From: an uncultured Planctomycetaceae bacterium
Lineage (GTDB): Bacteria; Planctomycetota; Planctomycetia; Planctomycetales; Planctomycetaceae
Assembly (NCBI GenBank): GCA_903896675.1
Contig: CAITYU010000377.1
Span: 25,713 to 89,712 of the forward strand
Direction: 5' to 3'
Length of the DNA: 64,000 nt
Shown here: one piece after another, positions 1 to 64,000 of the stretch
How positions within the stretch are numbered: the first letter of the stretch is position 1
Layout of the letters: each line of letters opens with the position of its first letter
The notes under the pieces: model-generated
Seen by the model: the letters and a program-made list of their open reading frames with translations, nothing else
Databases searched by the model: none
Told to the model about the DNA's origin: nothing
Translations under genes and position numbers: made by a program

Positions 1-47
1 GCGAAGCGGGCAGTACGGGACCGGCGCAAGCTGCCTGATCGCGCGGT

Positions 48-1607
48 TTACTGCAGCAGTTCGTGGCGAATCTGACCACTGCCGGCAATGCGCAGCGGGC
101 GTCCCTGGGGATCGGGGATGGTAGCGTCATCCGGGAAGCCCAGCAGGTGGTAAGCGGTGGCCTGCATGTCCTTGGGGCTGATGGGTGTGTCGGCGACATC
201 ACCGCCGATGGCATCGCTGCTGCCTACGACTTTTCCCTGAGCCATGCCGCCACCTGCGAAGACGGATGAGTAGGTGCGGGACCAGTGATGTCTGGCGCCT
301 CCGCGGGGGCCACTGTCGATTTGTGGTGTGCGTCCGTGTTCGCTGGTGCAGAGTACGAGTGTTTCGTCGAGCAGGCCGCGATCCTGCAGGTCAGCGATGA
401 GTGCGGACCATGTCTGATCAAAGACCGGCAGCAGGTAATTTCGGAGTCTGGGGAAGTGATTGGAGTGGGTATCCCAGACGGAGGCACCGTGTGGTCCGAA
501 CGGATCCCAGAAGACTGATACAAAGCGAACTCCGGCTTCCACCAGTCGGCGTGCAGCGAGGCAGGACTGTCCGAAGAGGTTCATGCCGTAGCGGGAGCGG
601 GTGGCGTGGGATTCGCGGTGGACATCGAGAGCGTGGCGAATGCTGTGTGAGCCGACGAGTGAAAACGCGCGTTGCTGCTGAGCGGTCCAGTGGAGTGTTT
701 CTGCGGCGTTGTCGAGAGCGGAGCGGGCGGCATCGAAGCGGCTGAGCAGGTGTCGGCGGGCATCGAATCTGGCGGGTGACAGATCGGCTGGCAGCTGGCA
801 GCCATCGGCGAGTGTGAAGTGGCCTGCCGCATCGATTCCGGCATGGGGATCAAGAACCTGTTCGGTCTGAGAATCAGCATTGAGTGGCGGTACGACCACC
901 GTGCCGCGGCCCTGAAAGTCGGTCCAGAACGGATCGAAACCATTGCCGAGGAACGCGCCGTAGGGGCCTGCCTGATTGCTGGATGTGCCGCGTGAGCAGA
1001 ATCGCCACGGCAGTCCCACGCTGGTTGGCATGGAGGCTGGCTGCGATCGCTGGCGGGAATCGAGGTAATCGACAACGGAACCGATGAAGGGCCAGTGCTG
1101 AGGATCTCGTGGAGCTGTTTCCAGGGGAATGCTGTAGGTGGGCATTCCGGTCATGACATAGGCGCAGCAGTGGATCGGGTATTCGTGCGTCATGGAACGC
1201 ACGATGGTCAGGCGGTCAGCGATGGCGGCTGTCAGTGGCAGACCTTCACCGATCTGCAGTCCCGGTACGGAGGTGCTGATGGCCGACATTTCTCCCTGAA
1301 TTTCCCGGGGAGCGTGGGGTTTCGGATCGAAGGTTTCGTGCTGTGGTGGTGAACCGAACAGGAACACGAAGATGCAGCTTCTGGCTTTGGGTGCTGACCG
1401 GGCTGGTGCTGCGGCCTGCAGGCTGCTGAGCCCCAGTCCGCTGATGCCGCCGATCTGCAGCAGTTCGCGACGAGTCACGCCGTTGCACAGTTTTTTCGGC
1501 GAACCGCTGAGCATCAGCATGCGTGAATCCTGTGCGTGGGTGGGGTAAGAGGGTTTGGCGAGGCGCCGTGATTCCGGCATCATGCCGGCTTCAGTTGTCG
1601 GGGACAA
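48..1607 (-). CDS. DUF1501 family exported protein (Tat-like signal, sulfatase-like fold)
   Basis: Motifs typical of DUF1501: 'RRELLQIGGISGLGLSSLQ', 'FGSPPQHETFDPKP', 'LCTSEHGRTPQ'. Start uncertain; the longest ORF overlaps the upstream gene by 17 bp. Confidence 0.85.
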   Translation of the reverse strand: MSPTTEAGMMPESRRLAKPSYPTHAQDSRMLMLSGSPKKLCNGVTRRELLQIGGISGLGLSSLQAAAPARSAPKARSCIFVFLFGSPPQHETFDPKPHAPREIQGEMSAISTSVPGLQIGEGLPLTAAIADRLTIVRSMTHEYPIHCCAYVMTGMPTYSIPLETAPRDPQHWPFIGSVVDYLDSRQRSQPASMPTSVGLPWRFCSRGTSSNQAGPYGAFLGNGFDPFWTDFQGRGTVVVPPLNADSQTEQVLDPHAGIDAAGHFTLADGCQLPADLSPARFDARRHLLSRFDAARSALDNAAETLHWTAQQQRAFSLVGSHSIRHALDVHRESHATRSRYGMNLFGQSCLAARRLVEAGVRFVSVFWDPFGPHGASVWDTHSNHFPRLRNYLLPVFDQTWSALIADLQDRGLLDETLVLCTSEHGRTPQIDSGPRGGARHHWSRTYSSVFAGGGMAQGKVVGSSDAIGGDVADTPISPKDMQATAYHLLGFPDDATIPDPQGRPLRIAGSGQIRHELLQ

Positions 1608-3645
1608 CTGCAGAGGTCTGAAATTCGGTGGCAGGTTGCCATGCGAGTGCAGCGTAGTCCCGGACCATGCGATGCGAGCTGTATTGCCAGCCGAGGCTGA
1701 TGATGCTGTTTTTCATCATTTGCAGCCATTTGCCCGGCAGCCCACCGGGATCGCGCTCGTAGAACGGCGGTATGATCTGCTGCTGCAGGACCTGATACAG
1801 ACTGAGGGCATCGTGCTGGTCCTGAAGTTCGGGATCCGGGCAGTCACTGGCATCGCCGATGGCAAAGCCGTTGCTGCCGTTCCATGCTTCGGCCCACCAG
1901 CCATCGAGTGTGGAGCAGTTGAGGACTCCGTTGATCGCTGCTTTCTGGCCACTGGTGCCCGAAGCTTCCTGCGGGCGTCGGGGAGTGTTCAGCCAGACAT
2001 CGACTCCCTGCACGAACTGTCGTGCCAGATCGATGGAGTAGTCAGCGAGGATGACAACGCGCCCGCGGAATGGTGGCTGAGTTGCCAGTTGCCAGATGCG
2101 CTGCAGTATGAGTTTACCCTGTTCGTCTGCGGGGTGGGCTTTTCCGGCGAACAGCAGTTGTACGGGTCGGTTGGAATCCTGCAGCAGTCGGGCGAGCAGA
2201 TCGAGGTCTCGGAAGATCAGATCCGCGCGTTTATAGGCGGCAAAACGCCGTGCGAAGCCGATGGTGAGCGTCTGCGGGTCGAGGGGCTGGCAACCGGCGC
2301 GCTGGGCGACAATGTGCAGCAGTCGTTGTCGCAGGCTGCAGTGAGTCTGCCAGAGTTTCTGGTCATCAAGCTGCTGTAAAGCCTGCCAGTTGGCAGCGGT
2401 TCCCGGCTGATATTCCCAGTCCTGCGGCAGGAACAGGGTGTAAAGTTTTTTGAGTGACCGGGCAATCCATGTGCCCGGATGAACTCCGTTGGTGATGTGG
2501 CCGATTGGCACCTGATCCGGGCTGCGGCCGGGCCACAGGCCGGACCACATGCTGCGAGTCACTTGTCCATGAAGTGCTGAGACGCCATTGTGGAATCGGC
2601 TCATGCGAAACGCGAGGGCTGTCATACAGAAGGCTTCATCTGCGTCAGCGGGATTTGTTTTTCCCAGTGCCAGCAGTTGTGCGACGTCAAGACCGGCGGA
2701 GGCAGCGAGAGGCTGCAGGTGGGCTGCTGCCATGGGGGCCGGGAAGCGGTCATGCCCGGCCGCGACTGAGGTGTGAGTTGTGAAGACGACACCGGCAGCG
2801 GCGACGTCGCGTGCTGCACTGAAGGTGAGTCCATCCTCCACCATGCGTCGACGCAGATCTTCCAGCGGTGCAAAGGCGCAGTGTCCCTCATTGAGGTGCA
2901 CGACGGCGGGAGTGACCCCGATGGCCTGCAGGGCACGCATGCCACCAATGCCCAGCAGCAGTTCCTGGCGGATGCGGATCTGCTGGCCGGGGGCGTAGAG
3001 TCTGGCAGTCAACTGGCGATCAGCAGCAGAGTTTTCCGGGAGGTTGGCATCCAGCAGCAGCAGGCTGCTGCGGCCTGCGGCCAGTCGGAGAATTCGGAGC
3101 TGGACCACGCTGTCGGGCAGTTCCACGGAAATCCGAAGTGACTGTCCATCGGGTCGACGCTGCTCGGACAGTGGCAACTGCGACAGATCGAGCTGCGACC
3201 ACGATTCCTGCTGCCATCCGTGAGCATCGAAGCTTTGGTGGAAAAAGCCCTCGTGGTAGAAGAGCGAAAGACCCAGCATGGGAACTCCGAGGTCCGATGC
3301 GCTTTTCAGGTGATCTCCGGCCAGTATCCCAAGGCCTCCGGAATAGATCGGCAGGCTTTCATGAAGCCCGAATTCGGCGGAAAAGAAGGCGACAGGACCT
3401 GTCAGGCCCTGCAAATTGCGATCAGCCCATGTCGTGCGGGACTGAAGGTAGACCTGCTGGCGTTCAGCGGCCAGTTGCAGTTGTGGCAGCAGTTGCTGCA
3501 GGGTGGCTGACCTGTCGGGTTGATGCGATTGACCGCCGGCCAGAGAACTGAGCAGATCAGGGCAGTCTGCGTCCCAGCTCCACCACAGATTGTTGATGAG
3601 CTGTTGCAGCAGATTTTCTGCGGCTGGTGCTGGCGAGGTGGTCAA
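1591..3645 (-). CDS. glgP: alpha-glucan family phosphorylase
   Basis: 'FSAEFGLHESLPIYSGGLGILAGDHLKSASDLGVPMLGLSLFYHEGFFHQ', 'FARRFAAYKRADLI', 'NTPRRPQEASGTSGQKAAINGVLNCSTLDGWW'. Confidence 0.93.
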   Translation of the reverse strand: MTTSPAPAAENLLQQLINNLWWSWDADCPDLLSSLAGGQSHQPDRSATLQQLLPQLQLAAERQQVYLQSRTTWADRNLQGLTGPVAFFSAEFGLHESLPIYSGGLGILAGDHLKSASDLGVPMLGLSLFYHEGFFHQSFDAHGWQQESWSQLDLSQLPLSEQRRPDGQSLRISVELPDSVVQLRILRLAAGRSSLLLLDANLPENSAADRQLTARLYAPGQQIRIRQELLLGIGGMRALQAIGVTPAVVHLNEGHCAFAPLEDLRRRMVEDGLTFSAARDVAAAGVVFTTHTSVAAGHDRFPAPMAAAHLQPLAASAGLDVAQLLALGKTNPADADEAFCMTALAFRMSRFHNGVSALHGQVTRSMWSGLWPGRSPDQVPIGHITNGVHPGTWIARSLKKLYTLFLPQDWEYQPGTAANWQALQQLDDQKLWQTHCSLRQRLLHIVAQRAGCQPLDPQTLTIGFARRFAAYKRADLIFRDLDLLARLLQDSNRPVQLLFAGKAHPADEQGKLILQRIWQLATQPPFRGRVVILADYSIDLARQFVQGVDVWLNTPRRPQEASGTSGQKAAINGVLNCSTLDGWWAEAWNGSNGFAIGDASDCPDPELQDQHDALSLYQVLQQQIIPPFYERDPGGLPGKWLQMMKNSIISLGWQYSSHRMVRDYAALAWQPATEFQTSAVVPDN

Positions 3646-3680
3646 GGCGAGCAGGTCAATGAATGAGCCTTCGGAATGCG

Positions 3681-3714
3681 CAGCAAAACAACCTGCCCGT
3701 GAATGGGCAGGTTG
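3681..3714 (-). terminator. Rho-independent terminator downstream of the 33-aa ORF
   Basis: Perfect 10-bp inverted repeat CAACCTGCCC-gtgaat-GGGCAGGTTG (3689-3714); on the minus strand it is followed by TTTTGCTG. Confidence 0.75.
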
Positions 3715-3748
3715 CCATCATTTGGAGATTCCAGCCGGCAGCGGTCGA

Positions 3749-3850
3749 TCAGGACAGCTTGACGTGCTTGCGCTTCAGGCGACGGGCCTTGGAACTGGCT
3801 GGACGCTGACCGTGGTTGGATTTTTTCAGTTTGCGATGAGTTTTTGCCAT
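3749..3850 (-). CDS. very small, highly basic protein (33 aa): MAKTHRKLKKSNHGQRPASSKARRLKRKHVKLS
   Basis: Read on the reverse complement: ATG...TGA, 34 codons, 13 K/R and no D/E; followed about 35 nt later by an intrinsic terminator. Absent from the supplied ORF track (length cutoff). Confidence 0.75.
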   Translation of the reverse strand: MAKTHRKLKKSNHGQRPASSKARRLKRKHVKLS

Positions 3851-4195
3851 GATGACGCAATCCGGGAAACTTTCCTGTCTGCAGCAGCTGCGGCAGGGTC
3901 GGAGAAACAATTTGGAAACGGGGAAGGATACCGTGTCGCTGGCGACAGGGAAACCCCCGAGTGTCGCTCTGGAGCGGGTTTTCGCAAAAACCGGCGGGTG
4001 ATGATCAGAAATTCTATGGCGGTTCCCTGAATTCGTTGATATTTCGCCAGGAAGAGCGAATCAGAAGTGTGAAGATTTACGTATTGATGGATGAAAGCGA
4101 CAGGCTGTACCGCGCCACTGCGTCTTTCCGCTGAATTGGCCAGTAATGCAGAGAGTTTCCCGACGAATTCGCCTTAACCGAACGAGAGACATTTG

Positions 4196-5098
4196 ATGAA
4201 CTGGCTTAACTACCACCATCTTCTGTACTTCTGGACAGTTGCCAAAGAAGGCAGCATCAGCCGTGCGGCAGCCAGTCTGCACCTGTCACAACCGACGATC
4301 AGCGGTCAGTTGCGTCAGCTGGAGAAGTCGGTGGGCAGTAAGCTGTATGAGCGTCATGGGCGTTCGCTGCGTCTGACCGAGGTGGGTCAGGTCGTCTTTG
4401 AGTATTCGGATGAGATTTTCTCGACGGGTCGCGAGTTGATGGAGCGTCTGCGGGGGACTCAGCAGGGAGGCAGTCAGACGTTTACGGTGGGAATTCCGGA
4501 CTTTCTACCCAAGCAGGTGGCATTTCGCCTGCTGGAGCCTGTGTTTCGGATGCCCCAGAAGGTTTCTCTGGTGTGTCATGAGGGGAAGCTGACGGACCTG
4601 CTGGCTGAGCTGGCGATGCATCGGGCGGATTTGATTCTGTCTGACAGCACGGTGGGTTCGCAGGTCAGCGTGAAGGCCTACAACCATGCTCTGGGTGAAT
4701 CGGGAGTCAGTTGGGTGGCTTCGAGAGAGCTGGCGGAAATCCTGCGACCCGGATATCCGAATTCTCTGAAGGGTCAGCCTTTGCTGCTGCCCACGCAGAA
4801 CACGGTGCTGCGTCGTTCGGTCGAGATGTGGCTGGAGCGTCAGGATTTTGATCCGAATGTATCGGCTGAAATTGAAGATTCCGCATTGCTGAAGCTGCTG
4901 GCGGCTGAGGGTTTGGGGGTGGCTCCTGTGGCAAGTATTGTGCTGCGTGATCTGCAGGAGCGTTATGGACTGCATAGCATCGGTTCACTGGAGGGTGCAT
5001 CCATGCAGTTTTATGCGATCAGCGTGGAGCGTCGGGTGACACATCCGGCCGTGAAGGCAATTTCAGAAGCGGCGCGCAGTCAGTTGTTTCGCATCTGA
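4196..5098 (+). CDS. nhaR: LysR-family transcriptional regulator, NhaR-like
   Basis: 'MNWLNYHHLLYFWTVAKEGSISRAAASLHLSQPTISGQLRQLEKSVGSKLYERHGRSLRLTEVGQ' matches the NhaR-type HTH. ATG at 4196; the TTG at 4193 is less likely. Confidence 0.88.
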   Translation: MNWLNYHHLLYFWTVAKEGSISRAAASLHLSQPTISGQLRQLEKSVGSKLYERHGRSLRLTEVGQVVFEYSDEIFSTGRELMERLRGTQQGGSQTFTVGIPDFLPKQVAFRLLEPVFRMPQKVSLVCHEGKLTDLLAELAMHRADLILSDSTVGSQVSVKAYNHALGESGVSWVASRELAEILRPGYPNSLKGQPLLLPTQNTVLRRSVEMWLERQDFDPNVSAEIEDSALLKLLAAEGLGVAPVASIVLRDLQERYGLHSIGSLEGASMQFYAISVERRVTHPAVKAISEAARSQLFRI

Positions 5099-5569
5099 CT
5101 GCGGTGTGTCCATCCGGGCGACTCTGTTGCCACGCATGTGTTCGTGGCAGTTTGTGCAGTTCAGCGCGACCTGGGTGAATGCCAGAGCAGTTCCATCGGA
5201 GTCTCTGGCGGCAGCCATGCGTTCCAGCAGTTCCACGGCGCGGACGAAATCTGCTGTATCCTGAGCAAATCGGGGGCTGGCCATCTGCTGCCAGAGCTCC
5301 TGCCGACTGAGTTCCAGCAGTTGTTCACCGGCCTTTGTGATTTCTTCGAAGCTGCCGCGGGCGACAGCAGCGAAGGCCTGCTGGGCTGTGGCCATTTTCC
5401 GCTGCATCAGCCGTTCCATGGTGCGATGATCCGGTGGTGCGGAATTTTCATCACGAGCGGGCATGGGAACTGCCGGCGTTTGAGTTTTTCGAGGAGGCTC
5501 ATCTGCCGTCAGTGCGGTGACGGTACAGGCCAGTGCTGTCATCAGCAGTTTCCATCCGATTCTGTTCAT
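5063..5569 (-). CDS. exported protein with single c-type heme motif (CTNCH)
   Basis: 'MNRIGWKLLMTALACTVTALTA' signal-like N-terminus; 'VALNCTNCHEHMRGNRV'. Start chosen at the internal ATG overlapping the upstream gene's stop. Confidence 0.72.
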   Translation of the reverse strand: MNRIGWKLLMTALACTVTALTADEPPRKTQTPAVPMPARDENSAPPDHRTMERLMQRKMATAQQAFAAVARGSFEEITKAGEQLLELSRQELWQQMASPRFAQDTADFVRAVELLERMAAARDSDGTALAFTQVALNCTNCHEHMRGNRVARMDTPQSDAKQLTARRF

Positions 5570-6096
5570 TGCTGAGGCTCCTGTTCGGCCAGCACCACAG
5601 TGCGGACCCATTCGTGACATTTCAGGCATTTCATGGTGACATTGATCCATGCGAGTGAAGTTCCGTGAAGGTCCTCATCGGCGGATTCCCGCTTCAGCTC
5701 CTCGACGGCGTCCTGGAACTCGCGGCTGTACCGGCGGTAGACACCATCACCGCTGACTCGCCAGCGTTCTTCAAGGCTCATTTTCAGCAACTGATCACAG
5801 CCGGTACCGACCAGCCCCATGTCTTCCGTACACAGACCTTCAAGGATGCTGCCTGAGGCCTGCAGTTTGAGTCGCATGAAGCCTGCCTGCGGATCGGCAG
5901 CTCGTGGTGGTTTCTCATCGGGTGGGTCCTGCGGCTGTTTTTGAGTCTCAGCGGGTGTGGCATTCTGAAGTTCAGCGGTCCGGGTGGCTCCGAAGAGCTG
6001 CGTGCTGAGACTATCCCGCAGCGCGACAAGAACAACGATAACCGTCAGGGTGATGATGATGCCGAGCAGCGGCAGGCGCAGCTGTTTTTGCAGCAT
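5566..6096 (-). CDS. membrane-anchored protein with single c-type heme motif (CLKCH), related to the adjacent gene
   Basis: N-terminal TM 'LLGIIITLTVIVVLVAL'; 'NVTMKCLKCHEWVRTVVL'; 4-bp stop/start overlap with the downstream relative. Confidence 0.72.
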   Translation of the reverse strand: MLQKQLRLPLLGIIITLTVIVVLVALRDSLSTQLFGATRTAELQNATPAETQKQPQDPPDEKPPRAADPQAGFMRLKLQASGSILEGLCTEDMGLVGTGCDQLLKMSLEERWRVSGDGVYRRYSREFQDAVEELKRESADEDLHGTSLAWINVTMKCLKCHEWVRTVVLAEQEPQQ

Positions 6097-6355
6097 TGCA
6101 GGATCTCCTTTGAACGCAGCGGCGTGGCGTCAGAGCCGCTTTCAGCAGATTGCACAACCCCGCAGGCACAGTGCAGACAGGGCACCAGTGACTGATGTCG
6201 CAAAATGCGAGCCAAAGTGCGGTTGGCAATCCACAATGCGGAGTGTCAGTCTGCGGAGCTGTTCGAAACGAGCAAATTCGCGGGGATTGCCTTCGAGGCT
6301 GCGCTGGCCGAGCAGCCGATGCAGTTCCCTGCCGAGGTGGCGAGGACGAAAACGA

Positions 6356-6390
6356 GCGAAGCCTGCACAGTCACCCTGTGCAGGCTTCGC
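6356..6390 (-). terminator. intrinsic terminator-like hairpin downstream of mqnE
   Basis: Perfect 15-bp stem GCGAAGCCTGCACAG-tcacc-CTGTGCAGGCTTCGC; minus-strand continuation TCGTTTTCGTCC. Lies 26 nt after the mqnE stop. Confidence 0.75.
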
Positions 6391-6416
6391 GCTGTGTGCA
6401 CCTTCCGCTCAGAGCA

Positions 6417-7559
6417 TCAGGCATTCTGCTGAGCATGCACAGGCTCACCCACAGACCACTCGCGACCACGACGAATCACGCGACGGTACAGCGTATCCCG
6501 TTCCACCGGAATTCGCCCGGCTTCGCGGATCAGGCGATGCAACTGATCGACCGTCATACCCTCCGGAGTCTTTGCTCCGGCATCATGGTAGATCAGTTCG
6601 TGCACAACAGTGCCATCGATGTCGTCAGCGCCGTAGCTGAGAGCCAGTTGGGCTGTCTGCTCGCCCAGCATGATCCAGTAGGCTTTGATGTGATCAAAGT
6701 TGTCCAGCATCAGGCGGGACAGGGCGATCATGCGGAGATCCATCATGATGTCCGGTTTGACGATGTTTGCCAGCTCGGTGTTTTCCGGGTGGAAGGCCAG
6801 CGGAATGAAGGTCTGGAAGCCGCCTGTCTGATCCTGCAGGGCACGCAGTCGCAGCAGGTGGTCGATTCGATGTCGGGCCTGTTCAACGTGACCGTAAAGC
6901 ATGGTGGCATTGGAGCGGAGTCCGAGTTCGTGAGCGGTGCGGTGCACATCAAACCAGACGTCACTGTCGGCCTTGTGCTCACAGATCTGACGTCGCACTT
7001 CTTCGTCAAAAATCTCTGCGCCGCCACCGGGCATGCTGCCGAGACCGGCCTCCATCATCTGTTCCAGAACCCAGCGAATGGGCTTTTTCGTAATGAAGGA
7101 AAACCAGTTGATTTCCACCGGTGTCCATGCCTTGATGTGAATCTCCGGACAGGTTTCGTGGATCACGCGGATGGCGTTCAGGTACCAGTCGAAGCTTTTT
7201 TTGTGGTGCAGGCCGCCCACGACATGAATCTCCGTCGCGCCCGATGCCCGCCCCTCGAGGACTCGTGCCCGCAGCATGTCGTCGGTGAATGTGTAGGCTT
7301 TTTCATCCTTCAGGTCTGCCCGAAACGCGCAAAAACGACAGCGGTAGACGCACACGTTGGTCGGGTTCAGGTGAATGTTGGTGTTGTACCAGGCGTAGTT
7401 TCCATTGTGCCGTTCGCGCACGTGGTTGGCCAGTCGACCCAGTGTGTGCAGGTCTGCCTGCTCATCAAGCAGCAGTCCGTCCTCGAACGTCAGGCGCTGG
7501 GCAGCCGCAACTTTATCGGCAATCTGCTGCATTCGGGGATCATTCAGAGTCAATGGCAT
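6417..7559 (-). CDS. mqnE: aminofutalosine synthase (radical SAM, menaquinone futalosine pathway)
   Basis: 'NVCVYRCRFCAFRADLKDEKAYTFTDD' (CxxxCxxC), 'EIHVVGGLHHKKSFDWYLNAIR'. Confidence 0.93.
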   Translation of the reverse strand: MPLTLNDPRMQQIADKVAAAQRLTFEDGLLLDEQADLHTLGRLANHVRERHNGNYAWYNTNIHLNPTNVCVYRCRFCAFRADLKDEKAYTFTDDMLRARVLEGRASGATEIHVVGGLHHKKSFDWYLNAIRVIHETCPEIHIKAWTPVEINWFSFITKKPIRWVLEQMMEAGLGSMPGGGAEIFDEEVRRQICEHKADSDVWFDVHRTAHELGLRSNATMLYGHVEQARHRIDHLLRLRALQDQTGGFQTFIPLAFHPENTELANIVKPDIMMDLRMIALSRLMLDNFDHIKAYWIMLGEQTAQLALSYGADDIDGTVVHELIYHDAGAKTPEGMTVDQLHRLIREAGRIPVERDTLYRRVIRRGREWSVGEPVHAQQNA

Positions 7560-7578
7560 GGTTTTATTCCTGAGACAG

Positions 7579-8448
7579 TCAGTAAATCCAGATATCAAGG
7601 CAGCCCAGCAGCAGAATTCCGAAGCTGATGATGGCATTGATATTGAAGAAGGCGATGTTGACACGAGTCAGATCATCGGGACGAACCAGCCAGTGCTCGT
7701 ACAGCAACAGCAGTCCGATCAGTACGATTCCGGTCAGAAACAGAGGCCCCAGCGCGGCGGTCTGCCACAGCAGCACCAGGGTTACGATTGTCAGCAGGTG
7801 ACTGACAAAGGCAATTCTGAGCGCTGCAGGTATGCCAAAAGCCGCCGGGATGCTGTTCAACTTTGCCTGTCGGTCTGAGTCTGCATCCTGACAGGCGTAC
7901 AGAATGTCGAAGCCGCCGACCCAGAAGAAGATCACGGCACCCAGCATGGCCGGCACCACCGCAAACTCGTCACGAACTGCAATCCATGCGGCAATCGGCG
8001 ACAGCATCAGTGCCGCCGACAGCCAGTAGTGGCAGAATCGCGTGAATCGTTTCGACAGCGAATACCCTAGCAGAAACAGCAGCACCGGACCGGCGAGCAG
8101 CAGAGGCAGGCGACGCGGCAGAAACATCGCAGTTGCAGCCACGAACAACACACTCATCAGAACCGTAAACACGACCACACTTCGAACAGACAGAATTCCG
8201 GCCGGCAGATGCCGTCGGGCAGTTCGCGGGTTGCCGGCATCAATCCGCCTGTCGACCAGACGGTTAAAGGCCATGGCTGCTGAGCGGGCCGCCACCATGC
8301 ACAGCAGAATGCCGAACAGATCACGCAGGCGAAATACGGAGTCCGGCTGCGACCATGCCAGCACGGCCGACAGCAGCGCGAACGGCAGTGCGAATACCGT
8401 ATGGCTGAAGCGGATCAGTTCCAGAAAATGTCGAATGGTCTGCAACAT
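7579..8448 (-). CDS. ubiA: UbiA-family prenyltransferase, probably MqnP/menaquinone
   Basis: 'AMAFNRLVDRRIDAGNPRTARRHLPAG' (N-x3-D-x3-D), 'YACQDADSDRQAKLNSIPAAFG'; multiple TMs; next to mqnE. Confidence 0.88.
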   Translation of the reverse strand: MLQTIRHFLELIRFSHTVFALPFALLSAVLAWSQPDSVFRLRDLFGILLCMVAARSAAMAFNRLVDRRIDAGNPRTARRHLPAGILSVRSVVVFTVLMSVLFVAATAMFLPRRLPLLLAGPVLLFLLGYSLSKRFTRFCHYWLSAALMLSPIAAWIAVRDEFAVVPAMLGAVIFFWVGGFDILYACQDADSDRQAKLNSIPAAFGIPAALRIAFVSHLLTIVTLVLLWQTAALGPLFLTGIVLIGLLLLYEHWLVRPDDLTRVNIAFFNINAIISFGILLLGCLDIWIY

Positions 8449-8466
8449 GGGATGTCAAACCGTAAT

Positions 8467-9537
8467 TCAGCCACCGATGTAACGCGAATAGAGGGAGCGG
8501 GCGACGGCCGGATCACTGGTGCCCCGAATAATCGCGCGCCCATCAGGAAAAATCGTCAACTCCACGTCCGTTTCTCGCAAATCAGAGTGTTTTTCAGGTC
8601 CGTGGAGCTGTAATCGCAGCAGGAATTTATTCAGAGTCACATGTCCTGAATTCTGCAGGCGGAGTGCGAGTTCGGGCAGAGTTTTCTGCAGTGGTTCCGG
8701 TGGCGTGATCTGAACGGCATTGCGTCCGCAGAGGACTGTGGAGGCTGCTCGCTGGGTTCCGCTGAGCCACAGTCGTTCGCCGTGGCTGCAGGCTGGGCAG
8801 GTGCCGGCGGCTTTCAGAGCTGTCGTTTCCACCTGTCGCATGGCTCCGGTCCAGACATCGAGGATGGTCAGTTGGCAGCCAATTTCGTGAGCATGTCCTG
8901 CGAGGATTTTCAGGGCGAGTGCGGCTTCGAGTGCGGCGGCAACACTGACGGCCGGTCCCAGCACTCCGGCGGTATCGCAGGTTTCGACTGAACCGGGTGG
9001 AGGCGGGCTGGGCAGCAGGCAGCGAAGGCAGGCAGTGCGGCCGGGCAGGACCGGCATGACCTGGCCATGGCTGCCGGTACAACCGGTGTAGATCCACGGC
9101 GTTCCGGTTTCGAGTGACAGGTCATTGAGCAGGTACCGGATTTCGAAATTGTCGGTGCCGTCGAGCATCAGTGAGACACCGTGTGCCAGTCGTGGCAGGT
9201 TGGTGCAGTCGGCGTCGGCGACGATGGGTTCGATAATCACATCCGAGTTGATTCGTTTCAGACGCCGTTCGGCGGCGATTGCCTTGGGCAGGTGTTCGGC
9301 CACATCCTGTTCATCGAACAGCATCTGTCGCTGCAGGTTGGACAGTTCGACAAAGTCCCGATCCACGATCCGAATTCTGCCGACTCCGGCCCTGGTGAGT
9401 GCGTCAGCGACCACGCAGCCCAGCGCACCGCAGCCGACCAGCAGCACGCTGCTGTCCCGCAGCCGCTGCTGACCTGCCGCCCCGATGCCGGAAAACAGCA
9501 TCTGCTTGTGATAACGGGAGTTCGGTGACGTGGTCAT
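8467..9537 (-). CDS. HesA/MoeB/ThiF family adenylyltransferase (E1-like)
   Basis: 'SRYHKQMLFSGIGAAGQQRLRDSSVLLVGCGALGCVVADALTRAGVGRIRIVDRDFVELSNLQRQ'; CxxC pairs 'CLRC' and 'CPAC'. Confidence 0.9.
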   Translation of the reverse strand: MTTSPNSRYHKQMLFSGIGAAGQQRLRDSSVLLVGCGALGCVVADALTRAGVGRIRIVDRDFVELSNLQRQMLFDEQDVAEHLPKAIAAERRLKRINSDVIIEPIVADADCTNLPRLAHGVSLMLDGTDNFEIRYLLNDLSLETGTPWIYTGCTGSHGQVMPVLPGRTACLRCLLPSPPPPGSVETCDTAGVLGPAVSVAAALEAALALKILAGHAHEIGCQLTILDVWTGAMRQVETTALKAAGTCPACSHGERLWLSGTQRAASTVLCGRNAVQITPPEPLQKTLPELALRLQNSGHVTLNKFLLRLQLHGPEKHSDLRETDVELTIFPDGRAIIRGTSDPAVARSLYSRYIGG

Positions 9538-11148
9538 TCAGGTAACCGCTGCACTGGGTTCATCGAGGAATCGTCGGAGGACATTGGCTGTGATTCTGGA
9601 GATCTGCTGATCCACAGGCAGAGACGCCACGTAGTTGATGGAACCGACGGAGAATACCGCACCTTTGGAGTCTGTTTCCAGCAGCACCATTTCCGCTCCG
9701 CCGTTATCGGGATTGGTTCCGCGAGCCAGCAGTCTGGTCTGGGGTGGAGAACTGGCCGAGCGTTTGTCAGTTTCGTGTCCGGAGGCTCCGCCGGGGCAGC
9801 GTCTGTGCAGGCATTCCTCGCCGAACAGCTGTCCGTTACGCAGGCCGGTGCCGGCAAACACCCAGTGTGCTTCATCCTGCACCTGGTAGGGCGCACCGGT
9901 CATGGCGCCGGCCGGCGTAAAGACAACTCCCAGCAGGCTGGCTTCTGATTCATGTCGCATCCCGAAACGGCTGTCGCAGCCGTTCATGCCGCTGCTCCAG
10001 AGCGACTGAATGCAGCCATTGTGAACCGTCATGGCAGCATCGTGAAGCTGCACTTCGCAGTTCAGTCCATTGCCACCGAGGTACATCAGTCTGCCACCGG
10101 TGTGCTGCACCCAGTGCCGGACCTGCCGGTACATGGGCAGGCTCCAGTATTCCGGATGCACAGCGATGATCAGTACGCGGTAATCCTGCAGGTTCAGCGT
10201 ACCGTCGTGCAACTGAGTCTCTGCGTAGTAGTCGTAGTCGAAATGCTCGCGTTCGAGCCAGCCGAGCAGACGCCATTCCGCGGGTGCGAGGTGACAGGCC
10301 TGGCGACCTTCGATGGGATCCGTGATGGCCTCTGTGAAGTCCACATCGCAGAAGGGTTCCGGTCTTTCGAATGACAGCGGAGCATACCTGGGATAACCCC
10401 AGGTACCGTGTTCCGGATCGGCGTAACGCTTCAGTTCGACTCGTGAATTGACTGTGGGTGTCTGCGGCAACTGATCGGCATGAATGTAGTTGCTGCGTCC
10501 GCCGAACGAGTTGTAGGCGTTCCAGGTGATATTCGAGGCGAGTACGGCGACTTTCGCCTGTGGTTTGCGGGGGGCGACGATCCACGGGAAGGAGAACTGC
10601 CGCCCTGAGCGATCCTGGGCGCGGAAATAATACAGCCCGCTGCGTTCCGGTGCCTGCACGAACTGCCGGTGCGTGACGGATGTGTAACCGACGCTGTTCC
10701 AGCGACAGCCGGTCTGAGTGTAGTCACCGTCCGGCGTGACCTGCATAACGGCTCGTGGCCCGTGTTCATCGTGCCAGCCGAGCTGCCGTACAAGTTCCGG
10801 TTGCCAGCCGTACCGCCACAACTGCAGCCGATAGGCATCAACGGCGTGGACTCGGAATTCGGATTCATCTCCGGCGCGCACCCATTTGGGCCACGCATAC
10901 CCCAGCAGTCCGTCAGCCAGCAGGCGGAATTGCACGGGTTCGCAAAGGGGCAGGGTGACGTGCGAAATTTTTGCGCCGAAACCATCCTTGCGCAGAATCA
11001 CCCGATAATGGCCGGCGGGCAGATCCAGCCAGACGCTGCCACTGGCTCGCGAACGAGTCTCCCACGACTGTCCTGCATCATCGACGAATTCCAGCAGTAC
11101 ATCGGGGAGTGCGACATAGCGTTCGTCACTGACATAGCCGATTTTCAT
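9538..11148 (-). CDS. N,N-dimethylformamidase beta-subunit-like C-terminal domain protein
   Basis: 'ASNITWNAYNSFGGRSNYIH', 'YYFRAQDRSGRQFSFPWIVAP', 'YRVLIIAVHPEYWSLPMYRQVRHWVQHTGGRLMYLGGNGL'. Confidence 0.7.
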   Translation of the reverse strand: MKIGYVSDERYVALPDVLLEFVDDAGQSWETRSRASGSVWLDLPAGHYRVILRKDGFGAKISHVTLPLCEPVQFRLLADGLLGYAWPKWVRAGDESEFRVHAVDAYRLQLWRYGWQPELVRQLGWHDEHGPRAVMQVTPDGDYTQTGCRWNSVGYTSVTHRQFVQAPERSGLYYFRAQDRSGRQFSFPWIVAPRKPQAKVAVLASNITWNAYNSFGGRSNYIHADQLPQTPTVNSRVELKRYADPEHGTWGYPRYAPLSFERPEPFCDVDFTEAITDPIEGRQACHLAPAEWRLLGWLEREHFDYDYYAETQLHDGTLNLQDYRVLIIAVHPEYWSLPMYRQVRHWVQHTGGRLMYLGGNGLNCEVQLHDAAMTVHNGCIQSLWSSGMNGCDSRFGMRHESEASLLGVVFTPAGAMTGAPYQVQDEAHWVFAGTGLRNGQLFGEECLHRRCPGGASGHETDKRSASSPPQTRLLARGTNPDNGGAEMVLLETDSKGAVFSVGSINYVASLPVDQQISRITANVLRRFLDEPSAAVT

Positions 11149-11235
11149 GCGAGCGGATCCGGTTCAGTGCTGCGTGTTGAGACAGTCTGAGACTGATTAG
11201 CGAGCAGCATAGCAGAGAACGCGACGGCCGTCGTC

Positions 11236-11427
11236 TCAGGGGCGAGCGGCCAGCGGTCGGAACAGCGGGCTCTGTTCGGCTGCCTGCTCGGGCCTGCTGT
11301 GGATCTCTTCGCAGCGCAGGCACCGTCGCGGTTCGCCGGTCATTTCTCCGTCAATTTCGACACCACAGCACTGGCAGATGAAGCCACGCTGCACAAAGAC
11401 GGAAATTCTCATTACGAGATCGCCCAT
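11236..11427 (-). CDS. small putative zinc-ribbon protein
   Basis: 63 aa with two CxxC pairs: 'GFICQCCGVEI...PRRCLRCEEI'. Confidence 0.5.
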   Translation of the reverse strand: MGDLVMRISVFVQRGFICQCCGVEIDGEMTGEPRRCLRCEEIHSRPEQAAEQSPLFRPLAARP

Positions 11428-11599
11428 GGGAATCTGCTTTTGGGGAGGTGGAGAGGAGCAGGAACGAGGCTGGTGTCGGACGCGGTGCCGCCGCCTGAGC
11501 TGGCGAATCTTTGCCCGTCATCGTGTTATAGACGCCATGTGCCGGGAGGCCAGTGTGCAGCGATTCGGGTGAAGGGCGTCCAGAGCTGGCTGGGGGGTG

Positions 11600-12283
11600 T
11601 TACGCGTCGCGGAGCAGCGAGAATCCGCGGGCTACGTAGACGGCACCGCTGTAGAGAGTTGCAGCGACAGCCAGATACAGCGTGGCATCGCGGAACATGG
11701 CGGTCCAGCTGAACTGCAGCAGCGGGGCCATGGACAGCAGGCTGACACTGACGGCGACGCACTGCAGCACCATTTTCAGTTTGCCGATGAAGCTGGCGGA
11801 AAAGTCCTTGCCTTCTTTTTCGAGGATGCCGCGGAGGCTGGAGACGAACATTTCCCGTCCGATGATGATGATCACCATCCATGCCCGGACGCCGGAATCC
11901 GGCTGCGTCTGATGTTCGAGGAGAAACACAAAGGTTCCACAGACGATGACTTTATCGACGAATGGGTCGAGTATGCGGCCGAGGACGGTGATCTGTTTGT
12001 TGCGTCGCGCGATGTAGCCGTCCAGTGCATCGGTGGAGGCTGCGACGATGAACAGGATGGCTGCGAGGATCCACTGGCTGGTCAGGGCGATCATGGCGAA
12101 CAGACCGAAGGCCAGCAGCAGTCGTGAGCCGGTGATCAGGTTGGGCAGATTCAGCGCGTGGCGACCCAGGACAGCGGGGCGTTCAGCGGTGGATGCGGCC
12201 TGAGAAGAATTCATAACGGGGAGCGCTGATTTGGAAGGACGCCGAGTGGACCAGCTGTACTGCAGGATGCTGCGGTCGAGCAT
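11600..12283 (-). CDS. pgsA: CDP-diacylglycerol--glycerol-3-phosphate 3-phosphatidyltransferase
   Basis: 'ASTDALDGYIARRNKQITVLGRILDPFVDKV' CDP-alcohol phosphotransferase motif (D-x2-DG-x2-AR-x8-G-x3-D-x3-D). Confidence 0.9.
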   Translation of the reverse strand: MLDRSILQYSWSTRRPSKSALPVMNSSQAASTAERPAVLGRHALNLPNLITGSRLLLAFGLFAMIALTSQWILAAILFIVAASTDALDGYIARRNKQITVLGRILDPFVDKVIVCGTFVFLLEHQTQPDSGVRAWMVIIIIGREMFVSSLRGILEKEGKDFSASFIGKLKMVLQCVAVSVSLLSMAPLLQFSWTAMFRDATLYLAVAATLYSGAVYVARGFSLLRDA

Positions 12284-12597
12284 TCTCGTATCCTGTCATT
12301 CCGCCGTGATTTACACAAACGCGACGATGAAAAAAGCGGTGTTTCTGTTGAAATCCCGGGGATCCGGAATCGTTGATTTTTCGCAGCAGAGGCTCAAAGT
12401 CGGCACTGTTATTCGTGAATTCGCGGAATCGGTGCGGAATGCACTGGCATTGCGGATGCCGAGTGATCTCGGGTTTCTGAGGGTTGGTTGGTTGAACGAT
12501 TGCCACGGATCTGACACAGTGTTCTGAGAAAAACTTCGGCCCTGTCTGCGGGGCTGTTCAGGATCCTTCCCGTTCGCTGCATTCAGGAGCGATTCGC

Positions 12598-14118
12598 TTG
12601 CACGCTGATCTTCCCACCTCCGGGCCCGACTTGTCCGCAACTTCTCATACCGGTCCCTGGTACCGTGCCCTGAATCGGTATCACTGGTTCGTGCTGGTGG
12701 TGTCGGCTCTGGGCTGGCTGTTTGACTGTCTGGACCAGCAGCTGTTCATTCTGGCACGACCGGCAGCGATGAATGACCTGCTGAGTCATATCAAGGATGC
12801 GAAGCTGCTGGCCAGTGAATCGCAGAAGTACGGTGACATTGCGACGTCGGTGTTTATTGCCGGCTGGGCGACCGGCGGGTTGATTTTCGGGATGCTGGGG
12901 GATCGCATCGGTCGTGCGAAGACGATGCTGATCACGATTCTGATGTATTCCATGTTTACGGGGCTCAGTGCGTTTTCCGTCAGCGTTTATGACTTCGCCT
13001 TTTACCGCTTTCTGACGGGTCTGGGTGTGGGCGGTGAGTTCGCGGTGGGCGTGGCTTTGGTGGCCGAGGTGATGCCTGCGGTGGCTCGACCGTATGCTCT
13101 TTCTCTGCTGCAGGCTTTGTCGGCTTTCGGGAACATCAGTGCAGCGCTGATCAATCTGGGGCTGGGGGTGGCTGAGGGCGAGGGATTTGTGACCAGTCCG
13201 TGGCGGATTATGTTCTGCATCGGTGCTTTGCCGGCACTGCTGACGATTGTGATTCGACGAAATCTGAAGGAGCCGGAGGCGTGGCAGAGAAGTCGGGCTG
13301 AGGGTCGGGTGGTGTCCACGACGGAGACGTATCGTGAACTGTTCGGGCATCCGGTCTGGCGGCGGCATGCACTGCTGGGACTGGCACTGGCGTGTTCGGG
13401 GGTGATTGGATTGTGGGCTGTGGGTTTTTATGTACCCGACCTGACTCGCACGGTGCAGACGAAGCCGGTGACGGAGGCGATTTACGCGGCTGAAATTCAG
13501 GCGGCCCGGACCGCCGGTGATGCAGCTCGCGTGGCCGCTTTGCAGCAGGTGCAGCAGGCGATTGCGGCCAATAAACTGGAAGGGCTCAGCACCGAGCTGC
13601 AGGACGTGAAGAAGTCGGTGGATCCGAAGATCAAGGGCCGTCTGACGTACTATCAGAGCTACAGTTCGATAGCCATCAACATTGGGGCGTTCTGCGGGAT
13701 GTTTGGTTTTGGGGCACTGTCGCAGCGGATTGGTCGCAAGCCCACATTTGCGATTGCTCTGGTGGCTGCGTTTGTTTCGACTGTCACGGTGTTCTGGACG
13801 CTGCAGGATCTGTGGCAGATCTTTGTGCTGGTGCCGATTATGGGGTTCTGTCAGTTGAGTCTGTTTGGCGGATATGCGGTGTATTTTCCGGAGTTGTTTC
13901 CGACGCGACTGCGGTCGACGGGAGTCAGTTTCTGTTACAACGTGGGGCGTTTTGTGGCTGCAGTGGGACCGCTGGTGAAGATGTGGCTGAATGAGGTCTT
14001 CAAGGAGACGGCTGAGCCATTGCGGTACGCTGGTGTCACGATGTGTCTGGTCTTCCTGGTGGGACTGGTGGTGCTGCCGTTCCTCCCGGAGACTCTGGGC
14101 AAGCCATTGCCGGAGTGA
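12598..14118 (+). CDS. MFS transporter with a central Ala/Gln-rich insertion
   Basis: 12-TM pattern; 'GGLIFGMLGDRIGRAKTMLIT', 'GLGVGGEFAVGVALVAEVMP', 'PELFPTRLRSTGVSFCYNVGR'. Probable TTG start or a downstream start. Confidence 0.88.
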   Translation: MHADLPTSGPDLSATSHTGPWYRALNRYHWFVLVVSALGWLFDCLDQQLFILARPAAMNDLLSHIKDAKLLASESQKYGDIATSVFIAGWATGGLIFGMLGDRIGRAKTMLITILMYSMFTGLSAFSVSVYDFAFYRFLTGLGVGGEFAVGVALVAEVMPAVARPYALSLLQALSAFGNISAALINLGLGVAEGEGFVTSPWRIMFCIGALPALLTIVIRRNLKEPEAWQRSRAEGRVVSTTETYRELFGHPVWRRHALLGLALACSGVIGLWAVGFYVPDLTRTVQTKPVTEAIYAAEIQAARTAGDAARVAALQQVQQAIAANKLEGLSTELQDVKKSVDPKIKGRLTYYQSYSSIAINIGAFCGMFGFGALSQRIGRKPTFAIALVAAFVSTVTVFWTLQDLWQIFVLVPIMGFCQLSLFGGYAVYFPELFPTRLRSTGVSFCYNVGRFVAAVGPLVKMWLNEVFKETAEPLRYAGVTMCLVFLVGLVVLPFLPETLGKPLPE

Positions 14119-14147
14119 GATCCGCAGCGTGGCAGGCAGGTGTGCCG

Positions 14148-15527
14148 ATGAAGAGTGATGCGCGGAAGGTCAATGCCGGTCTTCGCGGCGGGCTGCTGTG
14201 TTTTGCAGTTTCTGCAATTCTGCTGCTGTCCGGGGGACCGCTGTTGGCGCAGGTACGGCTGCCGGACGACCGTCCGGCGCTGGATGTGGCAGCATTGGAA
14301 GCGGCGGGTTTGAGGGTGTATCGTTCGCGGCATCTGGTGCTGGTTTCTGATGCTCCGATTGAGCAGTGTCAGGATCTGCCGGGGCTGGTGGATCGTTTTT
14401 ATCCGGCGCTGCAGCAGACGCTGGGTCCGCTGGCACCGGCTGTCGGTGGTGCGGAGTTTCAGGTCACTGGTTACCTGATGGATGCGCGGGAGCGGTTTCA
14501 GCAGGCGGGGGTACTGCCGGATGGTGATTTCGTGATTCGTCACGGTCGTCATCTGGGGTATCAGTTCTGGATGAACAATCAGCCTTCCGACTATTATCGG
14601 CGTCATTTGCTGCTGCACGAGGTTGTGCACTGTTATCTGATGTGCGAGCACGGGATGCGGGACATTCCGCCGCTGTGGTACACGGAGGGTGTTGCCGAGA
14701 TGCTGGCGACGCATCGGTTGCAGCCGCTGCAGTTCGGGATCCTGCCTGAGCAGTTGAATGGTTTTGAGGGCTGGGGGCGGATTGCCGAGCTGCGGCGACG
14801 CCCGCTGGACCCTGCCGGCGACGTGTCTGAGGGCGTGTTGCTGGATGACGTGCTGAATCCGGCCAGTCGGATTTTTCTTTCCGACCTGCGGTATGCTCAG
14901 GCGTGGGGTCTGGTGTGGCTGTTGCGGAATCATCCTGAACTGCAGCGACCGTTTGCGGGCCTGTTTCGGGTACGCACACGGGCGCAGTTTGATACAGCGA
15001 CAGCGGGGATATCAGCGGAGCAGTTGCAGCGGCTGGGGATTGTGTGGCAGTTGATGCTGGATGCGTGGGAGGAGGGCTTTGATCCGGAGCGGTCGTTTCC
15101 ATTGCTGAACCCGGAATGGCAGTTGTGGTCGGAGGTGTCGGCGAGGCCACAGCAGTTGCAGGTGCAGGCGGAGCGGGGCTGGCAGCCGAGTGGTTACTGG
15201 TTTGGTGCAGAGACGCGAATTCGGCTGTCGGCAGCAGGACGGAGTGTGCTGCAGGCGGCGGGTGCGGACGGTGCGCGGGCGTGGGAATCGGAGCCTGCGG
15301 GAATTACGATCGATTATGCTCAGGGGCGACCACTGGGTGAGCTGCAGGCGGTGCTGGTGAAGCGTGAACCGGACGGAGTACCGCAGCGGCTGTCGGTGGG
15401 AGCGGGCAGTGAGCTGCAGGTGCCTGCGGGCAGTGAGTTATGGCTGCGAATCAATGATTTCGAGGGTCAGCGGCGTGGGAATTCCGGGGGCTATCAGGTG
15501 CAGTTGCAGTCGGCAGCGGACCGCTGA
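14148..15527 (+). CDS. exported putative gluzincin-type metalloprotease (HExxH)
   Basis: Signal-like N-terminus 'LLCFAVSAILLLSGGPLLA'; 'LLLHEVVHCYLMCEHGMRDIPPLWYTEGVAEMLATH' (HEVVH plus downstream E). Confidence 0.6.
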   Translation: MKSDARKVNAGLRGGLLCFAVSAILLLSGGPLLAQVRLPDDRPALDVAALEAAGLRVYRSRHLVLVSDAPIEQCQDLPGLVDRFYPALQQTLGPLAPAVGGAEFQVTGYLMDARERFQQAGVLPDGDFVIRHGRHLGYQFWMNNQPSDYYRRHLLLHEVVHCYLMCEHGMRDIPPLWYTEGVAEMLATHRLQPLQFGILPEQLNGFEGWGRIAELRRRPLDPAGDVSEGVLLDDVLNPASRIFLSDLRYAQAWGLVWLLRNHPELQRPFAGLFRVRTRAQFDTATAGISAEQLQRLGIVWQLMLDAWEEGFDPERSFPLLNPEWQLWSEVSARPQQLQVQAERGWQPSGYWFGAETRIRLSAAGRSVLQAAGADGARAWESEPAGITIDYAQGRPLGELQAVLVKREPDGVPQRLSVGAGSELQVPAGSELWLRINDFEGQRRGNSGGYQVQLQSAADR

Positions 15528-15565
15528 GCCAACTGACGGACTGTGATCGTGCGGGGACTGAACTG

Positions 15566-16948
15566 ATGCTGGGAATAGTGGCGATTCTGGCTTCGCTGAC
15601 ACTGCTGATGCTGCTGGCCTATCGGGGTGCGAGCGTAATCGCTCTGGCTCCGGTGTGTCTGTTACTGGCTGTGATGGCGGATCCGGCGACACCGCTGCTG
15701 GCCGGGTATACGCAGGTGTTCATGCCCGGTGTGGGGCGCTTCATTGCGCAATATTTTCCGTTGTTTCTGCTGGGTGCGGTCTTTGGTCGGCTGATGGAGG
15801 CAGCGGGGGCGGCGCGGCGGATTGCGGTGTTCATCACGGAGCTGCTGGGTGCAGAGCGTGCGGTGCTGGCGGTGGTGCTGACCTGTGCCGTGCTGACTGG
15901 CGGGGGTGTGTCGTTGTTTGTGGTGGTGTTTGCGGTGCAGCCGATTGCCGATTATCTGTTTCGTCGGGCGGACGTGCCGCGGCGTCTGATTCCGGCGGCG
16001 ATTGCTCTGGGTTCATTCACATTCACGATGACGGCACTGCCGGGGACAGTGCAGCTGCCCAATCTGATTCCGATGCAGTGGTTTGGAACAACGGCGTTTG
16101 CGGCGGCGGGGCCGGGTTTGGTGGCATCCGTGGCGATGTTTGCGGCGGGGATGTTGTGGCTGGGTCGGCGAGTGCGAGCGGCGCAGCAGCGGGGTGAAGG
16201 TTACGGGGGCGGGCAGGTGGCGCAGTCAGCGGTGTCGACGGAGGCCGGGCCGTTGCCGGGGACAGTCGCCGCGTTCGCTCCGATTCTGTGCGTGATCGTG
16301 GCCAATTTTGTGCTGTCGCAGTGGGTTCTGCCGAAGCTGAATGCCGGTTATCTGGCGGATGCGAGGTTTGGTGGGACGACTCTGGCGAAGGTGCTGGGAA
16401 CGTGGTCGGCGCTGCTGTCGATGCTGCTGGCGATTGGGCTGGCGGCGCTGCTGTTTGGCCGGTCATTTCGGACTGTGAATGAGTGGCTGGGAGAAGGAGC
16501 GAAGTCGTGTCTGCTGCCGGTGTTCAACACGGCGACCGAGTATGGGTATGGGACCACGATCGCGTCACTGGCGGGGTTTGCGGCGATTCGGGACTGGCTG
16601 AGTTCCTTAAGTCCGGGGAATCCGCTGGTATCGGAAGCTGTGACGGTGAACATTCTGGCGGGTATCACCGGCTCGGCATCGGGGGGCTTAAGTCTGGCAC
16701 TGGAGTCGATGGGGAAGGTCTACGCGTCTCAGGCGCAGGCGGGTCTGGTGGATCCGGAGCTGCTGCATCGTGTGGCGGCGATGTCGTGTGGCGGGCTGGA
16801 CAGTCTGCCGCACAACGGGGCGTTGATCACACTGCTGATGATTTGTCGGTGTACTCATCGGGAAAGTTATCCGGACGTGGCTGTGGTGACGGTCCTGATT
16901 CCGCTGGCGGCCACGGCGCTGGTGGTGCTGTATGGGGCGGGATTGTGA
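15566..16948 (+). CDS. GntP-family permease
   Basis: 'FPLFLLGAVFGRLMEAAGAARRIA', 'GVSLFVVVFAVQPIADYLFRRADVPRRLIPAAIALGSFTFTMTALPGTVQ'. Confidence 0.85.
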   Translation: MLGIVAILASLTLLMLLAYRGASVIALAPVCLLLAVMADPATPLLAGYTQVFMPGVGRFIAQYFPLFLLGAVFGRLMEAAGAARRIAVFITELLGAERAVLAVVLTCAVLTGGGVSLFVVVFAVQPIADYLFRRADVPRRLIPAAIALGSFTFTMTALPGTVQLPNLIPMQWFGTTAFAAAGPGLVASVAMFAAGMLWLGRRVRAAQQRGEGYGGGQVAQSAVSTEAGPLPGTVAAFAPILCVIVANFVLSQWVLPKLNAGYLADARFGGTTLAKVLGTWSALLSMLLAIGLAALLFGRSFRTVNEWLGEGAKSCLLPVFNTATEYGYGTTIASLAGFAAIRDWLSSLSPGNPLVSEAVTVNILAGITGSASGGLSLALESMGKVYASQAQAGLVDPELLHRVAAMSCGGLDSLPHNGALITLLMICRCTHRESYPDVAVVTVLIPLAATALVVLYGAGL

Positions 16949-17024
16949 TCGGGTGGCTGTTGCGGGCTGAGTCTGTTTGTGGCAGTGGTGGGGTTGGTCA
17001 CCTGACCGGGATACGGTTTTGTCG

Positions 17025-17813
17025 CTAAGCGTCAGTCTTGCGCAGGACGAACAGCTGGAAGTCGCTGGAGGGCTGGCTGAGTGGTTGTCCATGGGCGTCG
17101 AGCACATGGACGTGGTATCCGCGTTTGCGTGCGAGGTGCCAGAATGTTTGTGGTGCTGTGCGTCCACCGTCTCCCAGCCAGCAGACTCCGCCTGGTGCCA
17201 GCATCTGATCCAGCAGTTGCAGCAGGGGTTCGAAGGCTGACTGCTGGTACAGCAGGTCGCAGCCGATGATGACGGGCCAGGTCGTGTCTTCCGGTTGCCG
17301 CCAGTCGAGCAGCTGAGTGGAGAAGTTGCGGCAGTCGTTCAATTCGGCGTTGCGTGCTGCGAGGACCACGGCGCGGTGTTCGTAGTCGGTAAAGGTGACG
17401 CGATGTCCGCGTCGCAGTGCGGCCAGTCCGACGATGCCGGTGCCGCAGCCCAGCTCCAGAACTCGAGTGCCTGCGGGCCAGTCGGCCTGCAGGACTGCGT
17501 TGATCATGGGGATGGCTGCCGGCCAGACAAAGGCCCAGTAGGGCATGCGGTCATCACTGGTAGCGGCAGCGCTGGCGGATGGTTCATCGAGCAGTGCGTC
17601 GGGGTTGGCTGGCAGCAGCAGTTGCCATGTCTGTCCGTCGATCTGCAGAGTGCCGCGGACCCAGCCACCGGGCAGTGGAAACGGCCCATCGGCGGCGATC
17701 ACCCCGGAGTCCTGTTCAGGCCGGTGGGGAATCAGTTCGGTGCGGAGGTTGACGGGTCGGGGAATCATCGGGAAGGGTGGTGACTGAGTGGACAAAACAG
17801 CAGTTGGCAACAA
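17025..17813 (-). CDS. class I SAM-dependent methyltransferase (METTL20/ETFB-Kmt-like)
   Basis: 'PYWAFVWPAAIPMINAVLQADWPAGTRVLELGCGTGIVGLAALRRGHRVTFTDYEHRAVVLAARNAELN'. Confidence 0.82.
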   Translation of the reverse strand: MLPTAVLSTQSPPFPMIPRPVNLRTELIPHRPEQDSGVIAADGPFPLPGGWVRGTLQIDGQTWQLLLPANPDALLDEPSASAAATSDDRMPYWAFVWPAAIPMINAVLQADWPAGTRVLELGCGTGIVGLAALRRGHRVTFTDYEHRAVVLAARNAELNDCRNFSTQLLDWRQPEDTTWPVIIGCDLLYQQSAFEPLLQLLDQMLAPGGVCWLGDGGRTAPQTFWHLARKRGYHVHVLDAHGQPLSQPSSDFQLFVLRKTDA

Positions 17814-18085
17814 TCGCCGTGTCCGGCAGAGTCGGCGGGCAGATGCGTGGGTGTGGGGAAATGGTGGGTGATTTGTCAGGAAATCCTTACGAAAGTCCGA
17901 TTTTCTGAACAGTCAGCCTGTCCCAAATCGCCCGATTTTCCCGCCAGAATCGTCCCGGGTTTGCTGATTTCCGCGTGACAGTGGATTATCGATTTTGCTA
18001 GGCTGTGGGGTTCTGCGAGTGATTCGGGCGTGGCCCCCTTGTTCTGCGTTTTCCTGCCGTTCAACTTCCTGCCTGCTGGTTCGTC

Positions 18086-20308
18086 ATGCTGCTGCGACGT
18101 CTGCCAATTCTGCTGGCCTGTTTTTTGTCGTGCGCCGGCGCTATCTGCGGGCAGGATTCTGCGTCATTGTCTGCGGCGACTGAGGCGACTGAGCAGTTGG
18201 TGGATTTTGAGAACGACATCCAGCCGATTCTGACAAAGTTTGGCTGCAACAGTGGTCCCTGTCACGGCAAGGCTCGTGGTCAGGGTGGTTTTCAGTTGTC
18301 GCTGCTGGGTTTTGATTCGCAGCAGGATCATGATGCGATCACGAAGGAGGGTCGTGGGCGTCGTGTCTTCGCTGGTGCTCCTGAACAATCTCTGCTGGTG
18401 GCCAAGCCTGCGGGCCTCGTGCCTCATGGTGGCGGTCGTCGTCTGGAGCCGGGCGGGGCGGAGGTCACCGCCCTGCTGCGGTGGATTCGCCAGGGGACTC
18501 CGCGACGCGCACCGTCCGCCCCGCAGCTGCAGTCCATTCAGGTATCTCCGGCCGCCATGACTTTGGCGCCTCAGCAGACGCAGCAGTTGACGGTGACGGC
18601 CAGTTACAGTGACGGGACGACTCGTGATATCACCTCCCTTGCAGCATTTCAGTCGAACGAAGCGCCGATTGCTGCGGTGACGGATGGTGGTTTGATCACA
18701 GCCGGCAGTATTACGGGTGAAGCGGCCATCATGGCTCGTTTTCTGGGTCGCATTTCCGTCTGCGAAGTGCTGATACCTCGTCAGCAGAGTGTACCTGCGG
18801 AGGTGTATTCCGGGCTGCCGCGCAGGAACTTCATTGACCAGCACGTCTGGAGTCGTCTGCAGCGTCTGAACATTGTGCCTTCGGCGGTGTGTGATGACCA
18901 CACGTTTCTGCGGAGGGCTTACACGGACATCATTGGACGGATCCCGACGTCTGATGAAGTGACTGCGTTTTTGGGTGATGCTGCCCCGGACCGTCGATCG
19001 CGGCTGGTGGATCAGCTGCTGCAGCTGCCCGAGTTTGCGGATTTCTGGGCGAACAAGTGGGTGGACCTGCTGCGTCCGAATCCCTATCGCGTGGGGATCA
19101 AGGCTGTCTTCAACTATGACCACTGGATCCGGCAGTCATTTCATGATCGCAAGCCGTGGGATCAGTTTGTCCGTGAGCTGATCACGGCGCGTGGCAGTAC
19201 GTTTCGGAACGGGGCGGTGACGCTGTTTCGTGATCGTCGTGAACCTGAAGAGGTGGCGACTCTGGTCAGCCGTCTGTTTGTGGGTGTGCGTCTGGAGTGT
19301 GCGAAGTGTCATCATCATCCGTTTGAGGTCTGGGGTCAGGACGACTTCTACAGTTTTGCCGCCTGGTTTGCTCAGATTGGTCGCAAGGGGACCGGTTTAA
19401 GTCCGCCGATTTCGGGGTCTGAAGAATTTTTCTTTGCCGGGGCTCGTGGCAGTGTGAAGCATCCTGTCACGGGTGAAGTGATGACTCCGCGTCCGCTCTT
19501 CGGTGAGGCTCCTGCGGCCGATTCTGTGGAAGATTCCCGGGAAGCTCTGGCGACGTGGCTGACATCGCCGCAGAACCACCTGTTTGCGCAGGTGATGGCC
19601 AACCGTGTGTGGGCCGATCTGATGGGGCGTGGTCTGGTGGATCCGGTGGATGATTTTCGGGGTACGAATCCGGCTTCCAATCCGCCGCTGCTGCAGGCGC
19701 TGGGCCAGCATTTTCGTGACTCGGGATTTTCCCTGCAGGAACTGGTGCGAGCGATAGCCAATTCGCATGTGTATCAATTGAGTTCGCTGCCCAACGAGAC
19801 CAACTCCGGTGACAATCGCGGCTTTTCCCGGCACTATCGTCATCGGCAGCGGGCCGAGGTGCTGTTGGATTCGATCGTGCAGATCACCGGGATTGCTCAG
19901 GATTTCCAGGCGATGCCGCCGGATTCCAGTTCGCGTCAGATCTGGACTCACCGGACTGAGTCTGTGTTTCTGGACACGTTTGGTCGTCCGGATCCGAATC
20001 AGGATCCGCCCTGTGAGCGGACGGGTGAATCGACGGTTGTGCAGAGTCTGCATCTGATGAACAGTGAGAAGCTGTATGCGGATGTGGTCAGTGATCGGGG
20101 TCTGGCGAAGCAGTTGGCGGACAGTGGGAAGTCGGGGGACGAGCTTTCAGTGGAGTTGTACCGACGCATTTTCAGTCGTGATCCGGTGGCTGCCGAGCGT
20201 GAGCTGGTGCGTGGGTTACTGGAGGCTGAGGGGGCGGTCCGTCGGCAGGTGCTTGAGGATCTGATCTGGGCGATGCTGAATTCGGCTGAGTTTGCGATTC
20301 AGGACTGA
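18086..20308 (+). CDS. DUF1549/DUF1553 planctomycete exported protein with Ig-like domain and CX4CH motif
   Basis: 'FGCNSGPCHGKARGQGGFQLSLLGF', BIG2-like 'QTQQLTVTASYSDGTTRDITSLAAFQSN', 'RRAYTDIIGRIPTSDEV', 'CAKCHHHPFEVWGQDDFY', 'NRVWADLMGRGLVDPVDDFR'. Confidence 0.92.
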   Translation: MLLRRLPILLACFLSCAGAICGQDSASLSAATEATEQLVDFENDIQPILTKFGCNSGPCHGKARGQGGFQLSLLGFDSQQDHDAITKEGRGRRVFAGAPEQSLLVAKPAGLVPHGGGRRLEPGGAEVTALLRWIRQGTPRRAPSAPQLQSIQVSPAAMTLAPQQTQQLTVTASYSDGTTRDITSLAAFQSNEAPIAAVTDGGLITAGSITGEAAIMARFLGRISVCEVLIPRQQSVPAEVYSGLPRRNFIDQHVWSRLQRLNIVPSAVCDDHTFLRRAYTDIIGRIPTSDEVTAFLGDAAPDRRSRLVDQLLQLPEFADFWANKWVDLLRPNPYRVGIKAVFNYDHWIRQSFHDRKPWDQFVRELITARGSTFRNGAVTLFRDRREPEEVATLVSRLFVGVRLECAKCHHHPFEVWGQDDFYSFAAWFAQIGRKGTGLSPPISGSEEFFFAGARGSVKHPVTGEVMTPRPLFGEAPAADSVEDSREALATWLTSPQNHLFAQVMANRVWADLMGRGLVDPVDDFRGTNPASNPPLLQALGQHFRDSGFSLQELVRAIANSHVYQLSSLPNETNSGDNRGFSRHYRHRQRAEVLLDSIVQITGIAQDFQAMPPDSSSRQIWTHRTESVFLDTFGRPDPNQDPPCERTGESTVVQSLHLMNSEKLYADVVSDRGLAKQLADSGKSGDELSVELYRRIFSRDPVAAERELVRGLLEAEGAVRRQVLEDLIWAMLNSAEFAIQD

Positions 20309-20320
20309 AGTGGAGACGCG

Positions 20321-21664
20321 GTGATGTCAGTGATGCGACGCTGTGATGGTGTGACTCGACGCAATGCCGTGCAGGTGGGTCTGGGAGGCATGCTGGGCAC
20401 GGGTCTGGCTGATGGGCTGCGGGCCATGGCGGAAAGTCGCAGGGCTGGTGGTCCTGTGGCGAAGGCCACCAGTTGCATTCTGATCTGGATGGACGGCGGT
20501 CCGACTCATTTTGAGACTTTTGATCCAAAACCGGATGCTCCGGCTGAGTACCGCGGTGAGTTTTCAGATATTGCGACAGCGGTATCGGGGGTGGGATATT
20601 CTGAGCACATGGTGAAGCTGGCGGCCAGTCTGAACGACTACGCGATGATTCGTTCGATTCGGCATGACCAGGGGAATCACGGAGCGGGCAATCACTATAT
20701 GATGACGGGTGCACCGCCGCGAATCCCGGTGGGTTGCGGTGCGTTTGTCAGTTTTCATCCCAGCATGGGTTCCGTGGCGGCTCGTGAACTTGGTCGTGAC
20801 AACGGGTTGCCGGCATATTTCAGTATGCCGCAGATGTCTCGGTCGGGTGGTCCCAACTTTCTTGGTGCCCGGTATGCTCCGTTTGTGGTGGGTGATGATC
20901 CGAACGGCAAACGTTTCAAGGTGCGTGATGTGGCGTTGCCTCGGGATCTGAGTGAATTGCGGTTTACTTCGCGGACGGAATTGCGTGCGAAGGTGGACCG
21001 GATGGTGCGTCTGCAGGACGAAGCGGCGGGTGATCCGGCGGCCGCCTATGACGAGTATTACCGGCAGGGATTCAGTCTGGTGACATCGGTTCAGGCGCAG
21101 CGGGCATTTGACATTCATCAGGAGCCTGAGGCAGTTCGCGATCGGTATGGTCGGAACAGTTTTGGTCAGCGTTGTCTGCTGTCGAGGCGACTGGTGGAAG
21201 CGGGTGTGCCGTTTGTGACGGTGTATGACGGTGGCTGGGACCATCACAGCGATTTGTTCGGGGCTTTGCGGAAGCGTTTGCCGGAGTGGGATAATTCGGT
21301 AGCGACGCTGATTCAGGATCTGAAGGAGCGGGGACTGCTTGAGTCGACTCTGGTGGTGGCTTTGGGTGAATTCGGGCGGACTCCGAAGATCTCCACTCTG
21401 TCCGGCTCGAATACGCCGGGACGGGATCACTGGGCGAATGCGATGTCGGTGCTGATGGCTGGTGGCGGGACTCCGGGTGGCACTGTTGTGGGTGCGACGG
21501 ACCGCAAGGGTTATTCGGCTGTGGATCGGGTGCTGTCACCGGAGAATTTTGTGTCGACGGTGTATTACAAGCTGGGGATTGATCCTGATAAGGTGGTGTA
21601 CACGCCGGAGGGTCGTCCGACGCATCTGGTCAGCGATCCGACTCCGATTCACGAACTGATCTGA
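20321..21664 (+). CDS. DUF1501 family exported protein
   Basis: 'CILIWMDGGPTHFETFDPKPDAPAEYRGEFSDIATAVSGV', 'LGEFGRTPKIS', 'GRDHWANAMSVLMAGGG'. Confidence 0.93.
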   Translation: MMSVMRRCDGVTRRNAVQVGLGGMLGTGLADGLRAMAESRRAGGPVAKATSCILIWMDGGPTHFETFDPKPDAPAEYRGEFSDIATAVSGVGYSEHMVKLAASLNDYAMIRSIRHDQGNHGAGNHYMMTGAPPRIPVGCGAFVSFHPSMGSVAARELGRDNGLPAYFSMPQMSRSGGPNFLGARYAPFVVGDDPNGKRFKVRDVALPRDLSELRFTSRTELRAKVDRMVRLQDEAAGDPAAAYDEYYRQGFSLVTSVQAQRAFDIHQEPEAVRDRYGRNSFGQRCLLSRRLVEAGVPFVTVYDGGWDHHSDLFGALRKRLPEWDNSVATLIQDLKERGLLESTLVVALGEFGRTPKISTLSGSNTPGRDHWANAMSVLMAGGGTPGGTVVGATDRKGYSAVDRVLSPENFVSTVYYKLGIDPDKVVYTPEGRPTHLVSDPTPIHELI

Positions 21665-21701
21665 CAGCAGCGAGTGCAGTGGCGAGTGCGGGAGCGGCGC
21701 A

Positions 21702-23318
21702 GTGAAGCGGACAGCGGGTTGGTTGAGGGTTGGGGGTTATCTGCTGTTGGCGCTGGTCTGGCTGGCGGGAACGGGGCTGTCCGTGGCAGCGGATCCGCCG
21801 GTGCTGGAGCGGTTGGTACCGGCAGGTGGTCAGCGTGGCACGACGGTAACGGCGAAGCTTGTGGGAAAGCCGGGTGAAGGCAATATTCGCCTGCAGTCCG
21901 ATTCGTCCGGGCTGTTGTTTCGATTGGGTGAAAAGCGGGACAGTGTGGAGATTGAGATTGCCGCTGAAGCTGCGGCGGGGGTGCACCTGTTGCGGCTGTG
22001 CAATGATGCCGGGGCGTCTGAACTGCGTCCGTTCATTGTGGGGATTCTGCCGGAGCAGCAGGAGTCAGAGCCGAATGGTCGGCTGTCTGAGGCGGCGACT
22101 GTGGCGAGTTCTGCTGCGACTGTGAATGGGGTCCTTGAAAAGGCGGGTGATGTGGATTCGTGGGCAGTGTCGCTGGAGGCTGGTCAGACATTGGTGGCCA
22201 GTCTGACGGCATCGCGAATTCTGGGTTCACCGATGGACGGAGTGCTGCAGATTGTGGACGGTCGCGGGACCGTAGTGGCTCAGAATGACGATGACTGCAG
22301 CATGGATCCGCTGGTGACGTACACTGCTGCTGCGGCGGGTACGTGGTATGTGCGAGTGTTTGCGTTTCCTGCGGCGCCCAACAGTACGATTGGATTCGCC
22401 GGGGGTGCGGATTATGTGTATCGACTGACTGTGGGGGCTCAGCCGTTTGTGCATCATGCGATGCCGCTGGTGCGTCAGCAGGGTGGTGGTGAGCTGCGGC
22501 TGCAGTTGCACGGCTGGAACCTGGCGGTGCAGGAAGCGGTGTTGGGTGCCGGCCAGAACGTGTTGACCGGCCAGTTTGCTCAGCCGTGGCGGGTTTACGA
22601 AACGGCGGAACCTGTGGTGCTGGAGCAGCAGTTACCTGAGCGTGTGCTGAAGTCGTTGCCGGTGGCGATCTGCGGATGTCTGGAGCAGTCGGGAGCGGAT
22701 GTGTTTCTGCTGGAGCTGAAGAAAGGGCAGCGGTTGAGTCTGACGGCGGAAGTGCGGCGGTTTGCATCGCTGCTGGATCCGGTCCTGTCGGTGCGCGATG
22801 CCACGGGTCGGGTGTTGAAGGAGGCAGATGATGTGGATGGTGGCAATCCGGACGCATCACTGGACATCACGGCTCCGGCGGACGGACGGTTTGAGGTGCG
22901 GATTCAGGATCGTTTTCTGGGGCATGGGGATCGCTGGCATTATGTGCTGCGCTGTCGTGAGACGGTTTCGGAGTGTCGTTTGACGGTGCAGGGGACTGCA
23001 TGGACGCTGCCGGCTGATAAGTCGCTGGAGATTCCGGTGGCGGTGGAGCGTCGGAACGGTTTTGCGGACGTGCTGACGCTGCAGGTGGCAGGGCTGCCAG
23101 AGGGTGTGACGGCTGAGCCGGTGTCATCAGCGAAGGAAGGTGACACGGCGAAGGCTGTGACACTGAAGATCGCGGGGAAGCTTCCGGCAGTGTGGTCGGG
23201 CGAAATTCGGCTGACAGGCAGGACTGAGGACGGGCGGGAGTTTCCGGTAGTGTGGTCCGCTGCTGATGGAACAGATGTGGTGGCCTTCTGGCTGACGGTG
23301 CCGGCAGCGGGCGGTTGA
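21702..23318 (+). CDS. exported protein with pre-peptidase C-terminal (PPC)-type domains
   Basis: Signal peptide; 'QESEPNGRLSEAATV...NGVLEKAGDVDSWAVSLEAGQTLVASLTA', 'SADVFLLELKKGQRLSLTAEVR...PDASLDITAPADGRFEVRIQD'. Confidence 0.78.
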   Translation: MKRTAGWLRVGGYLLLALVWLAGTGLSVAADPPVLERLVPAGGQRGTTVTAKLVGKPGEGNIRLQSDSSGLLFRLGEKRDSVEIEIAAEAAAGVHLLRLCNDAGASELRPFIVGILPEQQESEPNGRLSEAATVASSAATVNGVLEKAGDVDSWAVSLEAGQTLVASLTASRILGSPMDGVLQIVDGRGTVVAQNDDDCSMDPLVTYTAAAAGTWYVRVFAFPAAPNSTIGFAGGADYVYRLTVGAQPFVHHAMPLVRQQGGGELRLQLHGWNLAVQEAVLGAGQNVLTGQFAQPWRVYETAEPVVLEQQLPERVLKSLPVAICGCLEQSGADVFLLELKKGQRLSLTAEVRRFASLLDPVLSVRDATGRVLKEADDVDGGNPDASLDITAPADGRFEVRIQDRFLGHGDRWHYVLRCRETVSECRLTVQGTAWTLPADKSLEIPVAVERRNGFADVLTLQVAGLPEGVTAEPVSSAKEGDTAKAVTLKIAGKLPAVWSGEIRLTGRTEDGREFPVVWSAADGTDVVAFWLTVPAAGG

Positions 23319-23448
23319 GATTCCAGCAGTGGGTTAAGGGCTGCGCATGCGGTGGTCGCGTACTGCGCCTGTCGGTTGTCAAATGCGTCCTGACAGGTCA
23401 GACTCATCCCGTTGTCCTGCCTCTGCTCCTTCCACCGGTATTGCCCCC

Positions 23449-26424
23449 ATGAAACGTTCTTTCTGGCTGTTTTCCTCGTTGTGTGCTGTTCTGCTGACGT
23501 GTGCCAGCGGCACCGCGGCTGATCCTCTGCAGGCTGCCGTTGATGATTTTCCCGCAGCTTTCAATACGGATCCGCCGGATTCTCATCCGCCGACACCCGC
23601 GGAAATGCTGCCGCTGATTGAGGTGCCGGAAGGTTTTACGGTCACGTTGTTTGCCGGTGAACCGGATGTGCAGCAGCCGATCAACATGGAGTTTGATGAT
23701 CGCGGACGGCTGTGGGTTGCGGAAAACTACACCTACAGTGGCGGTCCTTACGAAACAAAACTGCGTGACCGGATTGTGATCCTGCATGATACCGACGGTG
23801 ATGGTCGCCACGACACGCGGAAGGTGTTCTGGGATCAGGGCTTTATGCTGACCAGTCTCACGTGGGGTTTCGGGGGTGTCTGGATTCTGAATGACGGTAC
23901 GCTGTCATTCATTCCGGATCGCGATGGCGACGACATTCCGGACAGTGATCCGGTGGTGATGCTGGATGGCTGGAGTCGTGACTGTGGTCACAATTTTGTG
24001 AGTGGTCTGATGTGGGGTCCGGATGGCTGGCTGTATGGTCGTCACGGGATTGTGGACACGTCGTGGCCGGGAACTCCGGGGACACCTCGTGAGCAGCGTG
24101 TTTTCATGAACTGCGGAGTCTGGCGATTTCATCCGCTGCGACATGTTGTGGAGGTGGTCTGCAACGGTACGACGAATCCGTGGGGGCTGGACTACAACGC
24201 GGACAATCAGTTCTTCATGACCAACAACGTGCAGGGGCATTTGTGGCATGTGATTCCGGGTGCGCGATACCAGCGGATGTACGGTCGTGATTTCAATCCG
24301 CATGCCTATGAGTTGATGGAAATGACGGCTGACCACTATCACTGGGACACAAAGCTGAAGTGGACAGACAGCCGTGACGGCAAGGCCAACGATCTTGGCG
24401 GCGGGCATTCGCATGTTGGTGGACTGATTTATCACGGTGAGAATTTCCCGGCCGAATATCGGGGGAAGATCTTCATGTGCAATACTCACGGTCGCCGCAT
24501 CAATGTCAATCGGCTGGACCGTGAGGGAAGTGGCTATGTGGGTCGCCGGGAACCGGATTTCATGCTTGTGAAGACTCCGTGGTTTCGCGGCGTGGATCTG
24601 AAGATGGGCCCCGAGGGTGCGGTGTATGTATCTGACTGGTCCGACAATGGCGAATGCCATGACCACGATGGGATTCACCGCACCAGTGGTCGCATCTATC
24701 GGATTGCGTATGGAACTCCGGGCCGGGTCGATGTGGCAGCGGTGCGGCAGTCGCAGAAGGCTCCGCGTCCCGGCTGGTTTGCTCGTCGTGACATTCGCTG
24801 GGATCAGGAGCAGGCTGGCGGGAATCAGCAGTCTGCGGTCTCGCTGGCAAAAGGCAGCGCGCTGCAGGTCTCGGATCTGGGCTGGCTGGAGGCGGTTGAT
24901 CAGTTGAACACTGAGCGTTTGGAGGGAGCCCTGCAGTCGGCGGATCCGCTGGTTCGTGCGGCGGCTGTGCAGCTGGCTGCGTCTGCAGCGGTGGACCGTC
25001 CGCGGTTGCAGCTGCGACTGAAGGCACTGGCTGGCACCAGTCAGCCGGCGAACGTTCTGCTGGCGCTGGTGTCGGCTCTGCAGAAGCTGGAGCCTGAACC
25101 GCGGCGGCAGACGGCATTGACGCTGCTGCAGAATTCTGCCAACGCCGCCACAATTCAGTCAGAGAATCAGCTGACACTGATGACGTGGTACGGGATTGAG
25201 CCGCTGGCGGGCGATCCTGATCTGCTGCCTCTGCTCAGTCCGATTCCCAAACTGCAGCAGTTTGCGGTGCGGCGGATGGCACATCAGCTGGCAGCCGGTG
25301 AATCGGCTGTCGGTGCGGCTGCCCTCGGGCTGATTGCCGAACGGGCTGCCGGAGCTGCCGCTGAACAGGCTCGCGCTGTAGAGCTGCTGGGTGCGTTTCG
25401 AACGGGTCTGGCGGGTCTGGCCCGCATTGATGCGCCGGAAAACTGGGTGAAGGTGGACCGGGCCCTGCGTTCTGCCGGCAACACCGAAATGGCTCGTGCC
25501 GCCGACGCCCTGGCGGCACTTTTCGGTGATGGAACAGCCCTGGCTGACCTGCGGGCTCTGGCTGCCGATACGGCTGCTGACCCACTGGCTCGACAGCAGG
25601 CGATTCAGGCACTGGCACAGGCGAGGGACGCCGAGTCGGTGCCGCTGCTGATTCGACTGCTGAATGACAAGGCCGCTTATGATGCGGCGATCATTGCTCT
25701 GGCGGCCTTTGATAATCCGGAGATTGGGACTGAGCTTGCGCAGCGACTGCCGGGGTTCAAGGATGGCAATCGCGGGCTGGCGATCGATACGCTGTCCAGT
25801 CGCAAGGCGTGGGCGGACCGGCTGATTGCCGCGATTACGGCTGATCGTATTCCTGCGCGGGAACTGACGGCGGCTCAGGTGCGGCAGCTGCTGGCTTTCA
25901 ATGATCCGCAGATTCGGGAAGTACTGGAGGCCCGCTGGGGCGTTGTGCAGGAAACACCGGAAGCGAGGCTGGCGGCCATTGAAAAATGGCGCGGCGTGCT
26001 GACTCCGGAGAAGCTGGCTGGTGCCAGTCCTGAACGAGGGGCCGAGCTGTTCAGACAGTCCTGTGCCTCCTGTCACAAACTGTACGGTGAGGGTAAAAAC
26101 ATCGGACCGGATCTGACTGGGGCCAATCGCAGCAATCCTGAGTATCTGCTGCTGAATCTGATCGATCCCAGTGCCGTGGTGCCGCGTCAATTCACCACCT
26201 CGGTAATTGTGCTGCAGGATGGGCGAGTACTGACCGGGGTTGTGGTTTCGCAGACTGCACAGACACTGGTGGTGCAGACGGATCGTGAACAGATCACGCT
26301 GGCGCGCAGTGACATCGAGGAAACTCGTGATACCGGAAAGTCGCTGATGCCTGATGGCATGCTGGACAAGCTGAGCGAAGAGCAGGTCCGCGATCTGTTC
26401 GGTTTCATGATGCTGCGGAAATGA
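23449..26424 (+). CDS. PVC-type heme-binding dehydrogenase (membrane-bound dehydrogenase domain + HEAT-like + cytochrome c)
   Basis: 'PPLIEVPEGFTVTLFAGEPDVQQPINMEFDDRGRLWVAENYTY'-type N-terminus; 'ELFRQSCASCHKLYGEGKNIGPDLTGANRSNPEYLLLNLIDPSAVV'. Confidence 0.9.
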   Translation: MKRSFWLFSSLCAVLLTCASGTAADPLQAAVDDFPAAFNTDPPDSHPPTPAEMLPLIEVPEGFTVTLFAGEPDVQQPINMEFDDRGRLWVAENYTYSGGPYETKLRDRIVILHDTDGDGRHDTRKVFWDQGFMLTSLTWGFGGVWILNDGTLSFIPDRDGDDIPDSDPVVMLDGWSRDCGHNFVSGLMWGPDGWLYGRHGIVDTSWPGTPGTPREQRVFMNCGVWRFHPLRHVVEVVCNGTTNPWGLDYNADNQFFMTNNVQGHLWHVIPGARYQRMYGRDFNPHAYELMEMTADHYHWDTKLKWTDSRDGKANDLGGGHSHVGGLIYHGENFPAEYRGKIFMCNTHGRRINVNRLDREGSGYVGRREPDFMLVKTPWFRGVDLKMGPEGAVYVSDWSDNGECHDHDGIHRTSGRIYRIAYGTPGRVDVAAVRQSQKAPRPGWFARRDIRWDQEQAGGNQQSAVSLAKGSALQVSDLGWLEAVDQLNTERLEGALQSADPLVRAAAVQLAASAAVDRPRLQLRLKALAGTSQPANVLLALVSALQKLEPEPRRQTALTLLQNSANAATIQSENQLTLMTWYGIEPLAGDPDLLPLLSPIPKLQQFAVRRMAHQLAAGESAVGAAALGLIAERAAGAAAEQARAVELLGAFRTGLAGLARIDAPENWVKVDRALRSAGNTEMARAADALAALFGDGTALADLRALAADTAADPLARQQAIQALAQARDAESVPLLIRLLNDKAAYDAAIIALAAFDNPEIGTELAQRLPGFKDGNRGLAIDTLSSRKAWADRLIAAITADRIPARELTAAQVRQLLAFNDPQIREVLEARWGVVQETPEARLAAIEKWRGVLTPEKLAGASPERGAELFRQSCASCHKLYGEGKNIGPDLTGANRSNPEYLLLNLIDPSAVVPRQFTTSVIVLQDGRVLTGVVVSQTAQTLVVQTDREQITLARSDIEETRDTGKSLMPDGMLDKLSEEQVRDLFGFMMLRK

Positions 26425-26451
26425 TGATTGGTTTAACCGGGGTTCTTCTGC

Positions 26452-28914
26452 ATGTACCAGCGGTCTGTGCTGCGGATTGTGTCTGTCTGTCTGGCTGTTG
26501 TGTCTGTGCTGAATGCAGCGTACGGTGTCCGCTGTGCGGCTGCTGATCCTCCGAACGGTCCACTGTATGCGTGGTATCGTGATGGAGGTTTGCAGTCCGC
26601 CGGGGCTGATGTGACGGGCTGGAATTCGGCGGCGGGTGAGCATCCGGCCAGATCTCTGAATCGAGTTTTCGGTCGACCGCAACTGGTGCATGTGCAGGCG
26701 GCATTCGGCCGGTCGGAAGTGGTTCGATTCAACGGTTCTGCTGCGTTATGGCAGGCGGCGGGTTCGTGGGGCACGCTCCGGGATGCTCGCACTGTCGTGT
26801 TGTTGGCGCGGCTGCCGGCTGCCGGTGCGGGGGTGTTGTTTGACGGGAGCACGCGGCAGGGTTCGGTTCCTGTGCGCTGGGAGCAGGGTCGGTTTGGGCC
26901 CACAGTGCAGCCGGCAGCGGAGTCTGTGTCGGGGTCCGCTGATGGCGTGTGGAGGGCGACGGCATTCGTATTTCCGGCCGGGGGGACTCCGCTGGGAGGT
27001 CTGATTCTGGGGGCCAACGTTGCGACTGCCGACGGGCTGAGCTGTGATATTGCTGAGGTGCTGGTGTATCCGCGAGCGTTGTCGGCTGAGGAGTGTCGGC
27101 GGGCTGTTGACTGGCTGGCGGCGAAGTGGGGCCAGCCCTCAGATCTGCCTGCCACAGAGCAGCCACAGCGACTGACTCTGCCTGATGAACCGCGAATATT
27201 CCGCACCACGGTCAGGCGACGAGGTGACGACGGAGTGGATACGTACCGTATTCCAGGGCTGGCAACGACTCCGCGGGGCACGCTGATTGCTGTGTTTGAT
27301 GCGCGCAATCGCAGTGGTGGGGATTTGCCGGGTGATATTGATGTCGCAGTGCAGCGTTCCACGGACGGGGGGGGAACCTGGGGTTCAATGCAGCGGATTA
27401 TGGATTTCGATGCGACTGTTCCGGGATCTCAGGGCAACGGGGTGGGTGATCCGGCGGTACTTGTGGATCAGCGTACCGGGCGGATTTTCGTGGTGGCGCT
27501 GTGGTCTCTGGGGCCGCGTGCGTGGCACGGCAGCGGCCCTGGGATGACAGCTGAGCAGACCGGGCAGCTGATGCTGGTGCACAGTGATGACGATGGGGTG
27601 ACGTGGTCGCAGCCTGTCAGTATTACACCGCAGGTGAAGCAGCCGGAGTGGCGATTGTGTTTTAATGGTCCTGGGAACGGGATTCAGTTGCGGGATGGAA
27701 CTCTGGTGTTTTCTGCGCAGTACCGTGATCCGGATGGCCAGCCGCACGCATGTTTCATGGCCAGCGTGGATGGTGGGAGTCACTGGAAGATTTCACCGGC
27801 GGCGATTCCGGATGGTGTTCCGACGAGTGAAAGTGCGATAGTGGAGTTGTCGGACGGGGCTTTGCTGCTGTCGATGCGTAATGAGTCGCGATCCGGTCAG
27901 CGAGCGTGGGCGCGGTGGGAGTGGCAGGGGGCACTGTGGAGCGGCAAGTGGAGTGCGTCGTGGCTGGATCTGCCTGATCCGACGTGCATGGCCAGCGTGA
28001 TTCGCCATCCGCACGGCGAGTTGATCTTTTCGAATCCGGCGGATGCAAAGCAGAGGCAGCGGCTGACGATTCGATCCAGTGTGGACGGTGGTCGTACGTG
28101 GAGTCGGGGGCGGTTGCTGGATCCGGGTGGTGCGATGTATTCGTGTTTGACAGTACTGGCGGATGGCCGGATTGGTCTGCTGTATGAAAGTGTGGACTCA
28201 GCGGGGCTGGTGTTTGCGCGTTTTCCGCTGGACTGGGTGCAGGAGGGTGCCAGTATTCCGACGGTGCCGGAGGGGCGTTTGGAGCGGACTGGAAAGTTTG
28301 GCTGGTGGCTGGAGCGTCATGAGGCGAAGCTGCAGGAAACTCGGGCGGGTGGAGTGCAGCTGGCGTTTCTGGGTGATTCGATTACGCAGGGCTGGGAGAC
28401 AGCGGGGCGGGAATCGTGGCAGAAGTATTTTGGTGGGAAGCGAGCGGTCAATTACGGTTTTGGCGGCGACTCGACCCAGCATGTCCTGTGGCGACTGGAG
28501 CATGGAGAATTTGATGGTCTGTCGCCCGAGGCGATAGTACTGCTGATCGGGACGAACAACGTGCGGCACGGTGATTTTTCTCCTGCTGAGATAGCCGCGG
28601 GGATTGAACAGATTGTGCGTGTGCTGGGAGACAAGTGTCCGCGTTCGCGGGTGCTTTTGCTGGGGTTGCTGCCGCGCGGCGCGGATCCGGCGGATCGTTT
28701 GCGGCAGAAATGTGAAGCTGTGAATGCACTGTTGCCAAAGCTGGCGGATGGTGATCGAGTGCAGTATGTGAATGTCAATTCGGCGTTGCTGGAGGACGAT
28801 GGCAGCTTATCCGAAACAATTGCTCCGGATCGGCTGCATTTAAGTGCTGCCGGTTATGAACGCCTTGGGCGGGTGATTGCGGAAAACCTGCGGGCAGGGG
28901 TTACGAAACGCTGA
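26452..28914 (+). CDS. exported LamG-like / exo-sialidase (BNR) / SGNH-GDSL esterase fusion
   Basis: 'TYRIPGLATTPRGTLIAVFDAR' (FRIP-like), four Asp-boxes (STDGGGTW, SDDDGVTW, SVDGGSHW, SVDGGRTW); C-terminal 'AFLGDSITQGW', 'GFGGDS', 'LLIGTNN', 'DRLHLSAAGY'. Confidence 0.87.
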   Translation: MYQRSVLRIVSVCLAVVSVLNAAYGVRCAAADPPNGPLYAWYRDGGLQSAGADVTGWNSAAGEHPARSLNRVFGRPQLVHVQAAFGRSEVVRFNGSAALWQAAGSWGTLRDARTVVLLARLPAAGAGVLFDGSTRQGSVPVRWEQGRFGPTVQPAAESVSGSADGVWRATAFVFPAGGTPLGGLILGANVATADGLSCDIAEVLVYPRALSAEECRRAVDWLAAKWGQPSDLPATEQPQRLTLPDEPRIFRTTVRRRGDDGVDTYRIPGLATTPRGTLIAVFDARNRSGGDLPGDIDVAVQRSTDGGGTWGSMQRIMDFDATVPGSQGNGVGDPAVLVDQRTGRIFVVALWSLGPRAWHGSGPGMTAEQTGQLMLVHSDDDGVTWSQPVSITPQVKQPEWRLCFNGPGNGIQLRDGTLVFSAQYRDPDGQPHACFMASVDGGSHWKISPAAIPDGVPTSESAIVELSDGALLLSMRNESRSGQRAWARWEWQGALWSGKWSASWLDLPDPTCMASVIRHPHGELIFSNPADAKQRQRLTIRSSVDGGRTWSRGRLLDPGGAMYSCLTVLADGRIGLLYESVDSAGLVFARFPLDWVQEGASIPTVPEGRLERTGKFGWWLERHEAKLQETRAGGVQLAFLGDSITQGWETAGRESWQKYFGGKRAVNYGFGGDSTQHVLWRLEHGEFDGLSPEAIVLLIGTNNVRHGDFSPAEIAAGIEQIVRVLGDKCPRSRVLLLGLLPRGADPADRLRQKCEAVNALLPKLADGDRVQYVNVNSALLEDDGSLSETIAPDRLHLSAAGYERLGRVIAENLRAGVTKR

Positions 28915-28920
28915 TGGTTT

Positions 28921-29050
28921 TCAGTTGTCAGTGTTCAGTGTTCAGTGTTCAGTGTTCAGTGTTCAGTGTTCAGTGTTCAGTGTTCAGTGTTCAGTGGGCA
29001 GTGTTCAGTGTTCAGTGTTCAGTGGGCAGTGGGCAGTGGGCAGTGGGCAG
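28921..29050. repeat. 7-bp tandem repeat array, consensus TCAGTGT with (T/G)CAGTGG variants, about 18.6 copies
   Basis: Direct reading: tcagttg (tcagtgt)9 tcagtgg gcagtgt (tcagtgt)2 tcagtgg (gcagtgg)3 gcag. Confidence 0.97.
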
Positions 29051-29175
29051 GTTTTGGGCGAGAGTGACTTGCGGAAAAAACTTTTAGGCAGGGGCAGTCT
29101 GCTGATTCGCACGGTTGTTCGGTGGCAACGGTTGGTGTTGGTTGCGGGACTCGGTAATTTCAGGAGTATCTGCTG

Positions 29176-30198
29176 ATGGCACCGGGATCAGGTCTGAAAA
29201 CAGCGTTTTTCAGTGCGAAGGCGTACGATCGTCAGTCTTTTTCAGCGGTCCTTGGTCAGCCGCAGTTTTCCGGATTGGAAATGGTGTGGCTGGAGGCTCG
29301 CTTGAACGCCGAGACGGCGGTGCTGGCGACCGGTTGTACGGCGGTGTGTGCCTTTGTCAATGATGATCTGTCGGCATCAGTGGTGGAACGACTGCATGCA
29401 CTGGGTGTGAGCATGCTGGCGCTGCGTTCGGCCGGGTTCAATCATGTGGATCTGGCGACCTGCCGGAGACTGGGCCTCGCTGTCGCTCGTGTGCCCGCGT
29501 ATTCGCCTTATGCGGTCGCGGAGCACACTGCCTGTCTGCTGCTGACTCTGAATCGGCATGTGCATCGGGCATGGCAGCGAGTGCGCGACCTGAACTTTTC
29601 GCTGGATGGATTGACTGGTTTTGATGTGCACGGAAAGACCGTCGGCGTGATAGGTACCGGTCGCATTGGTACGGTCTTCGCGCGGATTATGACGGGCTTT
29701 GGTGCGAGGGTGCTGGCATACGATCCGCAGCCTTCCGCAGAAGTGCAGAGCATGGCGGGTGTGAGTCTGACGGCGCTGGAGGATCTGATCGTGCAGTCCG
29801 ATATCATTTCGCTGCACTGTCCGCTGACCGAGCAGACCAGACACCTGATCAATGCGGATCGTCTGTCCCGTATGAAGCCAGGGGTTATTCTGCTGAATAC
29901 CAGTCGCGGGCGACTGGTTGATACGAAAGCGCTGATTCAGGGGTTGAAAGCCGGTCGGATTGGCGGTGCCGGTCTGGATGTCTACGAGGAAGAGGAAGGG
30001 ATTTTCTTTGCGGATTGTTCCGAGAGTGGCCTGCAGGACGACGTGCTCGCGCGACTGCTGACCTTTCCGAACGTCCTGATCACCTCGCATCAGGCGTTTC
30101 TGACTCACGAAGCACTGCACAACATCGCTGCAAGGACTCTGCAGAGCCTGCTGGAATTCGGTGCGGGGAAGATATCCGCTGAAGCACAGCTGGTCTGA
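29176..30198 (+). CDS. D-2-hydroxyacid dehydrogenase (D-lactate dehydrogenase-like)
   Basis: 'RSAGFNHVDLATCRRLGLAVARVPAYSPYAVAEHTACLLLTLNR', 'GKTVGVIGTGRIGTVFARI', 'LDVYEEEEGIFF'. Confidence 0.9.
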   Translation: MAPGSGLKTAFFSAKAYDRQSFSAVLGQPQFSGLEMVWLEARLNAETAVLATGCTAVCAFVNDDLSASVVERLHALGVSMLALRSAGFNHVDLATCRRLGLAVARVPAYSPYAVAEHTACLLLTLNRHVHRAWQRVRDLNFSLDGLTGFDVHGKTVGVIGTGRIGTVFARIMTGFGARVLAYDPQPSAEVQSMAGVSLTALEDLIVQSDIISLHCPLTEQTRHLINADRLSRMKPGVILLNTSRGRLVDTKALIQGLKAGRIGGAGLDVYEEEEGIFFADCSESGLQDDVLARLLTFPNVLITSHQAFLTHEALHNIAARTLQSLLEFGAGKISAEAQLV

Positions 30199-30229
30199 CG
30201 TATGCCGGCGACCGGTATGGCCGGCCGGA

Positions 30230-31285
30230 TCAGCGGCGATCAAGAGTCAGCAGGCCTGTGATTGTCAGGCAGATGCCGGCCGTGGCGGTCCATGACAGTT
30301 GCTCGCCAAACAGCGTAACGGCACCGACAGCACACATTGCATTCTGCGATGCGTTGATGACATTGGCGCGACTGATGGTCAGGAATCGCATGGCGTGAGT
30401 GATAGCGAAGAATCCGATGGCGTTGAACGTCCCGGCAATCGCAATTGTTGCCCAGTCCTCGGGACTGGTGGACGAGATTTCAGACAGTGGCAGCAGCAAC
30501 AGGCTGCCTGGAACAAGAATCAGAAAGCCTGCGGAGCTGAACAGGAACAGGGTGGCAGCGACCGGCATGTGAGAACGGACAGCTTTGCGGATGTAAACGC
30601 CCGTAATACCGTAACACAGTCCGGAAATGATTGAGAGCAGTACGCCGATTGCGACACCGGGACCAGCGGATGAGTCGAGAGCGGTGGGCTGAATATTGGG
30701 CTCCACTTGCGCGATTTCGTCTGTGATGTCGGCCGGAGTGACCGGGGCAGTGGACCGCGAACTGGCTCCGGAAGACAGAAACACGATCGCAGCCACCATC
30801 AGACCCATGCTGATGGCGGAGCGGACGGAGACCTGATCACCCAGCACAATACGGCCCACGACAGCCCCGCTGCAGATGATGGACGCGAAGCAGATGGGGA
30901 CCGACACCGCCAGTCCGATGACTCGCAGCGACATCTGGAATGGCAGATTTCCGCCCAGTTGGTTGAAAATTGCGGCGACCGCAATCGGCCAGACAAAGCT
31001 CCATTCGGCGAAGGAGTGCAGGCCGTTGAATCTGCGCCACGCGATCAGCGTGACAGCAATGAAGAACGTAGGAAACGCTTTGGTGCCAGCCACCCACATG
31101 TCCCAGCCGGTTCCCCCATCCGTACGGGCCAGTTGACGCAGGGCCATATTGGCGATTGAGTAGGCAGCGGCGGCAAACAACCCCAGCAGCATCATGCGTC
31201 CCGTGACCGGCAGAGCGGCTGTCAAGGCCGGCTGAGCAGGTGCGGGTTTGGGTGCGATTGAGTGGGACTGATCAGATTGAGACAT
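30230..31285 (-). CDS. EamA/DMT-family transporter
   Basis: Ten-TM-like pattern; 'MRFLTISRANVINASQNAMCAVGAVTLFGEQLSWTATAGICLTITGLLTLDRR'. Confidence 0.75.
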   Translation of the reverse strand: MSQSDQSHSIAPKPAPAQPALTAALPVTGRMMLLGLFAAAAYSIANMALRQLARTDGGTGWDMWVAGTKAFPTFFIAVTLIAWRRFNGLHSFAEWSFVWPIAVAAIFNQLGGNLPFQMSLRVIGLAVSVPICFASIICSGAVVGRIVLGDQVSVRSAISMGLMVAAIVFLSSGASSRSTAPVTPADITDEIAQVEPNIQPTALDSSAGPGVAIGVLLSIISGLCYGITGVYIRKAVRSHMPVAATLFLFSSAGFLILVPGSLLLLPLSEISSTSPEDWATIAIAGTFNAIGFFAITHAMRFLTISRANVINASQNAMCAVGAVTLFGEQLSWTATAGICLTITGLLTLDRR

Positions 31286-31539
31286 AAAAGGACGCCGGGG
31301 AAAAGGCGGTTGGGTGCCGTAAACCGACTTTGTTTGAGTGAAAGCCCAGTGTTTTGATGTTATGGGGCCGGGCTGAAGCTGCGGCTACGGTTTTGTCCAT
31401 GAAATCATCAGCGGGGCAGGGCCAACGAGGCATGGGACGGGGAATGGGCCGAAGTCTATCGACTTGCCGGTCTGAGGCGAAAAGAAGTTTTCCGGATTCG
31501 CGGAGTTTCCGGATCTTGCCTGCGGCAGGTTTTGGTGTT

Positions 31540-31567
31540 GGCATTCGGGTGTCACCTCCCGAATGCC
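31540..31567. other. strong hairpin in intergenic region between glmM and the EamA transporter
   Basis: Perfect GGCATTCGGG-tgtcacct-CCCGAATGCC, flanks partly extend the stem; no adjacent T-run. Confidence 0.6.
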
Positions 31568-31673
31568 ACCATCCGCCTCCACTGTTGCCTGGGCTGCAGG
31601 CCGGGCACATGCCATTGCCCGCTGACCTTACCGCAATTGCCCGGCGGGCCGGCATCCTCCGGATTCTGCCTCT

Positions 31674-33023
31674 TCAGGACACCGCCTGGCGAACCACCTG
31701 CATGGCACGGTCAATCAGGCTGACAGCATCCGCTGTTTCCGGAGCTTCGGCAATGATGCGTATGATGGGTTCCGTATTGCTGGCTCGCACCTGCACCCAC
31801 CGGTCGCTCCAGTCCAGTCGCAGTCCGTCACCTTCCCGAGCTTCTGCGTCAGGAAAAGCGTCCCGCAGCGCTGTGCAGGCGGCGTCCACTTTGCTGGCTG
31901 GGCACTCAATCCGGTCCTTCACGATGGTGTAGAATGGCAGCGAATCGGCCCACTGTGACAGTCGCCGTTTTCCGGCTGCAAGGCCGGCCAGCACGTAGGC
32001 CATCGAAACGAGGCTGTCCCGGACATAGCCGATTCGCGGCTCAATCACTCCACCATTGCCTTCCCCACCCAGCACTGCCTGCACTGCTCGCATTTTCGCG
32101 CACACGTGAGCTTCGCCGACGTGGCTGCGGTGAAACTGACAACCGTGTCTGGCTGCGATGTCAGCAGTGACTCGACTGGTAGACCCGTTCACCACGAATG
32201 GCCCTTTGAGTTTTTCGAGAACAAAGTCGGCGGCCAGCGCCAGCGTCAGTTCTTCGCCGATGTAACGCCCTGTTTCATCCACAATAGCCAGTCGATCGGC
32301 GTCGGGGTCCTGAGCAAAGCCGGCATCGGCCGAGTGTTTCACAACGGCTCGGCACAGATCCCCCAGGTTCTTCTCCACGGGTTCCGGAATATGTTCGAAG
32401 CGACCGTCGGGTGTACCACCCAGAACCACCACTTCGCAGCCCAGAGCCTGCAGCAGCTGCGGACCGCAGACTGCTCCCGAACCATGATTGCAGTCCAGCA
32501 CGACTTTGAATCGGCATCGGCGAATGGCTTCCACGTTGACCAGTGACAGCACTTTGTCGATGTGCACCTGAGCCGGATTCTGCAGCGTGACCACACTGCC
32601 CAGACCCGCCCAGTCGCGCCAGGTGATGCTGTCCTGTTCCAGGACCTGCAGTAACTGCTGACCCAGATCACGGTTGAAGACCGATCCATCGGGGGCAAAG
32701 GGTTTCAGGCCGTTCCATTCGATCGGGTTGTGACTGGCTGTAATCTGCAGACCGCCGGCGGCTTTGTGATGCTGTACCAGGACGCCGCAGGTTGGAGTTG
32801 TGCAGACGCCGGCATCCAGAACTTCGCACCCCGTGGCCAGCAGGCCGGACACGACGGCGTGGTGCAGCATCGGGCCGGTTGACCGACCGTCTCGGGCCAG
32901 TACGACTTTACCACCACAGAACATGGTTCCCAGAGCGGCAGCGAAACGGCTGGTGTAGACCGGATCAAGCCCATCGCCGATGACTCCGCGGAGCCCTGAA
33001 ATGCTGAGAATACGCGTGGCCAT
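31674..33023 (-). CDS. glmM: phosphoglucosamine mutase
   Basis: 'LARDGRSTGPMLHHAVVSGLLATGCEVLDAGVCTTPTCGVLVQHHKAAGGLQITASHNPIEWNGLK', 'DPDADRLAIVDE'. Confidence 0.9.
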   Translation of the reverse strand: MATRILSISGLRGVIGDGLDPVYTSRFAAALGTMFCGGKVVLARDGRSTGPMLHHAVVSGLLATGCEVLDAGVCTTPTCGVLVQHHKAAGGLQITASHNPIEWNGLKPFAPDGSVFNRDLGQQLLQVLEQDSITWRDWAGLGSVVTLQNPAQVHIDKVLSLVNVEAIRRCRFKVVLDCNHGSGAVCGPQLLQALGCEVVVLGGTPDGRFEHIPEPVEKNLGDLCRAVVKHSADAGFAQDPDADRLAIVDETGRYIGEELTLALAADFVLEKLKGPFVVNGSTSRVTADIAARHGCQFHRSHVGEAHVCAKMRAVQAVLGGEGNGGVIEPRIGYVRDSLVSMAYVLAGLAAGKRRLSQWADSLPFYTIVKDRIECPASKVDAACTALRDAFPDAEAREGDGLRLDWSDRWVQVRASNTEPIIRIIAEAPETADAVSLIDRAMQVVRQAVS

Positions 33024-33055
33024 GGCGGACTGCTTCCTGTGGCAGGAAAGGGATG

Positions 33056-33067
33056 ACTGACGTCAGT
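33056..33067. promoter_or_regulatory. 12-bp perfect palindrome ACTGACGTCAGT upstream of glmM
   Basis: Exact self-complement, 33 bp upstream of the glmM start codon. Confidence 0.4.
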
Positions 33068-33286
33068 GACAAAGGTTGTCCGGGGAGTGAAACCGAGTCT
33101 GGTTGGTTGCCGACACCAGTGTTTTTCAGGGGTGCGGTGGATCACGCGCGGGGGCTGAGGCCCACGCTGCTTTTTTCGACTGTGGTGTTATCACTGCAGC
33201 GAATTCTAGGTGTTCTTTGAAAACGGCTCGAGAGGAAGCTGCAGGAAATTCCGCGGCTCTATGGCGTCAACCGGCAGAAAATGCCG

Positions 33287-34096
33287 CTACCAGTGCATGA
33301 CCGTGCCACCGTCCACGTTGATTGTCTGTCCGGTGATCTCGGACGCCCGGCGACTGCAGAGGAATACGATCAGATCGGCCACATCTTCCGGCTGTTGCCA
33401 GCGTCCCAGCGGAACGACGTGGCGGATTTTCCGGTCTGCCCATTCTTCGTACGTGAGTTGATCAGCGGGCTGCTGCTGCTGATTCCATGCGGCCCAGACG
33501 GAGCGATTGAGCGGCGTTTTCACCATACCGGGGCACACCGAGTTGACTCGTACATTATGCGGTGCGAGATCCTTTGCCATGACCTGTGCAAAATTGATAT
33601 TGGCCGCTTTGCTGGCGCTGTAAGGGGGATCTGTGGGGGACCCCATCTGGCCGGCGACACTGGCCAGAAAGACCATGGCCCCGGATTTCTGAGCGGCCAT
33701 CGCAGGGCCTGCTGCATGGGCTACGTGAGTCATACCCAGAATGTTCACCTCCAGCACTCGCTGCCACGCTGAGATTGGCACATTGGTGTAGGGAAATCCG
33801 TAAGCTCCGGAACCCGCGGCTGCGCAGTGGACGAGAATGCTGACGGGACCAAACTGTTGAACGGTCTGATCCCATGCGTTCTGCACAGCGGCGGCATCAC
33901 AGACATCGACGTGCAGGAAGGGCAGCGTCGCAGCGGGAGCTGATGGTTCGGGCGGCCGCAGATCCCAGAGGACAGGGCGGGCGAGTTCTGCATTCAGCAG
34001 CGTGGCTACGGCAGCACCGATGCCACTTGAGCCACCAGTGACGACAGCGGTTTGACCGGCGATACCAAGATCCATGCAAGTGTTCCGGGAAGTCAT
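33287..34096 (-). CDS. short-chain dehydrogenase/reductase
   Basis: 'GQTAVVTGGSSGIGAAVA', 'YSASKAANINFAQVMAKDLAPHNVRVNSVCPGMVKTPLN'. Confidence 0.9.
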   Translation of the reverse strand: MTSRNTCMDLGIAGQTAVVTGGSSGIGAAVATLLNAELARPVLWDLRPPEPSAPAATLPFLHVDVCDAAAVQNAWDQTVQQFGPVSILVHCAAAGSGAYGFPYTNVPISAWQRVLEVNILGMTHVAHAAGPAMAAQKSGAMVFLASVAGQMGSPTDPPYSASKAANINFAQVMAKDLAPHNVRVNSVCPGMVKTPLNRSVWAAWNQQQQPADQLTYEEWADRKIRHVVPLGRWQQPEDVADLIVFLCSRRASEITGQTINVDGGTVMHW

Positions 34097-34392
34097 GAGC
34101 GAGGCAAAACATAAATTCTAACAACGGGCGGATATCAGTTACCAGTTGCCGGCGTTGTCAGCGGGACGGCGCCAGGCGCCGGTGTGTCTGCGGCGGTGCA
34201 GTGCGCTGTGTTGAAACAGTAACCCGCTGGCTGGCACCTGCGGCTCATGGGGGTGCGTCAGGCTTGTCCGGGCAGCTGCGTTTCATCAGGCATGGACTGG
34301 AGTTTCCCTCTGCTGGCAGTTACTCTGCTGATGCTGCAGCATCGGCCCGTGGATATTGACGGTTTCAGGAATTTCCTTTTCAGGAAACAGCG

Positions 34393-34803
34393 ATGGAAGT
34401 GACCGATTCTTATCAGCTTCATCTGCTTGAGAAGCAGTTTGTCGCTCACAAGGCTGCGGTATCGAATCGAACTCGTGACGAGATTGATCTGGCACGTGAT
34501 GTTGCTGACCGCCTCAATGCGCTCGAATACAATATGTCACGATTGCTGCTGATAGTACAGACCCTGGGCCAAATCTGCCGCAGCAAGGACATCTTCAGCG
34601 AAGCAGAATTTGATGCACTGATGCGAGCACTTGATCTTTCGGATGGGCAGGCAGACGGCGTACTCAACCCGAACTCTGTCCCAGGTATGCAGTCCGCACC
34701 ACAGCCAGCGAGCGTGCTTTCGTTCCTGCAGCGGGCCGAGAAAACGGTTGCCAGCCCCGCCGATCCCAGCACATTTCTCGCACAGTTGGAGCAGCAGGGG
34801 TGA
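34393..34803 (+). CDS. conserved-looking hypothetical protein (136 aa)
   Basis: ATG with upstream AGGAAACAG; helical 'NRTRDEIDLARDVADRLNALEYNMSRLLLIVQTL'. Confidence 0.6.
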   Translation: MEVTDSYQLHLLEKQFVAHKAAVSNRTRDEIDLARDVADRLNALEYNMSRLLLIVQTLGQICRSKDIFSEAEFDALMRALDLSDGQADGVLNPNSVPGMQSAPQPASVLSFLQRAEKTVASPADPSTFLAQLEQQG

Positions 34804-34920
34804 CAGGTGACAGGTGACGGGGGCGTGTTCAGAATCGCTGCGGGGCTGATTCAGCGGGCCGAGGTGGGGAGCACCGGGTAGTGGGGATCGATGTGTTTTT
34901 TGGGGGGGAGTGGCAGGGTG

Positions 34921-36027
34921 ATGACATTCAGCAGACGCAGTTTTCTTTCAACAGCAGCGGTGGCGGTGACGTCGGGTGCGTGTGGTGGTCGGCTGGCAGC
35001 GGATGAGCCGGCGTTGACGTGGGCGGATGTTCGTGACTGGGGGCTTGAGGGGCGAGCGTTCAGCGACACTGAAAAATATTTTGATCGGCTGCCTGCGCGG
35101 GCGAAGGGAGTGGTGCGGGATGCGGTTTGGAATCTGAGCCGGCATTCAGCGGGGATGCTGGTGCAGTTCAAAACGGATGCGACGGAGATTCATGCGGATT
35201 ATGCGGTGACGTCAGAAAATCTGGCGATGCCGCATATGCCGGCGACGGGGGTCAGTGGTCTGGATCTGTATGCTCGTGATACGGATGGTATGTGGAAGTG
35301 GGTGGCGGTGGTGGCACCGAAGTCACAGGCCGTGAAAACACGGATTGTCAGCGGGATTCGGCCTGGTGAGCGTGACTATGCGATTTATCTGCCGCTGTAT
35401 AACGGGACTGAGCATTTGCGTGTGGGGGTACCGACCGGGGCCACGTTTATTCCGACTGCTCCGCGGCAGCAGCGTCCGATTGTGTTTTACGGCACCTCGA
35501 TTACTCATGGAGCCTGTGCTTCTCGACCGGGCATGCCGCATCCGGCGATTCTTGGTCGTCGGCTGAATTGTCCGGTGATCAATCTGGGATTCAGCGGGAA
35601 TGGTCGGATGGAGCTGGAGGTTGGTCAGTTTCTGGCGGAGCTTGATGCGGCGGCATTTGTGATTGACTGTCTGCCGAACATGGCGGCGGACGATGTGACC
35701 GCTAAGGCTCAGCCTTTGGTCCGTCAGTTGCGTCGTGCGCACCCGCAGACTCCGATTGTACTGGTTGAGGATCGCAGTTATTCGGGGAGCTGGCTGCTGG
35801 ACGGTCAGCGGGAGCGTAATGCGGGCAGTCGGGCGGCGTTGCAGGCGGAATATCAGAAGTTGCGTGATGGGGGAGTGACGGGTCTGCATTATGTGGAGGG
35901 TGAGAGTCTGCTGGGGGCGGATCGTGATGATACGACGGATGGATCACATCCGTCAGATCTGGGATTTCAGCGGCACGCTGACGCGATGGAACCGGTGTTG
36001 CGGGTGGCGCTGGAGTTGGAGCGGTGA
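34921..36027 (+). CDS. SGNH/GDSL hydrolase, exported
   Basis: 'MTFSRRSFLSTAAVAVTSGACGGRLAA' Tat/lipobox-like; 'FYGTSITHGACASRPGMPHPAILGRRLNCPVINLGFSGNGRME'; 'DGSHPSDLGFQRHA'. Confidence 0.85.
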   Translation: MTFSRRSFLSTAAVAVTSGACGGRLAADEPALTWADVRDWGLEGRAFSDTEKYFDRLPARAKGVVRDAVWNLSRHSAGMLVQFKTDATEIHADYAVTSENLAMPHMPATGVSGLDLYARDTDGMWKWVAVVAPKSQAVKTRIVSGIRPGERDYAIYLPLYNGTEHLRVGVPTGATFIPTAPRQQRPIVFYGTSITHGACASRPGMPHPAILGRRLNCPVINLGFSGNGRMELEVGQFLAELDAAAFVIDCLPNMAADDVTAKAQPLVRQLRRAHPQTPIVLVEDRSYSGSWLLDGQRERNAGSRAALQAEYQKLRDGGVTGLHYVEGESLLGADRDDTTDGSHPSDLGFQRHADAMEPVLRVALELER

Positions 36028-36036
36028 GTGGGGTGA

Positions 36037-36130
36037 GGGGTTGTGTGTTGTGAGCCGCATGACGCTGGCCAGCGGGTGAGTGTATTGTGGGGTTGCGGGT
36101 GCGTGTGTCGCCTGCGGCCAGCGTCGTTCC
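36037..36130. repeat. intergenic GT/GC-rich element with palindrome CGCTGGCCAGCG and inverted repeat GACGCTGGCC...GGCCAGCGTC
   Basis: Its 3' half resembles the element at 41418-41490 (CGTGTGT...GCGGCCA[GA]CG..CGTTCCG). Confidence 0.55.
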
Positions 36131-36151
36131 GTTTTCGAGTTGGTGCGGCGG

Positions 36152-37450
36152 TTATTGGTCGAGCAGTTGTTGCAGCAACTGCAATGCCGCTGAGCGGGTG
36201 GTGATCTGCTGGTCCAGTTGCGCGTGTCTGATGGTTTCCAGCAGCGTGCGGATGCGGGGTCCGGGCGGGATGCCAAGTGCCGCGACGTCGTGGCCTGTGA
36301 TCAGTGGTGATGGGTCAAGTTGGGCGGCTGAGTGTGAGGCGAGGAAACTGCGGGCGAATCGCGTATCGTCCGAGTTGCCGTTGTGGCTGGCGTTGGTGGC
36401 TTCGGTCACCGCCAGCAGCAGCGGGCTGCACGGATGTGCCAGTAATGGTTTGATGAAATGCAGCGGTCGCTGCGCCAGCCCTGTCAGTGCTGTGCGATGT
36501 GAGACCAGCCAGCTGATCTCTGAGATTTCCTGATTGGACATTTTCAGGCGTTTCAGCACGGCGTCGATTCCGGCAAGGCCGCGGCGTCCGTCTGATTCTG
36601 ACGGTCTGAACAATGGCTGCAGCAGGATGGCCCAGGCCGCTTCGGCCGATGTCGCCTGCAGACGCTGCAGAATATCGAACTGCGAGTCCGGTTCAGTGGG
36701 GTGTGGAGTTGTGGCGGTGGCAGCGACGCTGGTCTGCAATTCGGGCAGGATGACGGAAAACAGTCCGGTGTGTTGCAGCAGCCGGCAGGCCTGTGCCCGT
36801 TCAGGGTGTGCCAGCATGCGTCGCAGTTCCTGTGCAATCCTTTCGACGCTGACCTCAGTGATCTGGTGGCAGGTGTTTCGCACGGCCAGTTCGGTGGCTG
36901 GATCCAGCCGAAAGCGGAATGTGGCTGTGAATCGCACAGCACGCAGCAGTCTGAGTTTGTCTTCGTGGAAGCGAGCGAGAGGGTTGCCGATCGCCCGTAC
37001 AACCTGCTGCTGCAGGTCCTGCTGTCCGCCGACATAGTCCAGAACCTGATTCTCCAGCGGATCGAAAAACATACCGTTGATGGTGAAGTCGCGTCGCTGG
37101 GCATCTTCTTCGGGTGAGCAGAAGCGAACTGAGGAGGGGTGACGGCCGTCGAGGTATTGACCGTCACTGCGGAATGTGGCGACTTCGACGGCGCCTTCGG
37201 CAGGGTGACTGCCTGGGACCATCACGACGCCGAAGGCTGCTCCGACCGGAACCGTACGATGTCGTCCGAGCAGGTTCATGACCTGATCGGGCGACGCACT
37301 GGTGGCGACATCATAGTCTTTGGGTGTGTTGCCCAGCAGTTGATCGCGAACGCAGCCTCCGGCAAACAGCGCCTGATATCCGGCTGTGCGAAGCTGTCTG
37401 ACGATGGACAGTGCAAAGCGGCAGCGTGGTGAGTGGTCAGCGAGGGTCAT
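36152..37450 (-). CDS. cca: CCA tRNA nucleotidyltransferase / poly(A) polymerase family
   Basis: 'QALFAGGCVRDQLLGNTPKDYDVATSASPDQVMNLL', 'RRDFTINGMFFDPLENQVLDYVGGQQDL', 'FHEDKLRLLRAVRFTATF'. Confidence 0.92.
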   Translation of the reverse strand: MTLADHSPRCRFALSIVRQLRTAGYQALFAGGCVRDQLLGNTPKDYDVATSASPDQVMNLLGRHRTVPVGAAFGVVMVPGSHPAEGAVEVATFRSDGQYLDGRHPSSVRFCSPEEDAQRRDFTINGMFFDPLENQVLDYVGGQQDLQQQVVRAIGNPLARFHEDKLRLLRAVRFTATFRFRLDPATELAVRNTCHQITEVSVERIAQELRRMLAHPERAQACRLLQHTGLFSVILPELQTSVAATATTPHPTEPDSQFDILQRLQATSAEAAWAILLQPLFRPSESDGRRGLAGIDAVLKRLKMSNQEISEISWLVSHRTALTGLAQRPLHFIKPLLAHPCSPLLLAVTEATNASHNGNSDDTRFARSFLASHSAAQLDPSPLITGHDVAALGIPPGPRIRTLLETIRHAQLDQQITTRSAALQLLQQLLDQ

Positions 37451-37461
37451 GGAGTCTCGGT

Positions 37462-38892
37462 TCAGGCCAGGATTTCGCTGACAATGCTGCCGTGCACGTC
37501 GGTGAGTCGGTAGTCACGTCCCTGAAAGCGGAATGTCAGTTGCAGGTGGTCGAGCCCGAGCAGTTGGAGGATGGTGGCATGCAGGTCATGTACGTGCACT
37601 CGGCCCTCAACCGTTCCGAAGCCCATTTCGTCGGTGGCACCGTGAATGTGTCCGGCTTTGATTCCTCCACCGGCCAGCCACATGGTGAAGGCATCAATGT
37701 GGTGATCGCGGCCGGTAGTTTCCCGTGGTTCGCCCATGGGAGTGCGTCCGAATTCGCCACCCCAGATGACGAGTGTATCTTCCAGCAGTCCGCGGGCTTT
37801 GAGGTCGAGCACGAGTGCGGCTGCGGGCTGATCGACTTCGCGGCATACGGAATCGAGTGCGGAATCGAGATCTGCGCCCTTGCCTCCGTGATGGTCCCAG
37901 TCTGTGTGGTACAGTTGGACGAAGCGAACGCCACGTTCGACCATGCGGCGAGCCAGCAGGCAGTTGGCGGCGAAGGAGGCCTGTCCGGGCACGGCGCCGT
38001 AGAGATCGAGTGTACTTTTGCTTTCGGTGCTGAGATCGGTGAGTTCAGGTGCGGCGGTCTGCATGGAGAAGGCCGTTTCATAGGCTTCAATCCGCGTGCG
38101 GATTTCGGGATCTCGCACATCCTGCATGCGGAGTGAGTTGAGCTGGCCGACGGTGCTGGTGAAATCCTGTTGTGCTTCGCGGGAGATGCCGGGCGGGCTG
38201 GCGAGGTTGAGGATGGGATTGCCGCGACTGCGGAAGGGGACGCCCTGACAGGTGGTGGGCAGAAATCCGCTGGACCAGAGGATATTTCCGCCGCGGGGGC
38301 CGCGCGGTCCGGACTGCAGTACGACGAAGCCCGGCAGGCTGTCGGATTCGCTGCCCAGTCCCCAGGCGACCCACGACCCGAGGCTGGGTCGTCCGGGTGC
38401 CTGGAAGCCGGAGTTCATGAACATTTTTGCGGGACCGTGGTTGAACACATTGGTGGCGACGCTGCGAACCCAGCAGACGTCATCGACGATGCGGCGATGG
38501 TGTGGCAGGACTTCGCTGAGGTCCATACCGCAGTTGCCCCATTGGTGGAAGCGGCGATTGGAACCGAGCAGTCGTGCATCGGCAGGCAGGAAAGCGAAGC
38601 GTCGACCTTCCATCATGCTGGCTGGAGGAGCCTGGCCGTGGTAGTTGTTCAGAACGGGTTTGGGGGTGAACAGTTCCAGCTGGCTGGGGCCTCCGGCCAT
38701 GAACATGAAGATGACATTTTTGGCTTTGGGGGGCAGCAGGCTGGTGCGAGCCTGCATGGCGCGGTCGGCAGCGACGGCGTCGCGGGTGAGGAGATCCGCG
38801 AGGGCGATGGATCCGAGTGACAATCCGGATTGCTGCAGGAAGGTGCGACGGCAGGCCAGTCTGTCGGTATTCCGGAAATCAGGGAGTGTCAT
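37462..38892 (-). CDS. DUF1501 family exported protein
   Basis: 'RRTFLQQSGLSLGSIALADLL', 'NVIFMFMAGGPSQLELFTPKP', 'GGEFGRTPMG', 'GRDHHIDAFTMWLAGGG'. Confidence 0.93.
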   Translation of the reverse strand: MTLPDFRNTDRLACRRTFLQQSGLSLGSIALADLLTRDAVAADRAMQARTSLLPPKAKNVIFMFMAGGPSQLELFTPKPVLNNYHGQAPPASMMEGRRFAFLPADARLLGSNRRFHQWGNCGMDLSEVLPHHRRIVDDVCWVRSVATNVFNHGPAKMFMNSGFQAPGRPSLGSWVAWGLGSESDSLPGFVVLQSGPRGPRGGNILWSSGFLPTTCQGVPFRSRGNPILNLASPPGISREAQQDFTSTVGQLNSLRMQDVRDPEIRTRIEAYETAFSMQTAAPELTDLSTESKSTLDLYGAVPGQASFAANCLLARRMVERGVRFVQLYHTDWDHHGGKGADLDSALDSVCREVDQPAAALVLDLKARGLLEDTLVIWGGEFGRTPMGEPRETTGRDHHIDAFTMWLAGGGIKAGHIHGATDEMGFGTVEGRVHVHDLHATILQLLGLDHLQLTFRFQGRDYRLTDVHGSIVSEILA

Positions 38893-39222
38893 GGCGTGGA
38901 ATCTTCGGAAGCAGGCAGTGATGGAACCTGAGCGGACCGCGTGGGCGGCTGGTGGTTTTCAGTCGTCATTCTGGTCCGGTGAGCGTGAAAAATCCACTGG
39001 CAGTCCGGATTTCGGTGGTGTGGAGGGGGGATTGGCAGTGGCAGAAACGCTGCAGTCAGATCGGTTACAGTGTTCGGCAACGGTGTCGGGACTGGGTGTG
39101 GGATTCCGAATTGCGGTGGTGTCCGACTTACACGAGTGGTCGTTGTTCTGATAAGCTGGGGGGCGTGAGCAGCGGAATTTTCGGCTGATTTTCGAGTACA
39201 GCAGCAGATTCAGTGCGGGTTT

Positions 39223-41421
39223 ATGGCAGCAGCAGGACAGCCGGATACGAAGGAGCAGTTGCAATTCCATCTGCAGAAGTGGTGGGGTTACAGTGATTTT
39301 CGGCAGCTGCAACTGGAGTCGATGCAACTGGTGATGGAGCGGCGGGATTCCCTGACGGTGCTTCCGACTGGTGGTGGGAAGTCGTTATGTTATCAGGTTC
39401 CCGCGATGGCTCGCGAGGGTCTTGCGATTGTGGTTTCGCCTCTGATTTCCCTGATGAAGGATCAGGTGGATGCCCTGACGAACAACGGCGTGCCGGCAGC
39501 CTTCATCAACAGTGCTCAGACGGCAGACGAGAAGCGTCAGGTGGCGCGACAGATTCGTCGCAGTGAACTGAAGCTGCTGTATATTTCCCCTGAGCGTCTG
39601 CTGCAGCCTTTTACGCTGGATTTTCTGCGGGGGGTGCAGTTGAGTTTTGTGGCCATCGATGAGGCTCACTGCATCAGTCAGTGGGGACATGATTTTCGTC
39701 CGGAGTATCGCCAGTTGAGTACTCTGCGGCAGGAGTTCCCGGGGATCTCTGTTCACGGTTACACGGCGACTGCCACAGAGAAGGTGCGGGAGGATATTAT
39801 CAGCCAGATGGGGCTGGAGAGTGCGGAGGTGCTGGTTGGTTCGTTTGACCGACCGAATCTGCTGTATCGGGTGGAGCGGCGTGTGGAAGTGATTCCGCAG
39901 ATCCGGCAGATTCTGGACAGGCACAAGCGGGAGTCCGGCATTGTGTACTGCATCAGTCGGAAGAAGGTGGAATCGACCAGTGAGGCGCTGAACAGGCTGG
40001 GCTTCAAAACGCTGCCGTATCATGCCGGTTTGTCTGACGAGGATCGGCGGTTGAGTCAGGAGGCATTCATAGAAGAGAAGGTGCAGATTATTGTGGCCAC
40101 GGTGGCGTTCGGGATGGGGATCGACAAGAGCAACGTGAGATTTGTGATACACGCGGAGATGCCGAAGTCGCTGGAGCATTATCAGCAGGAGAGTGGTCGA
40201 GCGGGGCGGGACGGTCTGCACGCGGAGTGTACGATGCTGTATTCGGCGGGTGACGCCGAGACGTGGAAGTACCTGATGCAGGATGTGACTGATGAATCCG
40301 TGCGTGCATCGGCTGAGCAGTCGTTGCGGAGCATGCAGCGTTACTGCAGCAGCATGCGCTGTCGTCATCAGATGCTGGTGGAGCATTTTGGTCAGTCGCT
40401 GCAGCAGGAACGCTGCGGGGCGTGTGATGTGTGCCTGCAGGAGATGACAGCGACAGCGGATGCGCTGGTTGTTTCGCAGAAGATTCTGTCGTGTGTGATT
40501 CGGCTGGGTGAGAAGTTCGGAGCGGCTTACACGGCGCAGGTGCTGCGTGGTTCGAGGGTCAAGCGGATCGTGGAGAACCGGCATGATCAGTTGAGCACGT
40601 GGGGACTGCTGAAGGACGTCTCAGAGACTCAGGTGCGGCACTGGATCGACCAGTTGATTTCGCTGGGGCATCTGCGCCAGGCAGGTGAGTATCTGTGTCT
40701 GCAGGTGACCGCGACGGGTCGTCAGGTGCTGCGTGGTGAACTGACTCCGGAGCTGCTGAGCATTCGGACATCGGAGTCGATGGAGCAGGCGGACGACTCG
40801 TGGGCGGGAGTGGATCGGGGTCTGTTTGAGGAGCTGCGTGGTTTGAGGACGCGGCTGGCAATCCAGCGGGGTGTTCCGCCGTACATCATCTTCAGTGATG
40901 CCACGCTGCGAGCATTGGCGCGGCATCGTCCGGTCAGTGCGTCAACGCTGCAGCAGGTACCGGGGATAGGAGCGAAGAAGCTGCAGGAGCTTGGGAATAC
41001 AGTGCTGGAGGAGATACGTCGGTGGTGTACGGCGAATCGGGCTGCCGGCGATGTGGGTTTCGCCGCAACGCCGGGCAGTCTGCCTCCGGCGGCACTGACG
41101 CCATCACCGCGTCGGGTGGAGCTGGCTGAGGACTATCTGCAGTTGTTTGACGAGCAGTTGTCGATGGAGGAGATCGCGGTGCAACTGGATCGGACTCTGG
41201 ATACGGTGAGCCGGCATCTGGCTCAGTATGTGGAGACTCGCAGGATCCTGGATATTGATGCGTGGGTGGATCCGGCGGTGCAGCGGCGAGTTGAGCAGTC
41301 GATTGTGCGTCTGGGTGCGGAGAAGCTGAAGCCATTGTTTGAAGACCTTGGTGGATCGGTGCCGTATCATGAGTTGCGGATAGTGGCGGTGGTGTGGACG
41401 ATGCGGCAGTCGGAGGAGTGA
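39223..41421 (+). CDS. recQ: ATP-dependent DNA helicase RecQ
   Basis: 'SLTVLPTGGGKSLCYQVPA', 'VAIDEAHCISQWGHDFRPEY', 'ATVAFGMGIDKSNVRFVIHAEMPKSLEHYQQESGRAGRDGL'; HRDC domain and C-terminal HTH. Confidence 0.96.
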   Translation: MAAAGQPDTKEQLQFHLQKWWGYSDFRQLQLESMQLVMERRDSLTVLPTGGGKSLCYQVPAMAREGLAIVVSPLISLMKDQVDALTNNGVPAAFINSAQTADEKRQVARQIRRSELKLLYISPERLLQPFTLDFLRGVQLSFVAIDEAHCISQWGHDFRPEYRQLSTLRQEFPGISVHGYTATATEKVREDIISQMGLESAEVLVGSFDRPNLLYRVERRVEVIPQIRQILDRHKRESGIVYCISRKKVESTSEALNRLGFKTLPYHAGLSDEDRRLSQEAFIEEKVQIIVATVAFGMGIDKSNVRFVIHAEMPKSLEHYQQESGRAGRDGLHAECTMLYSAGDAETWKYLMQDVTDESVRASAEQSLRSMQRYCSSMRCRHQMLVEHFGQSLQQERCGACDVCLQEMTATADALVVSQKILSCVIRLGEKFGAAYTAQVLRGSRVKRIVENRHDQLSTWGLLKDVSETQVRHWIDQLISLGHLRQAGEYLCLQVTATGRQVLRGELTPELLSIRTSESMEQADDSWAGVDRGLFEELRGLRTRLAIQRGVPPYIIFSDATLRALARHRPVSASTLQQVPGIGAKKLQELGNTVLEEIRRWCTANRAAGDVGFAATPGSLPPAALTPSPRRVELAEDYLQLFDEQLSMEEIAVQLDRTLDTVSRHLAQYVETRRILDIDAWVDPAVQRRVEQSIVRLGAEKLKPLFEDLGGSVPYHELRIVAVVWTMRQSEE

Positions 41422-41490
41422 GGGGTTGCATTCTGTGGGGCGTGTGTGTTACCGGCGGCCAACGGCGTTCCGCTCTCGGGGTGTGGCGAG
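41418..41490. repeat. intergenic element related to 36037-36130
   Basis: gtgaggggttg...gcgtgtgtgttaccggcggccaacggcgttccg; also just 3' of a plus-strand gene. Confidence 0.5.
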
Positions 41491-41560
41491 GGGGCCACAA
41501 AACTGCTGTTGAAACGCACGGTTTTGATGTGAATCAGATTGTGTTTCCCGGTGATTCCGG

Positions 41561-42997
41561 ATGATAATGCGCAGCAGGTCTGCCAGGGCCTGCGTTGTGG
41601 CGGCGGATGACAGGAGGCTGGACATGACGGGACACGGTTTTCAGACGTCTCAAACTGCCGGGCGTCGTGGTCTGTTGTCGGCTGCTGCGGGGTTGGCGAT
41701 TTCCGGGCTGGCTTGCTGCTTTGATCAGCGGGGCCGTGTGCAGGCCGCGGTTGTTGCTCCGACGGCCAGATCCGTGATTCTGATCTTCAACTGTGGTGCT
41801 CCCAGTCATCTCGACCTGTGGGACATGAAGCCGCTGGCTCCTGCTGAGGTGCGAGGGCCGTTTCAGCCGATTCAGACGAATGTGCCGGGGATCGAGATTT
41901 CCGAGCTGCTGCCCGGGTTGGCTCGACGTATGGATCGACTGTCGATTGTGCGATCGGTGCATCATGCGCATGGCGGGCACAATTCCGGGATGCACTGGTC
42001 GACGGTCGGGCGTCCGTATCGCATCGACAGTACTCTGATCAATCCAGGTCCGGCGGATCTGCCCTGCTTCGGGACTCTGGTGGGCTGGCTGGCTCAGCGG
42101 GACGGTTATGCTGCGGGTGTTCCGCCTTATGTGATTACTCCGTTCCCGCACTGTGACAGCCGCAAGTACCTGACTCCGGGACAGTTTGGCGGCTGTCTGG
42201 GCAGTCGATTTGATCCGTTTGTGCTGGATGCGGATCCGGGGGCGAAGGATTTTCGGGTACCGGGTTTGCGACTGGATTCTTCAATGGATGCTGATCGCCT
42301 GTCGGCTCGGTTGCAGCTGCTGGGTCAGATGGAACAATCCGGGACGCGCATCGCGGCGCGAGCGGCTGATGCGACTGACGAGATTCGTTCGCGGGCGCTG
42401 GGGATGATTGGTTCAGACAGTGCCAGCGAAGCCTTTGATCTGACTCGTGAGTCTGACAGTGTGCGGGACCGTTATGGTCGGCACAGCTGGGGGCAGTCGC
42501 ATCTGCTGGCGCGGCGTCTGGTGGAGGCGGGTTGTCGTTTTGTGACCACGGTGAATGGTCCGTCCATCACCTGGGATACTCATAAGGACAATTTCAATCA
42601 GCTCAGAAATCGGCTGGTGCCGCCGATGGAGCAGGCGTATACGGCGCTGCTGGATGATCTGCAGGAGCGTGGTCTGTTTGAGCAGACGCTGGTGATCTGG
42701 ATGGGAGACTTCGGCAGGACTCCGAAGATCAATGCGGATGCCGGTCGTGATCACTGGCCGCAGTGTTATTCGATGGTGCTGGGTGGTGGCGGAATTCGCG
42801 GTGGTCTGGTGATTGGTGAAAGTGACAGCACGGGGGCAGTACCCAGGTCTCGCCCGACGACTCCGGCGGATATCCATGCTACGGTGTTCAGGGCTTTGGG
42901 GTATCAGGCTGAACAGATTGTTTATCATCAGGTGGATGGTCGTCCGGTACCGGTCTGTGATGGCCAGCCGATCACAGAGTTGCTGTCGACGGGTTGA
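41561..42997 (+). CDS. DUF1501 family exported protein
   Basis: 'VILIFNCGAPSHLDLWDMKPLAPAEVRGPFQPIQTNVPGIEISELLPGLA', 'MGDFGRTPKIN', 'GRDHWPQCYSMVLGGGG'. Confidence 0.93.
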   Translation: MIMRSRSARACVVAADDRRLDMTGHGFQTSQTAGRRGLLSAAAGLAISGLACCFDQRGRVQAAVVAPTARSVILIFNCGAPSHLDLWDMKPLAPAEVRGPFQPIQTNVPGIEISELLPGLARRMDRLSIVRSVHHAHGGHNSGMHWSTVGRPYRIDSTLINPGPADLPCFGTLVGWLAQRDGYAAGVPPYVITPFPHCDSRKYLTPGQFGGCLGSRFDPFVLDADPGAKDFRVPGLRLDSSMDADRLSARLQLLGQMEQSGTRIAARAADATDEIRSRALGMIGSDSASEAFDLTRESDSVRDRYGRHSWGQSHLLARRLVEAGCRFVTTVNGPSITWDTHKDNFNQLRNRLVPPMEQAYTALLDDLQERGLFEQTLVIWMGDFGRTPKINADAGRDHWPQCYSMVLGGGGIRGGLVIGESDSTGAVPRSRPTTPADIHATVFRALGYQAEQIVYHQVDGRPVPVCDGQPITELLSTG

Positions 42998-43408
42998 TCA
43001 GGTCTGCAGTTTTGCAAGGCAGCAGATCAGGATGATGTAAGTCAGGAAATGGTGCAGTGGGCACAGCGGGCACAGGCTGGGCAGTCGCAGCAGCAGTTTC
43101 CAGAAGACGGCGGTGACCGCTGCTGAGACGGTGTACATGCAGGCCAGCAGCAGCCAGAGTGACTGGTTGTCGGATCTGATTGCCATGATGCAGACGGCAG
43201 TGCCGGCAAGATTGAATGTCAGTCCCAGCAGGGCATTGGGAATCACGAAGTATCGTGCCTCGCGTGTCAGCAGCACCTGGTCGCAGTCGATGTATGCGGT
43301 CCACGAGCACAGGGAGGTTCCGGGGCGGACGCGACCGGTGTGCAGTCGCAGGAAGCGGGCAGCCAGGTACAGGCAGATCATGTTGATTGCGGCGAACAGC
43401 CAGAGCAT
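42998..43408 (-). CDS. small VKOR (vitamin K epoxide reductase)-like membrane protein
   Basis: 'CSWTAYIDCDQVLLTREARYFVIPNALLGL' and 'CPLCPLHHFLTYI' match the VKOR cysteine pair, IPNSLLGL-type motif and CxxC; about 4 TMs. Confidence 0.75.
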   Translation of the reverse strand: MLWLFAAINMICLYLAARFLRLHTGRVRPGTSLCSWTAYIDCDQVLLTREARYFVIPNALLGLTFNLAGTAVCIMAIRSDNQSLWLLLACMYTVSAAVTAVFWKLLLRLPSLCPLCPLHHFLTYIILICCLAKLQT

Positions 43409-43516
43409 GCGATTGTGTCCGTGGAATCTGCGACTTTGGATGGCCCAGCCCGATAACTGCTTTCCTGATTCAGGGACCTCTCCCTCTGGTGGCGTGAAAA
43501 ATCGTCTATGAAGGAC

Positions 43517-46500
43517 TCACTTCGCACCATCTTCCAAAGTTCGCAGAAACTGTCCGTTGGTGCCATTCCAGAGGCGGACGGAACCGTTGGCTGTCCCTGC
43601 GGCAATGATCGTGAGGTCGGGAGTGGCAGACACGCAGTGCAGCCAGCTGTCAGCGCCCTGCAGGTTGCGTATGAGGCCTCCGTTGGACGCATTGTGGACT
43701 CGCACAAGGCGATCGCCGGAGGCAGACGTGATGGTGTCAGATTCTCCGACCCACTGAACGGCCGTAGCGTGTCGATTGTAGTTTTCGATGGTTCGCAGCT
43801 GGTCACCGGTTTCGGCATCCCAGATGCGTACGGTGTTGTCAGCTCCGGCGGTCGCCAACTGCTGTCCATCGCGTTTCCAGGCAACACTGAGGGCGTAACT
43901 GGTGTGTCCTTCAAAGCGGCGAATCTGTTGTCCGCTGGTGGCATCAAAGGTGCGCATGTAGCGGTCGGCGCCGGCCGATGCGATGCGGCGTCCGTCGGGT
44001 GACAGGGCCGCGGAGTAAACGACGTCGTCGTGGGCCTGTGGGATTCTGAGTACGGTGTTGCCATCGGCTGTGTTGAACAGGACCAGTTCGCCGCGTCGTG
44101 AGGGAATTCCGCTGGCGACCAGCAGCAGTCGGGAATCTTCAGAAAAGCTGACCGACGTGACTCGGTGCGAGAGCAGGTCGGGCTGGCCGGCCGAACCGAT
44201 GGTTCGTTCCAGAACCCATTCCGGTCGCGTATCCCAGACGAAGACGTGGCGATCGTCGGCACTGGTGATCAGGAAGCGATTGCCGCTGAATGCGGCGGTG
44301 CGAACGGGTGCTGTGTGGGAGGCAAATGATTCGAGGGCGGTTCCCAGTTTTCCATCCCATGTCTGGATGCCAGGGAAGTCTCCGGCTGTGGCGAGTCCTT
44401 CCCCATCTGCAGAAAAGCTGACAGCTCGGATGGGTTGTTCGGACTGCTGCAGGGCGAGGCCAGCGGCTTCGACTGCGGATTTTGCGGCTGCCAGAGCGGC
44501 TTCGGCCTTCTGCAGCAGATCCTTTCGCGCGGGCACCAGGTGTTGTGCAGCCTGCAGTTCCCGGGCGGCAATTGTCTGCTGCTGCATGAGCAGGGTTCTG
44601 GCGGCTTCGGCAGTTTTCAGAGCGGCTACGGCATCAGTCCATGGTTTCTGTACGGTGCCAAGTTTCTGAGCCAGTTCATTGGCCTTGTTGGCAAGTTCAG
44701 TGGCTTTGGCTGTGGGGGCCTGAACGGCTGCAGTGCGTTCCTGAGACAATCTGGTGACGTTCTGCAGTTCCTGCTGAGCCGTTGCGAGGCGCTGTTTGAG
44801 GACATCGCTGGCGGGGTCGGCTGTGGTGGCCTGCTGCAGACGGGTGGCCCGGGCCTGCAGAGTCTGCACTGCAGTGGCGGCTTCTTTAGCGAGGGTTTCG
44901 GCGTTTTGTTTTTCGGCGGTTGCGGAACGGGCGGCGGCTGAGGCTTCGATGGCGGCTTTTTCGGCCTGCACACGTGCGTCAAGCGTGGTGGCGACCATTG
45001 CCTTTTTCGTCTCGACGTCCGCATTGGCGGCAGTGAGCATGTCGGCCAGTTTCTTTTCGGCGTCGGTACGAATCGGAACGTCCTTTTCAGCGACATCCAA
45101 CTGCTGTTTTGCCACGTTGAGCCGGGCGTTGGCCGCAGTCTCCTGCTGCCGCGCTCGAGTCTGTGCAACTCGCAGTCGCAGATCTCCGCGGAGTTCGGCG
45201 ATCTGACTGCCGTTCAGATTCCACAGGCGGGCGAATTTGTTGTCGCCACCGGCAGCAATTCTCTGACCATCCGGGGACACGGCAACAGCGTGCACTGCTG
45301 CCCCCGAATTGTACTGCTGCTGAGCCTGTCCGTTGGTTGTATTCCAGCGACGGACGGTACCGTCAGCGCTGCCGCTGAGTAATTGTTCGCGGCTGCCGGG
45401 GAACGCCGCGAGGGCGGTGACAATTCCGGTATGACCTGCGAGTGTGCGGTAGAGGCTGTGGCGGCGACTGCGCAGTCCATCTGAATAAGCGAGGACGGCG
45501 GTTGTCTGAACCGGCTGTCCCTGTGCTGCAGGTGTGGACACAAGCAGGCTGCCGATAATGTTCTGACCGCCTTCCGGAAAACGTTCCAGGATACTGCCGG
45601 TCTGAATATCAATCAGCAGGGCGTCAGGCGTATTTCCTGAGGTGGCTGTCAGCAGTTGTTTGCCATCGGCCGAGAAGGCAACTTTCTGCGCGGGGCCTGG
45701 CAGTGAGGGGGGCTGCTGAAGTCCGGTGGGCTGTCCGGAGCTGTTCCAGACACGGACGGTGGAATTCTCACCGGCTGTGGCCAGCAGTTGTCCATCGTCG
45801 GATACGGTGAGGCTGTTGATGGCGGCACCGTGGCTGGTATTGAAGGCGGCCTGTCCATTGGCGGGATTGATGCCTCGCAGTGTGCCGTCAGCAAATGCAA
45901 CAACTGCGCTGGCGTTGCCGGTGGTGAAGACGGCACCGCGAGCAGGGCTGGCCGGTGTTTCCGGTGCGAAGAGGAATCGGAGTGGAAGTCGTTGTGGAGC
46001 GGCTGTGGCGCGGATTGCCAGGATTGTGGTGGCGTCGGCTGTCAGGATGCCGGAAAACAGGCCGGGAACCGGGGTTGATTCCTGGAATCTGCCGGTCGCG
46101 GCATCCCATAGAGAAACCTGTCCGCTGGTTTCTGTGACGGCCAGCAGTCTGGAGTTGGGGGCGAGGCTGACCGAGACTGGTGGTGTGGTGAATCCCTGCA
46201 GAGTCTGCAGCAGGGTTCCATTGTCCATCTGCAGCAGTCGGACCTGCTGGTCGGCTGAGGCAACAAGCAGTCGCTGCGAATCGTTGCTGACGGAGACGGC
46301 CGTGGGTGGTGCCGGCAGAGGGAAGGACCGGATTTGTGTCCCATCAGCCGGGTTCCAGAAGCGGACCGACGCATCGCGACTGATGCTGTAAAGCTGGCCA
46401 TTGAGGAGACCGCAGTGGAGCAGGGCAGCGGTATGTCCCATGAATTCCTTCTGTACGGCTCCATCAGACGTATTGAGCAGTCTGAGCAGGCCGTTTTCGA

Positions 46501-48391
46501 AACCGACAGCAGCCTGACTGCCGTCACCATTGACTGCGACGGCGGTGGGTGTGGCGGGAAAATCCGTGACTGTGAACAGTTCGGTGGCTGGCTGAGTCTG
46601 CAGATTCCAGAGTCGGAGTGAACGGTCACTGCCGACGGTTGTGAAGCGTGCGTCGTCGGCGGTGAATTGCAGTGCTGTGATGCTGCCGGTGTGCCCGGCC
46701 AGTGTCTGCAGAGATCGTCCGGTCTCGAGGCTGCGGATCACAACCACGGGCTGTCCGCCGTTTTGAGAGAGTGTGGCCAGGAGTTTGCCGGAGGGACTGA
46801 GCAGAGCGGGACCGGCAAGTTCGTCGGCAGCTCGTTCGAAGTCGATGACAGCGGGTGTGTCCAGTTTCCAGAGTCGGACGGCACCGTCCTGGGCGGCGGT
46901 CACAGCCAGTTTGCCGTCACTGGAAGCGGCGATTGCTGTGAGTTGCTGATTGCCGGCTTTCCATGTTGCCAGCGGTCGTTTTTCCGAAAGTGACCAGAGC
47001 TGGAGGCTGCCCGAGTTGTCAGCGATCAGGAGGTCCCATGCTGCAGTGGTGGTGGCATTTGCAGGAGCGAGGGGATTGCGTGTGAAGGAGATGGCGGATG
47101 TTTGTGGGAGTGGTCCGAGTTCAGCGATTATGTTTTCGCCGAGCAGCCCATTTGTCTGCTGCAGAGCATGAATTCTGAGCTGACCTGCAGCATCAACTGT
47201 GGCGGTCAACTGTCGATCTGCCGAGAAGGCTGTCAGGCGAGTGCCGGAGGGCCAGTTCGGGGCGCCGGCTGGTGCCGGGGGCATGTGCCAAAGGCGGATC
47301 AGGTTGTCGCCACCGGCGGTAGCCAGCAGTGGTGTGGCCTGCGGATCTGTATCCGGCAGGATTTCGAGAGCGGTGATTGCGAGGTTGTGATCGATTCGTC
47401 CGGCGAGGCTGCCGTCGGCGATCTTCCAGACTTTCAGAGATCGATCGGAGGAACCGGAGACCAGGTGTGTGGAGTCAGCGGTGAATCGCAGTGTGGCAAT
47501 GGTTTCTGTATGGCCCTGCAGGGTCAGTCCGGGTGCGCCGGTCTGGAGGTTGAACAGGCGGATCGCGTGATCAGCCGAGGCGACGGCAATCCAGCGTTCA
47601 TCAGGGCTGACGGTGGCAGCGGTCGGGGCTGCCGGCAGTGCCACGGACAGGCGACGTGCATCGCGTGGACGACGCCAGATGCGAACTTCGCGGAAGCCTC
47701 CGGATGCCAGCAGGTCGCCGTCAGCATTGAAGGCCAGCGACTGGACCAGATCCTGGTGCGCGACTGAGGCTTCACCGAGAGCGGGGTCTGCGAGTGTGGC
47801 GAGGCGTTGTCCGGAGCTGACGTGATGCAGGTGAATTCGTGAACCGCGGCTGAAGGCGACAGTTTGTCCATCGGGAGCGAGTACCACGGCCTGTACCGGT
47901 TGCAGACGCTGTGGCAGTGTCTGCATGGCCTGTGGTGACAGGCTGTCGATGCCGCCTGTTCCGCGGGCTCCCTGATCAATCCAAAGTTTCAGAAGTCCGA
48001 GTTGAGCCGGGGAGAGGTTACTGGCGGCCACATCATTGTCGGCCGGGGGCATGACGGGTTCCTGCTGATGGGCGGCCAGTTTCAGCAGCAGGCTGCCGCT
48101 GGCATTGCCTGGGATAGCCGCCGGTCCGCTGTCGCCACCTTTCAGAATGCCGGCGGGGGTTTCGAGCACAAGGCCTCCCTGGCGTTCACTGGCGGAATGG
48201 CAGGCGAGGCAGTTTTTCTGCAGGATGGGCAGAACTTCTTTTTCGAAGATCACCGGTTCAGATCGCTGCAGTTGTTCGATGGTGATAGGCGGGCCGGGCA
48301 GGGGGGCAGCAGCAGCAACCGGCAGGAGCAGTGAAAATGCCGGCAGGCAGGCGACGATCGCCGCACGTTTCAGGTGGAGCAGCAGTTTCAT
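43517..48391 (-). CDS. giant exported PSCyt1 cytochrome c / multi-WD40 / coiled-coil protein (1624 aa)
   Basis: 'VLPILQKNCLACHSASERQGGLVLETPAGILKGGDSGPA...VMPPADND', many WD repeats (e.g. 'LVSGSSDRSLKVWKIADG', 'RFTTVGSDRSLRLWNLQT', 'LATAGADNTVRIWDAETG'); about 240-aa Ala/Glu/Lys-rich helical insert near 44450-45180. Confidence 0.92.
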   Translation of the reverse strand: MKLLLHLKRAAIVACLPAFSLLLPVAAAAPLPGPPITIEQLQRSEPVIFEKEVLPILQKNCLACHSASERQGGLVLETPAGILKGGDSGPAAIPGNASGSLLLKLAAHQQEPVMPPADNDVAASNLSPAQLGLLKLWIDQGARGTGGIDSLSPQAMQTLPQRLQPVQAVVLAPDGQTVAFSRGSRIHLHHVSSGQRLATLADPALGEASVAHQDLVQSLAFNADGDLLASGGFREVRIWRRPRDARRLSVALPAAPTAATVSPDERWIAVASADHAIRLFNLQTGAPGLTLQGHTETIATLRFTADSTHLVSGSSDRSLKVWKIADGSLAGRIDHNLAITALEILPDTDPQATPLLATAGGDNLIRLWHMPPAPAGAPNWPSGTRLTAFSADRQLTATVDAAGQLRIHALQQTNGLLGENIIAELGPLPQTSAISFTRNPLAPANATTTAAWDLLIADNSGSLQLWSLSEKRPLATWKAGNQQLTAIAASSDGKLAVTAAQDGAVRLWKLDTPAVIDFERAADELAGPALLSPSGKLLATLSQNGGQPVVVIRSLETGRSLQTLAGHTGSITALQFTADDARFTTVGSDRSLRLWNLQTQPATELFTVTDFPATPTAVAVNGDGSQAAVGFENGLLRLLNTSDGAVQKEFMGHTAALLHCGLLNGQLYSISRDASVRFWNPADGTQIRSFPLPAPPTAVSVSNDSQRLLVASADQQVRLLQMDNGTLLQTLQGFTTPPVSVSLAPNSRLLAVTETSGQVSLWDAATGRFQESTPVPGLFSGILTADATTILAIRATAAPQRLPLRFLFAPETPASPARGAVFTTGNASAVVAFADGTLRGINPANGQAAFNTSHGAAINSLTVSDDGQLLATAGENSTVRVWNSSGQPTGLQQPPSLPGPAQKVAFSADGKQLLTATSGNTPDALLIDIQTGSILERFPEGGQNIIGSLLVSTPAAQGQPVQTTAVLAYSDGLRSRRHSLYRTLAGHTGIVTALAAFPGSREQLLSGSADGTVRRWNTTNGQAQQQYNSGAAVHAVAVSPDGQRIAAGGDNKFARLWNLNGSQIAELRGDLRLRVAQTRARQQETAANARLNVAKQQLDVAEKDVPIRTDAEKKLADMLTAANADVETKKAMVATTLDARVQAEKAAIEASAAARSATAEKQNAETLAKEAATAVQTLQARATRLQQATTADPASDVLKQRLATAQQELQNVTRLSQERTAAVQAPTAKATELANKANELAQKLGTVQKPWTDAVAALKTAEAARTLLMQQQTIAARELQAAQHLVPARKDLLQKAEAALAAAKSAVEAAGLALQQSEQPIRAVSFSADGEGLATAGDFPGIQTWDGKLGTALESFASHTAPVRTAAFSGNRFLITSADDRHVFVWDTRPEWVLERTIGSAGQPDLLSHRVTSVSFSEDSRLLLVASGIPSRRGELVLFNTADGNTVLRIPQAHDDVVYSAALSPDGRRIASAGADRYMRTFDATSGQQIRRFEGHTSYALSVAWKRDGQQLATAGADNTVRIWDAETGDQLRTIENYNRHATAVQWVGESDTITSASGDRLVRVHNASNGGLIRNLQGADSWLHCVSATPDLTIIAAGTANGSVRLWNGTNGQFLRTLEDGAK

Positions 48392-48399
48392 GAGACACC

Positions 48400-49806
48400 T
48401 CAGTTACAGATCTGCTGGATGACGGAACCGTGCACATCCGTCAGTCGGAAGTCGCGGCCCGCGTAGCGATAAGTGAGTCGTTTGTGATCGAAACCCAGAC
48501 AGTGCAGCATGGTGGCGTGCAGGTCATGCACGCTGACGGGATTCTCGGCGGCTCGGAAGCCCAGTTCGTCGGTGGCTCCGTATGTTTGGCCACCGCGAAT
48601 CCCGCCTCCTGCCAGCCAGACCGAAAAGCCCCAGTGATTGTGGTCTCGACCGGACTGTGGTTTTCCGTCGGCGGAAAGTTCGACGGTCGGGGTGCGGCCG
48701 AATTCGCCGCCCCAGAGGATGAGGGTGTCGTCGAACATGCCGCGCTGCTTGAGATCGGCAATGAGTGCGGCGATGGGCTGATCGATCTGTGCGGCGAGGC
48801 TGCGGTGAGCCGATTCGATGTTGGTGTGATTGTCCCACGGCTGACCGGCCCCGTGCCAGAGTTGCACGTAGCGGACCCCGCGTTCCAGCAGTCTGCGGGC
48901 GATGAGAGTCTGACGGGCATGTGTACCTGAACCGTAGAGTGCCTGGATGTGCGCTGGTTCGAGGCTGAGATCGAACGCTTCGGCGGCGTCCTGTTGCATG
49001 CGGAAGGCCAGTTCGAAGGACTGGATGCGGGCCTCGAGTCGGGGGTCGGGGCGATTTGAGCGGTGCTGTTGATTGAGGCGTGCGAGCAGGTTCAATTGCC
49101 TGCGCTGTGCGGGCGTGGCAATTTGGGGGTGCTCGATGTTTTCGATGAGTCTGCTGAGTTCCTGATGCTGAGAGTCGACCCATGTGCCCTGGAAGGCGCC
49201 GGGCAGAAAGGCGGATTGCCAGTTTTCCGTGTCTTTGATGGGCAGGCCACCGGGGCACATGGAAACGAAGCCCGGGAGGTTCTGGTTTTCGCTGCCGAGT
49301 CCGTACAGCACCCATGCTCCGGCGCTGGGGCGGGTTTGTACGGAATCGCCGCAATTCATCAGCATCAGTGAGGGTTCGTGATTGGGCACCTGAGCCTGCA
49401 TGGAGCGGATGACGGCGATGTCATCGATGTGTGCGGCGGTTTTGGCAAAGAGCTCGCTGACTTCGATTCCGGATTGCCCGTAGGGTCGAAAGCGGAAAGG
49501 CGAAGGGAAGGCGGCACCGGTTTTGCGCTCGGTCAGCAGGTTGTCGGAGACTGTGCGGTTGCTGAAGCGGGCGAGAGTTGGTTTGGGATCGAACGTGTCG
49601 ACGTGTGACGGTCCGCCGTTCAGAAAAAAGTGGATAACGCGTTTGGCTTTGGGTGTGAAATGCGGTTGGCGGGGAGCGAGGGCGGAGGTGGTGTGTGCCG
49701 CGGGGTGCGGGGGTGAGTCAGCCTGCAGCAGATCGGCCAGCGCGAGGGAACCGAGTCCCAGTCCGGAAGAGGCGAGGGCAGATCTGCGGGAGGTGAACGG
49801 GTTCAT
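48400..49806 (-). CDS. DUF1501 family exported protein
   Basis: 'RRSALASSGLGLGSLALADLLQ', 'VIHFFLNGGPSHVDTFDPKP', 'GGEFGRTPTV', 'GRDHNHWGFSVWLAGGG'; 8 nt upstream of the giant WD40 gene, same strand. Confidence 0.93.
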   Translation of the reverse strand: MNPFTSRRSALASSGLGLGSLALADLLQADSPPHPAAHTTSALAPRQPHFTPKAKRVIHFFLNGGPSHVDTFDPKPTLARFSNRTVSDNLLTERKTGAAFPSPFRFRPYGQSGIEVSELFAKTAAHIDDIAVIRSMQAQVPNHEPSLMLMNCGDSVQTRPSAGAWVLYGLGSENQNLPGFVSMCPGGLPIKDTENWQSAFLPGAFQGTWVDSQHQELSRLIENIEHPQIATPAQRRQLNLLARLNQQHRSNRPDPRLEARIQSFELAFRMQQDAAEAFDLSLEPAHIQALYGSGTHARQTLIARRLLERGVRYVQLWHGAGQPWDNHTNIESAHRSLAAQIDQPIAALIADLKQRGMFDDTLILWGGEFGRTPTVELSADGKPQSGRDHNHWGFSVWLAGGGIRGGQTYGATDELGFRAAENPVSVHDLHATMLHCLGFDHKRLTYRYAGRDFRLTDVHGSVIQQICN

Positions 49807-50501
49807 GTGACTGCTCGGGACGGCGTGTCTTGGGGAGTAACCGGAGGTAGGCTAAGGGGGGGCAACCGTGAATCGCGGTGGGCCGTTGTGAATGAGAATT
49901 CGGGTGAGTGAGGCCTGGAGCCTAACGAAAAGTTGGTTGAAAGTCCTGCGGAGGAGCTGTGAAGATCCGGTAGATTTTGCCGGATAGTGCTGGCTGCGGA
50001 GGACGTGCGCCCACGACACAGGCGACGAAAACATTCGATCAAATTTCGCTCTTTTTGAAAATAACTGCGAGGTACAGGTTCGAGTCGCCCAAAAAACCGA
50101 TATGTTTGACAGGAACGTTACCTTTGGAAAATCTGGGTCATTGCGCGGAATTATCGGTGTCTCTGCTCTTGATGGCGACGGGCGGTCAGCCGAAGATTCG
50201 TTCTGGCTGGAGTATTTTGCGGAAGATTCCCGGAAATTGGATAGATTTTTTCCACAATTTACGTTTGTGTAAATAGAGTGGTGGGTGGGTGTGGGGTGTG
50301 TGTGCGGTTTTTTGTGGCTGTGTTTGAATTGTTAAGAAATCATAAATACCAGTGCAGGTGTTGTTTGCTGGGTGGATGCCGGTAGGGTGGGGTTTTGCAG
50401 TAGTCATTTTGATTGTGTCTTGGGGTGTACTGGAGTCAGCGGCGCGGTGATTTCAGCGGTTGAGTCTGTCTGAGTGGACTCAGGGATTGGGAGTTGGGAC
50501 T

Positions 50502-51398
50502 ATGATTTCCGCGGAATTGAAGGTCGTTGGTGGCAAGCATGCAGGTCAGGTGATACCCCTGAATCGGCGGAAGTTCCTGATTGGCCGCGAGCAGGATTGC
50601 CAATTGCGTCCGAACAGCGAAATGGTCAGTCGTCACCACTGCGTGTTCAGTCTGGATGATTTTTCTGTTCGTTTGCGGGACCTTGGCAGCACGAATGGGA
50701 CGCTGGTGAACGGCGAGCGGATTCAGCGTGAGATAGTTTTGACAAATACGGACCGGATTCTGATTGGCAATCTGGAATTCGAACTGGTGGTTCGTGCCGA
50801 CGTGCAGGCACCTGAGGCTGACAGCCGGATATTGCCGACGGCGGTTCTGGCAAACGAAGAGACTCAGGTTTCCGCACCGACGGTCACGGAGGTACCTGCA
50901 GTCGGTGCAGCGGCTGTGCCTGGGGAGCAGACGGTGACGATGCCGGTGCCGGTGGCGGCGTCTGACACGACTGTGATGTCGGTTCCCCAGATGATGCCTG
51001 GGCAGTATCCCTACCAGCCGATGATGCCACAGATGGGTGGCTATCCGGGGGGGATGTACGGCGGATTTCCGTTCCAGCCGCAGATGATGCCGGGTTACGG
51101 TCAGATGTATCCTCCGATGATGCCTCAGATGGGGTATCCGATGGGAGGTGGGATGATGATGCCTGGGATGCCAGGGGTTCCGGGTATGATGCCGCAGGCT
51201 CCGTCGCCATCTGCGCCCGCGCCGGCCGCTGGTGGGGACGCGGGCAAGCTTGAGGTATTGCTGCCTGATCCGAGTACAACCGGGGCGCGTGAGGGCGAGC
51301 CATCGAAGGGCAGTACCGGTGCGACACCGAAGGATTCAACAAAGCCGACGGGTGCAGCGGATGCAATTCTGAAGAAGCAACTGGGTCGTCGTGGTTGA
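50502..51398 (+). CDS. FHA-domain protein with Met/Pro/Gly-rich low-complexity region
   Basis: 'KFLIGREQDCQLRPNSEMVSRHHCVFSLDDFSVRLRDLGSTNGTLVNGERI' FHA core; 'QMMPGYGQMYPPMMPQMGYPMGGGMMMPGMPGVPGMMPQ'. Confidence 0.88.
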   Translation: MISAELKVVGGKHAGQVIPLNRRKFLIGREQDCQLRPNSEMVSRHHCVFSLDDFSVRLRDLGSTNGTLVNGERIQREIVLTNTDRILIGNLEFELVVRADVQAPEADSRILPTAVLANEETQVSAPTVTEVPAVGAAAVPGEQTVTMPVPVAASDTTVMSVPQMMPGQYPYQPMMPQMGGYPGGMYGGFPFQPQMMPGYGQMYPPMMPQMGYPMGGGMMMPGMPGVPGMMPQAPSPSAPAPAAGGDAGKLEVLLPDPSTTGAREGEPSKGSTGATPKDSTKPTGAADAILKKQLGRRG

Positions 51399-51427
51399 TT
51401 GAGGACTGGTATTCGGAGCGGTATGAG

Positions 51428-51643
51428 ATGGCGGATCCGTCGGACGTTCAACGCCGTTATCGTGAATTTCTTGATTTGCTGCCTTTGACGCTATCATTGG
51501 CTGGTTTGCCTCCCAGTGATCATGGTCGTTATTTCACGGCGGAGCAGATTGAGTCACGTTTGTTCACTATTCGGCATGCGTGGAAGGCGGCTCGTCAGGT
51601 GGTGCGGGAGTGTGTTGCGGGCGGTGGTGATTCGCAATCCTGA
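51428..51643 (+). CDS. small hypothetical protein downstream of the FHA gene
   Basis: 'MADPSDVQRRYREFLDLLPLTLSLAGLPPSDHGRYFTAEQIESRLFTIRHAWKAARQVVREC'; alternative TTG start at 51395 overlapping the FHA stop. Confidence 0.55.
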   Translation: MADPSDVQRRYREFLDLLPLTLSLAGLPPSDHGRYFTAEQIESRLFTIRHAWKAARQVVRECVAGGGDSQS

Positions 51644-51766
51644 GCATTGGGTTCGGGTGTGCGTGGAAAAAAGTCGGGAAAGAGCCGAGTGTGTCGGCAA
51701 ACGTGATTTATTGATTGGAACCGCGACGGTGTGGCTGTCGACAAGGTGAGCGGGGTGGTGGGTTGC

Positions 51767-51795
51767 TTGACATTGCGCCAAGCGTCCACTACTGT
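51767..51795 (+). promoter_or_regulatory. candidate sigma70-type promoter for the nusA operon
   Basis: TTGACA (51767-51772), 17-nt spacer, TACTGT (51790-51795). Confidence 0.45.
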
Positions 51796-51879
51796 GGTGC
51801 AGGATTATGGGTGATTGGGTGTTGGTCATCGTGCTTAAGGGACCTGAAATGGACAAGATTTAGATCTTCCTCCATTTCT

Positions 51880-51947
51880 TCAACTGGCAGAGCGGTGCGG
51901 AGTAATCCGTTTCGTGATTTACAGGCTGCCGGTTGATGAGGTTTTTT
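51880..51947 (+). promoter_or_regulatory. nusA leader hairpin followed by T6
   Basis: TCAACTGGCAG (51880-51890) pairs with CTGCCGGTTGA (51926-51936; 11 bp, one G-U), nested CGGA-GTAA-TCCG, then TTTTTT at 51942-51947. Confidence 0.55.
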
Positions 51948-51975
51948 CGGCTGTCCGCAAGGGCGGTCGGGCGCG

Positions 51976-52006
51976 AAAAGTGGGACATTGTTCCCGCTTT
52001 TTTTTT
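51976..52006 (+). terminator. intrinsic terminator in the nusA 5' leader
   Basis: AAAAGTGGGA-cattgt-TCCCGCTTTT followed by continuous T-run to 52006; 29 nt before the nusA ATG. Confidence 0.8.
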
Positions 52007-52035
52007 ACATGTGCAGTGCAGCGAACATCAGCCTC

Positions 52036-53307
52036 ATGAACGGTAACGAAATACTTAGAATTGTTGATGCGATTCACCGCGACAAGGCCATTGATGCGGA
52101 CGTGGTCTTTGAGGGGATTGAGCAGGCAATTCTCTCAGCGGCTCGGAAGCACTTTTCCGAGGAAGAGCAACTTGAGGTGCGGATTGACCGCGAGACGGGT
52201 GAGCCGTCTTTGATCTGCGACGGTCGTGCTCTGGAGGCGGATCTTCTGGGTGATCTGCTGGGACGTATTTCTGCTCAGACGGCCAAGCAGGTGATGATTC
52301 AGAAGATTCGTGAAGCGGAGCGGGATGCTCTGTACGACGAGTATCTGGATCTGCGCAGTCAATTGATTTCCGGTCAGGTGACTCGTGTTGACCGTGGCAC
52401 GGTGATAGTGAAGTTGGATAAGATTGAAGCGATCCTGCCTCGCAGCGAGCAGATTCGCAAAGAGAATTTCCGGACTGGCGATCGTTTGCGGGCGATCGTG
52501 CTGGATGTGCGTAAGGCAGGTTCGCGTGTGCGGGTGATTCTCAGCAGGACTCATCCGGACTTCGTGCGGCGGCTGTTTGAGGTTGAAATTCCGGAAGTGA
52601 ACGATCGCGTGATCGAGGTTCGTTCGATTGCCCGAGAGGCGGGAAATCGATCGAAGGTGGCGGTTTCCTGCTCGGACACCACGATTGATTGCGTGGGAGC
52701 CTGTGTTGGTGTCCGTGGTGCTCGAATTCGCGGCATAGTTGAAGAGCTGGCGGGTGAGCGGATCGACATTGTCCGCTGGAATGATTCGTTGTCGGTGCTG
52801 GTGCCGAATGCCTTGCAGCCGGCTGAGGTTGAGGATGTGATTTTGTGTCCGATGCTGGGGAAGGTGATTGTGCTGGTGCGTGACGACCAGCTGTCGCTGG
52901 CGATTGGGAAGTTCGGGCAGAACGTGCGTTTGGCGAGCAAGCTGGTGGGCTGGGACATCAACGTGATGACTCAGGTGGAGCTGGATGCGAAGCTGGACAA
53001 GTCGATCGAGGCTTTTTGTGTCATTCCCGAGGTGACTCCGGAGTTGGCAGAAAGTCTGGTATCTCAGGGGTTCTTTTCATTTGATGATTTGTCAGTGATT
53101 GAGCCGGACCAGCTGATGGAGATCAGTGGTTTATCGGAGGAGGATTGCGGTCGCATCGTGGATTATGCTGACGAAGAGAGTGCTCGACTTGAAGCGGAGG
53201 AGAAGTTTCAGGCTGAGCAGCGGAAGCTGGCGGGCAATCAGGCGGAGTCGGCACCTGCTGCTGCTGCGCCTGCTGCAACTCCGGCGGAATCGAACGACGC
53301 GGGTTGA
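52036..53307 (+). CDS. nusA: transcription termination/antitermination factor NusA
   Basis: '[32 protein letters not shown]', S1 '[26 protein letters not shown]', KH '[28 protein letters not shown]'. Confidence 0.95.
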
Positions 53308-53503
53308 TGGTGGCATTTTGATCGCTGGTTTCAGGAGTGGAATCTTCAACAGTTCATCCCATGTGTGAGTGGTCTGGTCCGCGTGAATTCGGGCTGGCGG
53401 AAGTCGTTTTGAAGACGGATTGGGGTCGGGTGTCCGGCCGTAAGAGTGTCTGACTGGGGTTTTTGTTTTGACGGCGGCTGGAAGCTGGAAGCAGTTTGGG
53501 TGC

Positions 53504-53528
53504 ATCGGTTGTAGTTGCACCGATTTTT
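53504..53528 (+). terminator. terminator-like hairpin between nusA and infB
   Basis: ATCGGT-tgtagttgc-ACCGAT followed by TTTTT; overlapping alternative pairing GGTGCA/TGCACC. Confidence 0.5.
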
Positions 53529-53587
53529 CTGCTGCCGCGGTTTTGCATGGGAGCTGGCCGCAGGTAGCGGCCTAAGGGGTTTGCGTT

Positions 53588-56503
53588 TTGAAGATTCGTA
53601 TTTTTGCCCTGGCCAGAGATCTGGGGCTCGACAGCAAAGTCCTGATTGATCTTGCCGAAGAGGCGGGCGTCAAGTTACGCAATGCACTGGCGACCATCAG
53701 CGAGGAGGAGCGTGATCAGATCATCGCCTACCTGCGCCGTAAGGGAACGCCTGGAGCTTCAGAGGTTCCGACATCTGACGTCGCGCCGGTTCGGGAGGCT
53801 CAGAGTCAGATCGGTCGAGTTCGCGTCATCGGGGCTTCTGGTCGTGGGACGATGCGTTCCGCTGATGGTCAACCATACGACCTGTCTGCGTCGTCTGTGG
53901 ATGGCGAGCCGGAAGACGCTGTTCCCGTGGAGGTGGTAGCTGACGATCGTGGCGAGGGGATTGCGGCGTCAGAGTCTGCCGTGGAAGCAGAGCCGGAGGC
54001 TGAGTCGGTTGAAGAACTGGCGGTTGAAGCACCGGTGTCTGAGGCTGTGGTATTGGAGCAGGTGGCGCCAGCCGAGGTAGTTGAGCCTGAATTAGCATCC
54101 GACGTGACTGTTGCTGGGGCGTTGGATGTGTCGCCAGTGATGACTCCTGAGCCGCCGGTGTCTCCGGTGACAATTCCAGAGGTTGCGGCACCGATTGTTG
54201 CGGCGCCGGCACCGGTTGTTTCAGCGCCGGCTACTGTCGCTGCGCCAGTTCGGCATGGTCCTGCGGGTCAGGTTGGGGATTTGTCGCGTCGGCCGCGGAT
54301 GCAGCAGCTTCGCGAAATGCGACCGATTGGGTCGGTGAAGGACCGTGAGGCCGCAGCGGCTCCGCAGCCCGCGCGTCCGGCTGGACCGATCAAAGTGAAT
54401 CGCGACAAGCCGGCAGCACGACCCATGGTGGCTGCTCCGCCGGACTACGTTCCTCCTGTTGTGAAGAAGCCGAAGCCGAAGGAGGAGAAGGTTCAGAAGC
54501 CGGATATGGCATTGTCTGATCTGGTGGACCGTCGCAGTCCGCTGGCGGACCAGTTGAAGGCTCTGCGAGAGGCGCGTGAGGAGCATGAGGCTCCGAAGGC
54601 CACCCCGGCTCGCCCTGCTCGTCCAGGGATGGCTCGGGGTTCGCTGTTGAAGGAGCTCCGTGAGACTCGTGAGGCTGAGCGTCAGGCCAAGAAGCTGAAG
54701 CGAAAGAAGCGGACGGGTGTCGCTGAGCTCAAGACGACAGCCCAGATGACTTTCCCGGTGACGGTTCGTGCATTGTCAGAGGCGATTGGACGTCCGGCTC
54801 GTGCGATTCTTGGTCTGCTGCTGAAGCAGGGGCGGATGGTCACGATCAATGACGCGCTGGGTGAAGACGAGGCGATGGAGGTCGCCCTCGAGCTTGGTGT
54901 TGATCTGTCCTTCAAACGCACGAGGGACATTGAGGCAGAGTTGCTGGCGTCACTGGACCATGAGGATCCGCCGGAGCTGATGTTCGGGCGTCCGCCAATC
55001 ATCACGATTCTGGGGCATGTCGACCATGGCAAGACGACGATGGTTGACAACATCCGGAAGGCCAACGTAGCGGCCGGGGAATTCGGCGGGATTACTCAGC
55101 ACATTGCTGCATATCAGGTGGACTATGAGGGTCACTGGCTGACCTTCGTGGATACTCCGGGGCACGCGGCGTTCGGTGAGATGCGATCGCGTGGTGCGAA
55201 CGTGACGGACATCGTTGTGCTGGTGGTGGCAGCTGATGACGGTGTGATGCCGCAGACCGTTGAGTGCATCAGTCATGCGAAGAATGCTGGTGTGCCGATT
55301 GTTGTGGCACTGAATAAGATTGACCTGCCCGGTGTTGATGAGCAGAAGATTCTGTCTCAGTTGGCGCAGCATGGGATTCTGGCAGCGGAGTGGGGTGGCG
55401 AGTATGAAGTTGTGCGGACCTCGGGAGCCACTGGCACCGGCATTGACAAGTTGCTGGAAACGCTGATCCTGACAGCTGAGCTGCATGAACTGAAAGCCAA
55501 TCCGCAGCGTGAGGCGTTGGGGGTCTGTCTGGAGTCATTCCGCGATGAAGGTCGTGGAGCGATTGCGTGGCTGATTGTTCAGAAGGGTACGTTGAAGGTT
55601 GGTGATGTGGTGCTGTGCGGATCGACCTATGGTCGAATTCGTGCCATGTACAACGACCGTGACGAGCCGATTCTGGAAGCTGGTCCGTCGGTGCCTGTGA
55701 AGGTATCGGGACTGACAGAGGTGCCTGGTGCAGGCGATCATTTCTTTGTGATGAAGGACATTGAGGAGGCTCGAGAAACTGCCGAGTCTCGTCTGCACGA
55801 GGGTCGTCGCGAATCGCTGTCTCAGCGCGTGACTCCTCGTACGCTGGAGGACATCCTGAATCAGCCTCGTGATGGCGAGGGAGTGCAGGATCTGCCATTG
55901 ATTCTGAAGGCGGATTCACCGGGGTCCATTGAAGCATTGCGGAGTGAGATCGGGAAGTTTGAGCATCCGGAAGTTCGGGTGCAGGTAATTCACTACGGGA
56001 TTGGCGGTGTCAACGAGAGTGACGTGTATCTGGCCAGTGCTGCGGGCGCGATTGTGATTGCGTTCCATGTGGTGGCGGAAGACCGGGCTCAGATGCTGGC
56101 TGATCGCGAGGGAGTGGAGATTCGGCGATACAACATCATCTACGAGGTGACGGACCATATTCGTCTGGCGTTGCAGGGTCTGCTGCGTCCGGAGCGGGTT
56201 GAGGTGTCAACGGGTCGCGCGATTGTGCTGAGGACATTCAACATCAGTCGTTTTGGTACGATTGCGGGTTGTCGAGTGCTGAATGGTACAATTTCGCGGG
56301 ACAGTCGGGTGCATCTGATTCGGGATCAGAAGGTTCTGAACGATTATCGGATTGGTTCGCTGAAGCGTGAGAAGGACGATGCTCGTGAAGTCCGTGACGG
56401 GATGGAGTGTGGTATTCGTCTGGAGGGGTTCAACGATGTGAAGGAGGGTGATCTGCTTGAGGCGTATCGTGTGGACGAGATCAAGCGGACGCTGGATTCC
56501 TGA
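53588..56503 (+). CDS. infB: translation initiation factor IF-2 (TTG start)
   Basis: '[40 protein letters not shown]', '[19 protein letters not shown]', '[38 protein letters not shown]'. Confidence 0.97.
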
Positions 56504-56537
56504 AGTTGCCGTCTGGATCTTAAGGAAGGCTCGTTGA

Positions 56538-56972
56538 ATGTCTGCTCGCAGAACAGCCCGCGTGGCCTCGATGGTACGGGAGGTGGTCAGTTCGGCCATT
56601 CTCTCTGAACTGAGGGACCCGCGGATTCGGAATGTTACGGTTCTTGGTGCTGAGGTCAGTCCGGATCTGCGGCTCGCGAGGGTGCGGATTTCGGTCATGG
56701 GAGACGAGAAGACTGCAGCGTTGACCATGCATGGTTTGAATTCGGCAAAGGGTTATCTGCAATCTCGTGTGGGCGAGTACATCCGCAGCAGGTATACTCC
56801 AGAGTTGAGATTTGTGCTGGACGATGGAGTGCGTAAGTCGGTTGAGGCTGCGGCGATCATACGAGAGGCATTGGAGCAGGATGCTGCCCGTCACGGAGTG
56901 GAGTCCGGCGAGGACTTTGATGCGGGGGCACTGGATGGTGAATCGCGGATGATGGAAGCGGCTGACGAGTAA
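56538..56972 (+). CDS. rbfA: ribosome-binding factor A
   Basis: 'ARVASMVREVVSSAILSELRDPRIRNVTVLGAEVSPDLRLARVRISVMGDE', 'RYTPELRFVLDDGVRKSVE'. Confidence 0.92.
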   Translation: MSARRTARVASMVREVVSSAILSELRDPRIRNVTVLGAEVSPDLRLARVRISVMGDEKTAALTMHGLNSAKGYLQSRVGEYIRSRYTPELRFVLDDGVRKSVEAAAIIREALEQDAARHGVESGEDFDAGALDGESRMMEAADE

Positions 56973-57050
56973 TTTTCCGGCATCTCAGGTACAGGATGAT
57001 CTGCGTGCCGGAGTGTTCTTTGGGTATGTTCGGGTCGACAGGAAACTGAA

Positions 57051-58100
57051 ATGGGTACCGCAAAAGCCACCAGGGCAGCCGACAAGTCAACGGTCTGTCG
57101 TCGCCTTGTGCAGGCGCTGCAAAAGCTTTACGGGAAGACGGTTCCGCAGATCCAGCTGCCGGTTCTTGAGACGATGCTGTTTGCAGTGTGTCTGGAGGAC
57201 AATCGCTGGGAACAGGCGGAGACCGGGTTGAAGCGTCTGATTGGCTCGTTCTTTGATTTGAACGAGATCAGGGTCAGTTCCGTGACCGAGCTTGAGCGGG
57301 CACTTGATGGTCTGTCGCATGCCGACTGGAAGGGCATGCGGATCAGGGCTGTACTGCGGCACGTCTTCGAGGGGACATATTCCTTCGAATTCGAAAAGCT
57401 TCGCCGGATGACTCTGGAGCAGGCGATCAAGGCCTTGAAGAAGATTCAGGAGTTGAGTCCGTTTGTGCGGGATTTCGTGCTCCATGAAATCCTTGGGAAT
57501 CATGTCGTTTATCTTGACCAGTCGATGCTTACGGCTGCTCGCTGGCTGGGTCTGGTTCCGGCCACGGCTGACATTGCGGAGGCTTCTGAGTATTTGAAGT
57601 CCGGTGTCCGGAAGTCTGAGGTATCTGAGTTCTGCAATCTGCTGAAATCTCTGTCCACTGACAGTCGTTATGCTGAGCATCTGTCGGAGTCATTGACTGG
57701 CGATCACGACATGGCGGGCGTGATGGACCGTCTGGCGGAGTTGCAATTGCCGTGGAAACCGCCTGCGAAACCGCCACGGGAAGACAAGCCCCAGAAGTCC
57801 GAGAAGTCGTTGGAGAAGCCTGCGGGGAAGAAGCCTGCGGCTGCGAAGCCTGCGGCTGCGAAGTCAGCGGCTGCGAAGTCAGCTTCCGGGAAGCCTGCAT
57901 CTGCGGGTAAACCGGCTGCTCGTCCGACTGCTGGTGTGTCTCGGGAAAAGGGCCGGGAGAGTGGTGGGGCTGCTCAAAAGCCCTCCAATTCTGGGAAAAA
58001 GCCATCTGGCGGTCAGTCCGGTGGCGGCGTAGTCAAGGGGTCAGGTGCAGTGGGCAAGTCGGCGTCCGGCAAGTCGTCCGGGGCCAAAAACCGTCGCTGA
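57051..58100 (+). CDS. HhH-GPD/EndoIII-like protein with histone-H1-like Lys/Ala/Pro tail
   Basis: EndoIII-like helical layout ('LPVLETMLFAVCLEDNRWEQAETGLKRLIGSFFDLNEIRVSSVTELERAL', 'VVYLDQSMLTAARWLGLVP'); tail 'GKKPAAAKPAAAKSAAAKSASGKPASAGKPAARPTAG'. Confidence 0.65.
   Translation: MGTAKATRAADKSTVCRRLVQALQKLYGKTVPQIQLPVLETMLFAVCLEDNRWEQAETGLKRLIGSFFDLNEIRVSSVTELERALDGLSHADWKGMRIRAVLRHVFEGTYSFEFEKLRRMTLEQAIKALKKIQELSPFVRDFVLHEILGNHVVYLDQSMLTAARWLGLVPATADIAEASEYLKSGVRKSEVSEFCNLLKSLSTDSRYAEHLSESLTGDHDMAGVMDRLAELQLPWKPPAKPPREDKPQKSEKSLEKPAGKKPAAAKPAAAKSAAAKSASGKPASAGKPAARPTAGVSREKGRESGGAAQKPSNSGKKPSGGQSGGGVVKGSGAVGKSASGKSSGAKNRR
57831..57905 (+). repeat. 15-bp imperfect coding tandem repeat (KPAAA-type), 5 copies
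   Basis: aagcctgcggctgcg x2, aagtcagcggctgcg, aagtcagcttccggg, aagcctgcatctgcg. Confidence 0.9.
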
Positions 58101-58208
58101 CAATCCTGGACGCCTGTCTGTTCACCGCAAAGTGAACTCGACAGAACACCCACCGCAGTTGATAATGCCGAGGTCTATCTGCGTTATCCGTCCTGCGGGT
58201 GGGGTACC

Positions 58209-60602
58209 ATGAAACTGTTCAATATCAGCGTTGAGTGGCTGCGTCGTTTACCGGCATTGAGTGCCGTGCTGAAGCACAATGTGCACTGTGTAGCGGTAGT
58301 CGTGGCGGTGTTTGTGTGTCTGCCTGCTGCGCAATCGGCGATGTTCCTGTCGGTGCAGGACGAGCCTGAGTCGCCGGCCGGTCAGGACCCGCCTGCATCC
58401 GGCGAGAACCAGCCTCCTGAGCCGCGTACTCTGAAGGATGAGTCGGAGTCTCTGGATCCCACGAACAAGGATGCTTTGGCGTGGTATATGGCCGGCCACA
58501 AGGCATTGAAGCGGGGTGATTTGAAGGAGGCTGCAGACGCTTTTGAAAAGTCGGCTGCTGCGGCTCCGGAATCACCGATCCCCCTGCGGGCTCGAGCGAT
58601 GGTGCTGTTTCGTCTGGGCCGCGCTGCTGATGGTCTGGCGACGGCTGAAACTGCCATGAAGATGGATCAGGATGACTGGCAGACACGTCTGGAGCTGGCG
58701 GTGGCGTTTTTTCAGAATCGTCAGCCTGGGCGTGCGGTGGAGTTGATAGAGCAGGCGGTGGCATCAAAGTCTCTGAACCGCAAATCACTGGATTTTATCC
58801 AGGTGCACCAGGTGCGATCGGCAATTCAGCTGCAGTTGCGTAACACGGGTGCTGCGGCAGACAGCTATGAAGTGATCCTGAATGCTCTGGATAAGCCGGA
58901 GGACTTTGAGCTGTCGCAGCGTGATCATGCGAATCTGTTGAGGACCCGTGCGACGGGTTATGAACTGACGGGGCGAGTGCTGCTGGAGGCCGGTCGAACG
59001 GCCATGGCGATTCGGGCCTTTGAAGGACTCAGCAGGACACAGCAGGATCGACCGGGTGAGCATCATCTGTTGCTGGCGCGAGCACTGTATCAGCAGGACA
59101 AGCTGAAGGAGTGTGAAAAGAATCTGGATCGATATTTTGAGTCGGGGAAACGCAGTCCTGAATCGCTGTCGCTGCTGCGTGATCTGTACGAGAATTCGTC
59201 CCGCAGCGATGCATTGGCGGAGCGTTTGAAGCAGCTTTCTGAAACGGCGTCGCGGAAGTCGGAGGTGCAGCTGTTTCTTGGTCAGTTATTACTGGATCAG
59301 GGTCGAGCGAAGGAAGCTGGCGATGTTTTCCGTGAGATACTGCAGACAAGTGGTGAGGCTGAGGCGAATGTCGGGCTGATCCGGGTTGCGGTAGCTGAAC
59401 GTGATCCTGTCGCGGTACTGGCGGCATTGAACAAGGCAGCAGCCGCGCGAATTGCCTACAAGGAGCTGGTGCCACTGCTGCAGTCGCTGGAGACGGCTGA
59501 GGATTTTGGAAAGTCCCTGGTAACTGAGTGTGTGAAGGCCTTTGATGCAGGCGATGCCGAACTGCAACCGCTGGCAACCTGGTTTTGTGCTGCAACGGCT
59601 GCGGAACTGGAGTTGCCGGAGCAGCAGGGGTTGTTGTTGAAGGCGACGCTTGAGCTGGAGCCGGACCAGGAACTCATGCTGGAAACTCTGGATAAATATG
59701 CCGGCAGTCTGCTGGTGACGGGAGAGTATCAGCAGGCAGCGAGAATATTCGAGCAGATGCTGGCGCAGCCAGGACTGCCTGACGGGGCCCGCGTCAATGC
59801 ACTGTTTCGAGTGGCCATAGCGTATGGTGCCTTGAAGGATCTGAAGGCTGCCAGAACGGCGATCAGGCAGGCCCTGCAGATTCTCCCGAATGAACCGCAG
59901 TTGCTGATGCGACTGGCGGCGATTGAGGCGATGGATGACAAGCTGGAGGTTGCAGAGGGGATTCTGCTGGGTGCCGTGGCGACTCTGGAGGGGCGTCGTG
60001 AGGAGCGTGGAGAACTGCTGATTGATGCACGGCTGCAGCTTGCCGGTGTGTACTCCCGGCGGGGTCAATGGGAGAATGCAGCCGAGCAGTATGATGTGGT
60101 GCTGCAGATGGAAAACGTGCCGAAGGACGTGCTGCGTTCAGTGCGGATGGGGCTGTCGAATGCCCTCGTGCAGGGCGGTGACATGGCACGTGGCGAGAAG
60201 GTGCTGGAGGAGGTCTATCAGGAAGATCCTCAGGATCCCGGTGTGAATAATGATCTGGGATATCTTTATGCCGACCAGGGGAAGAATCTTGAGCAGGCGG
60301 AGAAGATGATTCGACTGGCTGTGCAGAGTCAGCCTGAGAATCCTGCATATCTCGACAGTCTGGGCTGGGTACTGTTTCGGCTTGGGCGTCACGAGGAGGC
60401 TCTGGAGGCGCTGAAGAAGGCCAATGGCATTCCTGACTACGAGGATTCGACTTTGCTGGAGCATCAGGGTGACGTTCATCAGGCATTGCAGCAGGCAGAT
60501 GACGCGAAGCAATTGTGGCAGAAGGCGATTGAGGTTGAAGAGAAGGAAAGCGGCCCTGACAAGGCTGTTCTTAAGCGTCTGCGGGAAAAGCTGGGCAGGT
60601 AG
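58209..60602 (+). CDS. exported tetratricopeptide-repeat protein
   Basis: Signal-like N-terminus; many TPRs, e.g. 'ALAWYMAGHKALKRGDLKEAADAFEKSAAAAPESP', 'NNDLGYLYADQGKNLEQAEKMIRLAVQSQPENPAYLDSLGWVLFRLGRHEEALEALKKA'. Confidence 0.9.
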   Translation: MKLFNISVEWLRRLPALSAVLKHNVHCVAVVVAVFVCLPAAQSAMFLSVQDEPESPAGQDPPASGENQPPEPRTLKDESESLDPTNKDALAWYMAGHKALKRGDLKEAADAFEKSAAAAPESPIPLRARAMVLFRLGRAADGLATAETAMKMDQDDWQTRLELAVAFFQNRQPGRAVELIEQAVASKSLNRKSLDFIQVHQVRSAIQLQLRNTGAAADSYEVILNALDKPEDFELSQRDHANLLRTRATGYELTGRVLLEAGRTAMAIRAFEGLSRTQQDRPGEHHLLLARALYQQDKLKECEKNLDRYFESGKRSPESLSLLRDLYENSSRSDALAERLKQLSETASRKSEVQLFLGQLLLDQGRAKEAGDVFREILQTSGEAEANVGLIRVAVAERDPVAVLAALNKAAAARIAYKELVPLLQSLETAEDFGKSLVTECVKAFDAGDAELQPLATWFCAATAAELELPEQQGLLLKATLELEPDQELMLETLDKYAGSLLVTGEYQQAARIFEQMLAQPGLPDGARVNALFRVAIAYGALKDLKAARTAIRQALQILPNEPQLLMRLAAIEAMDDKLEVAEGILLGAVATLEGRREERGELLIDARLQLAGVYSRRGQWENAAEQYDVVLQMENVPKDVLRSVRMGLSNALVQGGDMARGEKVLEEVYQEDPQDPGVNNDLGYLYADQGKNLEQAEKMIRLAVQSQPENPAYLDSLGWVLFRLGRHEEALEALKKANGIPDYEDSTLLEHQGDVHQALQQADDAKQLWQKAIEVEEKESGPDKAVLKRLREKLGR

Positions 60603-60628
60603 TCTGAACGCGGACGGAGTGCCTGTTC

Positions 60629-61759
60629 ATGGCCAGAAAAACGACGATCAGCAGCATGGATGACGATGACGATGGCGATCCAGCCGTTGGTGGCGGGGCG
60701 TGGGACGGTGTGTTGTCCCGGGGGGCCGCCGCTGCGGGAGGGATGTCCGCAGGTGAGCAGGAGCAATTGGACGACGAGCTTCGGCCGGCTCGTCTGCAGG
60801 ACGTCGTGGGGCAGCGTGATGTCGTCGAACGACTGATGATTCTGCTGGAGGCGACAAAGAAACGCAAGGAGCCACTTGGGCACCTGCTGCTGGATGGTCC
60901 GCCAGGCCTTGGCAAGACGACTCTGGCCACCGTGATTCCTCGAGAACTTGGCACGGACATACAGATTACAGCGGGCCCTTCGCTCAACGCGCCCAAGGAC
61001 CTGCTGCCTTACCTGACGAATGCCGGGCATGGCAGTGTGCTGTTCATTGATGAGATTCATCGGATGCCTCCGGCGGTGGAGGAGTTTATCTATCCGGCCA
61101 TGGAAGATTTTCGTGTTGACATTACTCTGGGTGAGGGCCTGAATGCTCGCACCATCAATATGAAGCTGCAGCATTTTACTGTGATTGGTGCCACCACTCG
61201 CAGTGGTATGCTGACTGCTCCTCTGCGTGACCGATTCATTAACCGCGAGCATCTCGACTTTTACACTCAGGAGGAGCTTTCGACGATCATTCTGCGAAAC
61301 TCCGGAAAACTCAGATCGCACATGGATCCTGCGGCGGCGGAGGAGATTGCGATGCGGTCTCGTGGTACTCCAAGGAAAGCCAACAACTGGCTGAGATGGA
61401 CGCGGGATTTTGCGGATGCGAGGGCCGATGGTCGGATCACGCTGGAGGTGGCTAAGGCAGCGCTGCGGATGAAGGGAGTTGACGCTGCGGGGCTGGAGGG
61501 GCAGGATCGTCGATATCTGGAAACTATTATCACAGTGTTTGGGGGTGGCCCGGCGGGTGTGCAGGCAATCGGGCACACCATGAATATCCCGGCTGATACG
61601 CTGGAGGATGAAGTTGAACCGTTTCTGCTGCGTGAGGGATTCATTCAGCGAACACCGAGGGGCCGAACGATTACCGCAAAGGCTCTGGCGCATCTTGGTG
61701 CGGCGGAGAAGTCGCTGGGTCGGAAGGCGTCGCAGGGGGATCGGCCGGCTCTGTTCTGA
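60629..61759 (+). CDS. ruvB: Holliday junction branch migration helicase RuvB
   Basis: '[50 protein letters not shown]', '[29 protein letters not shown]', '[17 protein letters not shown]'. Confidence 0.96.
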
Positions 61760-61779
61760 CCGAACGTTTCCGCAACTGC

Positions 61780-62868
61780 TCAGATCTTTCGGCGATAGAA
61801 TGGCAACGCCGTGGTGATTGCGGAAACCCGGCTGCCGCGAATATCCACTTCCAGTGCCTGTCCGGGTGCTTCCATACCGTGAGGCACGAAAGCCATGGCA
61901 ATCACCCGCTGCAGTGTTGGTGAGAAGGTGCCGGACGTGACGTGTCCGACCGGTTGGTGATCTGCCAGTACTGGACTGTTTTCGCGGGCGATTCTGCGAC
62001 CTTCCAGCAGCAGCCCTGTGCGTCGCATCGAAGGGCGATCGGCGTGGATGATTTCGAGAGCCGCTTTGCCGTGGAATTCAGGTTTGTTGAAGTGGACTGC
62101 AAAGTCCAGACCAGCAGACAGAGGATCAATCTGTTCGGTCAGTTCATGCCCGTAGAGCGGCATACCGGCTTCAAGGCGGAGTGTATCCCGGCAGCCAAGT
62201 CCGGCGGGAGACAGTCCGACGGGCCGCCCCGCTGTGAGCAGTGCTTCCCAGACAGAAACGGCCTCAGAGGCGGGTATTGTCAGTTCAAAACCATCTTCAC
62301 CGGTGTAGCCGGTGCGAGAGACGAGTGCCGGGGCTCCGGATGGACAGTTTACGTGCAGACAGTTGTAGTACCTGAGTTCGGTGGCAGCATGCAGTCCGAA
62401 GGATCTGAGGATTTGTGCCGCCTGCGGTCCCTGAATGGCCAGCATGGCGGTCTGAGTGGTGAGATCTGCGAGTCGAATGGCAGCATAACCGGCGGTATGT
62501 TCGAACCACTCCAGCAGTTTCAGTCGATTGGAGGCATTGACGACCAGTTCCCAGTGGCTGTCGAGACGATATACGAGGATGTCGTCAAGGATTCCTCCGG
62601 CGTGGTTGCATACAAGCGTGTAGCGGACCTGTCCCGGCTTCATTCTGCTGACATCGATGGTCACAGTCCGGTTGAGGAAATCGACCGTTTCGGGCCCTTC
62701 CAGACTCAGCCGACCCATGTGGGAGATGTCAAAGAGTCCTGCTGCAGATCTGACTGCGAGGTGTTCCTCGACGATGGTGGAATACTGTACCGGCATCTCC
62801 CATCCGGCAAAGTCCACCATCCGTCCGTGGTTGCTGCGGTGCCATCCGCAGAGTGGGGTGGCGTCCAT
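61780..62868 (-). CDS. gcvT: glycine cleavage system aminomethyltransferase (T protein)
   Basis: 'GRMVDFAGWEMPVQYSTIVEEHLAVRSAAGLFDISHMGRLSLEG', 'YTGEDGFEL', 'GLGCRDTLRLEAGMPLYGHEL'. Confidence 0.95.
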   Translation of the reverse strand: MDATPLCGWHRSNHGRMVDFAGWEMPVQYSTIVEEHLAVRSAAGLFDISHMGRLSLEGPETVDFLNRTVTIDVSRMKPGQVRYTLVCNHAGGILDDILVYRLDSHWELVVNASNRLKLLEWFEHTAGYAAIRLADLTTQTAMLAIQGPQAAQILRSFGLHAATELRYYNCLHVNCPSGAPALVSRTGYTGEDGFELTIPASEAVSVWEALLTAGRPVGLSPAGLGCRDTLRLEAGMPLYGHELTEQIDPLSAGLDFAVHFNKPEFHGKAALEIIHADRPSMRRTGLLLEGRRIARENSPVLADHQPVGHVTSGTFSPTLQRVIAMAFVPHGMEAPGQALEVDIRGSRVSAITTALPFYRRKI

Positions 62869-62870
62869 AA

Positions 62871-63371
62871 TTATCTGCGACTTCGCTGAGGCGCTGGAGC
62901 AGACTGCAGTCTGCGGGAGGCGACCGGGCTGGCAGGTTGTGCGGTTGTCGCGGACTTCCAGCCGATAGGCTGAACGGGTCGCGTGGCTGCAGCATCATTG
63001 TTGCGTGGAATCGTGAGAGGTGCGTTCTGGGAGCGGATGTGGGGTTGTCCTTCGAGGTAGTTGCCCCGGTAGCGATTCCAGAACTGCTGAGAATAGGGCA
63101 TTCCCAGTGGTGCGCCCCAGCCGCCGGCAATCTGTGACTGGGCAGCGACGTGCTTGTAGTTGTAAGGGCGGAAACTGGCGTAGCCGCCGTAGGATGGATA
63201 ACGCTGGAAGTGACCGTGGATCCAGGTGTCCTGCTGGTCGAACGGGTAGAGGTCAACGCCGGTACTGGGTGCGCTGGACCACATACCGGGATCTGCATAC
63301 ATCATCTGGGCAGCGGCATCAGAGGATGCCAGCAGCATCATAACAACTGTCAGACAGCAATTTCTGACCAT
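62871..63371 (-). CDS. hypothetical exported Tyr/Pro-rich protein
   Basis: 'MVRNCCLTVVMMLLASSDAAAQ' signal; 'YPSYGGYASFRPYNYKHVAAQSQIAGGWGAPLGMPYSQQFWNRYRGNY'. Confidence 0.7.
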   Translation of the reverse strand: MVRNCCLTVVMMLLASSDAAAQMMYADPGMWSSAPSTGVDLYPFDQQDTWIHGHFQRYPSYGGYASFRPYNYKHVAAQSQIAGGWGAPLGMPYSQQFWNRYRGNYLEGQPHIRSQNAPLTIPRNNDAAATRPVQPIGWKSATTAQPASPVASRRLQSAPAPQRSRR

Positions 63372-63686
63372 GGAATCCCTCCCACACACCGCAGCGACTC
63401 ATTGAGGCACAGCATCAGCAGTTGCATCTGCCGCGGCACCCTCGTTTGATCGGGTGTTCCGCATTCACTGTCTGCAGTAACCTGAGAAAATTGCTGAGGC
63501 GGGTGCTGGATTTGCGGGAACAGCTTTCGAGAACTCTCTGATCGTCAAACTTTAACCCGCAGACTTCGTGCAGATTCGGGAAATTCGTGCTGAATTTTCC
63601 GGCGGCTTCGAAATGCGGTGGTATAGAAAGGCTGGCGGTGCTGCGCGCGGTACCGTGTCTTTCCGTCGTGGATAAGGAGGTTGCAG

Positions 63687-64000
63687 ATGAAGAGCTTCAG
63701 GTATTTGACGGTTTTTGGTCTGGCAGCGATTCTGGCGATGAGCAGCGGATTGGAAGTGCGGCGGTTGGTCGCGGGTGACTGTGGTTGCCGTCGGCCAGCA
63801 CCGCTGATCCCATATGCGTCATCTGCGGTGTTTCCTGTGGCGGTACCATTACCGGTGCTGATGCCGGGGTGTCCATGTGCCGGTGGCCTGCAGCTGGCAC
63901 ACTCTGGATATGCATGGCCAGGAGGGGGCTGGTTTTCTGACGGCGTTGTGCTGCAGCCTGGGATTTCATCGCTGCCGGCCGTTCCTGCGTGGCCCGGATC
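63687..64000 (+). CDS. hypothetical exported Cys/Pro-rich protein, truncated by window end
   Basis: AAGGAGG at 63674-63680 then ATG; 'MKSFRYLTVFGLAAILAMSSGLEVRRLVAGDCGCRRPAPLIPYASSAVFPVAVPLPVLMPGCPCAGG...'; open to 64000, so absent from the ORF track. Confidence 0.65.
   Translation, partial: MKSFRYLTVFGLAAILAMSSGLEVRRLVAGDCGCRRPAPLIPYASSAVFPVAVPLPVLMPGCPCAGGLQLAHSGYAWPGGGWFSDGVVLQPGISSLPAVPAWPG

Follow-up and report, generated by a model that had tools for sequence, protein, structure and literature searches.

The ribosomal protein bL37 is called actinobacterial or mycobacterial in the publications that we examined. In M. smegmatis, it lies deep in a pocket made up of H39, H40, the joint of H41 and H42, H72, and H89, where, at the peptidyl transferase centre, it contacts the buried face of H89 (PMC5876184). 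In the published actinobacterial structures, it braces this helix. The C. acnes protein additionally meets the tip of the 5S rRNA (PMC10085706). In Borrelia, the bL37 pocket is filled by an N-terminal extension of uL30, and this long uL30 has been proposed as the ancestor of both bL37 and short uL30 (PMC10618245). The same 50S pocket holds CLaSP in Coxiella, a protein described as dissimilar to bL37 (PMC13392368).

Here, we describe a short gene in 64,000 nucleotides of DNA from an uncultured Planctomycetaceae bacterium, the whole of which we refer to as the window. It is almost certainly a single-gene unit that encodes bL37, a 50S ribosomal protein, in its planctomycete form. The features of the locus are as follows.

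3749-3850, minus strand: bL37-family coding sequence of 33 amino acids, MAKTHRKLKKSNHGQRPASSKARRLKRKHVKLS, with an ATG start and a TGA stop (included in the coordinates)
3797-3829, minus strand: conserved core L-K-K-S-N-H-G-Q-R-P-A, codons 8-18, delimited by the invariant residues of the alignment and by profile matches
3861-3863, minus strand: candidate weak Shine-Dalgarno element GGA, about 10 nt 5' of the ATG, from the upstream sequences of 17 genus members
3689-3714, minus strand: hairpin CAACCTGCCC-attcac-GGGCAGGTTG of 10 bp followed by a weak T-run, a probable intrinsic terminator
1591-3645, minus strand: downstream neighbour, a TIGR02094 alpha-glucan phosphorylase
4193-5098, plus strand: divergent neighbour, a LysR protein

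A prior sequence-only reading of this DNA had proposed a minus-strand ORF of 33 residues, of which 13 are Lys or Arg, 3 are His, and none is Asp or Glu, and its coordinates, sequence, and composition are exactly as claimed. The protein (8 Lys, 5 Arg, 3 His, 0 Asp, 0 Glu; 39% Lys/Arg) has a pI of about 12 and a mass of 3.9 kDa. Among the 230 ATG-started ORFs of 25 to 60 amino acids in the window, it alone is acid-free and this basic. We rejected a longer, TTG-started form of 53 amino acids: conservation starts at the ATG, and because the residues upstream of it are not conserved, we take the ATG to be the start. The GGA at 3861-3863 stands where most congeners have CAGGA and is possibly a weak Shine-Dalgarno element.

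Assignment to the bL37 family

The protein scores 65.3 bits (E = 4.5e-18) with the NCBIfam model NF047429.1 (ribo_Plancto_bL37, "50S ribosomal protein bL37," equivalog), which has a cut-off of 40. This match spans residues 1-32 and model positions 1-32 of 32, which makes the protein a member of that family. The actinobacterial model NF047428.1 (24 positions) gives 16.8 bits against a cut-off of 30, over positions 10-22 only, and does not confer membership; the likeness to this model extends over about 13 to 17 residues. Pfam has no family for the 33-residue protein. Two other assignments were rejected: bS22 (AURKAIP1-COX24), since the protein has no Pfam match and PF08213 is absent from the genomes of 59 relatives, and uL30 (PF00327/TIGR01308, or its N-terminal extension), since the ORF stands alone with 33 residues and no uL30 was found above the cut-off in the planctomycete genomes that were searched.

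The sequence-only reading had set this protein apart from bL34, bL36, and bS22, and in this it was right. An RNA- or ribosome-binding role, also suggested there, is probable. Its description as an unknown micro-protein does not survive, as a curated family that had not been considered, NF047429, is matched over its full length. Judged by sequence, the gene belongs to a family of ribosomal proteins that was catalogued before, and it is not an orphan. Because the ORF passes the NCBIfam cut-off, a PGAP run is expected to name it, and 3749-3850 on the minus strand should carry the annotation ribosomal protein bL37.

We aligned 32 family members drawn from across Planctomycetota. N12, H13, G14, R16, and P17 are invariant (32/32), and R6, A11, and R23 are nearly so. 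Residue 11 is a rare Ser in the window species and its two closest relatives, in place of Ala, and this is the sole difference of note between the window protein and NF047429. When the 32-sequence profile was compared with all PDB chains, it recovered Tetrahymena mL102 (E = 2.8e-7) and bL37 of M. tuberculosis, M. smegmatis, and C. acnes; the sole other matches were to two phospholipases A2, short and with E values of 0.6 to 2. These profile matches indicate that the core at 3797-3829 is common to the window protein, actinobacterial bL37, and Tetrahymena mL102. The core, (A/S)NHGxRP, was also detected reciprocally with solved bL37 chains, which places the protein in bL37 in the wide sense. Across 149 planctomycete genomes, NF047428 found loci of the bL37 family in 24 genomes plus one spurious extra match, which lies within a gene for an ABC-transporter-like ATPase but in another frame. 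The planctomycete model found a match in 1 of 14 control genomes, that of Corynebacterium.

One alternative is that the protein belongs to bL37 by descent but acts off the ribosome in planctomycetes, either as a chaperone for nucleic acids or as a nucleoid-associated peptide. The gene does lie outside any ribosomal operon, beside changing genes, and C. acnes bL37 is antimicrobial outside the ribosome in vitro (PMC10085706). We nevertheless regard this as very unlikely, given that the invariant part is the very core held in common with ribosome-bound bL37, that selection on the gene is as strong as expected of a structural ribosomal protein, and that mitoribosomal chains with the same core have been solved on ribosomes. 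Still less probable is a new micro-protein that binds RNA or DNA, has no relation to bL37, and resembles it through its basic composition, an idea that draws on the short sequence, its 39% Lys/Arg, and the weak single-sequence match to actinobacterial bL37. The reversed sequence, identical in composition, has zero matches in the PDB or NCBIfam, and reciprocal searches agree in reaching the same loci; the likeness is therefore not explained by biased composition. Moreover, only bL37 and mL102, and not other basic ribosomal proteins, are convincing among all PDB chains.

Conservation and surroundings of the gene

A six-frame search of the genomes of the 59 relatives recovered the gene in all 17 congeners and in all 19 other genomes of the same family, usually as a single copy with the stop at the same place; in one congener, the main match is truncated by the end of a contig. 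Among 17 sequences (16 congeneric genomes plus the window's own), pooled pS is 0.70 and pN is 0.058, for a pN/pS of about 0.08 with synonymous sites near saturation. In the 17 genus sequences, the other reading frames contain many stops. Frame, start, and stop are kept across the family without frameshifts. Flanking genes vary between loci, with a glgP-type gene downstream in 11 of them (window included) and other genes elsewhere.

These results cover checks that the sequence-only reading had attached to its claim of a real micro-protein gene: conserved in-frame orthologues lie beside diverse genes, a dN/dS-type comparison of them gives a low ratio, and the frame loss or frameshifts that would have counted against the claim did not appear in relatives. 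The ORF is a real gene under strong purifying selection. A spurious ORF, which the very short length and the failure of a promoter scan to find a sigma-70-like promoter upstream might suggest, is refuted by the family-wide conservation of frame, start, and stop, the pN/pS of 0.08, and the lack of frameshifts, and its probability is negligible.

Two records from these searches deserve separate mention. One metagenome-assembled genome, G012, holds two different bL37 genes (contigs C1097 and C924; loci L087 and L101), 85% and 76% identical to that of the window; a paralogue and contamination of this 1260-contig bin are equally likely. The record JAJFIP010000092.1, filed as "Emcibacter sp.," carries a planctomycete bL37 (locus L113), and because its flanking genes match those of the Gimesia loci L106, L107, and L127, the record name looks wrong.

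On the 3' side of the gene, the hairpin at 3689-3714 comprises 10 Watson-Crick pairs and 2 G-U pairs, and the stretch folds at -26.4 kcal/mol (z-score, -3.34). The T-run that follows is short and interrupted (UUGUUUU). At the same place, about 10 of the 17 genus sequences have either a CCTGCCC/GGGCAGG hairpin, in most cases followed by a longer T-run, or another hairpin that takes its place. We consider the hairpin a probable intrinsic terminator. The sequence-only reading had credited the gene with a terminator of its own; the 10-bp stem stands, and similar hairpins occur in relatives, but the T-run is weak and a pattern-based terminator scan did not call the hairpin. The flanking glgP and divergent nhaR that it had named hold up as a TIGR02094 phosphorylase and a divergent LysR gene. 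For the latter, NhaR is the best model with 218.2 bits; this falls 0.8 bits short of the NCBIfam cut-off of 219, and the name nhaR is likely but not certain.

bL37 and uL30 across Planctomycetota

With a broad profile, a convincing bL37 match (E < 1e-3) was found in 51 of the 149 phylum-wide genomes. The NCBIfam bL37 cut-off was passed in 19 of the 149, with many broad-profile matches falling below it, and three families of the same class (f2, f3, and f4) had no bL37 match. Because bL37 is absent or undetectable in about two-thirds of this sample, planctomycete ribosomes do not all depend on it. A wider scan of contigs yielded 295 loci and was limited to the 80 best, which by match are all close relatives; other phyla were represented by the 14 control genomes. 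Phage-borne copies were also considered, and none of the 11 pattern matches in viral contigs was confirmed.

The protein uL30 (rpmD) is known to be non-universal (PMC3353972), and it appears from our searches to be absent from Planctomycetota. No match of any kind was found in 148 of the 149 phylum genomes, the one exception being spurious, and a second model gave none above the cut-off in the 59 relatives either. By comparison, uL30 is present in 12 to 13 of the 14 control genomes. Partial uL30-like matches in G040, G031, and G010, all below the cut-off, were rejected: those in G040 and G010 fall within long frames of unrelated sequence, and that in G031 holds a stop. The origin of bL37 by splitting of a long uL30 fits badly here, because Planctomycetota have bL37 without uL30 and further losses would be needed. 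The sequence family speaks for bL37 as an independent protein.

Possible mitochondrial relatives and probable place in the ribosome

Residues 62-88 of Tetrahymena mL102 (6z1p chain AQ), RNARPPKKANHGARPCSSVMRRLKKKY, give a gapless alignment with the planctomycete profile over both the core and the tail (E = 2.8e-7), and the core piece is best recognised by the planctomycete bL37 model, NF047429 (5e-6). This Tetrahymena piece matches the Toxoplasma mitoribosome chains mL184 (9g6k chain UI) and mL102 (9i05 chain AH), two independent models, at SARYPKKGNKGCRPVCRAMRKIRKR. These Toxoplasma chains seem to carry the bL37 core and tail as well, more weakly than Tetrahymena mL102. Unlike the planctomycete protein, the mL102 and mL184 pieces are mitochondrial, embedded in longer proteins, and below the bacterial cut-offs, and Toxoplasma has NKG for NHG. 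The publications on the Tetrahymena and Toxoplasma mitoribosomes that we examined do not name bL37. This likeness in sequence may be unreported so far, and it is the sole part of the finding of which this may be said.

Because the core is conserved, the same pocket is the best guess for planctomycete bL37. The invariant NHGxRP core would sit in the 50S pocket of H39-H42, H72, H89, and the 5S tip. The basic C-terminal tail that the planctomycete protein has in addition is predicted to be helical and would continue along the rRNA, perhaps on a course to the A-site side like that of the C-terminus of Tetrahymena mL102. A single-sequence AlphaFold2 model, in itself weak evidence, has a helix at residues 20-32 (mean pLDDT, 83; pTM, 0.35). 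By analogy with the solved forms, we infer that the planctomycete protein binds the ribosome, where it would probably stabilise the rRNA near H89, the tip of 5S rRNA, and the base of the stalk. Nothing points to a regulatory role. Its contacts cannot be identical to those of Tetrahymena mL102, because the Tetrahymena mitoribosome lacks 5S rRNA. A limited literature search found no planctomycete ribosome structure, ribosome proteomics, or paper on planctomycete bL37; the tail, the 5S tip, and H89 are a concrete target for the first such structure.

A broader proposal, which we offer tentatively and consider doubtful as a whole, is that bL37 is an ancient 50S protein with a patchy distribution, retained in Actinobacteria, in Planctomycetota, and, under the name mL102, in the mitoribosomes of alveolates. 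A C-terminal basic helix that the actinobacterial form lacks would be common to the planctomycete and mitochondrial forms and would reach towards the A-site tRNA; these forms would then be a second functional version, found in a phylum of bacteria that has no uL30. As a gene, the ORF is ordinary, and there is modest interest in the variant and in the mitochondrial link. Together, the planctomycete family and the link to mL102 show that the label "actinobacterial" or "mycobacterial" is too narrow for bL37.

The Borrelia uL30 extension and Coxiella CLaSP are comparable to bL37 by their published pocket. The actinobacterial protein (5o60 chain 3, 7kgb chain v, and 8crx chain V) is comparable in sequence: like the planctomycete form, it is small and acid-poor, and it has the shared core, as (A)NHGKRP, after basic residues. 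The two differ in what surrounds this core. Actinobacterial bL37 has 24 residues, with 16 before NHG, and ends 2 residues after RP, whereas in planctomycete bL37 about 11 residues precede NHG and a basic tail of 12 to 18 residues follows RP. M. smegmatis bL37 is described as an N-terminal helix followed by a C-terminal loop (PMC5876184), whereas the single-sequence model of the planctomycete protein places its helix at the C terminus.
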